DNA from: Hyphomonadaceae bacterium BRH_c29
Lineage (GTDB): Bacteria; Pseudomonadota; Alphaproteobacteria; Caulobacterales; Hyphomonadaceae
NCBI GenBank assembly: GCA_000961695.1
Contig: LADW01000088.1
Span: 1 to 64,000, forward strand
Length of the DNA: 64,000 nt
Reading direction: 5' to 3'
Shown here: positions 1 to 64,000 of the stretch, in pieces
How the letters are laid out: every line of letters begins with the position of its first letter
Position numbering within the stretch: the first letter of the stretch is position 1
Notes under the pieces: model-generated
Seen by the model: only the letters and a program-made list of their open reading frames with translations
What the model was told of the DNA's origin: nothing
The model's database searches: none
Made by a program: the position numbers and the translations under genes

Positions 1-243
1 TGAGACACCCTCATCCACGAGCTTCTTCGCATCGATCAGCTTCTCGCGCGCAGCCGCCAGCGTGATCCCGTACTTGCCATAACGCCCGATGGTCAGCGTC
101 TCTCGGCGCCCGTTCACACGGTAATCGTAGCGGAAGGTCTTGGTGCCCGTCGGCGCGACGGACACATAGAGACCGTCCCGGTCTGCGACCTTGTAGGGTT
201 TGTCCTTTGCTTTCAACGACTTGATTGCAATATCGGTCAGCAT
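1..243 (-). CDS. P4-type tyrosine integrase, N-terminal part (runs off left edge)
   Basis: The visible 81 residues begin MLTDIAIKSLKAKDKPYKV and continue with GLYVSVAPTG, KTFRYDYRVNGRRETLTIG and GKYGITLAAAREKLIDAKK. This is the DUF4102/arm-DNA-binding domain at the N terminus of P4-like integrases; the catalytic R-H-R-Y domain lies outside the window. The ATG at 243 is preceded by a strong AAGGAGG ribosome site (250-256 on the opposite strand, six bases from the start). The enzyme would catalyse site-specific integration and excision of a genomic island. Its start lies about 295 bases from the 3' end of guaA and it is transcribed away from guaA, so the island probably extends to the left. Family is clear; completeness and activity cannot be judged. 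Confidence 0.9.
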   Translation of the reverse strand, partial: MLTDIAIKSLKAKDKPYKVADRDGLYVSVAPTGTKTFRYDYRVNGRRETLTIGRYGKYGITLAAAREKLIDAKKLVDEGVS

Positions 244-267
244 GCTGCGCCTCCTTCCCACCAATTT

Positions 268-423
268 TACCGTCAGGCCAAAATAGCCATTTCCCAACAA
301 CAAAACACTATTTTTTCAATGTGTTATGCCGAAAAAATACCGTCAGGCCGCCAAAATGGGCTGACGGTATTTTGACTTTAGGCAGGAAGAGGCAATTTGT
401 ATACCGTCAGGCGATACCGTCAG
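268..423. repeat. Five copies of TACCGTCAGG-type repeat upstream of the integrase
   Basis: TACCGTCAG occurs on the plus strand at 268-279 (as TACCGTCAGGCC), 338-349 (TACCGTCAGGCC), 402-412 (TACCGTCAGGC) and 415-423 (TACCGTCAG), and inverted at 361-369 (CTGACGGTA). The second and the inverted copy, each flanked by AAAA/TTTT, form an imperfect inverted repeat at 334-374. The block fills the AT-richer gap between the integrase start and guaA. Clustered direct repeats beside a P4-type integrase suggest arm-type integrase sites or excisionase/autoregulatory sites. That role is inference; the repeats themselves are directly visible. Confidence 0.8.
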
Positions 424-510
424 AATGTTCCGTTGGCCCGCGATAGAAGGCGATAGACACCGAACGAAAATCGGTATCAAGCTACTGTATTTGTTGAATT
501 TATTGATCGT

Positions 511-535
511 TCGCGATAGTCCGCGAGAGACGCGG
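511..535. other. Two overlapping short inverted repeats just after guaA
   Basis: TCGCG-ATAGTC-CGCGA lies at 511-526 and CCGCG-AGAGA-CGCGG at 521-535, ending two bases before the guaA stop codon. Either could be a weak hairpin at the guaA transcript end, but no clear U tract follows. Short arms separated by six bases also resemble the crossover core of a tyrosine recombinase, which would fit an integration site here. Both readings are inference. Confidence 0.4.
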
Positions 536-537
536 AA

Positions 538-2100
538 TCATTCCCACTCGATCGTGCCGGGTGGCTTGGACGTCACATCGTAGACGACGCGGTTGACGCC
601 CTTCACTTCGTTGATGATGCGCGTGGCGACACGACCGAGGAATTCGTGCTCGAACGGGTAATAGTCGGCCGTCATGCCGTCTGTGGAGGTGACCGCCCGC
701 AGCGCGAGGACGGCTTCATAGGTGCGTTCGTCGCCCATGACGCCGACCGTGTTCACCGGCAACAGGACGCTGAAAGCCTGCCAGATCTCGTTGTAGAGGC
801 CGGCCTTGCGGATCTCGTCGATATAGATCGAGTCTGCCTTGCGTAGCGTGTCGGCCTTGTCGCGCGTGATGGCGCCTGGAATGCGGATGGCGAGGCCGGG
901 ACCAGGGAACGGATGGCGGTCAACGAAAGCGTCCGTCAGGCCGAGTTCGCGGCCGAGGGCGCGGACTTCGTCCTTGAACAGTTCCCGCAGAGGCTCGACC
1001 AGCTTCATGTTCATCCGGTCCGGCAAGCCGCCCACATTGTGGTGGCTCTTGATCGTGACCGATGGGCCGCCGAGCGCTGAAACGCTCTCGATCACGTCCG
1101 GATAGAGCGTGCCTTGCGCCAGGAATTCTGCGCCGCCGATCTTCTTGGCTTCTTCCTCGAAGACGTCGATGAAGAGGCCGCCGATGATCTTGCGCTTGCG
1201 CTCAGGGTCTGTGACGCCGTCCAGCTTGCCGAGGAACAGCTCTGAGGCGTCCACATGGACGAGCGGGATATTGTAGTGTTCGCGGAACAGATTGACGACC
1301 TGATCACTCTCGCCGGCGCGCATCAGACCGTGATCGACATAGACGCAGGTCAGCTGGTCGCCGATGGCTTCGTGGATGAGCACTGCCGCGACAGAGGAAT
1401 CGACACCGCCAGAGAGACCACAGATCACACGTCCCTTGCCGACCTGATCGCGGATCTTCTGGACCGCTTCGGCGCGATAGGCAGCCATGGTCCAGTCGCC
1501 CTTCAGGCCGGCGACGCCATGCGTGAAGTTGCGGAGCAGTTGGCGGCCATGCGTTGTATGCATGACTTCGGGGTGGAACTGGGTGCCATAGAACTGCCGC
1601 TCAGGGTCAGCAATGATGGCGTAAGGTGCGCCGGGAGATTTGGCGATGACGCCGAAGCCGGAAGCCATTTCCGCGACATGGTCGCCATGGCTCATCCAGA
1701 CCTGTTCGTGGTCGCCGGAATGGAACAGCCCTTCGAGGAACGGATCTTCGACGACCTTCTCAATGAAGGCCCGGCCGAACTCACGGCTGGTGCCGCCTTC
1801 GATCCGGCCACCCAGCTGGTGCATCATCAGTTGCTGGCCGTAGCAAATGCCGAGCACAGGAACGCCAGCCTCGTAAACGGCTTGATCGGCCATCGGGGCG
1901 TCGTCCCAGTAGACGCTCGACGGACCGCCGGAGAGGATAATGGCATTCGGGCCATATTCGCTCAGGAAAGCCGCATCGACCTTGTTGAAGGGGTGGATCT
2001 CGCAGTAGACGCCGCTTTCGCGCAGGCGCCGGGCGATCAGCTGGGTCACCTGGCTTCCAAAGTCGATAATAAGGGCGCGTTCGTGTCTCTGGTCGGTCAT
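538..2100 (-). CDS. guaA: GMP synthase (glutamine-hydrolysing)
   Basis: This cytosolic enzyme converts XMP, ATP and glutamine to GMP, the last step of guanine nucleotide synthesis. The 520-residue protein has a class I glutamine amidotransferase domain (nucleophile in ICYGQQ, Cys86; FHPEV with His176 and Glu178), then an ATP-pyrophosphatase domain (P-loop SGGVDSS, about 230-236), and the C-terminal dimerisation domain ending TIEWE. E. coli GuaA has 525 residues. The start [17 protein letters not shown] at 2100 was chosen because the upstream extension to 2232 has no similarity to the family and would run into the divergent gene. The 3' end is a recognised target of genomic-island integrases, and an integrase lies beside it. 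Confidence 0.97.
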
Positions 2101-2200
2101 GGCGCCGCTTAGCCGAGGATGAGAGATTCGTCCACATCCAGATTCCACTGCGGCGCCGCGCGCGCTTGACCCCGCCCCCGGACCGGCATTTCCTGCCTCT

Positions 2201-3265
2201 ATGACAAGTACCCTCCCCCTTGAGACCCGCAAGCAGGCCGCCTTTGAACACGCCCGGTCTGGCGAGTTCGGCGAGGCCGCTGCGCTGCTCCTCTCCGTCC
2301 TTCAGGAAACACCGCAGGATTTGAGTGCGCTTCTGCTGCTGGGCGATGTCCAGCACGCGGCCGGCCGGACCCAGGATGCCAGCCGGGCCTATTCCGGCGC
2401 GCTGCAGGCGATCCAGATGAACGGCGGTCAGGTGCCCGCAGCCCTGAGGCACGGCGTTCAACGGGCGCAGACCCGGCTTGGCGAATATGCCGGTGGATAC
2501 GAGGCCTTCATTGAGAACGAGCTGCCCAAAGCGGCGCGGACGAAACGGTTCGACCAGTCCGTCGACATTCTGCTCGGTAAGTCCGGCATCTACCTTCAGC
2601 AGCCAACGAAATACTATTTCCCCGGCCTGCCCCAGATCCAGTTCTACGACACGGCGGGCTTTGACTGGGTGCCGGGGCTTGAGGCCAAGACGGCGCAGAT
2701 CCAGCACGAATTGTTGGGCGTTCTCGCTGATCACTCAGCTTTCCGGCCCTATCTGGAACGTCAGGACAGCCAGCCGAATGTGAAGAGCCACAAACTGGTC
2801 GGCAATGATGACTGGAGCGCTTTCTATCTCTGGAAAGACGGCGAGCGGGTGGAGGAGAACTGTGCGCGGTGTCCGGTCACGGCAGCGGCGTTCGAGAACA
2901 TCCCACTGGACCGCCTGCCTGGCCAGGCGCCGAGCGTCCTGTTCTCGCTTCTGAAACCTGGCGCGCATATTCCGCCGCACCATGGACTGATCAATACGCG
3001 CCTGATCTGCCACTTGCCCGTACTGGTGCCCGGCCCAGCCTGGCTGAGGGTCGGCAGCGAGACCCGCCAATGGGAAGAAGGCAAGGTCTGCATCTTCGAC
3101 GACAGTGTCGAGCACGAGGCGAAGAACGAAGCCGACCAGACCCGGGTCGTCCTCCTGTTCGATATCTGGCGCCCGGAACTTTCGATGCAGGAGCGCGAGG
3201 AAGTGACGAAATTCCTTGGCGCGATCTCGACCTATTCCGGCGAGAAGATCGTCAGCGGGAACTAG
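2201..3265 (+). CDS. TPR plus aspartyl/asparaginyl beta-hydroxylase-like dioxygenase
   Basis: The 354-residue protein has two domains. Residues about 1-110 are helical TPR-like repeats ([22 protein letters not shown]). The C-terminal part matches the AspH/LpxO cupin family: [17 protein letters not shown] with candidate iron ligands at His260/His261, a second histidine at His305 in VEHEAKN, and [13 protein letters not shown] carrying the arginine expected to hold 2-oxoglutarate. The family hydroxylates Asp/Asn side chains or lipid A acyl chains using Fe(II), oxygen and 2-oxoglutarate; the substrate here is unknown. No signal peptide or membrane anchor is seen, which argues against an LpxO role. 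Its stop codon overlaps that of the convergent rsmB by four bases. Confidence 0.85.
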
Positions 3266-4566
3266 GCTTTCCGCAGCACCGAGAAGAAGAAGCCGTCGGT
3301 TCCGGCGCGGCGCGGCGTGAGGCGGACGGAGCCCGTGGGGCTGCGATAGCGGCGGACCTTGGCGGCGCCCTCTTCCGTCAACAGGCCGGATGCGACGGCC
3401 GCTTCGGCGGCGTCTTCCTCGGTGAAGTCAGGATTGCCAGCGAGGAACTCGGCGATGCGGTCTTCGTCTTCTTCCATGAGGAAGCTGCAGGTTGCGTAGA
3501 CGAGGCGCCCGCCCGGTTTCACGAACTTGCTGGCGGCTGCGAGGATTTCGGTCTGTTCCTGCATCCGCTTTTCGAGCTGTCCCTGCTTCAGGCGCCATTT
3601 GGCATCCGGGCGGCGGCGCCAGGTGCCTGTGCCTGTGCATGGGGCATCGACGAAGACGAGGTCCATGATGGCGGTCAGGTCTTCCAGTTGCGTCGGCTCC
3701 GACGGGTGGACGAGCTGGACATTGTGGGCGCCGGAGCGCTTCAGGCGCGGGATCAGCGCAGAGAGGCGCCGACCATCGATATCGTAGGCGAAGATCTGTC
3801 CCTTGCCGTGCATCTGGGAGGCCAGCGCGAGCGTCTTGCCGCCGCCGCCGGCGCAATAATCGAGAACCTGTTCGCCGGGCTGCGCGTTCGCTGCTGCCGC
3901 TGCGATCTGGGAGCCGGCATCCTGAACTTCGACCCAGCCTTTCGAATAGGCCGGGATGCTTTCGAGGCTGGCTTCGCGCTCGGACGGATCGCGGGCCGGA
4001 ATGTGGTAGGCATTGTGGAGCAGTGCGGAGGCCTCGGCCTTGGCGCTTTTCAGCGGCGCGGCGGCCTTCTCGGCATCCACTTTCAGCGTGTTGACGCGCA
4101 GGTCGACATCGGCGCGGACGGCCATGGCCTGAGCCTCAATCACGGCCTCTTCCCCGAAGACGCGGGCGAGGTGCGGCGCCATCCAGTCCGGGAAGTCGCC
4201 CTGCACGTCTGGCGGCGCGGTCGGGTCCGGTGCCATGACGAGGCGCTCGCGTTCCTGCAGCGTCAGTTTGGAGGGGGCGTGTTCCTCGTCCATCGCGGCG
4301 TCGATCTCACGGATGTTCCAGCCCCAGGCATGGGCCAGCGCGCCGAGGATCAGGCCGCGCGGGCTGTCGTCGCCCATGGCGTGGGCGATGGAGTTCTTTT
4401 TGCGCAGCGCGTCCAGTACGAGACCGGAGACCCAGGCGCGGTCTTTCGAGCCGGCATAGCGGGCGCGCTTGCCCCAGTCGCGGGCCGCCGACTTCACCGG
4501 CTGGTGACGGTTCAGGACGTCGGTGATGACGTCGATGGCTGCAGAGATCTTTCCGCCGTTGCGCAT
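3262..4566 (-). CDS. rsmB: 16S rRNA m5C methyltransferase, RsmB/NOP2 family
   Basis: This 434-residue protein should methylate a cytosine of 16S rRNA (C967 in E. coli) with S-adenosylmethionine. The N terminus is a NusB-like helical domain (ITDVLNRHQPVKSAARDW). The SAM-binding core follows: VLDYCAGGGGKTLALASQM, then FVDAPCTGTGTW and YATCSFLMEEDED, which hold the two cysteines used by m5C methyltransferases. A ribosome site AAGGTG sits five bases before the ATG. It stands alone between convergent and divergent neighbours. Other RNA m5C family members are possible, but the NusB-like N terminus favours RsmB. Confidence 0.85.
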   Translation of the reverse strand: MRNGGKISAAIDVITDVLNRHQPVKSAARDWGKRARYAGSKDRAWVSGLVLDALRKKNSIAHAMGDDSPRGLILGALAHAWGWNIREIDAAMDEEHAPSKLTLQERERLVMAPDPTAPPDVQGDFPDWMAPHLARVFGEEAVIEAQAMAVRADVDLRVNTLKVDAEKAAAPLKSAKAEASALLHNAYHIPARDPSEREASLESIPAYSKGWVEVQDAGSQIAAAAANAQPGEQVLDYCAGGGGKTLALASQMHGKGQIFAYDIDGRRLSALIPRLKRSGAHNVQLVHPSEPTQLEDLTAIMDLVFVDAPCTGTGTWRRRPDAKWRLKQGQLEKRMQEQTEILAAASKFVKPGGRLVYATCSFLMEEDEDRIAEFLAGNPDFTEEDAAEAAVASGLLTEEGAAKVRRYRSPTGSVRLTPRRAGTDGFFFSVLRKA

Positions 4567-4684
4567 GGAGCACCTTTGGTATCTGAATTTCTGGATGCCT
4601 TAGCCGGAGCGGCGGCGCATTGAAACCGATAGACTCCGGAACTCTGTGGCTTTTACAGTCACTTGGCACCGGGAGAGCGGACCT

Positions 4685-4987
4685 GTGACTGTCTACGTGA
4701 TCGCGAAACTGAATATCACCGACCCGGAGACCTATGCCACTTACGGCGAGGGATTCATGGAGATCTTCATGCGTTTTGGCGGGAAACTGCTGGCGGTGGA
4801 CGAAAATGCTGAAGTGATTGAGGGCAGCTGGCCCTACACCCGCACCGTCCTGCTGGAATTTCCCGATAAGGCGGGTATGCAGGCCTGGTATAATAGCTAT
4901 GACTACCAAAAACTGGTGAAGTACCGCTTCGCCGCTTCTACTGCAGATATTGCCATGATCGAGGCCTTCCCGGCCCCGGTGAACTGA
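4685..4987 (+). CDS. DUF1330 family small protein
   Basis: A roughly 100-residue protein of the DUF1330 dimeric alpha/beta-barrel family: VYVIAKLNITDPETYATY at the N terminus, GGKLLAVDENAEVIEGSW, then RTVLLEFPDKAGMQAWYNS. Its biochemical role is not established. The GTG at 4685 was chosen over an ATG at 4646 because the family begins directly at this beta strand and a GGAGAG ribosome site lies just upstream. It is followed 13 bases later by a GNAT gene on the same strand, so the two may be co-transcribed. Confidence 0.8.
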   Translation: MTVYVIAKLNITDPETYATYGEGFMEIFMRFGGKLLAVDENAEVIEGSWPYTRTVLLEFPDKAGMQAWYNSYDYQKLVKYRFAASTADIAMIEAFPAPVN

Positions 4988-4999
4988 AAGGCCATCGCT

Positions 5000-5614
5000 A
5001 TGGACATCGAATTGCCCTCAGGACTTCGGCAAGCAACACCCGCCGACTGGCGCGAGGTGGGCTCTATTACAGGGGAAGCTTTTGAGGACGATCCGGTGAA
5101 CCTCTGGATCTTTGGCCGCACGCACGCTCTGCAACCGGTCTTTTCCCTTCTGGCGCAGGCGATCTATCTCAAACACGGCATCTGCCACCTGGCGGGGGAT
5201 GGCGGCGCGTCCATGTGGATCGAGTCGCAAAACCGGACGGAACTTGGGCTGGTGCCGACGCTTCGCCTTTTGCCGACGCTCCTGTTCAAGGGAACGCAGG
5301 GCTCCGTTTTTCGTGCCCTCAAGGCCGGCAAGGTGATGGACGAACACCACCCGAAAGACCCGCACCTCTACCTTTTCACCATCGGCACGCGGAAAGCCGC
5401 GCGGGGCCAGGGGCTCGGCAAGCTGATGATGGCGCCGATGAAGGCCGCTGCCGACAAGGCCCGCCTGCCCTGCTATCTCGAAAACTCGAACCCGATGAAT
5501 ACCGGCTTCTATGCCAGCCATGGCTTTGAGCGGATGAAACTGTTCGAAGTCGGCCCCGGTGCCCCACCGCTGGAGGCGATGTGGCGCGAGCCGCGTGATC
5601 CCCAGCGCGTGTAA
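5000..5614 (+). CDS. GNAT family N-acetyltransferase
   Basis: The 204-residue protein carries the GNAT acetyl-CoA site (RGQGLGKLMMAPM, about residues 135-148) followed by the typical C-terminal strand-helix YLENSNPMNTGFYASHGF. Its N terminus (LRQATPADWREVGSITGEAF) is the usual first strand and helix of the fold. The family transfers an acyl group from acetyl-CoA to an amine; the acceptor cannot be told from the sequence. It lies 13 bases after the DUF1330 gene. Broadly similar GNATs are often of unknown function. Confidence 0.85.
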   Translation: MDIELPSGLRQATPADWREVGSITGEAFEDDPVNLWIFGRTHALQPVFSLLAQAIYLKHGICHLAGDGGASMWIESQNRTELGLVPTLRLLPTLLFKGTQGSVFRALKAGKVMDEHHPKDPHLYLFTIGTRKAARGQGLGKLMMAPMKAAADKARLPCYLENSNPMNTGFYASHGFERMKLFEVGPGAPPLEAMWREPRDPQRV

Positions 5615-5662
5615 CCGGCGCGGGTCTCCCCGTCCGGTAAAAGTGTTGGATTAAAGCGTGGA

Positions 5663-6250
5663 TCAGCCCGTGTCGTTCCACCGGCTGAACGCGGCGGCCA
5701 GCATCATGGGCAGGCCCGACGCCATGACGCCGAGTTCCGGATGCAGGCGCCGCGTGTCCAGGGTGAGGCAAAGCGGACGCGGCTCTCCCGCCGCGCGCAG
5801 ACGCTCGAGACTTCGCGCAACGCGCTTTGCATAGCGATCCGGATTTTTGAGGATGCGAGCGAAGGCAGCGTAGCGGCGCAGCAGGCCTGCCGTTGGCACC
5901 GGGCCGGAGGCCTGACGTTCGCCATCCGGAAAAGCCGGGCCGTCCAGCGTGTAGACCTGGACCTGCCCGCTCAGCCCGAAACTGTAAGGCGGATGGGACT
6001 TTGTGACGATCTGATCGTCATCCTCTTTCGCTTGTTTCGGCGCACGTGGTTTCACCGGCGTCAGCGTGAGCGCGATCAGTATGATCAGACGACGGAGGAT
6101 GGTCTCCAGCATTTTCATCTGCGCCTTCACCCGCCGCGCGACGGCTTGCGAGACGGTCTCGGGTTTGCGGTGAAGGCCCGCCCATACGATCTGCTCCGCA
6201 AGGCTGCGGCGAACTTCGTGAAGGGCACAGGAGGTGAAGTCATCACTCAT
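5663..6250 (-). CDS. Hypothetical protein with one membrane-like segment
   Basis: A 195-residue protein I do not recognise. Residues about 48-65 (LETILRRLIILIALTLTPV) could form one membrane helix; before it is a basic helix (RRVKAQMKM) and after it a charged Lys/Asp/Glu linker. The C-terminal half is rich in Arg and Leu and predicted helical (LLRRYAAFARILKNPDRYA). The length, in-frame ATG and codon pattern support a real gene, but there is no functional hint from neighbours. Confidence 0.6.
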   Translation of the reverse strand: MSDDFTSCALHEVRRSLAEQIVWAGLHRKPETVSQAVARRVKAQMKMLETILRRLIILIALTLTPVKPRAPKQAKEDDDQIVTKSHPPYSFGLSGQVQVYTLDGPAFPDGERQASGPVPTAGLLRRYAAFARILKNPDRYAKRVARSLERLRAAGEPRPLCLTLDTRRLHPELGVMASGLPMMLAAAFSRWNDTG

Positions 6251-6321
6251 ACGCGGAGTATGGCGCGGGATGAGTCCGGGAGGATTGGGGGGTGGATAAG
6301 CCTATCCAGCACGCGCTCGTG

Positions 6322-6392
6322 CTTCGACTTCGCTCAGCATGAGCGCTTCGGATCTGCAGCACGAGATCAACTCATCCTGAGCGAAGTCGAAG
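6322..6392. repeat. Imperfect palindromic repeat with arms CTTCGACTTCGCTCAGCATGAG
   Basis: The arm at 6322-6343 is the reverse complement of 6371-6392 with one mismatch (21 of 22 bases), separated by 27 bases. The half containing CCTGAGCGAAGTCGAAGGA is a motif seen dispersed in many proteobacterial genomes. Lying between the 3' end of guaB and the next gene on the same strand, it may act as a transcript-end hairpin. The palindrome is directly visible; its role is inferred. Confidence 0.75.
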
Positions 6393-6432
6393 GATGACGG
6401 CTGCGGAGTTTGCGTTGGTAGCGCCGCCCTAC

Positions 6433-8403
<1,971 letters not shown>

Positions 8404-8407
<4 letters not shown>

Positions 8408-8811
8408 CCCGGCCACCGTTCGAAAGAAGGAACACCTTCCGGAATATGGTGGAAGCTCGGCGCGTCAGCGGTTTGCATGACGACGTCTGGCTTGCCGAAA
8501 ACGGAGGTGTCGTCGAGCGAACCGACTTTCACGATCACGCCCTGGGGCATTGCGGGCGAGCGCGTGACGACATGTGTGCCGCAATTCGGGCAGAACTCCC
8601 GGATAGCCGCAAATTCGATGTCTGTGCGGTTGAACTGTTTCGGGTTGCCCTTGGTGTAGCGAAACCCCTCGGCTGGCATGGCGATGAAGTCGTTGGCCTG
8701 CCCGCCCGTTATATATTGGCATTCCCGGCAGTGGCATTCGCCCTTCATGATCGGTTCGCCATCGGCTTCGTACCTGATCTCGCCGCAATAGCAGCCGCCC
8801 TTGATAGTCAT
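8404..8811 (-). CDS. GFA/CENP-V family zinc-binding protein
   Basis: A 135-residue protein with the zinc ligands of the glutathione-dependent formaldehyde-activating (Gfa)/Mss4-like fold: C7 and C9 (GGCYCGEIRY), C26, C28 and C31 (GECHCRECQ), C74 and C77 (FCPNCGTHV). Most family members have no proven reaction and true Gfa activity is disputed, so a general name is safer. It is translationally coupled to the following exported protein through an ATGA overlap. Confidence 0.88.
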
Positions 8812-8951
8812 TCCAGTTACTCCCCTTGTGTTGCGGTCATTGTGAAACCGAATGCTCCGTGGAGCAAGATACAGTTAATGGAACGGATTGCGGGGTTCAC
8901 GCATAGATCAGGTGGAGGGAGTTGCGCGTACAGACCGCTAGGTGAAACCAT

Positions 8952-9260
8952 ATGGTATCAGGCTCCTGCACACGTCGGCAAATTACCGGAACGTCGGATA
9001 TTTCCGTCGATGACGCGATTGCCCGCGCGTTGAGCGTTGCCGCGCAGAGCTTTCGCGAGCCGGACTGGTTTGATGTTCTCACCGCCCGCGGCTTCATCCG
9101 CAATGGTCAGGTGACGCACTATCAGGTGACCCTGGACCTCGGCTATTCGAACGCCCAATCCGCCAATGACGGCTCCTGCAGTGACGATTACTATTTCCGC
9201 AGGGCTTGCGGTGGCTCCAGACGGTCCGACGCCTGGCACACAATTGAAGCGCGCCTCTAG
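8952..9260 (+). CDS. Dodecin-like flavin-binding protein with long C-terminal tail
   Basis: Residues about 8-70 match dodecin, a small dodecameric flavin store: QITGTSDISVDDAIARALSV, then PDWFDVLTARGF with the tryptophan that stacks on flavin, and NGQVTHYQVTLDLGYS. Ordinary dodecins are about 65-75 residues; here about 32 more residues follow, ending in an Arg- and Cys-containing tail. The ATG at 8952 follows an AGGTGA ribosome site at seven bases. The stop overlaps that of the convergent rlmE (CTAG). A short frame change near the C terminus could also explain the tail. Confidence 0.75.
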   Translation: MVSGSCTRRQITGTSDISVDDAIARALSVAAQSFREPDWFDVLTARGFIRNGQVTHYQVTLDLGYSNAQSANDGSCSDDYYFRRACGGSRRSDAWHTIEARL

Positions 9261-9973
9261 CGGCGTCCTTTAAAGCCTTTTGCCACCACGAAAATTTCAG
9301 GGCTGCCTGCCCGGCTGGCTGGCGGCTTGATATGTTTGACGCTGGTGAAATTGGCCTTCAGCGTGTTCAGAACGCCAATCGTCGCGCCGCCCTGAAAGAC
9401 TTTCGAGCAGAAGGCGCCGCCCGGCGCGAGGTGCTCCACCGCAAAGGCGACAGCCATTTCAGCAAGGGTCACCGTGCGCAGGTGATCGGTCTGCCTGTGG
9501 CCGGTCGTATTCGCAGCCATGTCTGACAGGACGAGGTCTGGCGGGCCGGACAGGCCCTTCAGGAGTTCCGCGACATCCTCCGGATTGTTGATGTCGCCCT
9601 GCACGATGTGCACACCTGCAATCGGCTCAACCGGCAGCAGGTCTATGCCGGCAATCTCGCTGGCGCCCTTCATCTGGGCGACCTGCATCCAGCCGCCGGG
9701 CGCGCAGCCGAGGTCGACCACGCGCTGTCCGCGTTTCAGCAGATGCATCTTGTCTTCAATTTCGAGCAGCTTGTAGGCTGCGCGGGCGCGGAAGCCCTCG
9801 CTTTTCGCGCGCTGGACGTAAGGGTCCTGCAACTGGCGTTCGATCCAGCGCTTGGAGCTTTCGTTCTTGGCCTTGTGCGCGACGATCTTGCGTTCGCCCG
9901 TGCGGCGACCGGACGTCGCCCGGTTGTCGGAGGCGGAGGGGCCTTTCCAGCGGCGCTTTTCGTCATCCGTCAT
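9257..9973 (-). CDS. rlmE: 23S rRNA 2'-O-ribose methyltransferase RlmE
   Basis: The FtsJ/RrmJ-family enzyme methylates the 2'-O of a uridine in the ribosomal A-site region (U2552 in E. coli) using SAM. Visible motifs are the SAM site VVDLGCAPGGWMQVA, LVLSDMAANTTGHR, AFCSKVFQGG and PEIFVVAKGFKGRR, which hold the K-D-K-E catalytic set (first Lys in RAAYKLLE). The 238-residue form starting MTDDEKRRW was chosen: its ATG at 9973 lies inside the end of ppx, behind a GGAGG ribosome site. The 32 residues before the core are basic and may bind RNA. It overlaps ppx by 11 bases, implying one transcript. Confidence 0.93.
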   Translation of the reverse strand: MTDDEKRRWKGPSASDNRATSGRRTGERKIVAHKAKNESSKRWIERQLQDPYVQRAKSEGFRARAAYKLLEIEDKMHLLKRGQRVVDLGCAPGGWMQVAQMKGASEIAGIDLLPVEPIAGVHIVQGDINNPEDVAELLKGLSGPPDLVLSDMAANTTGHRQTDHLRTVTLAEMAVAFAVEHLAPGGAFCSKVFQGGATIGVLNTLKANFTSVKHIKPPASRAGSPEIFVVAKGFKGRR

Positions 9974-11132
9974 GGGTGACCTCCGAAGGGGTTTGATTGG
10001 CCGGCGTCTCGCTTGACGTGGTGGCGGAACTGCCGTTTGCGGCTTGCCCGCCCTTCTTGCCAGACCGGCGGCGGTTACTGCGCTTGTTCTGGTCCTTGCC
10101 GCCATACATCATGGACAGGAGCAGGCCTTCGCGCAGGCCACGGTCGCCGACCCGCATGCGCTCACCCGGAAACGCGTCCCAGATGGATTGCAGGATAGAG
10201 CAGCCGGACAGCATCAGGCCGGCCCGTTCGGTGCCGATCGTGGGCAGGGTCGCCCGCCCGTCGAGGCCGAGATCGTAGAGAAGTTTGATCGCCGCGTTGG
10301 ACTCGTCCCGGCTCATCCAGCTGCCATCGACCTTGTCGCGGCGATAGCGGTCAAGCTTCTGGTGCACGCCTGCGAGGCAGGTGACGGTGCCGGATGTGCC
10401 GATCAGGTGGGCGCCTTTCTGCTCCATGGCGCGGCGTACGCGTTCGGTGCCCTTCCAGGCTGCGATCACCTGTCCGCAATGGTCCAGCATCGCCGGGAAG
10501 GCTTCTTCTTCCGGCAGGTGCCCGAAGCGGTCGTGAAGCGTGACGACACCGAGTGGCAGGCTGGTCCAGTCCTGGATCGGTGCGCGCTTGACGAGGCCGT
10601 GCGAGCCACCTTCGCGCGCGATCTTGGCATTGACCCAGGAAAGCTCGGTCGAACCGCCGCCAATGTCGATGACCAGAACGGTCTTGGCATCGTCGGCCAT
10701 CAGGTCATGGCAGCCGATCGTGGCGAGGCGGGCCTCTTCCTTGGCATTGATGATCTTGAAGGTGAGGCCGGTTTCCTCATGCACGCGGCGGATGAAGTCC
10801 GGACCGTTTTCGGCCTGACGGCAAGCTTCGGTCGCGATGCAGCGGACCCTGCCGACGCCGTGATTCTTGATCTTGCGGCGAATCGCCTTGAGGGCGTCGA
10901 GGGCGCGCTCGATGGCGGCATCCGACAGGCGGCCGGTCTCGTGAAGACCCTCTCCCAGACGGGCTATCTGTGAATGTGAGTCAACGACGCGGAAGGATTT
11001 CCCCCACGGCTCCGCCACAAGCAGACGGCAATTATTGGTTCCAAGGTCAACGGCCGCGTAAAGCGGTCCCTTGCGCCCCTTGCACGAATCTCGCCGGGGA
11101 TCCCGACGGTTCGCGGCTTTTTTGTCAGCCAT
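9963..11132 (-). CDS. ppx: Ppx/GppA family phosphatase
   Basis: A 389-residue member of the exopolyphosphatase/guanosine pentaphosphatase family, an actin-like ATPase fold: AAVDLGTNNCRLLVAEP at the N terminus, IDIGGGSTELSWVN in the middle and GTSGTVTCLAGV later. It lacks the C-terminal HD-type domain of E. coli Ppx (513 residues), as in many alphaproteobacterial members. It should hydrolyse polyphosphate or pppGpp; which one cannot be read from sequence. The ATG at 11132 is preferred to an upstream TTG at 11144. It is cotranscribed with rlmE. Confidence 0.85.
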   Translation of the reverse strand: MADKKAANRRDPRRDSCKGRKGPLYAAVDLGTNNCRLLVAEPWGKSFRVVDSHSQIARLGEGLHETGRLSDAAIERALDALKAIRRKIKNHGVGRVRCIATEACRQAENGPDFIRRVHEETGLTFKIINAKEEARLATIGCHDLMADDAKTVLVIDIGGGSTELSWVNAKIAREGGSHGLVKRAPIQDWTSLPLGVVTLHDRFGHLPEEEAFPAMLDHCGQVIAAWKGTERVRRAMEQKGAHLIGTSGTVTCLAGVHQKLDRYRRDKVDGSWMSRDESNAAIKLLYDLGLDGRATLPTIGTERAGLMLSGCSILQSIWDAFPGERMRVGDRGLREGLLLSMMYGGKDQNKRSNRRRSGKKGGQAANGSSATTSSETPANQTPSEVTHDG

Positions 11133-11183
11133 GATGTGGCCCAAACTTCAATCTTGGGGCAATCTCTATCACAGGAGACGTAA

Positions 11184-11633
11184 ATGACTAGTACACGCGG
11201 CCTGTTCGGATGGTTGTCCGGAGCGTTCGGGGAAAAAAGCCGGGCAACGGACGCACCTTACGTGCTGGACCGGCCGGTTGACCTTGATGTGCGCTACAAC
11301 GCGGTCTCCACGTTTACGGCGAAATATCAGATCGGCCAGGTCGTGCGGCACCGCCATTTCCCGTTCCGTGGCATCATTTTCGACGTGGATCCGCAGTTTG
11401 CGAACACCGACGAGTGGTATGAATCCATCCCGGAAGAAGTGCGCCCCCGCAAGGACCAGCCCTTCTATCACCTGTTTGCCGAGAATGAGCGCACCCACTA
11501 CGTTGCCTACGTATCCGAGCAGAACCTCGTGCCGGACGACAGCGCCCAGCCCCTGAACCATCCGGACATTTCGGAATGGTTCAACGTCACCCCGCGTGGG
11601 ACGTATGAGCTGAAAAAGGGTGTCGCTAACTAG
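11184..11633 (+). CDS. hspQ: HspQ/YccV-like heat shock protein
   Basis: The 149-residue protein carries the YccV-like domain (KYQIGQVVRHRHFPFRGIIF, WYESIPEE, QPFYHLFAEN, YVSEQNLVPD), known from HspQ, a specificity factor for Lon and formerly described as a hemimethylated-DNA-binding protein. It has an N-terminal extension of about 45 residues and a C-terminal part (PDISEWFNVTPRGTYEL) beyond the E. coli protein. A CAGGAG ribosome site precedes the ATG. It is divergent from ppx with about 50 bases between them. Confidence 0.88.
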   Translation: MTSTRGLFGWLSGAFGEKSRATDAPYVLDRPVDLDVRYNAVSTFTAKYQIGQVVRHRHFPFRGIIFDVDPQFANTDEWYESIPEEVRPRKDQPFYHLFAENERTHYVAYVSEQNLVPDDSAQPLNHPDISEWFNVTPRGTYELKKGVAN

Positions 11634-11636
11634 GCG

Positions 11637-11822
11637 TCAGTTTGCCGGGCCGTCCGTTGGCCTGTCCCCGATTTCCAGAATGACGATCACCTCATCCCAG
11701 TGCGCAAGCGCTTCGGCGTCTCCCTGCGCGGCGACTTCGGCTGCGCGAAGCGTGGCGATTACGGCAGCATCTTCGCCATATTGGGCAGACAGTTGAGCGG
11801 CGATGCGGGCCGCGTCGCTCAA
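11637..11822 (-). CDS. Small conserved-looking protein downstream of hldE
   Basis: A 61-residue acidic, alanine-rich protein (MSDAARIAAQLSAQYGEDAA...) with predicted helices and no recognised domain. Its ATG at 11822 overlaps the hldE stop by four bases (ATGA), the pattern of translational coupling, which is the main reason to accept such a short gene. Its function is unknown; it could modulate HldE or be carried along in the operon. Confidence 0.6.
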   Translation of the reverse strand: MSDAARIAAQLSAQYGEDAAVIATLRAAEVAAQGDAEALAHWDEVIVILEIGDRPTDGPAN

Positions 11823-13285
11823 GATTCGCCTGCCTTGGCTCGCTCGATGGCGGCGGTCGTGGACTGGCCATCGACCGTCGGCACGATGTGAACCGTGCCG
11901 CCGCGAGCCAGGACGACATCCGCCCCGACGATTGCCTCCAGCGTGTAGTCGCCGCCTTTGACCAGCAGGTCCGGCTGCAGTGCCCGGATGAGTGCGCCGG
12001 GCGTATCTTCTTCAAACACGACCACAGCATCGACGGCGCTGAGGCCCGACAGAACGCGGGCGCGGGAATGGGCATCGTTGACTGGGCGCGTCGGCCCTTT
12101 CAGGCGGCGCACCGATGCGTCGGAATTGAGGCCCACGATCAGGCGACCGCAGCGGCTCTTGGCCTCTTCCAGCACTTTCAGGTGGCCAGGATGCAGAATG
12201 TCGAAGCAGCCATTGGTGAAGCCGACCGTGAGGCCTGCGTCGCGCCAGATGGCGACCTGTCCGATCGCGGTTTCCAGCGGGATATGGCTGACGCCGCCAT
12301 GGTCGAGCCCCATTTCGAGGGCGCCGCGCAGCTCTGCCGCCGAAACCGTCGCCGTGCCGGACTTGCCGACAGCGATGCCGGACGCGGCGATGGCGAGGTC
12401 TGCGGCCTGGCTGAGGGTGCCGCCGCCAGCAAGACCGAGCGCCAGCGCGGCGATGCTCGTATCCCCTGCCCCGGAGACGTCATACACCTCCCGCGCCTTG
12501 CCGGAGCGGTGTGTCACTTTACCATCCTTGGCGGCGAAAGACATGCCCTTGGCGGCGCGGGTCACAACGATCGCGCGGGCGGGCAGCGTCTTCATGGCAG
12601 CTGTGAGGGCGGCAGCAACGTCCTGATCGGTGTCGACAGGCATGCTGAAGGCATGCGCGAGTTCGTGCCCGTTCGGCTTGATCAGGTCGACCGCACCATA
12701 GCGCTTGAAGTCGCGGCCTTTGGGGTCTGCGATGACCGGGATGCCAAAGGCTTCACCAGCCTCCAGCGCCGCCTGGATGACGGCGTCGGTGACTGCGCCC
12801 TTGGCATAGTCCGACAGGATGATCAGCGCTGCGTCGGCGGCAACCTCATGGATGGAGGCGACCAGTTCGGCCTCGGTTACCTTGTCGATCTCGGCGATTT
12901 CCTCGGCATCGACGCGCAGCAATTGCTGGCTGCCGGCAACGAAACGGGTCTTCAGCGTGGTCGGGCGGCCGCGCATGGCGATGAGGTCAGCTTCCACATT
13001 CGTGAGCTTGCCAAGCAGCGAGGCCAGCTCCCGGCCCTCTGCATCGTCGCCGACAACGCCGATGAGGGCGGTGTGGAGGCCAAGGGAGGCGAGGTTGCGG
13101 GCGACGTTCCCGGCACCGCCCGGCATGCACGCTTCGCGTGTACGGCGCATGATCGGCACCGGCGCTTCCGGAGAGATGCGTGAGACTTCGCCATAGACAA
13201 AGCGGTCCAGCATGACGTCGCCGACACAGACGATCTTGCGGCCAGCCGCCGCCGCGATGAGGTCGATGAGGGATGCCCGCGCCAT
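11819..13285 (-). CDS. hldE: Bifunctional heptose 7-phosphate kinase / heptose 1-phosphate adenylyltransferase
   Basis: HldE makes ADP-heptose for the lipopolysaccharide inner core. The 488-residue protein has an N-terminal ribokinase-fold kinase (VCVGDVMLDRFVYGEVSRISPEAPVP, GGAGNVARNLASLG, and the catalytic DVSGAGDTSIAALALGL motif around residue 270) and a C-terminal nucleotidylyltransferase with GFTNGCFDILHPGHL (HxGH motif) and VGLNSDASVRRLKGPTRP. Both halves look complete and the length equals that of E. coli HldE (477) plus a few residues. It is the first gene of a two-gene unit with the small gene after it. It implies a heptose-containing LPS core. Confidence 0.95.
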   Translation of the reverse strand: MARASLIDLIAAAAGRKIVCVGDVMLDRFVYGEVSRISPEAPVPIMRRTREACMPGGAGNVARNLASLGLHTALIGVVGDDAEGRELASLLGKLTNVEADLIAMRGRPTTLKTRFVAGSQQLLRVDAEEIAEIDKVTEAELVASIHEVAADAALIILSDYAKGAVTDAVIQAALEAGEAFGIPVIADPKGRDFKRYGAVDLIKPNGHELAHAFSMPVDTDQDVAAALTAAMKTLPARAIVVTRAAKGMSFAAKDGKVTHRSGKAREVYDVSGAGDTSIAALALGLAGGGTLSQAADLAIAASGIAVGKSGTATVSAAELRGALEMGLDHGGVSHIPLETAIGQVAIWRDAGLTVGFTNGCFDILHPGHLKVLEEAKSRCGRLIVGLNSDASVRRLKGPTRPVNDAHSRARVLSGLSAVDAVVVFEEDTPGALIRALQPDLLVKGGDYTLEAIVGADVVLARGGTVHIVPTVDGQSTTAAIERAKAGES

Positions 13286-13460
13286 CAGCCGCGTTTCGCT
13301 CCGGCCAGGAAGGTATGTGGCATGCGTCTACTCCGGTTTTTACCGCATATAGCCCGCAGATGGCGCTCGTAAAAGAATAAGCCGCAGGCCCGGGCGATCC
13401 ATTCATTCGCCCGGTACGTAAAAAATCCAACAATGACAGCCTATCCGACGGAGACCGGAC

Positions 13461-14917
13461 CTGCCTGAGACCGCCGCCCCTGTAATTGTCTGGTTTCGTG
13501 AGGACCTGCGCCTCGCCGACAACCCGGCGCTGCATGCCGCAGCAAAGCTGGGGCGGGGTTTGGTGTGCCTTTACGTTCTTGAAGATGAGGCGGGCGGGAC
13601 ACGGCCACTCGGCGCGGCGTCCCGGTGGTGGCTGGACAAGTCTCTCAGGGCGCTGGCCCGCGATATAACACGGCTGGGTGGACAGCTGACGATCCAGGCA
13701 GGCGATGGCAGCGCCTGCCTGGACCGGGTGGTCGAGGAAACCGGCGCGGACACAGTTTACTGGAACCGGCGCTATGGCGAAGGCGAACGCAATCGCGACG
13801 CCGCCATCAAGATGCACCTGACAGAGTGCGGGCTGGAGGTGAAAAGCTTCAATGCCCGGCTTCTGGTGGAGCCATGGGTACTGAAGACCGGCTCTGGCGG
13901 GTTCTACAAAGTGTTCACGCCGTTCTGGAAGGCGCTGCGCGCCAGCTATGAGGCGCCCACCGCCCTACCCCGACCTGCATCTCTGGCGGGGCCGAAGATC
14001 GACACACTGGCGATTGACGACCTGTCGCTGCACCCACGCGCACCAGATTGGTCATCGGGCTTCGATACCATGTGGACGCCGGGTGAAGCTGGCGCGCAGG
14101 CGCGGCTGGAGGATTTCCTGGACGGTCCGGTCAACGCCTATCCGGACGCACGCGATCTGCCCGGCAAGGATGACAGCACGTCGGGGTTGTCACCGCACCT
14201 TCGGTTTGGTGAAATCGGTCCGGCGCAGGTCTGGCGTGCGACGCTGGCGGCAATGGAAGCCGGGCGCGTGAGCGAAGCCGGTGGCTGGAAATTCCTGTCC
14301 GAGATCGCCTGGCGCGAGTTTTCCTACGTGCTGCTGTATCATCGGCCAGACCTTGCCGATGAAAACTATAATCGCGACTTCAACCACATGCCGTGGCGTT
14401 CGGACGCCGACGCGCGGAAGGCGTGGCAGACCGGTCAGACCGGATATCCCATCGTCGATGCGGGGATGCGCCAGTTGTGGCAGACGGGCTGGATGCACAA
14501 CCGTGTGCGGATGATCGTCGCGTCCTTTCTGACCAAGCATCTTCTGTTGCACTGGCGCGATGGCGAGGACTGGTTCTGGGACACGCTGGTGGATGCAGAC
14601 CCGGCCGCCAATCCGGCGAGTTGGCAATGGACGGCGGGTTCCGGCGCGGACGCAGCGCCTTATTTCCGCGTCTTCAATCCGATCACGCAAGGCCAGAAAT
14701 TTGATGCCGATGGCGCGTATGTCCGCAAATGGTGCCCGGAAATTGCTGCGCTGCCGAACAAGTTTCTGCACGCGCCCTGGACGGCGGACAAGCTGGTGCT
14801 CGCCAAGGCCGGAATTGCACTCGGAACAGACTATCCGAAGCCGATGATCGCGCACGAACTTGGCCGCAAGCGCGCGCTGGAAGCCTATGAAACCCTGAAG
14901 TCTCGCCGCGAGACGGC

Positions 14918-14921
<4 letters not shown>
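13461..14921 (+). CDS. phr: Class I deoxyribodipyrimidine photolyase, apparent CTG start
   Basis: This FAD enzyme repairs cyclobutane pyrimidine dimers using light. The Rossmann N terminus reads PVIVWFREDLRLADNPALH and the FAD domain has WRSDADARKAW, DAGMRQLWQTGWMHNRVRM, LVDADPAANPASWQW and FNPITQGQKFD, so it is complete. No ATG, GTG or TTG lies in frame before this N terminus: an in-frame stop is at 13434-13436 and the first plausible start is CTG at 13461, seven bases after GGAG. An out-of-frame ATG at 13433 opens an 11-codon frame ending just inside phr; a one-base indel could join them. A start at TTG 13560 would remove the first strand. The stop overlaps the next ATG (ATGA). Confidence 0.88.
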
Positions 14922-17946
<3,025 letters not shown>

Positions 17947-18414
17947 TTACTGGGGATTACCACTTTCCGGAGCCGGTGCATCCGGTTCTGGTTGTCCTGC
18001 TTCCGGCTCTGCTGCTGTTTCCGGAGCCGTTTCAGGCACCGCAACCGGCTCGTCCGTCAGACCAGCCTGGCCGGACAGCAGCGGGGCTGTCGGGTCGAAC
18101 AGGTCGGTTGGTGAAGCCGGCGCTGCGCCAGCATCGTCTGGCGAAAGCACGCGCTCGACGTCCGAACGGGTGTCCCGAGTCCGGTTGGCAAGCGTGGTCA
18201 GCGCAAGGCTGGTGACGAAGAAGATCGCACCGAAGATGATGGTCGAACGCACAACAGCGCCTGCAGCTCCACGGCCTGAGAGCAAGGCATTGCCGCCACC
18301 CCCGCCCCCGCCGCCACCGACGCCGAGACCGCCGCCTTCAGACTTCTGAACCAGCACCAGCCCGATCATGACCAGGCAGGCGAGGATGTGGATCACCAGG
18401 ATAACGTTCTGCAT
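17947..18414 (-). CDS. secG: Preprotein translocase subunit SecG, with extended tail
   Basis: SecG is a small inner-membrane subunit of the SecYEG protein channel. The two membrane helices are visible: MQNVILVIHILACLVMIGLV and VRSTIIFGAIFFVTSLALTT, joined by the conserved QKSEGGGLG segment, here followed by an unusual run of nine glycines. The protein is 155 residues, with about 65 residues of acidic, Pro/Ala/Glu-rich tail after the second helix (E. coli SecG is 110). The ATG at 18414 aligns with the family. tpiA lies 85 bases upstream on the same strand, a common alphaproteobacterial order. Confidence 0.92.
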   Translation of the reverse strand: MQNVILVIHILACLVMIGLVLVQKSEGGGLGVGGGGGGGGGNALLSGRGAAGAVVRSTIIFGAIFFVTSLALTTLANRTRDTRSDVERVLSPDDAGAAPASPTDLFDPTAPLLSGQAGLTDEPVAVPETAPETAAEPEAGQPEPDAPAPESGNPQ

Positions 18415-18499
18415 GACAAATCCGATACGTTTCGTGCAAGCCGCCCGCATATAGCGAATGCGGCCAGAGGCCAAGTGCTGCCTTCAGTCAGTTTGGAAT

Positions 18500-19243
18500 T
18501 CAGGCTGCAGCGTAGATGGAGAGGAAATCTACTGCCTTCAAGCTCGCGCCGCCAATCAAACCGCCATTGACGTCTTTCACCGCCAGAAGGTCAGCCGCGT
18601 TGTCCGGTTTCATGCTGCCGCCATAAAGGATCGGGATGAGCTCAGCTTCAGCGCCAAATACGTCATTCAGGCAGCTGCGCAGAGCTGTGTGCATCTCATC
18701 AACAGCTTCCACGGTGGCGACATTGCCAGTTCCGATAGCCCAGACCGGCTCATAGGCGATCACCAGGCTGGCAGGCGCCGCGCCGGCTGGCAGAGAGCCA
18801 CGCAGCATGTTGGTCACGACCTCTACAGCCTTGCCGCTGTCGCGTTCGGTGGCGGTTTCACCAATACAAATGATGGGCGTGATGCCTGCACGAAGGGCTG
18901 CCGCGGCCTGCGCAGCGACCATTTCATTGGTCTCACCATGATCTGCGCGGCGCTCGGAATGGCCCACGATAACGTGGGATGCGCCTGCATCGGCCAGCAT
19001 TTCGGCCGAAATGTCGCCAGTATGGGCGCCCTTCTCGTTCGCGTGGCAGGTTTCGCCGCCAATTTTCAATGCGGTGCCGCTTGCCTGGCTTGCCGCCGGC
19101 GACAGAAGTGTCGCCGGAACACAGATCAGGGCCTCCACATTTTCCTTTGCCGGGGTGACGCCCGCCGCGATGGCGGTGATTTCCACCAGCGAGGCGCGCA
19201 GCCCGTTCATTTTCCAGTTTCCGGCTATCAGTGTCCGTGCCAT
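18500..19243 (-). CDS. tpiA: Triosephosphate isomerase
   Basis: This glycolytic enzyme interconverts dihydroxyacetone phosphate and glyceraldehyde 3-phosphate. The 247-residue barrel has GNWKMNG with the catalytic Lys11, VIVGHSERR with the catalytic histidine, [12 protein letters not shown] with the catalytic glutamate, and the phosphate-binding ILYGGSMKP and GLIGGASL loops. Length is standard. It is divergent from ppiD, with an 83-base gap that should hold both promoters. Confidence 0.97.
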
Positions 19244-19326
19244 CCGCGTTACCTATCTTGATTGACTTAGCCGGGTCGCCTAGCAAGCACTGAGCCATCC
19301 TGCAAATAGTTGAAAGTACACGTCTC

Positions 19327-21243
19327 ATGCTCGCAATCATGAAAAGCCTGACCCAATCGTTCCTGGGCAAGGTCATCGCCATGATCATCATTGCGGGTAT
19401 GGCCTTCTGGGGTGTGGACAGTATTTTCAATCAGGTTCGCAACGGCCTCGGTTCTGACCTGATGGCCGCCGGCAATTCATCTGTCTCTGTTGAAGCCTTC
19501 GACAAGCGTATCGAAGTGCTGCTGCGCAATGTGAATCAGAATTCCGAGAGCCCGATAACCAAGGAAGAGGCGATGACCCGTGGTATGCTGGATCAAGTGT
19601 TCCAGCTACAGGAGTCGCAGACGACCAATTTGGGATTTGCGGGCAAGATCGGGGTCGAGCCATCGACTGAGGCCGTGGTCAGCGAATTGAAGAAGGTCGA
19701 CGCCTTCAAGAACCCGCTGACGGGCGAACTGGATCTTGCGACCTACCAGCGCGTGCTGTCCCAAAACCGATTCACACAGGCTGAATATGAGGCCCAGGTC
19801 AAAAGCGACCTGACGCTGAACGCGCTGACCACGGGCGCGAAAGCTGGCCTGATCACGCCGAACGTCCTGAAGTCCATTCAGTCCCGTTACCTGGCAGAAT
19901 CACGCGACGTGGCTTGGTTTATCCTCGACGCCGCCAGCATTCCGAAGCCAAAAGCCCCGACAGAAGAAGACGTTCTCGCCTTCTACAATGAAAATCTGGA
20001 CGCGCTGAAACAGCCCGAACGTCGCGCCATTGATATGGTCCGCGTGTCGGCTGACGATTTCCTCAGCCAGGTCGAAGTGACCGAGCAGGAAATTGCCACC
20101 ATCTATGAAGCCGGCAAGTCCGAGCGCTTCTCCGAGCCGGAGCAACGCACCTATGTCGAGATGATCTTCGACACGCGCGATGCGGCCCGTAACGCGTTCG
20201 CCGCGCTGGCTGGCGGCGCAGATCCTTCGACCCTGCAAGGTGTCGTGAGCCGGGATTCCAAAACCTCCATGCAAGACGATGTTCAGGATCTGCTGCTCCG
20301 GGATGCCATGTTTGGCCCTGGCAAGCAGAGCGGCGCTCTGTTTGGTCCGAAGGATCTCGGTGATGGCCGCTGGCTGGTGGCGCGTCTCGTCTCGGTACAG
20401 CCCGGCGCCGTCTTCCCGATCGAAACAGTATCTGAGCAGATCCGCACCGATCTCGCGCGCGAACGGGCGACGCAACTACTCTACGAAAAGCTCGAGGCGC
20501 TCGACCGTTCGATCAATGCCGGGTTTGACCTCAATGAGATCGCCAGCGACCTTGGCGTCCCTGTGATGTCGTTCGAACCGGTCGATAAAAACGGGTACAC
20601 CAAAGACGGCTTGCCGATGATCGGTCTGATGGATGCAAAGGACGCGTTCAGCCAGGCGTTCGACATGAGCGTCAATGATACGTCCAACCAGTTCACCGCC
20701 GCTGATGCGACCTACGTCACGTCGACCCGCAAGATCGTGGCGCCCTCCACACCAGACTTCGAAGAGGTGAAGGACGATGTCCGGGCCGCGTTGATCATGC
20801 GCAATGAAGGTGAAGCGGCACAGAACCTGGTCAATGAGATCAAGGAACGCATCGACAGCGGCGCCTCGACGCTCGAAGCCGAAGCGAAGACGGCAAAGTC
20901 AGTGATTGAATCTCCGCCTGGCGCCGTCACGCGCATGAACGCTGAAGAGAGCGGCCTGCCGAACTCTGCCATTGGCGGTATATTTGCTGGCAAGGCGGGT
21001 GAAGTGTTCGTCTATCCGAACCGCACGGGCGACAAATACATGATCGTGCAACTGAAGGCCGTGAACGATCCGAGCGAGGCGGATCTGGCAGCGGCGGATG
21101 CCACGGCGTCCTCTGCCCTCATGTCTTCGCTGGATTCAGACCTTCAGGCAGCCGTCGAAGCCGAGATGGCGAAGGCGACGAAGCTGAAGGTCAATAATGC
21201 TGCCTACAACGCCTACAAGGCGTCGATCACGACAGACCAATGA
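19327..21243 (+). CDS. ppiD: PpiD/SurA-like periplasmic peptidyl-prolyl isomerase
   Basis: A 638-residue protein with an N-terminal inner-membrane anchor (FLGKVIAMIIIAGMAFWGVD, about residues 13-32), a SurA-like chaperone region with the MTRGMLDQVFQLQES segment, and a PPIC/parvulin-type middle section (YVEMIFDTRDAARNAFAALAGG, GRWLVARLVSVQPGAVFPIE). The family helps outer-membrane and periplasmic proteins fold after export. The parvulin signature is degenerate, as in E. coli PpiD, so it may act mainly as a chaperone. Its stop overlaps the trpE start (ATGA), so it is the likely first gene of the trp transcript. Confidence 0.85.
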   Translation: MLAIMKSLTQSFLGKVIAMIIIAGMAFWGVDSIFNQVRNGLGSDLMAAGNSSVSVEAFDKRIEVLLRNVNQNSESPITKEEAMTRGMLDQVFQLQESQTTNLGFAGKIGVEPSTEAVVSELKKVDAFKNPLTGELDLATYQRVLSQNRFTQAEYEAQVKSDLTLNALTTGAKAGLITPNVLKSIQSRYLAESRDVAWFILDAASIPKPKAPTEEDVLAFYNENLDALKQPERRAIDMVRVSADDFLSQVEVTEQEIATIYEAGKSERFSEPEQRTYVEMIFDTRDAARNAFAALAGGADPSTLQGVVSRDSKTSMQDDVQDLLLRDAMFGPGKQSGALFGPKDLGDGRWLVARLVSVQPGAVFPIETVSEQIRTDLARERATQLLYEKLEALDRSINAGFDLNEIASDLGVPVMSFEPVDKNGYTKDGLPMIGLMDAKDAFSQAFDMSVNDTSNQFTAADATYVTSTRKIVAPSTPDFEEVKDDVRAALIMRNEGEAAQNLVNEIKERIDSGASTLEAEAKTAKSVIESPPGAVTRMNAEESGLPNSAIGGIFAGKAGEVFVYPNRTGDKYMIVQLKAVNDPSEADLAAADATASSALMSSLDSDLQAAVEAEMAKATKLKVNNAAYNAYKASITTDQ

Positions 21244-22667
21244 CCCGTGCGAAACTGATCGTCCGTCGGCGGATCGGAGATATCGAGACGCCGGTTGGAG
21301 CCATGCTGAAGCTGGGCGCTGATGCGCCCGGGAGCTTCCTGTTCGAGTCAATTGCGGGTGGCGAGCGCCTTGGGCGCTACTCCTTCATTGGCGGTTCGCC
21401 GAATGTCTGGTTCCGGATTCTGGGTGGCATCGCCGAGACCGCGACCAATCAGGACTTCTCCGACACAAAGCGCCTGGACGGCACGCCTGTCCAGGCTTTG
21501 CGGAGCTTCGTCAAAGCCGCGCAGGCGGAAACTGACGAAGATCTGCCGCCCATGGCCTCCGGGGCATTTGGCTATGTCGGCTATGACATGATCCAGCATG
21601 TCGAGCCGGTCTCGATTACCAAGCCGGATGCGCTGAACGTACCGGAAGCGCTTCTGGTCATTCCCCGCGTCATCATCGTGTTCGACCATATCTACCAGGA
21701 GCTGATCCTGGTTGGCCGGACTGAGGGGGGCAATGAGGCCGAAATCGAAGCGCTGCTGGACGATGTCGAGACGCGGCTCGAGGCTTTGCCTGCCCTGCCT
21801 CCAAAGGACCAGTCCGCCGTGCCGGTGGCGCTGACCTCCAATACAAGCAAAGAGCGCTATTTCGAGATCGTCGAAAAGTGCCGCGACTATATCAAGGCCG
21901 GTGACATCTTTCAGGTCGTACCGAGCCAGCGTTTCTCGACGCCGTTTAACAAGCAATCCATCAGCTTCTATCGCGCCCTGCGCCGGCTGAACCCCTCAGC
22001 GTTCATGTTCCATATGAATCTCGGTGATGTGCGGCTTGTCGGGTCCAGCCCGGAGATCCTCGTGCGTGTACGGAATGGCCGCGTCGCCATCCGTCCGATC
22101 GCAGGAACGCGCCCCCGTTCGGGAGATCCGGTGGAAGATGCAAAGCGCGCCGAAGGCCTGCTGAACGATCCGAAGGAGATTGCCGAACACCTCATGCTGC
22201 TGGATCTTGGCCGCAATGACGTGGGCCGCGTGGCGGCCTATGGTAGTGTTCAGGTGACGGAACAGTTCATCGTTGAACGCTACAGCCACGTGATGCACAT
22301 CGTCTCCCATGTCGAAGGTGACCTGCGCGAAGGGCTCGACGCGGTGGATGCCCTGTTTGCGGGATTCCCTGCAGGTACGGTATCCGGCGCACCGAAGATC
22401 CGTGCCATGCAGATCATCGACGAGATGGAGACGAATGCGCGCGGTATTTATGGCGGCGCAGTTGGGTATTTTGGCTGGAATGGCGACCTCGATACCTGTA
22501 TCGCGCTGCGCACAGCGGTGCTGAAGGATGGCCAGCTGCATATTCAGGCGGGCGGCGGTGTCGTGCTCGATTCCGATCCGCAGCTGGAATATGAAGAGAC
22601 CCAGCACAAGGCCGGCGCTCTAAAGCGCGCAGCCGAGCTGGCCGCAGCGTACGAGTTCGACCAATGA
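21240..22667 (+). CDS. trpE: Anthranilate synthase component I
   Basis: TrpE uses chorismate and ammonia (delivered by TrpG) to make anthranilate, the first step of tryptophan synthesis. The 475-residue protein carries GDIFQVVPSQRFSTPF, SSPEILVRV, RPIAGTRPRSGDP and FPAGTVSGAPKIRAMQIID, the chorismate-binding core, plus the GSFLFESIAGGERLGRYSF N-terminal feedback region. ATGA overlaps join it to ppiD before and trpG after. No trp leader peptide precedes it, because no gap exists; control must act from the ppiD promoter or elsewhere. Confidence 0.96.
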   Translation: MTRAKLIVRRRIGDIETPVGAMLKLGADAPGSFLFESIAGGERLGRYSFIGGSPNVWFRILGGIAETATNQDFSDTKRLDGTPVQALRSFVKAAQAETDEDLPPMASGAFGYVGYDMIQHVEPVSITKPDALNVPEALLVIPRVIIVFDHIYQELILVGRTEGGNEAEIEALLDDVETRLEALPALPPKDQSAVPVALTSNTSKERYFEIVEKCRDYIKAGDIFQVVPSQRFSTPFNKQSISFYRALRRLNPSAFMFHMNLGDVRLVGSSPEILVRVRNGRVAIRPIAGTRPRSGDPVEDAKRAEGLLNDPKEIAEHLMLLDLGRNDVGRVAAYGSVQVTEQFIVERYSHVMHIVSHVEGDLREGLDAVDALFAGFPAGTVSGAPKIRAMQIIDEMETNARGIYGGAVGYFGWNGDLDTCIALRTAVLKDGQLHIQAGGGVVLDSDPQLEYEETQHKAGALKRAAELAAAYEFDQ

Positions 22668-23242
22668 GCCGGAAAAAGATCCTCGTCATCGACAATTACG
22701 ACAGCTTCACCTGGAACCTCGTGCACTATCTCGAGGAACTGGGCGCCGACACGACGGTCGTGCGCAATGATGAGCTCACAGTGGCGGAAGCTCTCGCACA
22801 GGGCGCGGATGGCATTCTCCTCTCCCCTGGTCCCTGTACGCCGAATGAAGCGGGCATCTGCGTCGACCTTATAAAACAGGCCCCGGCGGACCTGCCTATT
22901 CTGGGGGTCTGCCTTGGTCACCAGTCGATCGGTCAGGCTTTTGGCGGCAAAGTGATCACCGCGCGGGAGATGCGCCACGGCAAGCTGTCGGACATTCACC
23001 AGACAGGTGGCGACCTGTTCAAAGGCCTGCCGGAGACCTATCGCGTGGTGCGGTATCACTCCCTCGCCGTGCGCCCTGAGGACCTGCCAGAGGACCTCGT
23101 GGCCGACGCGTTCACCGATGACGGCGAGATCATGGCCCTGCACCACATGACCCGTCCGGTCTATGGCGTGCAGTTTCACCCGGAAAGCATCCTGACCGAG
23201 TACGGCCATGCGCTGCTAAAGAACTTCCTCGACAAGGTCTGA
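22664..23242 (+). CDS. trpG: Anthranilate synthase component II (glutamine amidotransferase)
   Basis: The 192-residue class I amidotransferase supplies ammonia to TrpE. It shows VIDNYDSFTWNLVHYLEELG, the nucleophile elbow LGVCLGHQSIGQAFGG (Cys near residue 84) and VQFHPESILTEYG. The same subunit often serves p-aminobenzoate synthase too. Its ATG overlaps the trpE stop (ATGA). A 57-base gap separates it from trpD. Confidence 0.95.
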   Translation: MSRKKILVIDNYDSFTWNLVHYLEELGADTTVVRNDELTVAEALAQGADGILLSPGPCTPNEAGICVDLIKQAPADLPILGVCLGHQSIGQAFGGKVITAREMRHGKLSDIHQTGGDLFKGLPETYRVVRYHSLAVRPEDLPEDLVADAFTDDGEIMALHHMTRPVYGVQFHPESILTEYGHALLKNFLDKV

Positions 23243-23299
23243 GCTGAGGGTGCCTCGGCTATTGAGCGCGGGGGCCAAGACCGCTATCGGTTGCGGCCC

Positions 23300-24331
23300 A
23301 TGACAGACACATCCCTGACCGCTGCGCTGAAAGCGCTCGCCCGTCGCCAGCCGCTTGATGAGCGCGTGCTCGAAGGCGCCTTTGACCTGCTCCTGAATGG
23401 TGAGGCGGCACCCGAAGAAATCGGTGCGTTCCTTATGGGGCTGACGGTGCGGGGCGAAACGGCGGACGAACTGACCGCAGGCGCGCGGATCATGCGTCAG
23501 CATGCCCGTAAGGTTTCGGTTGAAGGGCCTCTGCTCGATACGTGCGGCACAGGCGGCCTGCCCTGGAAGAGCCTCAACACATCGACGGCCAGCGCCATCG
23601 TGATCGCAGCGGCCGGCGGACGGGTGGCCAAGCATGGCAACCGGTCTGTTCCGCCAAAGAGCGGCTCGGCGGACGTGCTGGAGGCACTGGGCGTCAATCT
23701 CGAGATCAGTGAGGATGAGTTCCGCGACTGCCTCGATGGCGCCGGAGTGGCCTTCCTGTTCGCGCGCAGCCATCACAGTGCCATGCGCCATGTCGCGCCG
23801 GTTCGGGCGAAGCTGGGTATCCGTACGATCTTCAATCTGCTTGGCCCGCTGACCAACCCGGCGGGCGCCTGCCATCAGGTGCTGGGCGTGTTCGCCCCGG
23901 AGTGGACGCGCCCCATGGCGGAGACGCTGAACCGGCTCGGCACCGAGCGCGCCTGGGTCGTGCATGGCCTCGACGGGATTGATGAGCTCTCCATCGCAGG
24001 CGCAAGCAAGGTTTGCGAGGTTCGCGATGGTGCTGTGACCGAGTTCGAAGTGCACCCGTCAGACGCGGGTCTGAGCACGCACCCCCTTTCCGCGCTCGAG
24101 AGTGAAGATGTGGCCGGAAACGCGCTGGCCATTACGGAGCTTCTGGACGGGCACGAGACGCCCTTCCGGGAAGCCGTGCTGCTGAACGCCGCGGCCGGCC
24201 TGCTCGTGCACGGCAAGGCCACTGACCTCAAAACCGGCGCCGCAATGGCGGCTGAGGCCATCGATTCCGGCAAGTCGAAGCAGACGCTGCGCAAGCTGGT
24301 GACCCTGTCGCGTGGCGAGCCGCTCGAATGA
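23300..24331 (+). CDS. trpD: Anthranilate phosphoribosyltransferase
   Basis: TrpD joins anthranilate to PRPP. The 343-residue protein has the glycine-rich LLDTCGTGG loop, KHGNRSVPPKSGSADVLEALG, FLFARSHHSAMRHVAPVR and IFNLLGPLTNPAG, all family signatures. The ATG at 23300 was preferred to a TTG at 23291 because it matches the usual N terminus (ALKALARRQPLDERVLEGAF follows). Its stop overlaps the trpC start (ATGA). Confidence 0.95.
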   Translation: MTDTSLTAALKALARRQPLDERVLEGAFDLLLNGEAAPEEIGAFLMGLTVRGETADELTAGARIMRQHARKVSVEGPLLDTCGTGGLPWKSLNTSTASAIVIAAAGGRVAKHGNRSVPPKSGSADVLEALGVNLEISEDEFRDCLDGAGVAFLFARSHHSAMRHVAPVRAKLGIRTIFNLLGPLTNPAGACHQVLGVFAPEWTRPMAETLNRLGTERAWVVHGLDGIDELSIAGASKVCEVRDGAVTEFEVHPSDAGLSTHPLSALESEDVAGNALAITELLDGHETPFREAVLLNAAAGLLVHGKATDLKTGAAMAAEAIDSGKSKQTLRKLVTLSRGEPLE

Positions 24332-25131
24332 AAACCGCGCTGGACCTGATCGTTGAGTACAAGCGTGACGAAGTCACGGCGCTGAAACGTGAGACGAGTT
24401 TCGCCGCGCTGGACGCAAAAACGCGCGAGGCGAGCCCTGTGCGTGGCTTTACGGCGGCGATGGATGCTGTGGCGGCCAAAGACCAGAACGCCCTGATCTG
24501 TGAGCTGAAGCGTAAAAGCCCTTCCGCCGGAGAGATCCTGCCCGGCGCCGATCCTGTTGCCATCGCGTCGGAATATGAAGCAGGCGGGGCGGCTTGCTTG
24601 TCCGTGCTGACCGACGGGCCGAGTTTTGGCGGAAGTCTTGAGGACTTCGCCGCGATCCGCGGCGCCGTCAGCATTCCGATGCTGCGCAAGGATTTCATGA
24701 TCGATCCGATCCAGGTCGCCGAAGCGCGAGCCTGGGGCGCGGACTGTGTGCTTGTCATCATGGCCTGCCTCGACGATGGGCTCGCGGCGGAGCTGACAGA
24801 CTGCGCCATGGGGTATGGCATGGACGTGCTGGTTGAGACGCATAACGAGGCAGAGCTTGAGCGGGCGCTTCGTCTGCCGTCTCCCCTCATCGGCGTGAAC
24901 AATCGCGACCTGAAGCGGATGGTGACAGACCTCTCGACGACAGAGCGTCTGGCGCCGCTGGTGCCTGCAGACCGGCAACTGATCGCGGAGAGCGGAATCT
25001 CTTCTCCGGAGCACATCGCCCGACTTCGGAAAACGGGCGCGAGGCGGTTCCTCATCGGCGAAAGCCTGATGAAACGGGGCGAGTACCGAAAGGCCTGTGT
25101 AACCGAGTTGCGCAGTACCACGCACGATTGA
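24328..25131 (+). CDS. trpC: Indole-3-glycerol phosphate synthase
   Basis: TrpC closes the indole ring. The 267-residue barrel has [14 protein letters not shown] (catalytic lysine), [33 protein letters not shown] and FLIGESLMK, the standard motifs. Its start overlaps trpD. It is followed by a 62-base gap holding the lexA control region. It is a monofunctional form without TrpF. Confidence 0.96.
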
Positions 25132-25141
25132 CCCGAAGCGT

Positions 25142-25179
25142 GAACACATGTAGAACACTTGTGAACATAGATTCGGAAC
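25142..25179 (+). promoter_or_regulatory. SOS operator (GAAC-N7-GAAC) upstream of lexA
   Basis: GAAC at 25142-25145, seven bases, then GAAC at 25153-25156: the alphaproteobacterial LexA site (GTTC-N7-GTTC read on the other strand). Further GAAC copies lie at 25163-25166 and 25176-25179. The sites are 15-52 bases before the lexA ATG, as expected for autoregulation by LexA. The match to the known consensus is exact; binding is inferred. Confidence 0.88.
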
Positions 25180-25193
25180 AAAGGCCGCCCAAC

Positions 25194-25877
25194 ATGTTGA
25201 CCAGCAAGCAGAAAGAGCTCCTGCTCTTCATTAATGAGCGGATCAAGGAGACGGGCGTTTCCCCGTCCTTCGACGAGATGAAAGAGGCGCTCGATCTGGC
25301 GTCTAAGTCAGGCATTCACCGCCTCATTACGGCCCTTGAAGAACGTGGCTTCATCCGTCGCCTGGCCCACCGGGCGCGGGCTCTGGAAGTCCTGAAACTG
25401 CCGGAATCGGCTGTGGCCAGCGCAACACCGCGCGGCCGCAAGGATTTCCGACCGGCTCTCGTTTCTGCAGGCCGCCCTGCGCCGGAATCATCCTCGCGTA
25501 CCGTCCCGCTGATCGGCCGTATTGCTGCTGGTCTGCCAATCTCGGCAATCCAGCAAGACAATGGCCACGTCAACGCGCCGGACGGCCTGTCGGACAGCGA
25601 AGAGCACTTCGCCCTCGAAGTTCAGGGCGATTCGATGATCGATGCCGGTATCCTTGAAGGCGATATCGTAATCTGTCGCCGCACCGAGTCGGCCAGTACG
25701 GGCGACATCGTCGTCGCGCTGATCGATGGCGAAGAGGCCACGCTGAAGCGCCTGCGCCGCAAGGGGGCTTCTGTTGCCCTTGAGGCGGCGAACCCGGCCT
25801 ACGAAACACGCATCTTCGGACCGGACCGCGTGTCCGTTCAGGGCCGTCTGGTCGCTCTGGTCCGTCGTTACGACTGA
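25194..25877 (+). CDS. lexA: LexA repressor
   Basis: LexA represses SOS genes and cleaves itself when RecA is activated. The 227-residue protein has a winged-helix domain ([49 protein letters not shown]) and a C-terminal S24 peptidase domain: the IAAGLPISA cleavage region, [19 protein letters not shown] with the catalytic serine, and [14 protein letters not shown] with the catalytic lysine. The ATG at 25194 was chosen because it is the family start and lies behind the SOS operator; a longer frame from 25128 overlaps trpC. The 3' end overlaps convergent comEC by 10 bases. Confidence 0.97.
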
Positions 25878-27934
25878 TCACAGGCCCGCCAGGGCCGTTT
25901 TCCGCATCCGGGCGCTGTCGCCTGCTCCAACCCGTTGCGACCTGAGCGGATGGTGATGCCGCCCGCTTTGTCAGTTTCTGGCCATGTGAGCGTGATTTCC
26001 TGATGCCCGGATGTGATTTCGACCCTGGGGCCGGTCTCACTGTCGATTTTGATTTTGGCGGTGCCAGAAGTGAGTTGGACAATGCATTCGGTTGCCTCGC
26101 AGGCTTCGGCATTTTCGATGTTTGAATAGCGAAGCGGGGCAAGCCCGTCGCCGTCTGCGAGTTCGTAACGCACCATGCCACCGGTCTCCTCACGTAGGAA
26201 CAGGTCACCCGATGGAGACCAATGTGCGATGACGTCCGGCGCACGATACCAGAGCATGATGGCCGGTAGCAGCAGCAGCGTCGCGAGTACAATCCTTGCC
26301 CCTCCCCGCGCCGCCATGGCGCAAGCGATCGTCGCCGCACACAAGACAAGCGTTGCCACCGGCATGCTCTTGGGAATCGTCCAGGCGGCCTGCGGTAGGC
26401 TGGAACACCAGTTTGCGATGGCGAGCACCGCTTCGAGCGAATAGCCGAACAATCTGAGCCCCACATCACCGAAACCGAATGGCGTCAGGATCAGCGACAG
26501 AGCGGCGAGTGGGGCGCTGACAAAAGTAATGATCGGCATGGCCAGCAGGTTTGCCAGAAGGCCAAAGGCTGCGACCCGGTCGAAATGGTAGATCGCGAAA
26601 GGCGCGGTCGCCATGCCGGCGACGAGCGAGGTTACGAACAGAGACGCCCAGGTGAAAGTTGTCGGACCCAGGATGCGCTCGCGTTCAGCGCGGCGGCGGG
26701 ACCACGCCTCATACGTGGCAATCAGGGCGCCTGAGGCCGCGAAGGACATCTGAAAGCCAGGCGTCATCACGCTTTCGGGCTGCAACAGAACCACAAGGAT
26801 CATCGCGATGGCGTAGGAGCGCAGGCTCAGCGCCGCGCGGTCGGCCAGAACAGCGCCGAACACCACCGCCGACATGATGAAGGCCCGCTGCGTCGAGACG
26901 CTGGCGCCCGAGATGACGAGATAGGTGAAGCTGGCGAACAGGGCGGCGACCGCAGCGGGCTTCTGTACGGCAACCCGCAGCGCCAGCGGCTCGATCAGGG
27001 CCAGCGCGCGGCGCATGAGGAGGAACACCAGACCACCGACCATCGCCATATGCAGGCCAGATATGGCCAGCAGGTGCGACAGGCCTGATGCGCGCAGCGC
27101 TTCCTGGTCCGAGAGCGCCATGAAGCTGCGGTCACCGGAAACGAGCGCAGCCGCAAAGCCCCCGGCCCGTTCGCCCGCTGCCTGGTTCACATGTTCGGCC
27201 AGTCTGCGTCGAAACGCGGACACATCGAGCGCGAGACGCGTGGCGCCTTCCCTGGGTGCGCCGAGCGCCCCGCCCCGGCACCTGCCCATGACATAGCCAA
27301 CCCCGCCCAATTGCTCGAACCAAGCCTGGCGGCGGAAGTCATAGTCGCCCGGCAAGGAGGGCGATGGCGGCGGTCGCAGGACTGCATAACAGCGCACGAA
27401 ACGGCCCGGCGCGACCTCAAGGCTGAGCTTGTGGGTCACGCGCACGTATTTTGGTGTCTCCTCAGGGCTGAGGCCCGACATGGCGTGAACTTCGATCCGC
27501 AGGCGGGCGCCCTTTGCGCCAGGTTCCACTTCCTTCACCCAGCCTTCAAGCATCAGCGGACGGGTTTCCGACAGGATGACCGGCGCGGCCACCGTTGCTG
27601 CCCGAACAGCGCCGGCTGTGAGCCCGCCAATGACGCCAAGCGCTATCAAGGCTGGCAGACTGAGGACGGATAGCCACCAGATCCTGCGGGCGATGAAGAA
27701 GACTGTTGCGGCGACAGCGGTGATCAAAAGGCATGGATACAGGGGCGGTTCTGTGGACTGGGAGAAGTAGACCACCACGCCCGCGCAGAGCGAAAAGCCG
27801 AGCAAAAGCGGGCGCGAGTCGATGGCCGCAATCGACCAAAGACTGTCCCACGCCGCTGCGATAGCTGGGGCCAGCCCCTTGCCTTCAGTCGCAACCTTGT
27901 GTTTTTGCCACCCGGGACGCCTCTCCCACAGCAT
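25868..27934 (-). CDS. comEC: ComEC/Rec2 family competence membrane protein
   Basis: A 688-residue multi-span inner-membrane protein of the DNA-uptake channel family. Order: N-terminal membrane helices ([31 protein letters not shown]), a DUF4131-like OB-fold ([42 protein letters not shown]), then the competence domain ([53 protein letters not shown]) with many helices. The C-terminal 130 residues carry no HxHxDH metallo-beta-lactamase motif, unlike the larger ComEC proteins. The ATG at 27934 is preferred to a TTG three bases upstream. It is divergent from gltX by 21 bases and convergent with lexA. Confidence 0.88.
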
Positions 27935-27955
27935 CAACCGGAGCCCTTACGAGAC

Positions 27956-29431
27956 ATGGACGTCGTCACACGATTTGCCCCCTCTCCCACTGGCATGCTT
28001 CACATTGGAGGCGCTCGCACCGCACTTTTCAACTACCTGTTTGCGAAACATCACAACGGGAAGTTCCTTTTGCGCATCGAGGACACCGATCGCGAGCGCT
28101 CCACACCTGAAGCAACGGCCGCGATTCTCGAGGGCATGGACTGGCTGGGCCTGACGCCCGACGAGCCGCCGCTGATGCAATTCGAGCGTGCCGGGCGTCA
28201 TGCGGAAGTGACCGAAGAGATGATCCGCCGCGGCACCGCCTTCCGCTGCTATGCCACGCAGGAAGAGCTGCAGGCCCGCCGTGACCTGGGCGAAGAAAAG
28301 CGTCAGGCCGCGAAAGCCGAAGGCATTTCCGAAGACGAGAAAGCGGCTTTGCTGGCAGAGGCGCACGCGTTGCTGGCACCGTACCGCTCGCCTTGGCGCG
28401 ATGGCGCGCCGCCGCCTGCCCCGGATGCCTCGTTCACTGTCAGGCTAAAGGCGCCGGACAGCGGTGAGCGTGTTCTGGAAGACGGCGTGCAGGGCACGGT
28501 CCGCATTCAGGCCAGCGAGCTGGATGACCTGATCCTGCTGCGCGCTGACGGCACGCCGACCTATATGCTGGCCGTAGTGGTCGACGACCATGACATGGGC
28601 ATCACCCACATCATTCGCGGCGACGATCACCTGCGCAACGCCTTCCGCCAGATCCCGATCTATGAGGCCATGGGCTGGGACGTGCCTTTCATGGCACACG
28701 TGCCGATGATTCATGGGTCTGACGGCGCGAAGCTGTCGAAGCGTCATGGAGCATTGTCCACGCTGGCCTATCGCGAGATGGGATACCTGCCCGAAGCCAT
28801 GCGCGCCTACCTGTTGCGTATCGGCTGGAGCCACGGGGACCAGGAAATCTTCACCGACGACGAAGCCGTGGCGGCGTTTGACATTTCCGGCATCAACCGG
28901 GCACCGGGGCGGCTGGACCTCGACAAGCTGGGCCAGGTGAACTCGCACTTCCTTCGCGAAGCGGACGATGACCGGCTTTTCGCACTCCTGTCGCCTTATT
29001 GGGCGGCCGAGGGTGCGACAGATGAAGCAGAGCCGCGCCTTCGTGCTGCACTGCCGCATATGAAGGACCGGGGTACGACTCTGCCTGAACTGGCGCAGGC
29101 ATTTGCCTTCCTCCTGGCGAAACGCCCGCTGGAGATGAACAAGAAGGCCCGGAAAGCTGTTTCTGGTGAGGGGCTTGACCGTTTGCGCGGGTTGCGCGAC
29201 GAACTGCAACATCTGCCGGATTGGACGGCAGATCAGATTTCTGTAACGATAACTTCGTATTGCACTGCACAAGACCTATCTATGGGGCAGATAGGTCCAC
29301 CGCTGCGGGCTGCGCTGACTGGCGGCCTGCCAGCGCCGGATATTGCACCGGTCCTGGAATGGCTCGGCCGCGACGAGGCGCTTGGGCGAATTGATGATCA
29401 ACTGGCGCCGGAAAATGCTCCGGGCGCCTGA
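27956..29431 (+). CDS. gltX: Glutamyl-tRNA synthetase
   Basis: GltX charges tRNA-Glu. The 491-residue class I synthetase has [20 protein letters not shown] with the HIGH-type motif, [10 protein letters not shown], and [10 protein letters not shown] for KMSKS. The start [13 protein letters not shown] at 27956 fits the family; codons upstream overlap comEC and are not conserved in type. Only 22 bases separate it from gltA, so they are probably cotranscribed. Confidence 0.96.
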
Positions 29432-29453
29432 CGAACAAGAAGGGTTAAGGCTG

Positions 29454-30758
29454 ATGGAAAACAAGACGAAACAGAACGGCACCGCGAAACTCGAAGTCGC
29501 TGGTAAGAACTATGACCTGCCGGTCCTTTCTGGCACGCACGGCCCGGATGTGATCGACATTCGCAAAGTCTACGCTGAAACGAACCATTTCACGTTCGAC
29601 CCAGGCTTTACCTCCACAGCGAGCTGCGAGAGCCAGATCACTTTCATCGATGGCGACGAAGGCATCCTGCTGCACCGCGGTTATCCGATTGGGCAGCTGG
29701 CCGAACAGTCCACTTTCCCGGAAGTCTGCCACCTGATCCTGAACGGTGAACTGCCGACGTCTTCTGAACTGTCCGATTTCAACGACACGATCAAACAGCA
29801 CACGTTGCTGCACACGCAGATGGACCGCTTCTTCGAGGGTTTCCGTCGTGACAGCCACCCGATGGCCATGCTGACGGCGACCGTCGGCGGTCTGGCCTCG
29901 TTCTACCCCGGCGCCATGGACAGCGAAGATCCGGAAGAGCGTCGGATCGGTTCGATCCGCCTCCTTGCCAAGATGCCGACGCTGTGTGCTCGCATCCTGA
30001 AGTACAATCTCGGCCAGAAATTCGTCGATCCGCGGAACGAGTACGGCTACGCCGAGAACTTCCTGAACATGTGCTTCTCGGTCACCGCCGAGGATTACAA
30101 GGTTGACCCCGCCATCGCGAAAGCCATGGACCGCTTCTTCATCCTGCATGCAGACCACGAGCAGAACGCTTCGACTTCGACGGTTCGTTTGGCTGGCTCT
30201 TCCGGCGCGCATCCGTTTGCAGCTGTCGCTGCCGGCGTGGCCTGCCTCTGGGGACCGAGCCATGGCGGCGCCAACGAGGCTTGCCTCAACATGCTGCATC
30301 AGATCGGCTCGGTGGACCGCATTCCGGAATTCATCGAAAAAGCCAAAGACAAGAATGACCCCTTCCGCCTGATGGGCTTCGGTCACCGTGTGTACAAGAA
30401 CTACGATCCGCGCGCGAAAGTGATGCGCGAGTCGGCGCACGAAGTGCTCGACCTGCTCGGCCTTAAAGACACGCCAATCCTGAAAGTCGCCATGGAGCTG
30501 GAGCGTATCGCGCTCGAAGACGAGTACTTCATCGAGAAGAAGCTCTACCCGAACGTCGATTTCTATTCCGGCATCATCCTCGACGCGATGGGCTTCCCCA
30601 AGCAGATGTTTACCGTTCTGTTCGCCCTCGCCCGCACGGTCGGATGGGTCGCCCAGCTGAACGAGATGATCGACGACCCGACCCAGCGGATCGGCCGTCC
30701 GCGCCAGATCTACACGGGCGCTGCGCTGCGGGACTATGTGCCGATGAACAAGCGCTAG
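29454..30758 (+). CDS. gltA: Citrate synthase
   Basis: The 434-residue enzyme condenses acetyl-CoA and oxaloacetate at the start of the TCA cycle. Visible: [54 protein letters not shown], the [11 protein letters not shown] segment with a catalytic histidine, [14 protein letters not shown] with another, and [13 protein letters not shown] with the catalytic aspartate region. It is the larger, NADH-sensitive-type form by length. A strong terminator follows. Confidence 0.97.
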
Positions 30759-30782
30759 CCTTTCAAAACCATCCAGATGATC

Positions 30783-30818
30783 ACGCCACTTGCCATAAGG
30801 CAGGTGGCGTTTTCTTTT
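30783..30818 (+). terminator. Rho-independent terminator after gltA
   Basis: A 12-bp stem (ACGCCACTTGCC at 30783-30794 paired with GGCAGGTGGCGT at 30799-30810, with one G-U pair) closes an ATAA loop and is followed by TTTCTTTT. It lies 25 bases after the gltA stop and ends the gltX-gltA transcript. Confidence 0.92.
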
Positions 30819-30867
30819 GCGCGAGCCAAACAACACTCCAAACATCCAGTCTCCGGAGATTACCCGC

Positions 30868-31224
30868 ATGCCGGCGTCCACTTTGCCAGCTTATGTCCTG
30901 CCGATTGTGATGTTGTCTCTGTCGAATGTCTTCATGACGCTCGCCTGGTATGGGCACCTGAAATTCAAGGCAGTGCCTCTGGCACTGGTGGTCCTGGTGA
31001 GCTGGGGGATTGCCTTGTTCGAATACTGCCTTGCCGTGCCGGCAAACCGGATCGGCCACTCGGTGTATTCCGCCGCTCAGCTGAAGACGATTCAGGAGGT
31101 GATCACCCTGATTGTCTTCAGCGGATTCTCGGTCTGGGTCCTCAAGGAACCGCTCGGCTGGAACCATGCGGCCGGCTTTGCGCTTATCGCGGCAGGCTCG
31201 GCGCTGGTGTTCCGGGGCGCATAG
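30868..31224 (+). CDS. DUF486 family small membrane protein
   Basis: A 118-residue protein with four likely membrane helices (YVLPIVMLSLSNVFMTLAWY; VPLALVVLVSWGIALFEYCL; TIQEVITLIVFSGFSVWVL; AAGFALIAAGSALVF) and the DUF486 motif YGHLKF and PANRIG. The family is distantly related to DMT transporters; no substrate is known. ATG 30868 follows GGAGA at seven bases. It stands alone between the gltA terminator and the convergent small lipoprotein. Confidence 0.85.
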   Translation: MPASTLPAYVLPIVMLSLSNVFMTLAWYGHLKFKAVPLALVVLVSWGIALFEYCLAVPANRIGHSVYSAAQLKTIQEVITLIVFSGFSVWVLKEPLGWNHAAGFALIAAGSALVFRGA

Positions 31225-31241
31225 GTTCAGCGCCCTGCTGC

Positions 31242-31394
31242 CTATTTGGTGATTTCTTCCTTGGTCTCTTTTGCGACTTTCTCGACAGCAGCGCCGCCAG
31301 CCTTCACATCTTTGCCGACGCCTTCGACAGTGTTGCAGGCAGTCACGAGCGGAAAGGCTGTGATGGCAAAGGCGGCAATGATCAGTTTCTTCAT
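31242..31394 (-). CDS. Entericidin-like small lipoprotein
   Basis: A 50-residue peptide MKKLIIAAFAITAFPLVTACN with a lipobox VTAC, then NTVEGVGKDVKAGGAAVEK and a Lys/Glu-rich tail, the pattern of entericidin EcnA/EcnB. Entericidins are membrane lipoproteins linked to stress and cell-lysis control in enterobacteria; their role in alphaproteobacteria is unclear. The start at 31394 puts the signal peptide at the N terminus; longer upstream codons do not fit. Confidence 0.85.
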   Translation of the reverse strand: MKKLIIAAFAITAFPLVTACNTVEGVGKDVKAGGAAVEKVAKETKEEITK

Positions 31395-31547
31395 GTCAGG
31401 ATCTCCAGTCTTGATTGAACGAAATCTGCGCTGCAATCGGCCTACACGCAAGATCGGCGTACAGACTGCGGGAAAATGTGTCGCGGACGAGCTTCAGGCG
31501 CTATTTGCCGTTCCCAAAGGCCCCGACTCCTTGCTAAAGGCTGCGCC

Positions 31548-32216
31548 ATGAAAACCGCTGTCATCGTATTTCCCGGTTCGAACTGTGATCGTGACGCTCA
31601 CGACGCGCTTCTCAAGGTGACGGGCAAAGCCCCGGCCATGGTCTGGCACAAGGACGGGACGATCCCCGAAGGGACCGATCTGGTGATGGTGCCGGGTGGC
31701 TTCTCCTACGGCGATTACCTGCGCTGCGGCGCCATGGCAGGCAATTCGCCTGTGATCTCGCAGCTTAAAGACCACGCGGCGCGCGGTGGCTATGTGCTTG
31801 GCGTTTGCAATGGCTTCCAGATCCTGTGTGAGACGGGCCTCCTGCCCGGCGCGCTGATGCGGAATGCGTCGCTCCATTTTGTCTGCAGGCCGCAGGCGTT
31901 GACGGTTGAGACAGCCAACACGGCCTTCACCAGCGCGTATCAGGGCCGCAGCGATGTCGTGATCCCGATTGCCCACCATGACGGCAATTATTTCGCTGAC
32001 AGTGCCACGCTCGACCGGATCGAGGGCGAAGGACATGTGGCCTTCCGTTATGCACCCGGCCAGAATCCGAATGGCGCTTCACGCGACATTGCCGGCATCC
32101 TCAGCGACAACGGCCGCATCCTCGGCATGATGCCTCATCCGGAGCGCGCTATTGGCGCGTCTGAAGGCGGTGATGACGGCCTCGGCGTGTTCGAGAGCCT
32201 GCTAAGCGCGGCCTGA
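31548..32216 (+). CDS. purQ: Phosphoribosylformylglycinamidine synthase subunit PurQ
   Basis: The glutaminase subunit of FGAM synthase in de novo purine synthesis. The 222-residue protein has [31 protein letters not shown], the nucleophile [13 protein letters not shown], and [10 protein letters not shown] with His and Glu. Start at 31548 fits. It works with PurL, 2.6 kb downstream; the third partner PurS, usually just upstream of purQ, is not seen in the window. Confidence 0.95.
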
Positions 32217-32256
32217 GGCGCTGGCCAGCAAACCGGCAGACCGCTAAGAGGCATTC

Positions 32257-33735
32257 ATGACCTCCGGCGTCGACCCCAGCAGATATTCCGCGCGCCTCAC
32301 TGAGGCCTCAGCGCTACGCAATGCCGGACGTGTGGCGGAAGCGTTACGTGCCTATCAGGATGTCCTCGCCATTGAGCCCGACCTGCCGGACAGCTGGTAC
32401 AATCTGGCCTGGCTGTTGCGCCGGAATGGTGAGCCAGCCAAAGCCCTGGAAGCCTATGACGAAGCGCTGCGCCGCTCGGTAGCCGGACCGGAGGAAGTCT
32501 GGCTGAACAAGGGTGTCATTCAGGCCGACGATCTGCTCAATCCCGATGCGGCCATCGCCGCCTATGAACAGGCCCTCAAGCTGAACCCGGCCTATGTCCC
32601 GGCCCTGCTCAATCTCGGAAACACCCATGAGGATCTGGGGGACCGCAGCGCGGCGATTGCTTGTTACAGCAAGATACTGGAACTCGCCCCTCTGGAAGTC
32701 GAGCCGCTCGCCCGGATTGGCAATCTCAGCAAACCGCATTCGCGCGACGATGAAATCGTTCAGAAAGTAGCAGCTGCCTGTCACCGCTCAGACCTGACGC
32801 CGGACGCCCGCGCGAGCCTCGAATTTGCGCTTGGGAGAATGTTGGACCAGCTGGGCGCCTATGACGATGCCTTCGCCGCCTACGCGCGCGCCAATCGGCT
32901 GAGCGAGGCGGCGCGGCCGGCTGGCTTCCCGTCCTTTGATGCTGCCCGCCACGATGCGACGGTGCAGAGCCTTATGGGTTTGCCGGCCCAACTGCCTGAG
33001 AACCTGCCTTCCTCGCCCGTCAGACCTGTTTTTATCCTTGGCCAGTTCCGCTCCGGGTCGACCCTTCTGGAGCAGATCCTCTCAGCCCATAGTCAGGTGG
33101 AGTCGCTGGGCGAACTCCCATTGCTGGCGTCGGTCGGCGGCAAATATTTCTCACCCTATCCGGCGGCGCTTGCGGACGCCTCGTCAGAACTGCTTGCTGC
33201 AGGGCGCGAAGCCTACTTCGCGGGGCTTGAACAGCGCCGTCCGGGCCTTTCCGGCGTTGTCACGGACAAGCGACCTGACAATTTCTACCATATCGGACTG
33301 ATCCTGCGCCTCTTCCCGGAAGCGAAGATCCTGCACACGGTGCGAGACGCCCGAGACGTCTGCCTGTCGACCTGGTTCACGCATCTGGACCATCAGCAGC
33401 TTCACGCCACCGATCTTGTCAGCATTGGCCGCCAGTACCGGGCCTATGAGCGGCTGATGGCGCACTGGAAGACGCTCGCCCCGGACCGGATACTCGATGT
33501 GCCCTATGATGCGCTCGTCAGTGATGCAGAGGCACAGATCCGCCGGGTGCTGGACTATCTTGAGCTGCCCTTCGAGGCTGCTTGCCTCGACTTCCACACG
33601 TCGGCGGCGCCTGTGAAGACGGCGAGTGTCTGGCAGGTACGTGAGCCGCTTTACACGCGGTCATCTGGCCGCTGGCGTAATTATCAATCACATCTCGGTC
33701 CACTCCTGGAGGTCCTCAATGGCGAAACACGCTGA
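32257..33735 (+). CDS. TPR-repeat sulfotransferase-like protein
   Basis: A 492-residue protein. The first about 230 residues hold TPR units (ALRNAGRVAEALRAYQDVLAIEP; YNLAWLLRRNGEPAKALEAYDEA; LLNLGNTHEDLGDRSAAIACYS). The rest is a PAPS-dependent sulfotransferase fold: ILGQFRSGSTLLEQIL as the 5'-phosphosulfate loop, TDKRPDNFYHIGLI, and ILHTVRDARDVCLSTWF as the 3'-phosphate site. It could sulfate a protein or a glycan; the acceptor is unknown. Its end overlaps the next gene by 17 bases, so it belongs to the purQ-purL transcript. Confidence 0.85.
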   Translation: MTSGVDPSRYSARLTEASALRNAGRVAEALRAYQDVLAIEPDLPDSWYNLAWLLRRNGEPAKALEAYDEALRRSVAGPEEVWLNKGVIQADDLLNPDAAIAAYEQALKLNPAYVPALLNLGNTHEDLGDRSAAIACYSKILELAPLEVEPLARIGNLSKPHSRDDEIVQKVAAACHRSDLTPDARASLEFALGRMLDQLGAYDDAFAAYARANRLSEAARPAGFPSFDAARHDATVQSLMGLPAQLPENLPSSPVRPVFILGQFRSGSTLLEQILSAHSQVESLGELPLLASVGGKYFSPYPAALADASSELLAAGREAYFAGLEQRRPGLSGVVTDKRPDNFYHIGLILRLFPEAKILHTVRDARDVCLSTWFTHLDHQQLHATDLVSIGRQYRAYERLMAHWKTLAPDRILDVPYDALVSDAEAQIRRVLDYLELPFEAACLDFHTSAAPVKTASVWQVREPLYTRSSGRWRNYQSHLGPLLEVLNGETR

Positions 33736-34738
33736 ACTGATCGCTCGCTTGCCCAAGGCAGAGCTTCACCTGCACATCGAAGGCAGTTTCGAGCCGGAAA
33801 TGATGCTGGCGCTGGCGGAACGTAACCGTATCGACATCCCGTTCAAAACGCTGGAAGACGCCAAGGCGGCCTACGCTTTTTCGAACCTGCAGGAATTCCT
33901 CGACCTCTATTATCAGGGCATGAATGTGCTGCGCACCGAGCAGGACTTCCACGACCTGACCTGGGCCTATCTGACCCGCGCCGAGGCGGACAATGTGCGC
34001 CATGTCGAAATGTTCTATGACCCGCAGGCCCATACCGAGCGCGGGGTGGCTTTCGGAACGGTCACAGACGGCATTCTGAGCGCGCTGGAGCGCGGCGAGA
34101 AGGAGTTGGGCATCACGTCCAAGCTGATCATGAGCTTCCTGCGTCACCTGTCTGAGGAGGACGGCTTCGCACTGCTGGAAGACTCAAAGCCCTGGCATGA
34201 GAAGTTCGTCGGCGTTGGGCTCGACAGTTCCGAAGTCGGCCACCCGCCGCTGAAGTTCGAGCGCCTGTTCGCGGAATGCCGGAAGCGGGGTTTCAAACTG
34301 TGCATGCATGCTGGCGAGGAAGGCCCGCCGGAATATGTCCGCGAGGCCCTGCTGGATATTGGCGTTGACCGGATCGACCATGGCAACCGCTCAATGGAAG
34401 ACCCGGCGCTGATCGAGATCCTGCGCGATACACAGACCCCGCTGACCAATTGCCCGCTGTCGAACCTGTCGCTTTGCGTCATTGACGATCTCAGGAAGAG
34501 CCCGGTGAAGAAGCAGCTCGATGAAGGCCTGCTTGTGACGGTGAATTCCGACGACCCGGCCTATTTCGGCGGCTATATCGGCAAGAATTACGAGGAAATC
34601 TCCGTCGCGCTCGACCTCGGTTCTGATGACCTGATCCAGCTGGCGCGGAACAGCTTCACGGGCAGTTTCCTATCCGAAAGCGAGAAAGCGGCGCATCTGG
34701 CGGAGATCGACTCGGCCCTGCAGCACCTGAGAATGTAA
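33719..34738 (+). CDS. Adenosine-deaminase family protein, probably adenine deaminase
   Basis: A 339-residue member of the metal-dependent ADA family: LPKAELHLHIEGSFEPEMM (HxH metal ligands), KLCMHAGEEGP, RIDHGNRSMED and VNSDDPAYFGGYI. The segment SEVGHPPLKFERLFAECRKRGFK and HAGEEGP resemble the adenine deaminase subgroup (fungal Aah1, Pseudomonas PA0148) rather than true adenosine deaminase. It would convert adenine to hypoxanthine for purine salvage, fitting its place between purQ and purL. The ATG at 33719 matches the family N terminus; its ribosome site TGGAGG lies inside the sulfotransferase gene. Confidence 0.88.
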   Translation: MAKHAELIARLPKAELHLHIEGSFEPEMMLALAERNRIDIPFKTLEDAKAAYAFSNLQEFLDLYYQGMNVLRTEQDFHDLTWAYLTRAEADNVRHVEMFYDPQAHTERGVAFGTVTDGILSALERGEKELGITSKLIMSFLRHLSEEDGFALLEDSKPWHEKFVGVGLDSSEVGHPPLKFERLFAECRKRGFKLCMHAGEEGPPEYVREALLDIGVDRIDHGNRSMEDPALIEILRDTQTPLTNCPLSNLSLCVIDDLRKSPVKKQLDEGLLVTVNSDDPAYFGGYIGKNYEEISVALDLGSDDLIQLARNSFTGSFLSESEKAAHLAEIDSALQHLRM

Positions 34739-34812
34739 AACCGACCTGGAATCGCCGACCCAGCGGGAACAAGTAGCTGGCGACTCGGTGGTTTTATCGC
34801 TAAAGGCGCGCC

Positions 34813-37089
<2,277 letters not shown>

Positions 37090-37096
37090 CAAACGC

Positions 37097-37600
37097 CTAC
37101 GGCATCAGATAGTCGCGCTTTCCGATCTTGAGGCCCTGCATGCGCAGGAGGCCATAGAAGATGGCTGCGTGGAAGTGCAGGTTCGGCAGGATGAAGCTGG
37201 ACAGGTACTGGCGCCCTTCCATCGGCATCGTGGCGGGGCCAATCGGGATCTCCAGCGTCACGCGTGTGTTCGCGTCGATCTTTGCGCTGTCGACGGCATT
37301 CACATAGTCGAGCGCCATGGTGCAGCGTTCGATCAGCTGTGTGATCGTGGTTTCAGTGTCCGGGAAGCTTGGGATTTCGAGCCCGGCAAGGCGAGCCGCG
37401 CCCCGGGCGACCGTATCGCAGGCAATCTGAACCTGGCGGGTCACAGGCAACATGTCCGGATAGAGACGCGCGGAAAGAAGGACGGTTTCGTCCAGTTCGC
37501 GTGCCTTGGCGTCTTCTGCGGCCTTGCCGAGAATGGTGCGGATGGCACCAATCGTCTGATTGGCAGATGATGTGAGAATGTAGGAGACCGTGTCGCTCAT
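37097..37600 (-). CDS. DUF1993 family protein
   Basis: A 167-residue helical protein of the DUF1993 family (MSDTVSYILTSSANQTIGAIR, ARLYPDMLPVTRQVQIACD, SFILPNLHFHAAIFYGLLRM), a DinB-like four-helix fold. Its role is not known. The start overlaps the stop of the upstream M28 peptidase by four bases, so translation is coupled. Confidence 0.85.
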   Translation of the reverse strand: MSDTVSYILTSSANQTIGAIRTILGKAAEDAKARELDETVLLSARLYPDMLPVTRQVQIACDTVARGAARLAGLEIPSFPDTETTITQLIERCTMALDYVNAVDSAKIDANTRVTLEIPIGPATMPMEGRQYLSSFILPNLHFHAAIFYGLLRMQGLKIGKRDYLMP

Positions 37601-38628
37601 TGGCTGTCCTTGCTGGGCTGCTCTGCGCCCGGCTGGGCAACAGTCCCAGCGATATGGTCAAGCTGCCCCTCCGCCGCAATAGCCGCCATAACCAGCGTGT
37701 TGGCAGAGCGGACAAAGAAGTCGACCGGTATCTTGTCGAAATCGTCGGTGGGCTTGTGATAGTCGGGATGATCTTCAACGCCGAAATAGAGGAACGGGAT
37801 GCCAGCTTCGAAGAAGACAGCGTGATCGGATTGCAGGGTCCAGTCATCATGTTCCTGCTCTGGCCGGTCATGGCCCATCAGCAGGGTCACCGGTGCTTTG
37901 GCGGCGAGCTCTTGGACAAACGGGACAAGGCCGGGCGTGTGATAGGTGCCCGAGACATAAAGCTCGCCCACGTCCGAGCGGCTGACCATGTCGAAATTCA
38001 AGTCGAGTGCGATACGCGACACATCCACGAGACCTGAGCGCAGAAGGTCTCGTGAGCCGAGGTAGCCTGTCTCCTCGCCGTCAACCAGCGCAAACAGAAT
38101 GTCATGCTCCGGCTTGTGGCGGGTGAACCAGGTCGCCACCGCGATCAGCGCCGCCGCGCCGGACGCATTGTCGTCCGCGCCATTGTAAATCTCTCCGTCT
38201 ATCACGCCGAGATGATCAAAATGGGCCGTGACCGCCAGCATCTTCCCCTCGCCCGGCGTCTTGCCCTCAATGATCCCGATCAGGTTCGTGCCGTGTGTCG
38301 GGCTGCCTTCGGGGGCGTCAGGCGCAGGGATCACAGTGAAGGGGTGCTCGTAGGAGGTCCCGATCTTCGTCAGGCCCAGCGTTTCGAAACGTTTGCGCAG
38401 AAAGCCTCTGGCGGCCTCGTTGCCCGGCGTGCCGATTCCCCTGCCCTGAAGGGCGTCGCTCGACAGCGTTTCTGTGAGGTGGAGCAATTCACCCGCATCA
38501 ACATACGGGCTCTCTGGTAGCGCAAACGTGTCGCTTGGTGGAGCCGAAGGGCTATTCATGAACCAGACGAGCCCAAGGGCCAGCAAGGCTGCAAGGCCGG
38601 CCGCTACACTCCAGATTTGCTTTTTCAT
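37597..38628 (-). CDS. M28 family zinc aminopeptidase, exported or membrane-anchored
   Basis: A 343-residue protein with an N-terminal signal or anchor segment (VAAGLAALLALGLVWFMN) followed by a PA-less M28 peptidase domain. Zinc ligands and catalytic residues are visible: AHFDHLG (His, Asp), GADDNASG (Asp), VDGEETGYLG (Glu, Glu), LNFDMVSRSD (Asp) and HKPTDDFD (His). It would trim N-terminal residues from peptides in the periplasm. It forms an operon with the DUF1993 gene. Confidence 0.88.
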   Translation of the reverse strand: MKKQIWSVAAGLAALLALGLVWFMNSPSAPPSDTFALPESPYVDAGELLHLTETLSSDALQGRGIGTPGNEAARGFLRKRFETLGLTKIGTSYEHPFTVIPAPDAPEGSPTHGTNLIGIIEGKTPGEGKMLAVTAHFDHLGVIDGEIYNGADDNASGAAALIAVATWFTRHKPEHDILFALVDGEETGYLGSRDLLRSGLVDVSRIALDLNFDMVSRSDVGELYVSGTYHTPGLVPFVQELAAKAPVTLLMGHDRPEQEHDDWTLQSDHAVFFEAGIPFLYFGVEDHPDYHKPTDDFDKIPVDFFVRSANTLVMAAIAAEGQLDHIAGTVAQPGAEQPSKDSQ

Positions 38629-38753
38629 TCGATTCCCGCTTGTCGCCAGGACGGGACGTTAGGGAGGACCCGGCTGAGGTTCAAGCCGCAGGCACTGCGC
38701 TTGACGGAAAGCTGACTGGCGCCCAATTGAACCCGGTAATTGAGGAGCCGCCT

Positions 38754-38984
38754 ATGGCCATGTCCCGCGAAGACCTGATGGAACACCTGACGGAAGCCTT
38801 TCCAGAAGCCGAGATCAATCTGACGGATCTCGCCGGCGACAATGACCACTGGCAGGCCGAGATCGTCAGCCCGCAATTTTCTGGCCTGTCGCGCGTCCGC
38901 CAGCACCAGATGGTCTACGCGGCGCTGAAGGGAAAGATGGGCGGTGAACTGCATGCGCTGGCTCTCAAGACACGGGCGCCCTGA
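38754..38984 (+). CDS. BolA/IbaG family protein
   Basis: A 76-residue BolA-fold protein: MSREDLMEHLTEAFPEAEIN, LAGDNDHWQAEIVSPQF, LSRVRQHQMVYAALKGKM and GELHALALKTRAP with the C-terminal histidine used with monothiol glutaredoxins in Fe-S handling. ATG 38754 has a GAGGAG site six bases upstream; the ATG at 38760 is an alternative. In many alphaproteobacteria purL, bolA and grxD are neighbours; here the M2 peptidase lies between bolA and grxD. Confidence 0.88.
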   Translation: MAMSREDLMEHLTEAFPEAEINLTDLAGDNDHWQAEIVSPQFSGLSRVRQHQMVYAALKGKMGGELHALALKTRAP

Positions 38985-39054
38985 GCCGCAGTCCGCCGAT
39001 TGACCTTACGAAGGGTTCACGGTTTTCTCCGCGCAATCGGAGAAGGAAACCCCC

Positions 39055-40911
39055 ATGAAAAGACTCACCCTGACCGCCAGCGCCATTGCGCTCTGCGCTG
39101 CGCTGGGCGCCTGCGCCGTAGATGCAGCGGCCCCGGCTGAAGAGACCGTCGCTGAAACGCCTGTAATCGATGAAACCGCCGCAGAAATCGCTGAAGCGAC
39201 GGCGTTCGTCGCCCGGGCTGAAAACGAACTGGCCGCGATGAACAAGGTCGCCGCTCTCGCCTACTGGGCCAATGAAACCAACATCACTGACGAGACGGAT
39301 GCAGCCGCTGCCGAGGCGGGTGCGAAGATGACCAAGCTTGCCGTCTCTTTGGCCAACGAGTCCAAGAAATACGATGTCGAGATCTTGCCCTATGATGTTG
39401 CACGCAAGATCCGCATCCTGCGCAGCAGCATCACCATTCCGGCGCCGTCTCGCGAAGGCGCGGCGGAAGAGCTGTCGGCTATTACGACCAATCTCAGCTC
39501 CACTTATGGCAAGGGCAAGTTCGAATATAAAGGCAAGATGATCAATCTGGACGAAGCGTCCACGATCATCGAGACGTCTCGTGATCCGGAAGAGCTGAAA
39601 GCGGTCTGGGAAGGCTGGCGCACTGTGTCGCCTGCGATGAAGGACGAGTATGCCAAGATGGTCGAGATGGCCAATAAAGGCGCTCAGGAACTCGGTTATC
39701 CCACGCTCGACAAGATGTGGCTGTCCAATTACGACATGCCGCCCGAAGAGATGGAAGCTGAAGTCCAGCGCCTCTGGAGCCAGGTGGAGCCGCTCTACAA
39801 AGACCTCCACTGCTACGCCCGCACCAAACTGAATGCGACGTATGGTGACGCGGTCCAGCCTGCGACTGGTCCTATCCGGGCTGACCTGCTCGGCAATATG
39901 TGGGCTCAGCAATGGTCATCCATCTACGACATCGTGAAGCCGGACACCGCGCCGGTCAGCTATGACCTCACGACCCGCCTCAACGAGAAGGGCTACACGC
40001 CGGTCAAAATGGTCCAGACCGGCGAAGCCTTCTTCACCTCGCTGGGCTTCGATCCACTGCCGGAAACCTTCTGGGAGCGCTCCATGATCGTGCGTCCGGA
40101 AGGCAAGGAAGTCGTCTGCCACGCTTCGGCCTGGGATCTCGACGATGAGGATGATGTGCGCATCAAGATGTGCACCGAAGTGAATTCGGAGGACTTCTAC
40201 ACGGTCCACCACGAGCTCGGTCATAACTTCTACCAACGCGCCTACAAGGACCAGCCATACCTCTACAAGAATGGCGCCCATGATGGCTTCCACGAGGCCA
40301 TTGGCGATTTTATTGGCCTGTCGATCACGCCGGAATATCTGGAGCAGATCGGCCTTATCACTGAAGCAGAAAAGCCGGGTCCCGATGCTGACACGGCGCT
40401 TCTGATGAAGACCGCGCTCGACAAAATCGCTTTCCTGCCTTTTGCCCTGACGGTCGACAGCTGGCGTTGGGACGTGCTGAACGGTACGACCAAGCCGGAT
40501 GATTACAATTCGGCCTGGTGGGACCTGCGTCTCAAGAACCAGGGCATTGTGCCGCCGGGCCCACGTCCGGCTGACGCGTTCGATCCCGGCGCGAAGTATC
40601 ACATTCCGGGCAATACGCCTTACCTGCGTTATTTCCTGTCCTTTGTGATGCAGTTCCAGTTCCACAAGGCCGCCTGCGAACAGGCCGGCTGGGACGGCCC
40701 ACTGCACCGCTGCTCGATCTATGACAACAAGGAAGTCGGCGAGCGCTTCAACGAGATGCTGGAAGCTGGCATGTCGCGTCCATGGCCGGAGACGCTCGAA
40801 AAGTTCACCGGCACGCGCGAGATGGATGCCAGCGCCATGGTCGAGTATTTCGCCCCGCTGTCCGAGTATCTGAAAGAGCAGAACGAAGGCCAGACCTGCG
40901 GTTGGGACTAG
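39055..40911 (+). CDS. M2 family peptidyl-dipeptidase (ACE-like) lipoprotein
   Basis: A 618-residue zinc peptidase of the angiotensin-converting-enzyme family. It begins MKRLTLTASAIALCAALGAC with a clear lipobox (LGAC), so it is probably a periplasmic or outer-membrane lipoprotein. The active site is HELGH (His386, Glu387, His390) with a third ligand in GFHEAIGD. Flanking sequence (KMWLSNYDM, DLTTRLNEKGYTPVKMVQ, FHEAIGDFIGLS) matches the family over the full length. It removes C-terminal dipeptides from peptides. It sits between bolA and grxD with no overlap. Confidence 0.92.
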   Translation: MKRLTLTASAIALCAALGACAVDAAAPAEETVAETPVIDETAAEIAEATAFVARAENELAAMNKVAALAYWANETNITDETDAAAAEAGAKMTKLAVSLANESKKYDVEILPYDVARKIRILRSSITIPAPSREGAAEELSAITTNLSSTYGKGKFEYKGKMINLDEASTIIETSRDPEELKAVWEGWRTVSPAMKDEYAKMVEMANKGAQELGYPTLDKMWLSNYDMPPEEMEAEVQRLWSQVEPLYKDLHCYARTKLNATYGDAVQPATGPIRADLLGNMWAQQWSSIYDIVKPDTAPVSYDLTTRLNEKGYTPVKMVQTGEAFFTSLGFDPLPETFWERSMIVRPEGKEVVCHASAWDLDDEDDVRIKMCTEVNSEDFYTVHHELGHNFYQRAYKDQPYLYKNGAHDGFHEAIGDFIGLSITPEYLEQIGLITEAEKPGPDADTALLMKTALDKIAFLPFALTVDSWRWDVLNGTTKPDDYNSAWWDLRLKNQGIVPPGPRPADAFDPGAKYHIPGNTPYLRYFLSFVMQFQFHKAACEQAGWDGPLHRCSIYDNKEVGERFNEMLEAGMSRPWPETLEKFTGTREMDASAMVEYFAPLSEYLKEQNEGQTCGWD

Positions 40912-40993
40912 GCTTTGCCTGAACAGGATGGGGCGGCGCGCTTGACGTCGCCCCTTTCCCACCACACATCACGGGAAATCCGGAGATTCCACC

Positions 40994-41332
40994 ATGACCG
41001 ACCAAGCCACACTCGACTCCATCGACAAGGCCGTGAAAGCCAATGACGTCGTCCTCTTCATGAAGGGCACGCCGACCTTCCCGCAATGCGGGTTCTCTTC
41101 GGTTGTGGTGCAGGTGCTGGACTATCTGGGCGTCGAATACGTCTCGACCAACGTTCTGGAAAACCAGGCCGTGCGCGAAGGCATCAAGGCCTATTCCGAG
41201 TGGCCGACCATCCCTCAGCTCTACGTGAAGGGTGAATTCGTCGGCGGCTGTGACATCATCAAAGAGATGTTCGAAAGCGGCGAGCTGCGCGAATTCCTGA
41301 AGGAAAAGGGTATCGAGCTCGAAGACGCCTGA
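40994..41332 (+). CDS. grxD: Monothiol glutaredoxin, Grx4/GrxD type
   Basis: A 112-residue CGFS-type glutaredoxin: [22 protein letters not shown] with the single active cysteine, [20 protein letters not shown] with the cis-proline and glutathione site. These proteins carry [2Fe-2S] clusters, often with BolA. The C-terminal helix [14 protein letters not shown] is complete. A bolA-like gene lies 2 kb upstream. Confidence 0.95.
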
Positions 41333-41336
41333 TCCT

Positions 41337-41729
41337 TCAGGCGAAGAAATACAGCCCGATCAGGATCACAATTGGCACCAGAGACATGCCGAACAGGTTG
41401 CGTGTGAACGCGTAAGTACCGATCCATTTGTCGATCTCAGGATCACCGCTGGACGCAGTTGTGGTCACCATCTCGACATTGTCGCCCTTGATGACCGTGT
41501 CGTCGGAAAGGATGTACTTCTGTAGCGATCCTTCCAGCAGCAGGGCGCCGAAATAGAACAGGCCGCTGAAGCTGATCCCCGCAAAGGCAACGGCCATCAC
41601 GATGGGCGCGAGTTCCGGTTTGCGGAATTGCCCCATCAGCCAGAGTGACACCGCGAACACGGTTACCCCCACGACGAGCGCGGCGATCTGGATGATCCTG
41701 AGCCGCAAGAAATTTGGCTTGTTGTCCAT
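41337..41729 (-). CDS. Small membrane protein, three predicted helices
   Basis: A 130-residue protein I do not recognise. Three membrane segments are visible: [47 protein letters not shown] and a C-terminal [20 protein letters not shown]. Between them lies a polar stretch ([20 protein letters not shown]). The ATG at 41729 precedes MDNKPNFLR. It is convergent with grxD (4 bases between stops) and divergent from rimO. Confidence 0.65.
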
Positions 41730-41782
41730 GCGGTGCGTCCTCCCGCTTTCCTGTCCCACGCTTTCAATATAGCAGAACGGCC

Positions 41783-43132
41783 ATGGAAACGCCTATACGC
41801 CCTGCCCCGATCCGCCCGACGCAGCCGAAAGTCGGCATTGTTTCGCTTGGTTGCCCCAAAGCCCTCGTTGATTCCGAACGGATCATCACGCGCCTTCGCG
41901 CCGAGGGGTACCAGATCGCGCCCGACTATAAGGGCGCCGACCTTGTGCTCGTGAACACGTGCGGCTTCCTCGACAGCGCGCGCGATGAGAGCCTCGAAGC
42001 GATTGGCGAAGCGATTGAAGCGAACGGCAAGGTGATCGTCACGGGGTGCCTTGGGGCCGAACCTGACGTGATCGAGAAAGCGCACCCGAAGGTGCTCGCG
42101 ATCACGGGACCGCACCAGTACGAAGCCGTGATGGACGCGGTGCACCTACATCTCACGGCGCCTCACAACCCGCACATGGATCTTGTGCCCGAGGCTGGCC
42201 TGCGCCTGACGCCGCGCCACTATGCGTACCTGAAGATCTCCGAGGGCTGTAACAACCGCTGCAGCTTCTGCATTATCCCGAAACTCCGCGGCGACCTCGC
42301 CTCCCGCCCGATCCACCACGTTCTGACCGAAGCCGAACAGCTGGTGAAAGCCGGCGTGAAAGAGCTTTTGGTGATCAGCCAGGACACGTCTGCCTACGGC
42401 CTCGACGTCCGCTATAAGCCGGAGACATGGCGCGGCACCGAATATGAGACGCGCTTCCTCGATCTGGCAAAAGGGCTCGGCAGCCTCGGCGTGTGGGCGC
42501 GGATGCACTATGTCTATCCCTACCCCCATGTGGACGCTGTCATCCCGCTGATGGCTGAGGGCCTGATTACGCCTTATCTGGACATTCCGTTCCAGCACGC
42601 TTCGGCGAATGTGCTGAAGGCCATGAAACGCCCGGCCAAGCAGGACAAAGTGCTGGAGCGCATCCAGCAATGGCGCCGCGATGTGCCGGATCTAGCGATC
42701 CGCTCAACCTTCATCGTCGGCTTCCCGGGTGAGACGGACGAGGACTTCGAGATACTCCTGGACTTTATCCGCGAGGCAAAGATCGATCGCGCGGGCTGTT
42801 TCCAGTACGAAAACGTCGCTCATGCCGAAAGCCGTGCCCTGCCCGACCATGTGCCGGAAGAAGTGAAAGCCGAACGCTGGAACCGCTTCATGCGGGTTCA
42901 GGCCGAAGTCTCCGCCGGACGCGCCGAAGCGCAGATTGGCTCAGTTCAGGATGTCATCATCGACGGCACAGGCGACGAGGCGGGCATCATGATCGGCCGC
43001 ACGAAGGCCGATGCGCCGGAAGTCGACGCCGTTGTGTACCTCGAAGACGCGATGCACCTGAAAGCGGGTGACATCGTGCCGGTGAAGATCGACGGCGCCG
43101 ACGATTATGATCTTTACGGACGTCCGGCCTGA
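41783..43132 (+). CDS. rimO: Ribosomal protein S12 methylthiotransferase RimO
   Basis: This radical-SAM enzyme methylthiolates an aspartate of ribosomal protein S12. The 449-residue protein has the UPF0004 domain with cluster cysteines at C24 ([14 protein letters not shown]), C60 (NTCGFLDSA) and C89 (VTGCLGAE), the radical-SAM motif CNNRCSFC (156-163), and a C-terminal TRAM domain. [11 protein letters not shown] separates it from the tRNA-modifying MiaB. Start 41783 was taken from the family. Confidence 0.94.
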
Positions 43133-43818
43133 GCCATCATTCGCTGGCCAGCTTCCCGGGCTTCAGCGCGTCGCTGATCCATCAGATTATCCATAAGCGC
43201 TGAATAGGTCGCGAGCGTTTCAGCCTCGGCAAGTTCCGGCCTGCCGCCTGGAAATGGCGGTGCCGGCGCGTATTCGTACCCGAGTGTCAGCGCTTTTGCA
43301 TAAGCTTCGCCGGCGATCTCCGCCACCATGGTGAGCGCGAAGTCGATGCCGGCCGTGACGCCGCCGCCGGTAATTGTGTTCCCGTCACGCACGACCCGGG
43401 CGTCGTCCACGATGGCACCGAATTCCGCCAGCAATTCGCGCCAGGCCCAGTGGCAGGCCGCGCGCTTGCCCTGCAGCAAGCCAGCCGCCCCAAGGATCAG
43501 CGATCCGGTGCAGACCGACGTGACGTATGTCGCGCCGCGGCCGAGACGCCGGATCTCGGCCACAAAGGCCTCATCGAGCGCGACCTGTGTCGCCGTCACG
43601 CCGCCTGGAACGCAGAGGAGGTCGCACTGCGCGATCTCTGAGAGCTTCTTCGTTTGTCCGATAACGAGATTGCCTTCCGCCGTCACGTCTCCGCCGTTGA
43701 GGCTGGCGATCAGCGTGGAGGCGCCCGGCAAGCGGCAAAGCACCTGGTGAGGGCCGGTGAAGTCGAGTTGGGTCATGTTGTCGTAGATGGCGAAGACGGT
43801 GGTGAATGGCTGGCTCAT
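43114..43818 (-). CDS. DJ-1/PfpI family protein, isonitrile-hydratase-like
   Basis: A 234-residue class I amidotransferase-like fold: [27 protein letters not shown], and the nucleophile elbow [19 protein letters not shown]. The DFTGP and SVCTG motifs are shared with isonitrile (isocyanide) hydratase. It is divergent from a gene whose N terminus has the same fold, with about 65 bases between the starts, suggesting a regulator/enzyme pair. Confidence 0.85.
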
Positions 43819-43884
43819 ACGGGTCTCCTTGCTGGCGTCCGGAATTTGGCTTAGATGCCGTTTGGCAGAAAGGACATAGTTCCA

Positions 43885-44850
43885 ATGAATTCCGCCAATC
43901 CGTTCACGCGAGACATTGGTGTCCTCATCTTTGAGGAATTTCAGTTGCTCGATGCCGCCGGACCCATTTCGGTGTTCGAGATGCCCGTTCGGGGCATGGA
44001 TCCCGCGCCGTATCAGCTGACTGTCTACTCGCTGACAGGCGGTCCAGTCAGGTCGTCCAGCGGCGTGGCGATGTATTCCGAACTCCTGCCAGACGGGTTG
44101 ACGCTCGATACACTGATCGTCTCCGGCGGCGAAGGCACGCGGACCGCGATGCGCGATGACGTCATGCTGGACGCAATCCGGGACGTGTCGACCCGGACGC
44201 GGCGGACGACGTCGGTCTGTTCAGGCTCGTTCCTTCTCGCCGCTGCAGGGCTTCTGGACGGCCGCAAGGCCACGACGCACTGGCGCCGGTGCCCGGACAT
44301 GACCCGGAACTTTCCAGCCATTGATGTCGAGGCAGACCGGATCTTTGTACGAGATGGAAAATTCTGGACGTCTGCCGGCATTTCAGCTGGAATCGATCTC
44401 GCTCTGGCCTTGGTCGAGGAAGATCTCGGGGAGGATGTGGCCCGGCAAGCGGCCCGCGAACTGGTCGTCCACCAGCGGCGGCATGGCGGCCAGTCACAGT
44501 TTTCGGTGATGCAGGACGTAAAGCTCGCATCCGGGCGTTTCGATGGTTTGATCGACTGGATACGGGCCAATCTGGGAAGCGAACTGAAAGTCGAGCAGAT
44601 GGCAGAACATGCCGGAATGAGCCCCAGGAACTTTGCGCGTGTCTTCCGAGCTGAAACAGGGGCGACGCCTGCCCGTCTGGTCGAAAAGCTCCGATTGGAA
44701 GCGGCCCGGCACCGTGTGGAGACGACCGGAATCTCGCTTCAGGAAATCGCTCAGCAGACCGGATTCGGCGAGGCTGAGCGCATGCGGGTATCTTTCATGC
44801 GGGCTTATGGCCAGCCGCCAATGGTTCTGCGGCGTCACCGGAGGGCGTGA
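43885..44850 (+). CDS. GlxA-type transcription regulator (DJ-1 domain plus AraC domain)
   Basis: A 321-residue protein with a DJ-1/PfpI N-terminal sensor domain (DIGVLIFEEFQLLDAAGPIS, TSVCSGSFLLAAAGLLDGRK) and an AraC-type C terminus with two helix-turn-helix units (LKVEQMAEHAGMSPRNFARVF, SLQEIAQQTGFGEAERMRVSF). GlxA/FtrA-type regulators sense small molecules. It is likely to control the divergent DJ-1 gene. The ATG at 43885 is favoured by an AGAAAGGA site; ATG 43855 is possible. Confidence 0.88.
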   Translation: MNSANPFTRDIGVLIFEEFQLLDAAGPISVFEMPVRGMDPAPYQLTVYSLTGGPVRSSSGVAMYSELLPDGLTLDTLIVSGGEGTRTAMRDDVMLDAIRDVSTRTRRTTSVCSGSFLLAAAGLLDGRKATTHWRRCPDMTRNFPAIDVEADRIFVRDGKFWTSAGISAGIDLALALVEEDLGEDVARQAARELVVHQRRHGGQSQFSVMQDVKLASGRFDGLIDWIRANLGSELKVEQMAEHAGMSPRNFARVFRAETGATPARLVEKLRLEAARHRVETTGISLQEIAQQTGFGEAERMRVSFMRAYGQPPMVLRRHRRA

Positions 44851-44893
44851 CGGGAAAAGCTGCAATTTGCCGGAAATTATCGAAAAACAACGA

Positions 44894-44922
44894 TTGACTT
44901 ATCGTATTTCGATAATCAATAG
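44894..44922 (+). promoter_or_regulatory. Promoter-like region with palindromic operator before the DUF2807 genes
   Basis: TTGACT at 44894-44899 resembles a -35 box; the -10 is weak. A palindrome TTATCG-TATTT-CGATAA (44899-44915) lies directly after it, and another TTATCG occurs 22 bases upstream (44877-44882), about two helical turns away. This spacing suggests a dimeric repressor site. The palindrome is visible; promoter function is inferred. Confidence 0.5.
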
Positions 44923-44947
44923 TGTCGCCAACAGAAGGAGGCACCCC

Positions 44948-45880
44948 GTGTTCAGAACCGCAACTTGCCTGGCAGCGCTCGCTGCCCTCACCGCACCCGC
45001 CGCGCTGGCGGAGACCAAATCATACGACGCTGAGGCTTTTTCAAGCATCGACGCGCGCGGCGCGATTGATGTTGTGTATGAGCACGCCGCAAAGCCCTCG
45101 ATCATTGTGGAACAGGCTGAAGGTGACTTCAGTGACGTCTATCTCGAGTTCGACGGTGATACCTTGATCGTCTCCCGCAACAGTGTTCGTGACCGCTCTG
45201 GCTGGTTCGGCAACACGTCCATAAGTATCAAGGACAATCGCAAAGTCATCAAAGTGAACGGCAAACGCGTGCCCTACTATATCGTGCGCGTGGCCGGGCC
45301 GGATCTGGATGGCGCGCGTGCCGCATCCTCTGCAAAGCTGGTCGCGAACGGGATCCAGAGCGATGACTTTGCCGCAAAGGCATCTTCAAGCGGTGATCTC
45401 GAACTCAGCGGCACGGCGGTGAATGCCAACTTGAAAGCCTCTTCCAGCGGCGACCTGAAGGCGAGCGCCTTTACCGTAGAAAGCCTCGAAATTCACGCAT
45501 CCTCCAGCGGCGATGTTGAAGCCGTCTCCAGCAGCACAGGCCGGGTGCTCATTGAGGCCTCTTCCAGTGGCGAGGTTGAGCTTCGCTCACTCGGCGCCGC
45601 TGACTTCATGGTCGATGCGTCATCCAGCGCAGATGTTGAACTGGAAGGCGCCTGTGGCACCATCGAAGTGGAAGCCTCGTCCAGTGCCGACGTTGATGCC
45701 GCCAAACTCACCTGCCGGGCCGCCACTGTTGCTGCCAGCAGCAGTGGCGACGTCAGCGTCCATGCAACCGAGTCGATTGAAGCACAGGCCTCCAGCGGCG
45801 GCGATGTGTACGTAACCGGAAATCCCGCAAGCCGCGACATTTCCAAATCCAGCGGCGGCGACGTCGACTTCGCAAGCTGA
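44948..45880 (+). CDS. Exported DUF2807 repeat protein (nine ASSSGD-type repeats)
   Basis: A 310-residue protein, GTG start with AGGAGG at seven bases and a signal peptide ending APAALA. The head (SYDAEAFSSIDARGAIDVVYE) is the start of the DUF2807 (auto-transporter adhesin head, GIN) domain. From about residue 140 on, ASSSGD or close variants recur about every 18-24 residues, nine times, each followed by alternating hydrophobic residues (DLELSG, DVEAVS, EVELRS, DVELEG), as in a stacked beta-solenoid. Its role is unknown, possibly adhesion or cell surface. Upstream codons back to 44633 belong to the preceding regulator gene region. Confidence 0.85.
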   Translation: MFRTATCLAALAALTAPAALAETKSYDAEAFSSIDARGAIDVVYEHAAKPSIIVEQAEGDFSDVYLEFDGDTLIVSRNSVRDRSGWFGNTSISIKDNRKVIKVNGKRVPYYIVRVAGPDLDGARAASSAKLVANGIQSDDFAAKASSSGDLELSGTAVNANLKASSSGDLKASAFTVESLEIHASSSGDVEAVSSSTGRVLIEASSSGEVELRSLGAADFMVDASSSADVELEGACGTIEVEASSSADVDAAKLTCRAATVAASSSGDVSVHATESIEAQASSGGDVYVTGNPASRDISKSSGGDVDFAS

Positions 45881-45899
45881 TCAGAAGGAAATCTGTATC

Positions 45900-46541
45900 A
45901 TGAAAAAGACCCTTGTTCTCGCCGGCGCCTTGTCTGCTGTGGTCATGTCTACGGCGCTTACCGCGAATGCGGACACGCAGAAAACATATGATTTTTCGGA
46001 TTTTGACGAACTCGACATCGCCGCCGGCGTTGAAGTGGTTTACACAGCCGGAAGTGACTACAGCGTCGTCGCGGACTTCCGGAAAGGCGGTCCGGATGAC
46101 ATGAAGATCCGCGAAGACGGCGGACGGCTTTATATCTCCAAGAAGGCGAAATCCGGCTGGGGCGACACGCTCCGCGTTACGGTGAAGATCACCGCACCTG
46201 ACCTCAATGCGGTTGAGGCGAGTTCAGGCTCTTCCATTCGGGCGAGCGGCATTAAGTCCGATGCTTTCGCTCTGAAAGTGTCGAGTGGTGCGTCCGCAGA
46301 ATTGTCCGGTACTTGTGGCACAATGACAGTCAGGGCCAGCTCTGGCGGTAGCGCCGATGCCAAAGACGTGAAATGCAAAAGCGTCACAGCAAACGCCAGC
46401 AGCGGCGGATCCGCCCAAGCCTATGCGAGTGACTCGGCCACCAGCAAGACGTCCAGCGGCGGAAGTGTCGACATTTGGGGAAAGCCCTCCGACCGCACTG
46501 CCAATAAGTCCGTCAGTGGTGGCAGCACCAGCTTCCACTAA
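45900..46541 (+). CDS. Exported DUF2807 protein, paralogue of the preceding gene
   Basis: A 213-residue protein with a signal peptide (MKKTLVLAGALSAVVMSTAL, cleavage after ANA) and the same head (TYDFSDFDELDIAAGVEVVY). The repeat part uses SSG motifs (ASSGSSIRAS, VSSGASAELSG, ASSGGSADAKD, ASSGGSAQAYA, TSSGGSVDIWG, SVSGGSTSFH). It begins 19 bases after its neighbour and has a GAAGGAA ribosome site, so they are cotranscribed. Shorter than its partner by about four repeats. Its stop overlaps the convergent PPK2 gene. Confidence 0.85.
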   Translation: MKKTLVLAGALSAVVMSTALTANADTQKTYDFSDFDELDIAAGVEVVYTAGSDYSVVADFRKGGPDDMKIREDGGRLYISKKAKSGWGDTLRVTVKITAPDLNAVEASSGSSIRASGIKSDAFALKVSSGASAELSGTCGTMTVRASSGGSADAKDVKCKSVTANASSGGSAQAYASDSATSKTSSGGSVDIWGKPSDRTANKSVSGGSTSFH

Positions 46542-47365
46542 CTGAAGTCGAAGTCTTCCATTTTGTAGTCGGATTTGGACCAACAGAGGTCCATGTCCTC
46601 AAGCGCTCCCCGGACAAGCCGCGCGATCATCGCATTGCGACGCGTGCGGCTGTCCGAGGGGATGATGTACCAGGGCGTATGATCCGTTGAGCACCGCTGC
46701 ACAGCCGTCTCATAGGCGGCCATGTAGTCTTTCCAGAGCTTGCGGTCTTCGAGGTCAGCAGGATTGAACTTCCAGAGCTTGTGTTCCTCTGTCAGTCGTT
46801 CCTGAAGCCGGATCCCCTGCTCTTCGTGACCGATATTCAACATGCACTTCACGATCGTGACACCGTTTTCGCCAAGATGCTTTTCAAAGGCGTTGATCTG
46901 GTCGTAGCGCTGCTCGATGTCTTCCGGGCTGGCAAAGCCACGGACTTTCACGACCAGGACGTCCTCATAGTGGGAGCGGTCGAAAATGCCGACATGGCCG
47001 CGCTTCGGCACGGCATTGTGCACGCGCCAGAGATAGTCCCTCGCAAGTTCGTTTGAACTGGGCGCCTTGAAGGCCTTCACTTCCATGCCGAGCGGTGTGG
47101 TTTCAGCGAAGACAGATTTGATCGTGCCGGACTTGCCCGACGTGTCCATGCCTTGGAGCACCACGAGGACAGAACGCTTCTTTTCTGCGTAGAGCATATC
47201 CTTCAGCTCATTGATGACCGCCGCATCTTTCTTGAGACTGGTCTCGGCCACCGATTTGTCGTCGAACAGGGATCGGTCACCGCTGTCGCGCTTCGACAGG
47301 TCAAATGCCTTTCCAGGCTCCGCGACCAGATGTTTGCGGGTCTCGGAAATGCTGGGAATTTGCAT
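46538..47365 (-). CDS. Polyphosphate kinase 2 family protein
   Basis: A 275-residue PPK2-fold P-loop kinase: Walker A VLQGMDTSGKSGTIKSVF, lid-like KAPSSNELARDYLWRVHNAVP, Walker B GIFDRSHYEDVLVVKV, and WKFNPADLEDRKLWKDYMAAYE. PPK2 enzymes use polyphosphate to phosphorylate nucleoside mono- or diphosphates. The subclass (mono versus di) is not decided here. Its start lies 75 bases after rpsD, which is followed by a terminator. Confidence 0.9.
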   Translation of the reverse strand: MQIPSISETRKHLVAEPGKAFDLSKRDSGDRSLFDDKSVAETSLKKDAAVINELKDMLYAEKKRSVLVVLQGMDTSGKSGTIKSVFAETTPLGMEVKAFKAPSSNELARDYLWRVHNAVPKRGHVGIFDRSHYEDVLVVKVRGFASPEDIEQRYDQINAFEKHLGENGVTIVKCMLNIGHEEQGIRLQERLTEEHKLWKFNPADLEDRKLWKDYMAAYETAVQRCSTDHTPWYIIPSDSRTRRNAMIARLVRGALEDMDLCWSKSDYKMEDFDFS

Positions 47366-47380
47366 GAGCTTGAATCTCCA

Positions 47381-47412
47381 AAAGAAAAGGCCGCACCAGT
47401 CTGGCGCGGCCT
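47381..47412 (-). terminator. Rho-independent terminator after rpsD
   Basis: Read on the minus strand, a 12-bp stem (47401-47412 with 47388-47399, one G-U pair) around a single-base loop region is followed by TTTTCTTTT. It lies about 30 bases after the rpsD stop and before the PPK2 gene on the same strand. Confidence 0.85.
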
Positions 47413-47440
47413 CTCCAAAACTACAAGAAATACAATCGTC

Positions 47441-48058
47441 TTACGACGAGTAGAATTCGACGACCTGAGACGGTTCCATCTTCACCGGGTATGGCACATC
47501 AGCCAGTTCCGGGACGCGCGTGAAGGTTGCGCTCATGGCTTTCGGGTCGACGTCGATATAGTCAGGCAGGTCACGCTCTGGGCTGCCGAGGGCTTCCAGG
47601 ACGAGGGCCATGTTGCGCGACTTCTCGCGGATCTGGACCACATCGCCCGGCTTCACGCGGACCGAACCGATGTTGCAGCGACGACCGTTGACCATGACGT
47701 GGCCGTGGTTGACGAACTGACGGGCTGCGAAGATCGTCGGCACGAACTTGGCGCGGTAGACGATGGCGTCGAGGCGCGATTCGAGCAGGCCGATCAGGTT
47801 CTCAGCCGTGTTGCCTTTGAGGCGGGCGGCTTCGGTGTAGATGCGGGAGAATTGTTTCTCGGTGAGGTCGCCGTAGTAGCCTTTGAGCTTCTGTTTCGCC
47901 ATCAGCTGCAGACCGAAGTCGGACGTCTTGCTGCGGCGGTTCTGGCCGTGCTGTCCGGGCTTGTAGTTGCGCTTGTTGACGGGGGATTTCGGGCGGCCCC
48001 AGATATTTTCACCGACGCGACGGTCGATTTTGTACTTCGCGCTATGGCGACGTGACAT
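47441..48058 (-). CDS. rpsD: Ribosomal protein S4
   Basis: The 205-residue small-subunit protein starts [20 protein letters not shown], has the S4-type RNA-binding domain ([40 protein letters not shown]) and ends [18 protein letters not shown]. It nucleates 30S assembly. It is monocistronic here, away from the alpha operon, as usual for alphaproteobacteria. Confidence 0.97.
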
Positions 48059-48225
48059 GGTAGTACCTCAATGTCAGCGCGGGCCGGTGGAAAAGCTCAT
48101 CTTAACCACGATTTCAACGGCGGCTCCGCACCACCCCGTAAGTAAGGGGCGGGTAAAACACCAAACCAATGCTTCCGTCAAGCCGCCTACCTGCTACAGC
48201 TGGGTCAAACATATGGGAGGAATAG

Positions 48226-49035
48226 ATGAGTTTATTGAACGGACGTGTGGCTGTCGTGACCGGGGCCGGTAGCGGCATAGGACGGGCAACAGCCGAAGCG
48301 CTGGCCAAGGAAGGTGCCGCAGTCTTCGCAACCGATATCGATGAAGCAGGCCTGAAGGTCACTGCGGGCAATATCACAGCTGCAGGCGGAAAGGTGGAAA
48401 CCCTCCGTCAGGACGTCACAGACGAAGCCGTATGGGACACAGTGATGGACATGGCGGCGCAGAAACTCGGCACGCCTTCCATCCTCGTGAACAATGCCGG
48501 CATCGCAATCGGTGGGGCGATTCCGGAGTTTTCGCTTGCGGACTGGAAAACCCAGATGTCGGTCAACGTGGACAGCGTCTTCCTGGGCACCCGCGCAGCT
48601 ATCCGGAAGATGATGGAAAGCGGCGGCTCGATCATCAATATCTCTTCGGTTGCGGGTCTGCGCGGCGCTGCCGGACTGAGCGCGTATTGCGCTTCCAAGG
48701 GTGCTGTTCGCCTCTTCACCAAGGCGGCTGCGGTGGAATGCGGCCGGGCTGGCTGGCCGATCCGGGTCAATTCCGTGCATCCGGGCATCATCGACACACC
48801 GATCTGGCAGAAGTCGATCACGCAGCTTGGCGAAGGCATGCCCGTGAATCCGGATATGCCGGCGGGTGCCAACGCGATGGATGCAGATGTGATCGCTGCT
48901 CAAGCATCCCCCATGGGCCGCGCAGGCCGTCCGGACGAAGTGGCGGACCTGATTGTCTTCCTGGCGTCCGACAAGTCGAGCTACATCAACGGTCAGGAAC
49001 TCGTGGTCGATGGCGCCATGACGGCCGGCGGCTAG
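48226..49035 (+). CDS. Short-chain dehydrogenase/reductase
   Basis: A 269-residue classical SDR: VAVVTGAGSGIGRATAEAL (cofactor loop), ILVNNAGIAIGG, INISSVAGLRG (Ser), YCASK (Tyr, Lys), VNSVHPGIIDTPI. The acidic residue in ATDIDEAG after strand 2 suggests NAD(H). A GGGAGG site precedes the ATG. Substrate unknown. It is convergent with the CoA-transferase gene next to the lipid synthase locus. Confidence 0.88.
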   Translation: MSLLNGRVAVVTGAGSGIGRATAEALAKEGAAVFATDIDEAGLKVTAGNITAAGGKVETLRQDVTDEAVWDTVMDMAAQKLGTPSILVNNAGIAIGGAIPEFSLADWKTQMSVNVDSVFLGTRAAIRKMMESGGSIINISSVAGLRGAAGLSAYCASKGAVRLFTKAAAVECGRAGWPIRVNSVHPGIIDTPIWQKSITQLGEGMPVNPDMPAGANAMDADVIAAQASPMGRAGRPDEVADLIVFLASDKSSYINGQELVVDGAMTAGG

Positions 49036-49038
49036 GTA

Positions 49039-50247
49039 TCAGACGATACCGGACTTCTGCAGCTTTTCGACCTGATCTGGCGTCAGGTCGAGAAGATCGG
49101 CCAGAACTTCAGCTGTGTGTTGCCCCAGCCGATCAGGTCCTGCCCATCGGATGCTTCCGGGCGTTTTAGAGAGCTTCGGCACGACATTCTGCTGCATCAT
49201 GCCTGGCCAGCGTTCGGACGCGACTTTCACCAGGCTCTCACGCGCCTTGTAGTGCGGATCTTCCAGCATGTCCGAGGCGCGGAAGACTTTGCCGACCGGC
49301 ACTTCCGCAGCGATCATGGCGCGCTCTACATCTTCGATGGTGCGTGACACGGTCCACGAATTGATGATGGCGTCGAGTTCCGCCATGTTCGCCCCTCTCG
49401 CGGCGTGGGTTGAGAAACGGGGGTCTTCAACCAGTTCCGGACGGTCGATGGCCTTGCAGAGACGCGCAAAGACTGTCGGTTGGTTGGCGGCGATGATGAC
49501 CATGCCGTCAGACCCGTCATAGATATTGGAAGGCGCGATGGAGGGCAGCACAGAGCCGGACCGCTCGCGGGTGTAGCCCTCGAACTGGAATTCCGGGACG
49601 AGTCCCTCCATGAAGGCGAGCACGGATTCATAGATACTGGTGTCGATCACCTGACCTTCGCCGGTGCGGTCTCGATGGTGAAGCGCTGCCAACGCGCCGA
49701 AGGCCGAGAACAGGCCTGCCAGGCTGTCGCCAAAGGATATGCCAGCGCGAGAGGGCTTTCGGTCCGGCTCTCCCATGACATATCTGACGCCACCGAACGC
49801 TTCGCCCACCGAGGCATAGCCCGGTCGTGAAGCGTAAGGTCCGGTCTGTCCGTATCCAGAAACACGTATCATGATGAGGCGTGGATTGATGGCCTTCAGC
49901 GCGTCGTATCCGAGTCCCCATTTTTCGAGCGTACCGGGCCGGAAATTCTCGATCAGGAAATCGGCACCCGCGACGAGTTGCTTCAGCACGTCCTGACCTT
50001 CCGGTTCGCGCAGGTTGAGCGTGATGCAGCGTTTGCCTCTCGCACAAACGCTCCACCAAAGCGGGAAACCTTCACGCCCCCAGTCCCGGAGCGGATCACC
50101 CTGCCCCGGAGGCTCTACCTTGATCACATCTGCGCCCATGTCGGCAAACATCTGGCCGCAAAATGGACCGGCAATCAGCTGTCCGAGTTCGATGACGCGC
50201 AGGTCGCTCAGCGGCCCACGCCGCTTCGTTTGATTCTCTTTATCCAT
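49039..50247 (-). CDS. Family III CoA-transferase (CaiB/BaiF)
   Basis: A 402-residue protein with the family N terminus (LSDLRVIELGQLIAGPFCGQMFADMGADVIKVEPP) and later DFLIENFRPGTLEKWGLGYD, SIYESVLAFMEGLVP. It moves CoA between organic acids; the acid is not identifiable. The ATG at 50247 begins MDKENQTKRRG; codons upstream to 50292 are doubtful. It is divergent from pfaD, with the 300-base control region between. Confidence 0.88.
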   Translation of the reverse strand: MDKENQTKRRGPLSDLRVIELGQLIAGPFCGQMFADMGADVIKVEPPGQGDPLRDWGREGFPLWWSVCARGKRCITLNLREPEGQDVLKQLVAGADFLIENFRPGTLEKWGLGYDALKAINPRLIMIRVSGYGQTGPYASRPGYASVGEAFGGVRYVMGEPDRKPSRAGISFGDSLAGLFSAFGALAALHHRDRTGEGQVIDTSIYESVLAFMEGLVPEFQFEGYTRERSGSVLPSIAPSNIYDGSDGMVIIAANQPTVFARLCKAIDRPELVEDPRFSTHAARGANMAELDAIINSWTVSRTIEDVERAMIAAEVPVGKVFRASDMLEDPHYKARESLVKVASERWPGMMQQNVVPKLSKTPGSIRWAGPDRLGQHTAEVLADLLDLTPDQVEKLQKSGIV

Positions 50248-50548
50248 ACGAGCAGGAGACGGCGGCGACCGCAAAATGTCCAGTGCCGCCAAAAGCCTAT
50301 GCTTAATCTTCGCGAATCAGATGGTTTTAGTTCAAAATACTCTCGCACTGAATGAAAGTCTTTGCCTGAACGAGATATCGCCCCTAAGCCAGTCGTGTAA
50401 AAGATACTGCAGCTTTGGGGGATGCGAGCCAGAAGGCAAACAAACACCCCGCTGTGAAAGACGGGTTTTCTGCGACGGGCGTATTCCGTTCGTATAGTTT
50501 TAAATAGCGACTGCGTAGAATTGTGCAGTGAGATGGCAAGAAGTGTCC
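50248..50548. other. Intergenic region upstream of the pfa operon
   Basis: This 300-base, locally AT-richer gap between divergent genes holds no credible gene. TATAGT at 50493-50498 and TTTTAAATAG just after it are possible -10 elements, with no good -35. It should hold the promoter for the lipid synthase operon and for the CoA-transferase, but no operator or terminator is convincing. Confidence 0.5.
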
Positions 50549-52096
50549 ATGAGAATGAACGTGTACGACACGATCATCAAGAACCCTCGCCTCCCGGTCA
50601 GCCTGGCGCTTTCCGAGAACGAGATCACAGTGTGTACGGCGCCCGCGGGTTCGCCCTCAGATGCGGTGACTTTGCCTCCCATTTATCCCGAATGGCTTGG
50701 AGACCGCGCCTTCTCTGGAACGCATGGGTCCAGATTCAATTACGTTGTCGGGGAAATGGCTCGCGGCATTACGACGCCACGTATGGTTGTTGCGGCGGTG
50801 CGTGCTGGGTGTGTGGGCTTCTATGGAAGCGCTGGCCTGCCCGTTGACGAAATTGAGCGTGGCCTCCGCCTGATCAAGTCGGAACTCTCTGCCGGTCAGG
50901 CGGCATGGGGCGCAAACCTGATCCATACGCCACAACAGCCGGGCTATGAGGCAGACGTGGTGAACCTCTTCATCCGCGAAGACGTGAAGCGGGTATCCGC
51001 ATCTGCCTACATGCGCCTGTCGCCAGAGATTGTCCGCTACACTGCGCTGGGCCTCTCAAGAGATCACAATGGTAACATTGTGCGCGCTCACCATGTGTTT
51101 GCAAAAGTCTCACGGGCTGAAGTTGCGGAGCAGTTCATGGCGCCCGCTCCGGATGCCATCCTGAAGGATCTTGTCGCATCAGGTGCCATCTCGGCTGAGC
51201 AGGCAAACCTTTCCAGTCAGGTGCCCGTCGCCGCAGAGATCACGGCGGAAGCTGACAGCGGCGGGCATACGGACCGCCGCGCTGCGGCCCCGCTCTTTTC
51301 CTCGATCTGCGCCGCGCGAGACCGTGTCGCGGCCAAAACAGGCATTGATCCCAACACGATCCGCATCGGCGTCGCAGGCGGAATTGCGACCCCTCAAGCG
51401 GTCACCGCAGCCTTCAGCATGGGCGCGGCTTATGTCCTGACCGGGTCGATCAATCAGGCGGCCGTAGAGTCCGGCCTGTCACTGGCCGGCCGGCAATTGC
51501 TGGCCAAAGCAGGCCCGGCCGATGTCGCCATGGCCCCCGCAGCCGACATGTTCGAACAGGGCGTCGAAGTTCAGGTCCTGAAGCGCGGCACGCTCTTCGC
51601 GATGCGCGGCAAAAAGCTGTTCTATCTCTACAGGAGCGGCGCGGCCTTCGAGACGCTGGATCCGAAAGATCAGGCATGGGTCGAGGATGTGATCGGTGAG
51701 CCGTTCGCAGCCGCCTGGAAAGCGACCCGCGACTATATAAGCAAGGTCAATCCTCGCGAGGCCGAGCGGGCCGAGCAGGATGGTAACAAACGTTTTGCGC
51801 TCGTGGCGCGTCGCTATCTTTTCAACGGCGCCCAATTGGCCCGGGATGGCGATACCGCAAGGGTTGCAGATTATCAGATTTGGTGCGGACCGGCTCAGGG
51901 CGCCTTCAATGAGTGGGTCGAGGGCACGTTCCTTGAGAAGATCGAGAACCGGACCGTCCGCCAGATCGCCTGGAACCTCATGGAAGGTGCCGCGCGCATA
52001 ACCCGGGCTGCACAATTACGTGCAGTTGGTGTCGCCGTGCCGCCGACCGCCTTTTCCTACGCACCCCAGAAATTTTCTGAGACGGAGGCCGCCTGA
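50549..52096 (+). CDS. pfaD: PfaD-like enoyl reductase of the lipid synthase
   Basis: A 515-residue FMN-dependent enoyl reductase of the PfaD family, related to nitronate monooxygenases and trans-acting PKS reductases. Motifs: FNYVVGEMARGITTPRMVVAAVRAG, FYGSAGLPVDEIERGL, GRANLIHTP-like GANLIHTPQQPGYE, KVSRAEVAEQFMAPAP, VAGGIATPQAVTAAFSMGA and YVLTGSINQAAVESG. It would reduce double bonds of ACP-bound chains. The ATG at 50549 was chosen over GTG 50528 on spacing to AGAAG. TGATG overlaps it with pfaA (stop and start share one base). Location at the head of the operon matches myxobacterial pfa1. Confidence 0.9.
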   Translation: MRMNVYDTIIKNPRLPVSLALSENEITVCTAPAGSPSDAVTLPPIYPEWLGDRAFSGTHGSRFNYVVGEMARGITTPRMVVAAVRAGCVGFYGSAGLPVDEIERGLRLIKSELSAGQAAWGANLIHTPQQPGYEADVVNLFIREDVKRVSASAYMRLSPEIVRYTALGLSRDHNGNIVRAHHVFAKVSRAEVAEQFMAPAPDAILKDLVASGAISAEQANLSSQVPVAAEITAEADSGGHTDRRAAAPLFSSICAARDRVAAKTGIDPNTIRIGVAGGIATPQAVTAAFSMGAAYVLTGSINQAAVESGLSLAGRQLLAKAGPADVAMAPAADMFEQGVEVQVLKRGTLFAMRGKKLFYLYRSGAAFETLDPKDQAWVEDVIGEPFAAAWKATRDYISKVNPREAERAEQDGNKRFALVARRYLFNGAQLARDGDTARVADYQIWCGPAQGAFNEWVEGTFLEKIENRTVRQIAWNLMEGAARITRAAQLRAVGVAVPPTAFSYAPQKFSETEAA

Positions 52097-55000
52097 TGCC
52101 TAAACAGACCCCTCCCCCGATTGCCATTGTTGGCATGGGTGCCGTGTTCCCCGGACGCGGAGATGTTACCGGCTTCTGGCGTGACCTGTTTGAAGGACGC
52201 GACCTGATCAGTGATGTGCCTCCCAGCCATTGGCTGATCGACGACTATTATGACGACGATCCGAAAACCAAGGATCGCACCTATGGCCGGCGCGGTGGAT
52301 TCATCAGTCCACTGGCATTTGATCCGCTCTATTTCGGCATCCCGCCAAAAGCCATGGAAGGCACGGACACGGCGCAGTTGCTGGCCCTGATCGCCGCAAA
52401 CATGACGCTGGAAGACATTGCGCAGGATTCCGGTGGCCTGATCGACAAGTCTCGCACCAGCATCATTCTGGGCGTCGCATCGGCAACCGAGCTGACTGCG
52501 CACATGGCCGGGCGACTTCAACGTCCAGCCTGGGTGAATGCAATGCGCCAGGCAGGCCTTGCCGAGAGCCAGGTTCAGGATATTGCCCGCAGGATTAGTG
52601 ACCATTATGTCGACTGGCAGGAAGCGACGTTCCCCGGTCTGTTGGGCAATGTCATTGCCGGGCGGATCGCCAACCGGTTTGACCTGACGGGCAGCAATTA
52701 TGTGACCGACGCGGCCTGCGGGTCCAGCCTTGCGGCCCTACAGATTGCCCTGCACGAACTTCGCTCTGGCGACAGCGATACCGTGCTGACGGGCGGTGTG
52801 GATGCTCTGAACGACATCCTGATGTTCATGTGCTTCTCGAAGACGCCCGCGCTTTCTGTCTCCGGAGACTGCCGGCCCTTTTCGTCCCGCAGCGACGGTA
52901 CGATGCTGGGCGAAGGCGTCGGGATGATCGCTCTGCGCCGGCTGGAAGATGCCGAGCGGGATGGAAACAAGATTTACGCAGTGATCCGAGGCCTCGGTGG
53001 GGCTTCTGATGGCAAAGGCACGGCCATTTACAGTCCAGCGCCGCGCGGTCAGGCCCGGGCGTTGAAACGCGCGTACGAACAGGCCGGGTATGATCCTTCC
53101 ACGGTAGATCTTGTTGAGGCGCATGGCACCGGCACCAAAGCGGGCGACAAGGCCGAGATTGAGGGTCTGCACCTCGTCTTCGGGGAACATGCAGGCGATG
53201 AGCCCTGGTGCGCTGTCGGGTCCGTCAAAGCACAGATGGGGCATGCGAAGGCGGCGGCTGGATCTGCCAGTTTGATCAAGATCGCCCATGCGCTGAGCCG
53301 CAAGGTTTTGCCGCCAACCATCAAGGTGGAAGAGCCTGCGGACGCGATCAAGACCAGCCCGGTCTTCTATCTGAACACTGAAGCCAGACCCTGGGTATCT
53401 CCGGAGAAGCGCCCGCGCAGGGCGTCTGTCAGCTCCTTCGGGTTTGGTGGAAGCAATTTCCATGTAACGCTCGAAGAATATGTTGGGCCGAACGCGGTAA
53501 AGCCATGGCGCACGCTTCCCTCCGAATTGTTTCTGTTCTCCGCGGATTCACCGGATGCGCTGAATCGTCAGATCGGAGACGTTTCGACTTCTGTGTCTGA
53601 AGCAGGGTTTGCCTTCCGGGCGAGCGAGACTCAGGAGGCGTTCGATGCGTCCGCGCCTGCCCGCGCGGCCATTACGGCAAACTCGCCGGATGATTTTACG
53701 GCCAAAGCCGCGCAAGTTTCCGACGCGATCCAGCGGGGAGAAATCGGCAAACGTCCCCTGAAGGCGGGATGCTACGTTTCTTTCGAACCTGCGGCTGACG
53801 GCAAGATAGCTTTCATGTTTTCTGGTCAGGGCAGTCAATATGTCGGCATGGGGTCAGACCTCGCCATGGCGTTCCCTTCCGCCCGCGCGATCTGGGATCA
53901 GGCCGCCGGGCACAAGCGGACGGGTCCGCTAAATCTGCACCGCCTTGCCTTCCCGCCGGCTGCGTTCGATCAGGTAGAGCATGGTGACCAAACGGACCGC
54001 CTGAAGGCGATGGAACACGCCCAACCTGCGATCGCCGCCGTGGCGCTGGCACATCTCGCGTTGCTTACAGATGCCGGCGTTCGCGCTGACACTGCCGCCG
54101 GGCACAGTTTCGGCGAGATCATGGCGCTTCACTATAGCGGCGCTATGACCATAGACGGCACTCTGACGGCTGCCGCAGAGCGCGGTGCATTGATGGCCGA
54201 AGCGGCAAAATCAAGTTCCGGCTCCATGATGGCAGTGCAGGCTGCCTCAGAGGACATTGGGGATATTCTGTCACGGTTCGCACCGGATCTCGTTCTGGCC
54301 AATGACAATGGACCGAGCCAGGTCGTGCTGTCTGGCCCGACAAATATCATTACCCAGGCGCTTGAGGCCTGTTCACAAAAAGGCCTGAAGGCGCGTCTTC
54401 TGCCTGTCGCAACGGCTTTCCATTCCAAGATTGTCGCATCAGCAGTTGAGCCCTTCGAAGCTGTGCTCAAGAAAGTCCGGCTGCGCAAACCATCACTTCC
54501 AGTCTACGCGAATGCGACGGCTGAGCCCTATGCCTGCACGGCGGCGCTGTTGCCGACAGAGGCCGCTGGACAACTCGCCTCGCCCGTCCGGTTCCGCGAG
54601 CTCGTTGAACGTATGTATGCCGATGGCGTCCGCACTTTCGTGGAAGTCGGTCCCGGTTCGGTTGTGACCGGACTGGTCGATGACGTGTTGGGAGATCGTG
54701 CGCACAAGGCGTATGCCCTGGACAACAAACGCGTAAATGGTGTGTCGCAATTCCTTTCGACCTTGGGTGCACTCTCTGTCGCGGGTGTCTCTGTTGATTA
54801 TGCGGGCCTGTTTGAGGCGCTTCCTGCAGAGCCGCCACGACCCGCTCCCCCGAAGCACGCCGTACAGATATCCGGCGCAAACTACGGAAAGCCTTATCCG
54901 CCGCAGTCTGGTGCTGCTGGACGGGCATTGCCCAATCCGGAGAAGGCCCAGCCGGAACCTTCTGCGACCCAACCCAGCGCGTCACCCTCAAAGCGCGCTC

Positions 55001-56028
55001 CGAACATTCCCGCTCCTTCATTCCCCGCCCTCAGATATCAGGAACCTGCCATGGCTGATTCTTCCTATTCTTCCTTCCCCATTGATCCAGCTGGTGCAGG
55101 TGGTGAAACGCCCGCCGAGCGGGTGATGATGGAAGTGTCACGGCGCCACTCCGATTTTCTCAACATGGCATCAGCCGCACACGCGGCGTATCTGAATACG
55201 GTTGCACAGGTGATGGGGGGTGCCCCGGCATCAGCACCCGCTCCGAAAGCGCTGCCGGTTCCCTCGTACGCTTCGACACCCGCACCTGCTGCTGCGCCGG
55301 CTCCGGTGCAAGCCGCAGCGCAACCTGCCCCGGCACAACTAGCCCCCTCGAAACCCACTCAGCCAGTGAGCGGATTGGTGCGGGAAGTCGCACCCGCTGC
55401 GCCGCCGCCAAAGCCTGCCGCGCCCAGGCCCGCGCCTGCGGCGGCCCCCAAGGCAGCGCCTGCTATTGATGCTGTCGCACTGGTGCGCGGCATCATTGCC
55501 GACAAGACCGGCTATCCCGAAGACATGCTGGATGTGGACATGGATCTGGAAGGTGAACTCGGCGTCGACTCGATCAAGCAGGTCGAAATTCTTTCGACAC
55601 TGCGAGAACAAATGCCCGAGCTCCCGGAAATAGATCCGGAGCGCCTCGTGGAGCTGCGCACGATTGGCGCAATTGCGGATATGGTTTCAGGCAGCACGGG
55701 GCGCGCGCCGGTTGCTGCACCCTTGACACCTGTGCCAGCGGCTGCTCCGGCGCCGACCATTGCTGCGTCGCCTGCCGCGGCTCCCGCTGGTGCCAATGGC
55801 AAGATATCAACGGATGTCGTTCGGGCCCTGATCGCCGACAAGACGGGCTATCCGGCTGATATGCTGGAAGATGACATGGATCTGGAGGGTGAGCTTGGCG
55901 TAGATTCCATCAAGCAAGTCGAAATCCTATCGGCTCTGCGGGATCAACATCCGGGGCTTCCTGAAGTCGACCCGGAAGTGCTCGTAGAACTTCGCTCCAT
56001 TCGGGCCATCGCCGATTTTTTTGCCTGA
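52096..56028 (+). CDS. pfaA: PfaA-like megasynthase, KS-AT-ACP-ACP part
   Basis: This 1310-residue protein carries a ketosynthase (PIAIVGMGAVFPGRGD; active Cys208 in DAACGSS; His343 in EAHGTGT; His383 in QMGHAKAAAG), an acyltransferase (FMFSGQGSQYVGMGSDL; nucleophile Ser671 in AGHSFGE), an Ala/Pro-rich linker (about 950-1130) and two ACPs with phosphopantetheine serines at 1159 and 1271 (GVDSIKQVEIL twice). IDDYYDDDP, FGIPPKAMEGTDTAQLL and the layout match PfaA rather than ordinary PKS. Only two ACPs are present; EPA/DHA systems usually have five or more. It ends by a stop six bases after a T run, with the expected KR domain in the next frame. Confidence 0.9.
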   Translation: MPKQTPPPIAIVGMGAVFPGRGDVTGFWRDLFEGRDLISDVPPSHWLIDDYYDDDPKTKDRTYGRRGGFISPLAFDPLYFGIPPKAMEGTDTAQLLALIAANMTLEDIAQDSGGLIDKSRTSIILGVASATELTAHMAGRLQRPAWVNAMRQAGLAESQVQDIARRISDHYVDWQEATFPGLLGNVIAGRIANRFDLTGSNYVTDAACGSSLAALQIALHELRSGDSDTVLTGGVDALNDILMFMCFSKTPALSVSGDCRPFSSRSDGTMLGEGVGMIALRRLEDAERDGNKIYAVIRGLGGASDGKGTAIYSPAPRGQARALKRAYEQAGYDPSTVDLVEAHGTGTKAGDKAEIEGLHLVFGEHAGDEPWCAVGSVKAQMGHAKAAAGSASLIKIAHALSRKVLPPTIKVEEPADAIKTSPVFYLNTEARPWVSPEKRPRRASVSSFGFGGSNFHVTLEEYVGPNAVKPWRTLPSELFLFSADSPDALNRQIGDVSTSVSEAGFAFRASETQEAFDASAPARAAITANSPDDFTAKAAQVSDAIQRGEIGKRPLKAGCYVSFEPAADGKIAFMFSGQGSQYVGMGSDLAMAFPSARAIWDQAAGHKRTGPLNLHRLAFPPAAFDQVEHGDQTDRLKAMEHAQPAIAAVALAHLALLTDAGVRADTAAGHSFGEIMALHYSGAMTIDGTLTAAAERGALMAEAAKSSSGSMMAVQAASEDIGDILSRFAPDLVLANDNGPSQVVLSGPTNIITQALEACSQKGLKARLLPVATAFHSKIVASAVEPFEAVLKKVRLRKPSLPVYANATAEPYACTAALLPTEAAGQLASPVRFRELVERMYADGVRTFVEVGPGSVVTGLVDDVLGDRAHKAYALDNKRVNGVSQFLSTLGALSVAGVSVDYAGLFEALPAEPPRPAPPKHAVQISGANYGKPYPPQSGAAGRALPNPEKAQPEPSATQPSASPSKRAPNIPAPSFPALRYQEPAMADSSYSSFPIDPAGAGGETPAERVMMEVSRRHSDFLNMASAAHAAYLNTVAQVMGGAPASAPAPKALPVPSYASTPAPAAAPAPVQAAAQPAPAQLAPSKPTQPVSGLVREVAPAAPPPKPAAPRPAPAAAPKAAPAIDAVALVRGIIADKTGYPEDMLDVDMDLEGELGVDSIKQVEILSTLREQMPELPEIDPERLVELRTIGAIADMVSGSTGRAPVAAPLTPVPAAAPAPTIAASPAAAPAGANGKISTDVVRALIADKTGYPADMLEDDMDLEGELGVDSIKQVEILSALRDQHPGLPEVDPEVLVELRSIRAIADFFA

Positions 56029-56042
56029 GGGGCGGCGCGCCC
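56016..56042 (+). other. Slippery T7 heptamer plus hairpin between PfaA and its KR domain
   Basis: Seven T (56016-56022) lie as T TTT TTT in the pfaA frame, the register of a -1 slippery heptamer. The stop TGA (56026-56028) follows after one codon. A hairpin GGGCG-GCG-CGCCC (56030-56042) starts seven bases after the heptamer, the usual spacing. A -1 shift opens CLRGGAPEEADRPGAP and runs into the KR region without a stop. Motif arrangement is directly visible; function is not proven. Confidence 0.6.
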
Positions 56043-56099
56043 GAAGAGGCGGACCGTCCCGGCGCTCCTGACGCGCAGGTAATCCCATATGCGAACGCT

Positions 56100-57470
56100 G
56101 TGCGAGCCTTGATGCCCGTTCGAGCGTTCGGATATGCTGGCGGTAAACCTTTGCCTTTTAGCGGCCCTGTCGAAATCACAAATGCCGCGCCGGAATATGC
56201 GCAAGCGCTGTTGCGCGCCATTCAGGCTCATGGCGGCGAGACCCGCATTGTACCCCGCGTATCGGGGCAAAGTCTCGCTATTCTAACCGAAGGCCTTTCT
56301 TCGCTCAGCACAAGTGAGCGGCACTATGCTGTGCTTGAAGCGCTTCTGGCGCGCGCCGATGGTGCGCCAACGATCGTTCTCGACCTAGCGAAAGGAGAGC
56401 TTCAAAATCTTGGTGGCTGCGCCGGGCTATGCCGCTCTTTTCGGATTGAGCGTCCGCAGGCGCGCGTCTTCTCATTTTCGTTTGAGGCCTGTCCGGATTT
56501 GAGTGTCGCCTCTGAGCGCGTAGTCCTTGGGCTTGGTGAGCCATTGGACGACTATATTCTTCGTGAAGACGGTGGTTGGCGCGAAGCTCCGGGGGGGGGC
56601 TTGGTTCCGCCGACAGGGGCGGTCGTAGTCGACTATCCACCAGTCTGGCTTGTGACTGGCGGAGCACGGGGCGTCACAGCGGATTGTGCCATTGAACTTG
56701 CTCGGCGCACCGGCGGGACCTTTGTCCTGCTTGGACGGTCCAGCCTCGCCGCATGGCCGGACTGGCTGGAGCCACAATCGGACATAAAAGCATTGCGCGG
56801 CCTGCTTGCACGGAATTCCAGCCGGGCTGACATGCCGAAGAGGCCGGTTGAAATTGACCGGCTGGCTCGCCGGCTTATGGCCAGCGCTGAGATTTCATCG
56901 ACTATATCAGCCATCGAAGCTGCCGGAGCAAAAGCGCTCTACATACAGGCTGATATTGGTCACGCAGCAGAGGCTCAGAGAGTGATCGCCGCTGTACAGC
57001 AGTCGGAAGGCTCGATCACAGGATTGGTACACGGCGCGGGTGTTCTGTCCGACGGCCGGGTTGAAACACTTCAGCTTCAGGATTTCGACAAAGTCTTCGC
57101 GCCGAAAGTCGAAGGTTTCGAAACGGTCCTCTCTTGTCTCGCCACCAATCGACTTCGACATGTGGCGGTGTTTTCATCGGCGTCCGCTGTATTCGGTAAT
57201 GAGGGCCAGGCAAATTATGCGGCGGCCAATAGTTGGCTGAACAATGTCGCGGAACAATTGTCCGTCAGTTTGCCGAACGCTCAGGTAAAGGCATTTTGCT
57301 GGGGACCATGGCAAGGCGGTATGGTCGATGATGCCCTCGCCCGCATGTTCACCGAGCGCGGTATCGGCCTCATTTCGCGATCTGAAGGTGCGCGTATATT
57401 CGCAGATCAGCTGCTCCTGTCACCGCGCGAACAGGTTCGCTTTGTCATTGGCGACGAGTGGGGCGTTTGA
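56100..57470 (+). CDS. pfaA: PfaA-type ketoreductase domain, in frame -1 to pfaA
   Basis: A 456-residue frame, from GTG 56100, with no good ribosome site. It is a polyketide-type KR: cofactor loop LVTGGARGVTADC (Thr186-Gly188), then HGAGVLSDGRVE, FAPKVEGFET, and SSASAVFGNEGQANYAAAN with the Ser and Tyr of the catalytic set. In intact PfaA the KR follows the ACPs on the same chain, and the open frame here continues upstream without a stop through 56022. A -1 shift at the T7 run would give a single protein of about 1791 residues. It overlaps pfaC (TGATG). A run of nine G (56591-56599) inside it is also prone to slippage. Confidence 0.85.
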   Translation: MRALMPVRAFGYAGGKPLPFSGPVEITNAAPEYAQALLRAIQAHGGETRIVPRVSGQSLAILTEGLSSLSTSERHYAVLEALLARADGAPTIVLDLAKGELQNLGGCAGLCRSFRIERPQARVFSFSFEACPDLSVASERVVLGLGEPLDDYILREDGGWREAPGGGLVPPTGAVVVDYPPVWLVTGGARGVTADCAIELARRTGGTFVLLGRSSLAAWPDWLEPQSDIKALRGLLARNSSRADMPKRPVEIDRLARRLMASAEISSTISAIEAAGAKALYIQADIGHAAEAQRVIAAVQQSEGSITGLVHGAGVLSDGRVETLQLQDFDKVFAPKVEGFETVLSCLATNRLRHVAVFSSASAVFGNEGQANYAAANSWLNNVAEQLSVSLPNAQVKAFCWGPWQGGMVDDALARMFTERGIGLISRSEGARIFADQLLLSPREQVRFVIGDEWGV

Positions 57471-60400
57471 TGAGTTCTTTTGAGCCCATCGCGATTATTG
57501 GTCAGGGCTGCGTCCTGCCTGGGGCTCACACGCCTGAAGCATTGACTGATCTCGTCATGGATCGAAAGGTTGTGTACGGCGCAGTTCCGCCCGAAGACCT
57601 CGGTCTCTTCGGTGCAGCGGCTCGGGATCGTCAGTTTGTTTCTGGTCGCGTCCACGGGTTCGATGACCTATTCGAGCCGGACAGAGCCCGGCTGAAATCT
57701 GTAAACGCAGCAGAGTTGGACCCTGTCTGCAGCTGGCCGTTGAAAGCGGCGCTGGACGCGTGGGCAGACGCGGCGCGGCCAAAAGTCAAAGGCTCGGCGC
57801 TCGGCGTGTTCGTCGCGAACCTGTCATACCCATCTGCCGGTCACGTCGAATACGCGTCCAGCATCTGGCGTGGGGAAGATCCGCCCCCAGCACACATGGC
57901 TCTGAATTCAGCGCTGCCTGCACGCCTGATCGCCGAAGCCTTGCGGGCGACCGGGCCGTGCTTCTCGCTTGACGCGGCTTGCGCGTCTTCGCTCTACGCC
58001 GTCGACATTGCCTGCCGGAAGCTCCAGTCACGCCAGTTGGACTGCGCGCTCGTCGCGGCTGTGAACGCGGCGGATAATCTGATCCTGCATATCGGGTTCC
58101 GGGCGCTAAACGCGCTCAGCCCGACGGGGCGGTCTCGTCCCTTTGTCCAGGGTGCTGATGGCCTGGTCCCGTCCGAAGGCGCTGCAGCAATTGTGCTCAA
58201 GCGGCTCAGTGACGTTGAGCCTGGTGAAATGGTTCACGGCGTAATCCGTGGCAGTGGCCTGTCGAACGACGGCCGGCGGAAAGGACTTCTCTCTCCAGCC
58301 GCAGCGGGGCAGACAGATGCCATGCGCCGCGCTCTGGATGAGAGTGGGATTGATCCGCTGTCGATACAGTTCCTCGAATGCCACGCGACGGGCACCCCTG
58401 TGGGCGATGGCGTGGAGGTCAGCTCCGCAACGTCAGTCTATGCTGGATTGGAGCGGCTGCCTGCCGGGTCTCTGAAGGCCAATACGGGGCACCTGATCAC
58501 GGTTGCCGGCCTTGCCAGTATCCTGAAACTCACAGGCTCGATGGCACGTGAGGCACTTCCGCCAACCCCGCTTGATGGCGACTTATTGAGCGCCGTGAGC
58601 CACTCGAATTTGGATGTGTTGTCAGCGCCTGAACCATGGACATCTCTCCACGGCCCACGACGCGCTTCGATCAGCAATTTTGGATTTGGCGGAAATAACG
58701 CCCACCTTATCCTGGAGGAATATCGTCCATCTGAGCGGACCGGGCGCAATCGCACCGCAAAGCCAAATGCGGCGCCGGAAATCGTCATCTGCGACGCTGC
58801 CTTGATGGCAGGAAGCGACAAGACAACAGACGCCGTCCTAAGGCGCCTGATGAACCATCCTGTGGCGCCGCCCGCACCAATGACATCCATTGGTGCGGAT
58901 GCCACCGCGGCACGGATGCCACCAAAGGACCTAGCGCAAGCAGAGCCTCACCAACTGGCCATTCTGTCGACCGTCAGCGAGGGTCTGCAGCGAGTTGCCC
59001 CTGTCGCGACCGATCAGACAGGCGTCTTTGCGGGAATGTCATGCGCGGCAGACTCTGCGCGCTGGGCGCTTCGAGAACGGGTCAAGGTCAACCCAAAGCA
59101 GTCTCCGGATGATGTGGCGCCGGAACTCGATGCCGCCATGGTGCTTGGGGCCATGGCGAACATGTCTGCCAACCGCGTGACCTTTTCGCGTGATTTTCAG
59201 GGCATGGGATATTCTGTCTCCGCCGGAGGGGCCAGTGGGTTGGCGGCGTTGGACCTCGCCATAGACGCTTTGTCGTCCGGCCGGTTGTCCATGGCCGTCG
59301 TGGCTGCCGCAGACATGTGCAGCGAACCGGTCAGAGCGAAGGCTCTAAAGGATGTCCACGGCATCGAGCGCCCGGGGGGGGATGCAGCCGCCGCGCTGAT
59401 CCTGAAACGCCGGGAAGACGCGGAAGCCGCTGGCGATCCCATTCTCGCCTCTGTGTCTGGGGTTGAGTGGAAGAATCGGGCCGCGTCAGAAACCGATGAT
59501 TTGTTCAGCAGCGTGTATGGTCACGTACCGGATGCAGATGCGTTGATCCGCGTTGCGCTTGAAGCTCTGCTCAACGCGTACAGCCACACGCAGACTCCAG
59601 ATGGCGCGGTCCTCACCTTGTCACCCAAGCCGAAGAAAAGCCGCGTGAGCGTGTCTGCCGGCCCGGCCAATGCAGGCGCGTCGGTGGCTTTGGCAGCTTC
59701 GGCGCCGCAGGTTGTGCCGGATCCACTTCGCCCCACGCCATCAATCTTCTTCGCTTCAGCTGGTGACAAGGAAAAGCTCGCTGCTGCGCTGCGATCCGAC
59801 AAGCCAGGTGGACGGGGCAAATGCCGGATTGCGATCGTTGCTACACCGGGTGCGGACATGGACGGAAAACTGGCTTCCGCCGCGCGAGAGCTGATCAGAG
59901 GCAATGCTCCATCAGGCAGTGGTGTTCATTACGGCGAAGGCAAACCTGAGGGCGAACTTGCCTTCATGTTTACAGGATCCGCAGCTGTATATCCGCGCAT
60001 GGCCCGGCGGCTGTTGATGGCCTTTCCGGAAATCCGGGATCGGTTATCCAAACTCTCGCGCGCGGAAGAGATAGCGGCATTGCTGGCGCGCTCCAGCCTC
60101 TCCGAATTCGAACAACTCTGTGCGGGCACGCTGGTCAGTCAGGCGCATGCGATCCTGTTGCTGGATATTCTGAAAGTGAAGCCGGATGCCGCCATTGGCC
60201 TGTCGCTCGGAGAGTCCAATGCGCTGTTTTCGTTTGGCTACTGGAAAGATCCGGGCGACTTGCTGGACGAGATTTCCAAAGCGGCCATGTATGAACGCCA
60301 CATAGGCGGAGACTTCGAAACAGCGCGGCAGGCATGGGGGCCGAACGTGCCGACGGACTGGACGAATTGGCGGCTTCAGGCGCCCGTCGATAAGGTTCGC

Positions 60401-63400
60401 AGCGCGCTGGAGCGCCATCCCGGCGTCGAGATCACAATCATCTATACCGACGAAGACTGCATGATTGGCGGCCCTGCAGATGCTTGCCGGCAGATGTGTG
60501 AAGAATTTGGTCCCAAGGCTGGCGTGAAGATGAACCAGCATCTGATCGTTCACGCGAAGGCTATGGCGCCGTTTGCGGATACGTGGCGGCAGTTGCACAC
60601 GCGCAAGGTCTATCCGGGGTCTGGCGTGCGCCTCTACGCCAATGCGATCCATGCGGCTTATAAGCCGGAGACGGATCTTGTCGCGGATATGCTGACGCGT
60701 CAGGCCGTTGATACCGTGGACTTCCCAAAAACGGTGCGCCGTGCGTGGGACGACGGTGTCCGGACGTTCGTCGAACTTGGTCCCCGGGATACGCTGACAC
60801 AAAGCCTCTCCACGACGCTTAAGGGCAAACCCTACCACGCTGTCGCGATTGACCGGATTGAGGCGTCCGATCTGGGCCAGGTCGCGGAAGCGGCGGCATT
60901 TCTCTACGCAGATGGGCGCGCAATCGACATGAAGCCGATTGTGGGCGTCCTGTCTGCAGCTCAAAAAAATGAAGTCACGCCGCCGAACGGCGAATGGACA
61001 GCAACCAGACCGGTGCCTTATCCCATGCCTCATATTCTCAAAGACCTGTCGCGTCCGGCGGCTGCGATCCTTCCACCTGCCCCGCGCTTGCGAATGCCGG
61101 ATTATGGTAACCGAAGCGGGTGCGAACGGGATACGGCGGTCACCAGCCGTATCCCTCCGGTCACCGCTGGTCTCCCTGCGGTCTCCGAACGTAACGATCC
61201 GCCTCAGAAAATCGTCAATGGCAGCGTCGCATTGCGACAGAGGCCCCCTTCCGGTCCCTCCTGGGAGCGCGGCGCGATTGAGGCATCGACGCGCGGGAAA
61301 ATGTCTGACTTCTTCGGGCCGCTTTTCAAGGATCAGGACGCGTTCACGCGGCAGGTCCGCCTGCCGGCGCCGCCCCTCTTGCTGGTGGATCGCATTACCG
61401 GCATTGAGGCCGCGCCGACCGAAGAGCGGGGCGGCGTGATCTGGACCGAGACCGTTCTCGAAAACCATCTGGACTTCATTCATGATGGACGTATCCGGCC
61501 GGGCCCGCTGATCGAATGCGGACAGGCCGACCTGACGCTGATCGGCTGGATGGGCGCGGATCTGCGCAATCAGGATGAACGGGTCTATCGCTTGCTAGGC
61601 TGCGAGATCACCTTCCACGAAGGTGGCTTGCCGCGTGTTGAGGACACGCTGCGCTTCCAGATCGAGATTACGGGGCATGCCGAGCTTGGCGGTGTCCGCA
61701 TGTTCTTCTTTCAGTATGATTGTCGTGCGAACGATCGGCTCGCGTTCTCGATCCGTAACGGGCAGGCTGGCTTCTTCACGGATGAAGAACTCGCCAACAG
61801 CAAGGGCGTGATCTGGGACGCGACCAAAGACGCGCCTCCAACGGCGGAGCCAACCGTCTTTACGCCTCAGCGCGTGAGTTCTCGCCGCAAGTTCTCGAAA
61901 GACCAAGTCACCGCCTTCAGGATCGGCGATGCCTGGACCTGTTTCGGTGAGGGATTCGAGCTATGCGCGGCGCATTCGAACCCGCCCCACATTCCAGCCG
62001 GAAAACTCGCGCTCTTCGACGAAGTGATTGCGTTCGATCCCGCCGGCGGACCATGGAAGCGTGGATACTTGCGTGCCAGGGCGGCGACGCCAGCCTCAAG
62101 CTGGTTCTTTGACGGACACTTCCACAAGGACCCGTGCATGCCGGGAACGCTGATGGCGGAAGCTGCAGTGCAGACGCTGGAATTCTATGCGGCAGCTGTC
62201 GGTCTGACGGTGGAGCGCGATGGATATGTTTTTGAGCCAATTCCGGAGCATACGGCGAAGTTTGTCTGCCGGGGGCAAGTCATTCCGGATGCGGACCATG
62301 ATGTAACCTATGAAGTGTTCATCGACGAGGTGATCGATGGTGAGTCGCCCGAGATCTACGCGTCCCTGCTCGCCCGCAGTGACGGGCATAAAGTGTTCCA
62401 CTGCCCGCGCTTCGGGATTCGACTGCGCCGGAACTGGCCGGCGCCTCGCATTGATGAACATCCTCTGCTGATCGGGCCACATAAGGAAAGCCGCGGAGAT
62501 CAGGCGGCGCTGCTCGATTGCGCGAATGGTGCGCCGTCGGCGGCCTTCGGTGAAATGTACGAACGATACGACGATCAGGGGAATGTACCGCGTCTGCCGC
62601 AGGAGCCCTATCATTTCATTTCGCGAGTCATGTCCGTATCGACTCGGCCTGCTGAGGAAATGCTTGGTGCGACGATGACAGCAGAATACGACATCGTGCC
62701 GGATGACTGGTATTTCAATGACAATGTGAACGGGAAGATGCCCTTCGCCGTTCTCTGCGAGATCGCCTTGCAGCCGTGTGGGTGGCTGGCGAGCCATTCC
62801 GGGTTCGCACTTGTCGGCACGCTGCGGTTCCGGAATCTGGAGGGCGATGGCTTCCTTTACGAAGAAGTGTCTCGTGAAGACGGCATGCTCACGACGCGCA
62901 GCACGCTGACCAGCATTTCGAAAGTCGGGCCGATGACGCTCGTCTCCTTCGATGTGGACGTGGTCAGGAAAGACGGTCGCAGGATTCTTGACCTGAAGAC
63001 GCAGTTTGGCTTCTTCCCGCCGTCTTCCCTTGTGCGTCAGGCGGGCCTGCCCGCAAAACCACACTTCAGCAGCGCTTTCGACCTTCGCCCAGCCCCTGTA
63101 CAGATTACGATGCAGGCGCCGAAGGCCCTGGGTCGCATGCAGATGATTGATGAAATCGACTATTGCGATCCGAATGGCGGTGAAGCCGGGCTGGGTCTGA
63201 TCCGGTCGCAGCAGCACGTTGATCCCAACGCGTGGTACTTCAAGGCGCACTTCTATCAGGACCCGGTTCAGCCCGGCTCTCTCGGGCTGGATGCGATGGT
63301 TCAGGCGCTGACTCAGCTGATCTGGAAGAAAGGTCTCCATGCTGGCATGACGTCTCCGCATCTCACCACGCTTGCGCCAAATGCGCAGATCAAGTGGAGC

Positions 63401-63574
63401 TATCGGGGCCAGGTCACACCGGAGCGAAAAACCGTGACGAGTGTGATGGAGATCCTGAAGATCGAGGAACGGGACGAAGATATTCTGATCACGGCGCGTG
63501 GAAGCCTGTGGCGGGACGGTCTGCGCGTGTACGAAGTTGGCCCGATGTGTGTTTCGCTAAGGGATGACGGCTAA
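57470..63574 (+). CDS. pfaC: PfaC-like megasynthase with KS-CLF-AT-DH-DH
   Basis: A 2034-residue protein. Order: KS (Cys171 in DAACASS; His305 in ECHATGT; His341 in NTGH), chain-length-factor domain (SVSAGGASG, where Gly587 replaces the KS cysteine), acyltransferase (FMFTGSAAVYPRMARRL; Ser912 in GLSLGES, His of GHS replaced by Leu), then FabA-like hotdog regions with DH sites at His1550 (GHFHKDPCMPG) and His1927 (AHFYQDPVQPG). PfaC normally is KS-CLF-DH-DH with the AT on PfaB; here it is fused, as in myxobacterial Pfa3, but with no C-terminal acyltransferase beyond the DHs. Start ATG 57470 overlaps the KR stop; GTG 57458 is an alternative. Confidence 0.9.
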   Translation: MSSFEPIAIIGQGCVLPGAHTPEALTDLVMDRKVVYGAVPPEDLGLFGAAARDRQFVSGRVHGFDDLFEPDRARLKSVNAAELDPVCSWPLKAALDAWADAARPKVKGSALGVFVANLSYPSAGHVEYASSIWRGEDPPPAHMALNSALPARLIAEALRATGPCFSLDAACASSLYAVDIACRKLQSRQLDCALVAAVNAADNLILHIGFRALNALSPTGRSRPFVQGADGLVPSEGAAAIVLKRLSDVEPGEMVHGVIRGSGLSNDGRRKGLLSPAAAGQTDAMRRALDESGIDPLSIQFLECHATGTPVGDGVEVSSATSVYAGLERLPAGSLKANTGHLITVAGLASILKLTGSMAREALPPTPLDGDLLSAVSHSNLDVLSAPEPWTSLHGPRRASISNFGFGGNNAHLILEEYRPSERTGRNRTAKPNAAPEIVICDAALMAGSDKTTDAVLRRLMNHPVAPPAPMTSIGADATAARMPPKDLAQAEPHQLAILSTVSEGLQRVAPVATDQTGVFAGMSCAADSARWALRERVKVNPKQSPDDVAPELDAAMVLGAMANMSANRVTFSRDFQGMGYSVSAGGASGLAALDLAIDALSSGRLSMAVVAAADMCSEPVRAKALKDVHGIERPGGDAAAALILKRREDAEAAGDPILASVSGVEWKNRAASETDDLFSSVYGHVPDADALIRVALEALLNAYSHTQTPDGAVLTLSPKPKKSRVSVSAGPANAGASVALAASAPQVVPDPLRPTPSIFFASAGDKEKLAAALRSDKPGGRGKCRIAIVATPGADMDGKLASAARELIRGNAPSGSGVHYGEGKPEGELAFMFTGSAAVYPRMARRLLMAFPEIRDRLSKLSRAEEIAALLARSSLSEFEQLCAGTLVSQAHAILLLDILKVKPDAAIGLSLGESNALFSFGYWKDPGDLLDEISKAAMYERHIGGDFETARQAWGPNVPTDWTNWRLQAPVDKVRSALERHPGVEITIIYTDEDCMIGGPADACRQMCEEFGPKAGVKMNQHLIVHAKAMAPFADTWRQLHTRKVYPGSGVRLYANAIHAAYKPETDLVADMLTRQAVDTVDFPKTVRRAWDDGVRTFVELGPRDTLTQSLSTTLKGKPYHAVAIDRIEASDLGQVAEAAAFLYADGRAIDMKPIVGVLSAAQKNEVTPPNGEWTATRPVPYPMPHILKDLSRPAAAILPPAPRLRMPDYGNRSGCERDTAVTSRIPPVTAGLPAVSERNDPPQKIVNGSVALRQRPPSGPSWERGAIEASTRGKMSDFFGPLFKDQDAFTRQVRLPAPPLLLVDRITGIEAAPTEERGGVIWTETVLENHLDFIHDGRIRPGPLIECGQADLTLIGWMGADLRNQDERVYRLLGCEITFHEGGLPRVEDTLRFQIEITGHAELGGVRMFFFQYDCRANDRLAFSIRNGQAGFFTDEELANSKGVIWDATKDAPPTAEPTVFTPQRVSSRRKFSKDQVTAFRIGDAWTCFGEGFELCAAHSNPPHIPAGKLALFDEVIAFDPAGGPWKRGYLRARAATPASSWFFDGHFHKDPCMPGTLMAEAAVQTLEFYAAAVGLTVERDGYVFEPIPEHTAKFVCRGQVIPDADHDVTYEVFIDEVIDGESPEIYASLLARSDGHKVFHCPRFGIRLRRNWPAPRIDEHPLLIGPHKESRGDQAALLDCANGAPSAAFGEMYERYDDQGNVPRLPQEPYHFISRVMSVSTRPAEEMLGATMTAEYDIVPDDWYFNDNVNGKMPFAVLCEIALQPCGWLASHSGFALVGTLRFRNLEGDGFLYEEVSREDGMLTTRSTLTSISKVGPMTLVSFDVDVVRKDGRRILDLKTQFGFFPPSSLVRQAGLPAKPHFSSAFDLRPAPVQITMQAPKALGRMQMIDEIDYCDPNGGEAGLGLIRSQQHVDPNAWYFKAHFYQDPVQPGSLGLDAMVQALTQLIWKKGLHAGMTSPHLTTLAPNAQIKWSYRGQVTPERKTVTSVMEILKIEERDEDILITARGSLWRDGLRVYEVGPMCVSLRDDG

Positions 63575-64000
63575 GTCTGGATCGCGCGAGCACAGACCGC
63601 CTGCTCCAGTTCTTCGAGTTCCACCTGATAGGTGACGCCGTCATGCGAGAGCGTGAACCGGTTGCACTGGCCGACGATATAATTGCTCGGGAGGGCAACC
63701 CGCTTCGCCCCTCCTTTCAGGCCTGTGCCTGCGGCTTTCAGGATGGCTTCTTTGGCCGTCCAGCAACGGAAGAACGCTGCAGGTTGGGTCCCTTCCCCAG
63801 ACGCGCGCTTGATTTGCTCCGCCTCTCCGGGCACGCTCATCATGGCTAGCATCGGTTCCCATGCGAGCGGGCGGTAGTGCTCAATGTCGATTCCGACAGG
63901 GCGATTCTGACTGAGGGCCAGTGCGTTGAAGCCGTTGCTGTCTGACAGGCTCAGCTTCGTTTCCGGATAGTGAGGAAGGTAGGGCTTGCCGTTATTGTCG
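63571..64000 (-). CDS. Sfp-type phosphopantetheinyl transferase (5' end beyond right edge)
   Basis: The 142 visible residues read GKPYLPHYPETKLSLSDS, ALALSQNRPVGIDIEHYRP and FFRCWTAKEAILKAAGTGLK, the three Sfp/PfaE motifs (the DxE magnesium site and WxxKEA). It would add 4'-phosphopantetheine to the ACPs of the pfa operon. It is convergent with pfaC, stops overlapping by three bases. The N terminus lies outside the window. A role as PfaE is inferred from location. Confidence 0.9.
   Translation of the reverse strand, partial: DNNGKPYLPHYPETKLSLSDSNGFNALALSQNRPVGIDIEHYRPLAWEPMLAMMSVPGEAEQIKRASGEGTQPAAFFRCWTAKEAILKAAGTGLKGGAKRVALPSNYIVGQCNRFTLSHDGVTYQVELEELEQAVCARAIQT

Follow-up and report, generated by a model that had tools for sequence, protein, structure and literature searches.

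Pfa-type synthases have been described in several gene layouts. Type A/B systems (Shewanella, Moritella) encode KS, MAT, ACPs, KR, KS-CLF, AT, two DHs, ER and a PPTase (PMC3098273), with a separate pfaB and, in Type A, 4–6 ACPs in the same protein as the KR. Type L has PfaD first and an AT fused into PfaC behind the DHs (KS-CLF-DH2-AT; PMC3098273), and in Type D (Psychroflexus) the KS-AT-ACPs and the KR are two genes, with a pfaBC order of KS-CLF-AT-DH2 (PMC3098273). Types D and H are both published as two genes, and the comparison made here is by description only; the word "frameshift" is absent from the main text of that paper (PMC3098273). The parts of the literature covered, which include PMC3711429, PMC5009743, PMC13291983, PMC10885494, PMC3098273, PMC4882568, PMC12614181, PMC7179689 and PMC2866489, report no frameshift for any PUFA synthase or PKS, no Pfa work on Hyphomonas and no lipid product from it; supplements, subscription papers and GeneTack cluster lists lie outside this scope.

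With regard to mechanism, the known counterpart is dnaX (tau/gamma), a chromosomal gene whose single mRNA, by way of a slippery heptamer, gives rise to two proteins sharing their N-terminus (PMC3711429), with a downstream stem-loop (according to a title cited in PMC4066793). Some two-ORF dnaX genes need recoding to make the longer form (PMC3711429). Conserved programmed frameshifts are otherwise scarce in non-mobile chromosomal genes, their number being described as one that "is small" (PMC5009743).

The locus analyzed here lies in a 64,000-nucleotide stretch from Hyphomonadaceae bacterium BRH_c29 (the window), which encodes together a PfaD-type ER, KS-AT-tandem ACP, KR, KS-CLF and two FabA-type DHs, the KR via the −1 frame only. 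These are the activities of Type A/B in a different layout. The original prediction of a myxobacterial-like arrangement stands with regard to the ER gene coming first and the AT fused into PfaC, features shared with Type L, but the Type L domain order is not found, as the AT precedes the DHs here in the order seen in Type D. The myxobacterial-like loci (L064, L065, L071–L073) also differ in having the KR in frame with the ACPs.

Synthase genes and Pfa identity

The pfaD-like enoyl reductase gene (50528..52096, forward strand; alternative start, ATG at 50549) scored 531.9 bits against TIGR02814 (cut-off 449.25), and its stop overlaps the start of pfaA as TGATG. The 0-frame ORF of pfaA (52096..56028, forward strand, 1310 aa) encodes KS, AT, ACP and ACP, with DAACGSS at 205, GHSFG at 669 and GVDSIK at 1156 and 1268, which we take to be the KS, AT and ACP motifs, respectively. 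It ends at a conserved stop directly behind a slippery heptamer, and the ORF alone reached 994.1 bits against NCBIfam omega_3_PfaA, below the cut-off of 1010.1; scored apart from it, the KR ORF reached 240.9 bits. The −1-frame continuation (56022..57470, forward strand, 482 aa) comprises a linker, a stretch without a Pfam match and the KR (PF08659, 1.6e-33), is matched by the KR part of TIGR02813, and together with the first 1309 pfaA residues gives a product of 1791 aa.

The KR stop overlaps, again as TGATG, the start of the pfaBC-like (PfaC-like) gene (57470..63574, forward strand), which encodes KS, CLF, AT and two FabA-type DHs. The AT, at about residues 807–1123 and N-terminal of the DHs, is weak (Acyl_transf_1, 26.2 bits, cut-off 32.7; pfaB_fam, 66.6 bits, cut-off 144.3) and carries a GLSLG motif. 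A convergent 4′-phosphopantetheinyl transferase gene on the reverse strand (63571..64000, continuing to 64260 beyond the window) matched PF01648 at 3.6e-12, a value obtained on the whole protein taken from L005. This neighbor is not constant: of the 14 relatives with 700 nt or more of sequence beyond pfaC, 8 gave a tblastn match to the window's PPTase (E 1e-6). The host itself is placed in Hyphomonas by its relatives, and pfaD is present in 41 of the 42 genomes from that genus.

In a quick tree of 77 rows, which carried long-branch warnings and lacked named references for Types A, B and L, the PfaA KS fell inside a 40-row PfaA clade (SH-aLRT 100) and, within a 28-row group (SH-aLRT 98), with Myxococcota and Azospirillum. 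Outside the family, the closest relatives of PfaD and of the KS likewise included Myxococcota. Loci with the separate-pfaB layout (L111, L112, L114, L115, L118) have PfaD last and their KS in another clade, apart from that of the window. The original prediction had named KS domains branching with ordinary PKS as grounds for its rejection; the comparison available for this consisted of five rows (L094, L097, L098), unannotated and judged by layout, one L094 KS sitting among the PfaC KSs on a long branch, and the window's KS lay with Pfa synthases near the myxobacterial and Azospirillum ones, which did not refute the claim. Judged from its sequence, the Pfa-type ("secondary lipid") iterative synthase encoded by the operon is real.

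Other parts of the original prediction fared unevenly. Two ACPs were found, as stated, and are present in 49 of 49 relatives, and the domain search returned no AGPAT domain in the synthase genes at E 0.001; a PF01553 acyltransferase domain occurs in the relatives L099 (Azospirillum) and L092 (G461). The step from two ACPs to a shorter product is not supported, given that ACP number is tied to throughput by Shulse and Allen 2011 (PMC3098273). The "complete set" holds insofar as pfaD, pfaA, a pfaC-like gene and a PPTase gene are present, the last complete only past the window. The KR, however, is not inside the PfaA ORF but in the −1 frame, so that a ribosomal frame shift would be required for a complete set with a fused PfaA.

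The frameshift cassette at the ACP-KR junction

The heptamer T_TTT_TTT (56016..56022, forward strand) lies in phase with the pfaA frame (GAT TTT TTT GCC TGA), with the 0-frame stop TGA (56026..56028, forward strand) one codon past it. In E. coli, heptamers of the form H_HH.U_UU.Y rank with the −1 motifs of highest efficiency (PMC4066793). We compared 49 junctions from Hyphomonas, Henriciella and related genomes (isolates and MAGs), of which 41 are distinct across 52 nt and no two are identical across 900 nt, although the genomes are related and the counts are therefore not independent. T_TTT_TTY is present in all 49 (T7 in 32, T6C in 17), as is the stop (TGA 20, TAG 15, TAA 14). The first Phe codon of the heptamer is TTT in 45/45, although across the gene bodies TTT accounts for just 421 of the 1580 codons for Phe. 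Prior to the count of 46 junctions to which three were added, we left out L001 and L006–L024 (19 short loci, copies or too short), loci with stretches ending before the KR (L033, L036, L040, L051, L053, L091), L089 (a duplicate of L056), G034 (contig end near pfaD), and L119, L120, L123–L125 and L127 (copies of L061, L059, L054, L057, L038 and L055).

Among the window's 240 long ORFs, pfaA alone combines an in-phase heptamer no more than 4 codons ahead of its stop with a −1 frame open for more than 100 codons. A wider background of 1243 long ORFs (28 sequences) gave 32 in-phase heptamers at most 5 codons from the stop, nine of the efficient class, including the window and both split junctions found outside the family. 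The −1 frame is open for at least 100 codons after seven of these 32, namely the three junctions, L094, L097, L108 and a second place in L107; given the four extra cases, an extended open −1 frame is by itself weak evidence in GC-rich DNA.

Stimulators of −1 frameshifting generally begin 5–8 nt downstream (PMC4066793), and a hairpin (56029..56060, forward strand; a 7-bp outer stem plus an inner stem) follows the window's heptamer after a 6-nt spacer. Its 32 nt fold at −21.4 kcal/mol (z −2.7); over a 37-nt stretch the window's z is −1.84, one of three values above −2 among 38 distinct relatives, for which the mean is −3.2 with 35/38 below −2. The outer stem forms in 36 of the 38 distinct sequences, at 6 nt in all 36, and is missing in L030 and L084. 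Since a MAFFT alignment of the 38 placed hairpins of 32 and 35 nt (the range among relatives being 32–35 nt) out of register, the lengths were counted apart, in one set of 29 sequences that includes the damaged L030 and L084 and one of nine comprising the window's own subclade. When tested for covariation, the 29 sequences yielded 42 two-sided-change cells against 15.6 when shuffled (0/500 as high) and a maximum of 28 when slid, with two-sided change in 9 of 14 pairs (shuffled 7.0, 47/500 as high). The window's own subclade yielded no two-sided changes because the stem hardly varies there.

An SD-like element assists the shift in E. coli dnaX. None was found at the pfaA site, where 0 of 48 sites ranked in the top tenth of pfaA windows for anti-SD pairing. 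Such a stimulator upstream of the heptamer had been hinted at by the absence of CGC from the Arg codon four codons before the site's Asp codon (0/45, although across the gene bodies CGC makes up 1536 of the 2850 codons for Arg), and was set aside given that the anti-SD pairing is not unusual. The pfaA site further differs from that of dnaX in that the E. coli shift leads to a shorter protein and the pfaA shift would lead to a longer one; the genes and their functions are unrelated.

The KR lies in the −1 frame at 45/46 plus 3/3 junctions, i.e., 48 of 49. At the 45 junctions with a KR motif, the distance from heptamer to motif takes 15 lengths, all multiples of 3 apart, and over it the −1 frame is free of stops in 45/45 with both other frames stopped. 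Differences 48–93 nt past the heptamer were 176/154/366 (73 overlapping pairs), the third position of the −1 frame being highest, as it also was over codons 14–25 in eight independent pairs (24/20/41). Within the hairpin no third-position excess was seen (115/103/119). The motif search found no KR motif in L030, L031, L037 and L081; the KR of the latter three is still in the −1 frame by tblastn. L030 (Hyphomonas L-53-1-40) keeps the heptamer and stop, and a deletion has moved its KR into the 0 frame, downstream of that stop, as well as spoiling the hairpin. L084 (G031), which is without the outer stem, has further indels in pfaA and pfaC, and due to an indel upstream its heptamer is in phase only with the local frame. 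Comparison among these relatives demonstrates the cassette, how the two frames relate to each other, and that the −1 frame is under selection.

Readings of the split pfaA

We consider it probable, at roughly 0.88, that programmed −1 ribosomal frameshifting makes the first Pfa subunit in two PfaA forms; the slip, its efficiency and the two protein forms we infer. A ribosome on the pfaA mRNA would arrive at U_UUU_UUY, its two Phe tRNAs positioned on the U run, and be stalled by the hairpin 6 nt ahead. A fraction of ribosomes would then slip back one base and read through the linker into the KR, giving the 1791-aa KS-AT-ACP-ACP-KR protein, and unslipped ribosomes would stop one codon on, giving a 1310-aa KS-AT-ACP-ACP protein without the KR. 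The ratio of the two would set the number of synthase subunits carrying their own KR, and these subunits, with PfaD, PfaBC and the PPTase, would form a long-chain acyl product, as homology suggests.

A split pfaA is in print for Types D and H (PMC3098273), and an ATG, GTG or TTG occurs within the first 70 KR-frame codons at 42/45 junctions, which would fit a pfaA that ends at 56028 and a KR that acts in trans, initiated independently (at GTG 56100 or further on) or through reinitiation. We find this very unlikely: the start positions are not conserved, three of the 45 junctions have none, an SD-like motif accompanies a start in only four of 45, and coding selection on the −1 frame over codons 14–25 lies ahead of the recurrent GTG at codon 26–27. 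A separate KR gene also leaves the invariant in-phase heptamer, the stop and the covarying hairpin unexplained. Transcriptional slippage on the T run, whereby a base added to part of the mRNA would join the frames, has a very small chance of being correct. The T7 homopolymer occurs at 32 of 49 junctions, and it has been argued that dnaX genes with seven or eight A may use such slippage and that transcriptional and ribosomal slippage can replace one another (PMC3711429). However, runs of at least eight, or two shorter runs combined, are usual for it (PMC3711429), 17/49 junctions have only T6C, and a homopolymer of about eight or more, as expected for transcriptional realignment, is reached at none of the 49; the phase of a translational heptamer and the hairpin at 6 nt are conserved.

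A broken gene or sequencing error, with the frame change a mutation in a decaying operon, would fit the indels seen elsewhere in L071, L084, L108 and L116, and could apply to L030 and L084. As a reading of the family as a whole it fails, and we give it almost no credence, given the same junction in 49 genomes (isolates and MAGs alike), coding selection on both sides of it and compensatory changes in the hairpin. From the compared sequences, programmed frameshifting appears to have been retained in a megasynthase of Hyphomonas, of Henriciella and of one further genus in the family.

Pfa loci outside the family and implications

Outside the family, 21 of the 23 Pfa loci counted have ACPs and KR joined in a single frame, L094 being left out of the count (layout not Pfa-like); no KR match was present in the stretches of L060, L062, L063, L066–L070, L074, L075, L109 and L117, nor in L095–L098. 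Both exceptions, a single genome each, have an in-phase slippery heptamer at the ACP-KR junction with a hairpin about 6 nt on: C_CCA_AAG in G488, from a second class of Pseudomonadota, and G_GGA_AAG in Persicobacter psychrovividus (Bacteroidota). A search of 80 genomes for close relatives of G488 with the gene gave only G488 itself and the distant G128. The Persicobacter sister strain JZB09 has its KR in frame, with one extra base behind the same GGGAAAG. Conservation in Persicobacter was accordingly rejected, and a recent indel or an error may have caused the split in P. psychrovividus.

Only tentatively do we suggest that frameshifting recurs, having arisen or persisted at the same ACP-KR junction (Hyphomonadaceae, G488, P. 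psychrovividus), and that it determines how much reductase Pfa megasynthases carry. Recoding may account for part of the "split pfaA" types in print. At the junctions in the family, gene finders would be expected to call a shortened synthase and a stray reductase. A slippery-site check is suggested for other "split" PKS/FAS genes. The pfaA site would also provide a means, open to testing, of changing how many subunits of an iterative synthase bear a KR relative to those that do not. If the recurrence is true, one mRNA would give two synthases with unequal capacity for reduction, and the lipid product would be tuned through the rate of slipping.

The Pfa operon, its family and its host

The operon opens with pfaD (50528–52096) and pfaA (52096–56028), followed by the KR ORF (56100–57470 as listed) and pfaBC (57470–63574), with a convergent PPTase gene behind pfaBC; TGATG overlaps form both the pfaD/pfaA and the KR/pfaBC boundaries. 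Both KSs, both ACPs and both DHs carry their active-site motifs, as do KR and the ATs of PfaA and PfaBC; the CLF of PfaBC lacks the Cys. A quick tree built from 77 KS rows, whose output flags long branches, put the first KS of the window in a 40-row PfaA clade (SH-aLRT 100). Within it, this KS belonged to a 28-row group (98) that also includes Myxococcota, Azospirillum, further Alphaproteobacteria and Embleya, and the loci with a separate pfaB (L111, L112, L114, L115 and L118) fell elsewhere. The second KS fell in the PfaC-type clade. Five KS rows of L094, L097 and L098, judged ordinary PKS by layout, stood apart, and the remaining L094 KS sat on a long branch among PfaC-type rows. The original prediction, which had assigned the synthase to the Pfa family, is borne out by this grouping of the window KSs with PfaA and PfaC-type rows.

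Named relatives place the host in Hyphomonas, with PfaD 80–81% identical to those of H. jannaschiana and Hyphomonas sp. CY54-11-8. PfaD was present in 45 of the 101 genomes searched, comprising 41/42 same-genus genomes, 4/19 genomes of other genera of the family (from two genera) and none of the remaining 40 (four itemised singly). It was sparse in wider draws, at 9/385 genomes class-wide (two of the nine Hyphomonas) and 20/398 phylum-wide (five of the 20 Hyphomonadaceae). In one genome (L083, G030:C421), PfaD and PfaA seemingly share one open frame of 1824 codons, differing from the other genomes, perhaps owing to an indel. Three contigs titled Acidobacteria or Sulfopaludibacter (L047, L048 and L050) carry a Hyphomonas-type operon with 68% PfaD identity; by their coordinates they apparently equal G024, G039 and G011, which belonged to the same genus as the window in the whole-genome search, and the titles therefore look mistaken.

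Elsewhere, the window encodes a Peptidase M2 (angiotensin-converting-enzyme family) protein of 618 aa in a bacterial host (39055–40911, + strand). Past the window on the same contig, C79 (L005:1378-10683), a GH3 beta-xylosidase-like gene adjoins a row of tryptophan-halogenase-like, cupin_8, SapC and TonB receptor genes, an arrangement that looks like a carbohydrate uptake locus.

The pfaA/KR junction

KR lies in the −1 frame relative to pfaA. The 0 frame of pfaA ends GCC GAT TTT TTT GCC TGA, with the T_TTT_TTY heptamer at 56016–56022 and the stop at 56026–56028; after a one-base step back at the heptamer, the −1 frame stays open for 482 codons, through KR, to 57470, and the joined PfaA-KR protein would be 1791 aa (1309 + 482). 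Across 46 non-duplicate family junctions, all 46 have the heptamer, followed exactly one codon downstream by a local 0-frame stop, and 45 have KR in the −1 frame relative to the heptamer, the whole relation also holding in 44 when counted from the gene start. L084 carries an indel upstream that displaces the gene frame, with heptamer, stop and KR in their normal mutual relation. Three more junctions from the Henriciella genus group match (n = 49). Comparative sequence establishes the cassette and its frame relation. These 49 comprise 32 T7 and 17 T6C heptamers, TGA (20), TAG (15) and TAA (14) stops, and 41 distinct sequences over 52 nt.

Hyphomonas sp. L-53-1-40 (L030:15475-15526) retains heptamer and stop, and a deletion, either natural loss or assembly error, places KR behind the stop in the 0 frame, spoiling the hairpin as well.

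Among the window's 240 long ORFs, four carry an in-phase heptamer at most four codons before the stop, and only that at 56016 has a long open −1 frame behind it. The pattern GATTTTTTYNGNTRRGGG, which as written skips GCC-type sites including the window's own, matched in 28/105 family genomes at 29 places, one off-target (G024:C1), and its reversed version matched nowhere among the genomes listed. Four codons ahead of the site's Asp codon, at 56002–56004, lies an Arg codon that is CGC in 0/45 junctions, in contrast to the rest of the gene, where CGC is the commonest Arg codon; anti-SD pairing does not account for this absence.

Coding selection and the hairpin

Upstream, differences between relatives fall at 0-frame third positions (1236/1383, 80 pairs); inside the hairpin, no frame is visible (115/103/119 by position); and behind it, they fall at third positions in the −1 frame (366/696, 73 pairs), as do 41/85 within codons 14–25 (eight independent pairs). 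The third-position excess thus switches from the 0 to the −1 frame, making the frame change, and selection at the sequence level, visible ahead of a recurrent GTG at codon 26–27. No conserved KR start was found in the first 70 codons of 45 junctions: some start occurs in 42 and none at all in three, and a start with an SD-like motif occurs in four. We put programmed −1 frameshifting at a probability of roughly 0.88.

The hairpin starts 6 nt behind the heptamer, at 56029, in lengths of 32 and 35 nt, one codon apart. Its outer stem appears in the minimum-energy fold of 36/38 distinct stretches, being absent only from the two damaged ones (L030 and L084), and measures 6 bp in Henriciella and 7 or more in most others, with one internal mismatch in L039. 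Fold energies averaged z −3.2, with z < −2 in 35/38 stretches, the exceptions being L030, L039 and the window (−1.84; −2.7 when its hairpin is folded as 32 nt). In a 29-sequence set, 84.2% of cells were paired versus 75.1 in shuffles (0/500 as high), with 42 double-change cells versus 15.6 (0/500 as high) and two-sided changes in 9/14 pairs versus a shuffled mean of 7.0 (47/500 as high), which shows covariation. Slid versions of the hairpin reached at most 61.3% pairing and 28 double-change cells, and RNAalifold, given no prior structure, recovered the same outer stem plus four inner pairs.

Junctions outside the family and possible use

Of the 23 Pfa loci read outside the family, 21 have KR in frame at the ACP-KR junction (L064, L065, L071, L072, L073, L092, L093, L099, L101, L103, L104, L106, L108, L110–L116 and L118); among these, breaks elsewhere occur in pfaA (L071 and L116) and pfaC (L108). 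The two split loci, one genome each, both have a −1 offset. L107 (G488:C14, another class of the phylum) carries C_CCA_AAG (at 7086 of the turned locus) in phase, five codons before the stop, with a 12-bp hairpin 6 nt downstream in the centroid fold; its minimum-energy fold contains extra pairs beginning 2 nt downstream (z −2.0, 7/200 shuffles as low). L100, on plasmid pPP1 of Persicobacter psychrovividus (5960–6200), carries G_GGA_AAG in phase, three codons before the stop of its pfaA/KR split, with a hairpin of −12.1 kcal/mol, a value without shuffle control, after a 6-nt spacer. Both heptamers belong to the V_VV.A_AA.R class, one of those that PMC4066793 names as most efficient in E. coli. 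In the Persicobacter sister strain JZB09 (L106), the heptamer is the same but one base more is present and KR is fused in frame, and no close relative of L107 with the gene was found among 80 genomes.

Since PfaB is described in PMC12895367 as a terminal acyltransferase that sets the product, the AT in PfaBC likely performs the release step. From the junctions we infer slippage in vivo, two products and a dosage effect. Frameshifting would plausibly supply more KS-AT-ACP units per KR, because only two ACP motifs occur in 49/49 junction loci and ACP number is reported, in PMC3098273, to raise throughput; it may also give a mixture poor in KR, in which some keto groups remain.
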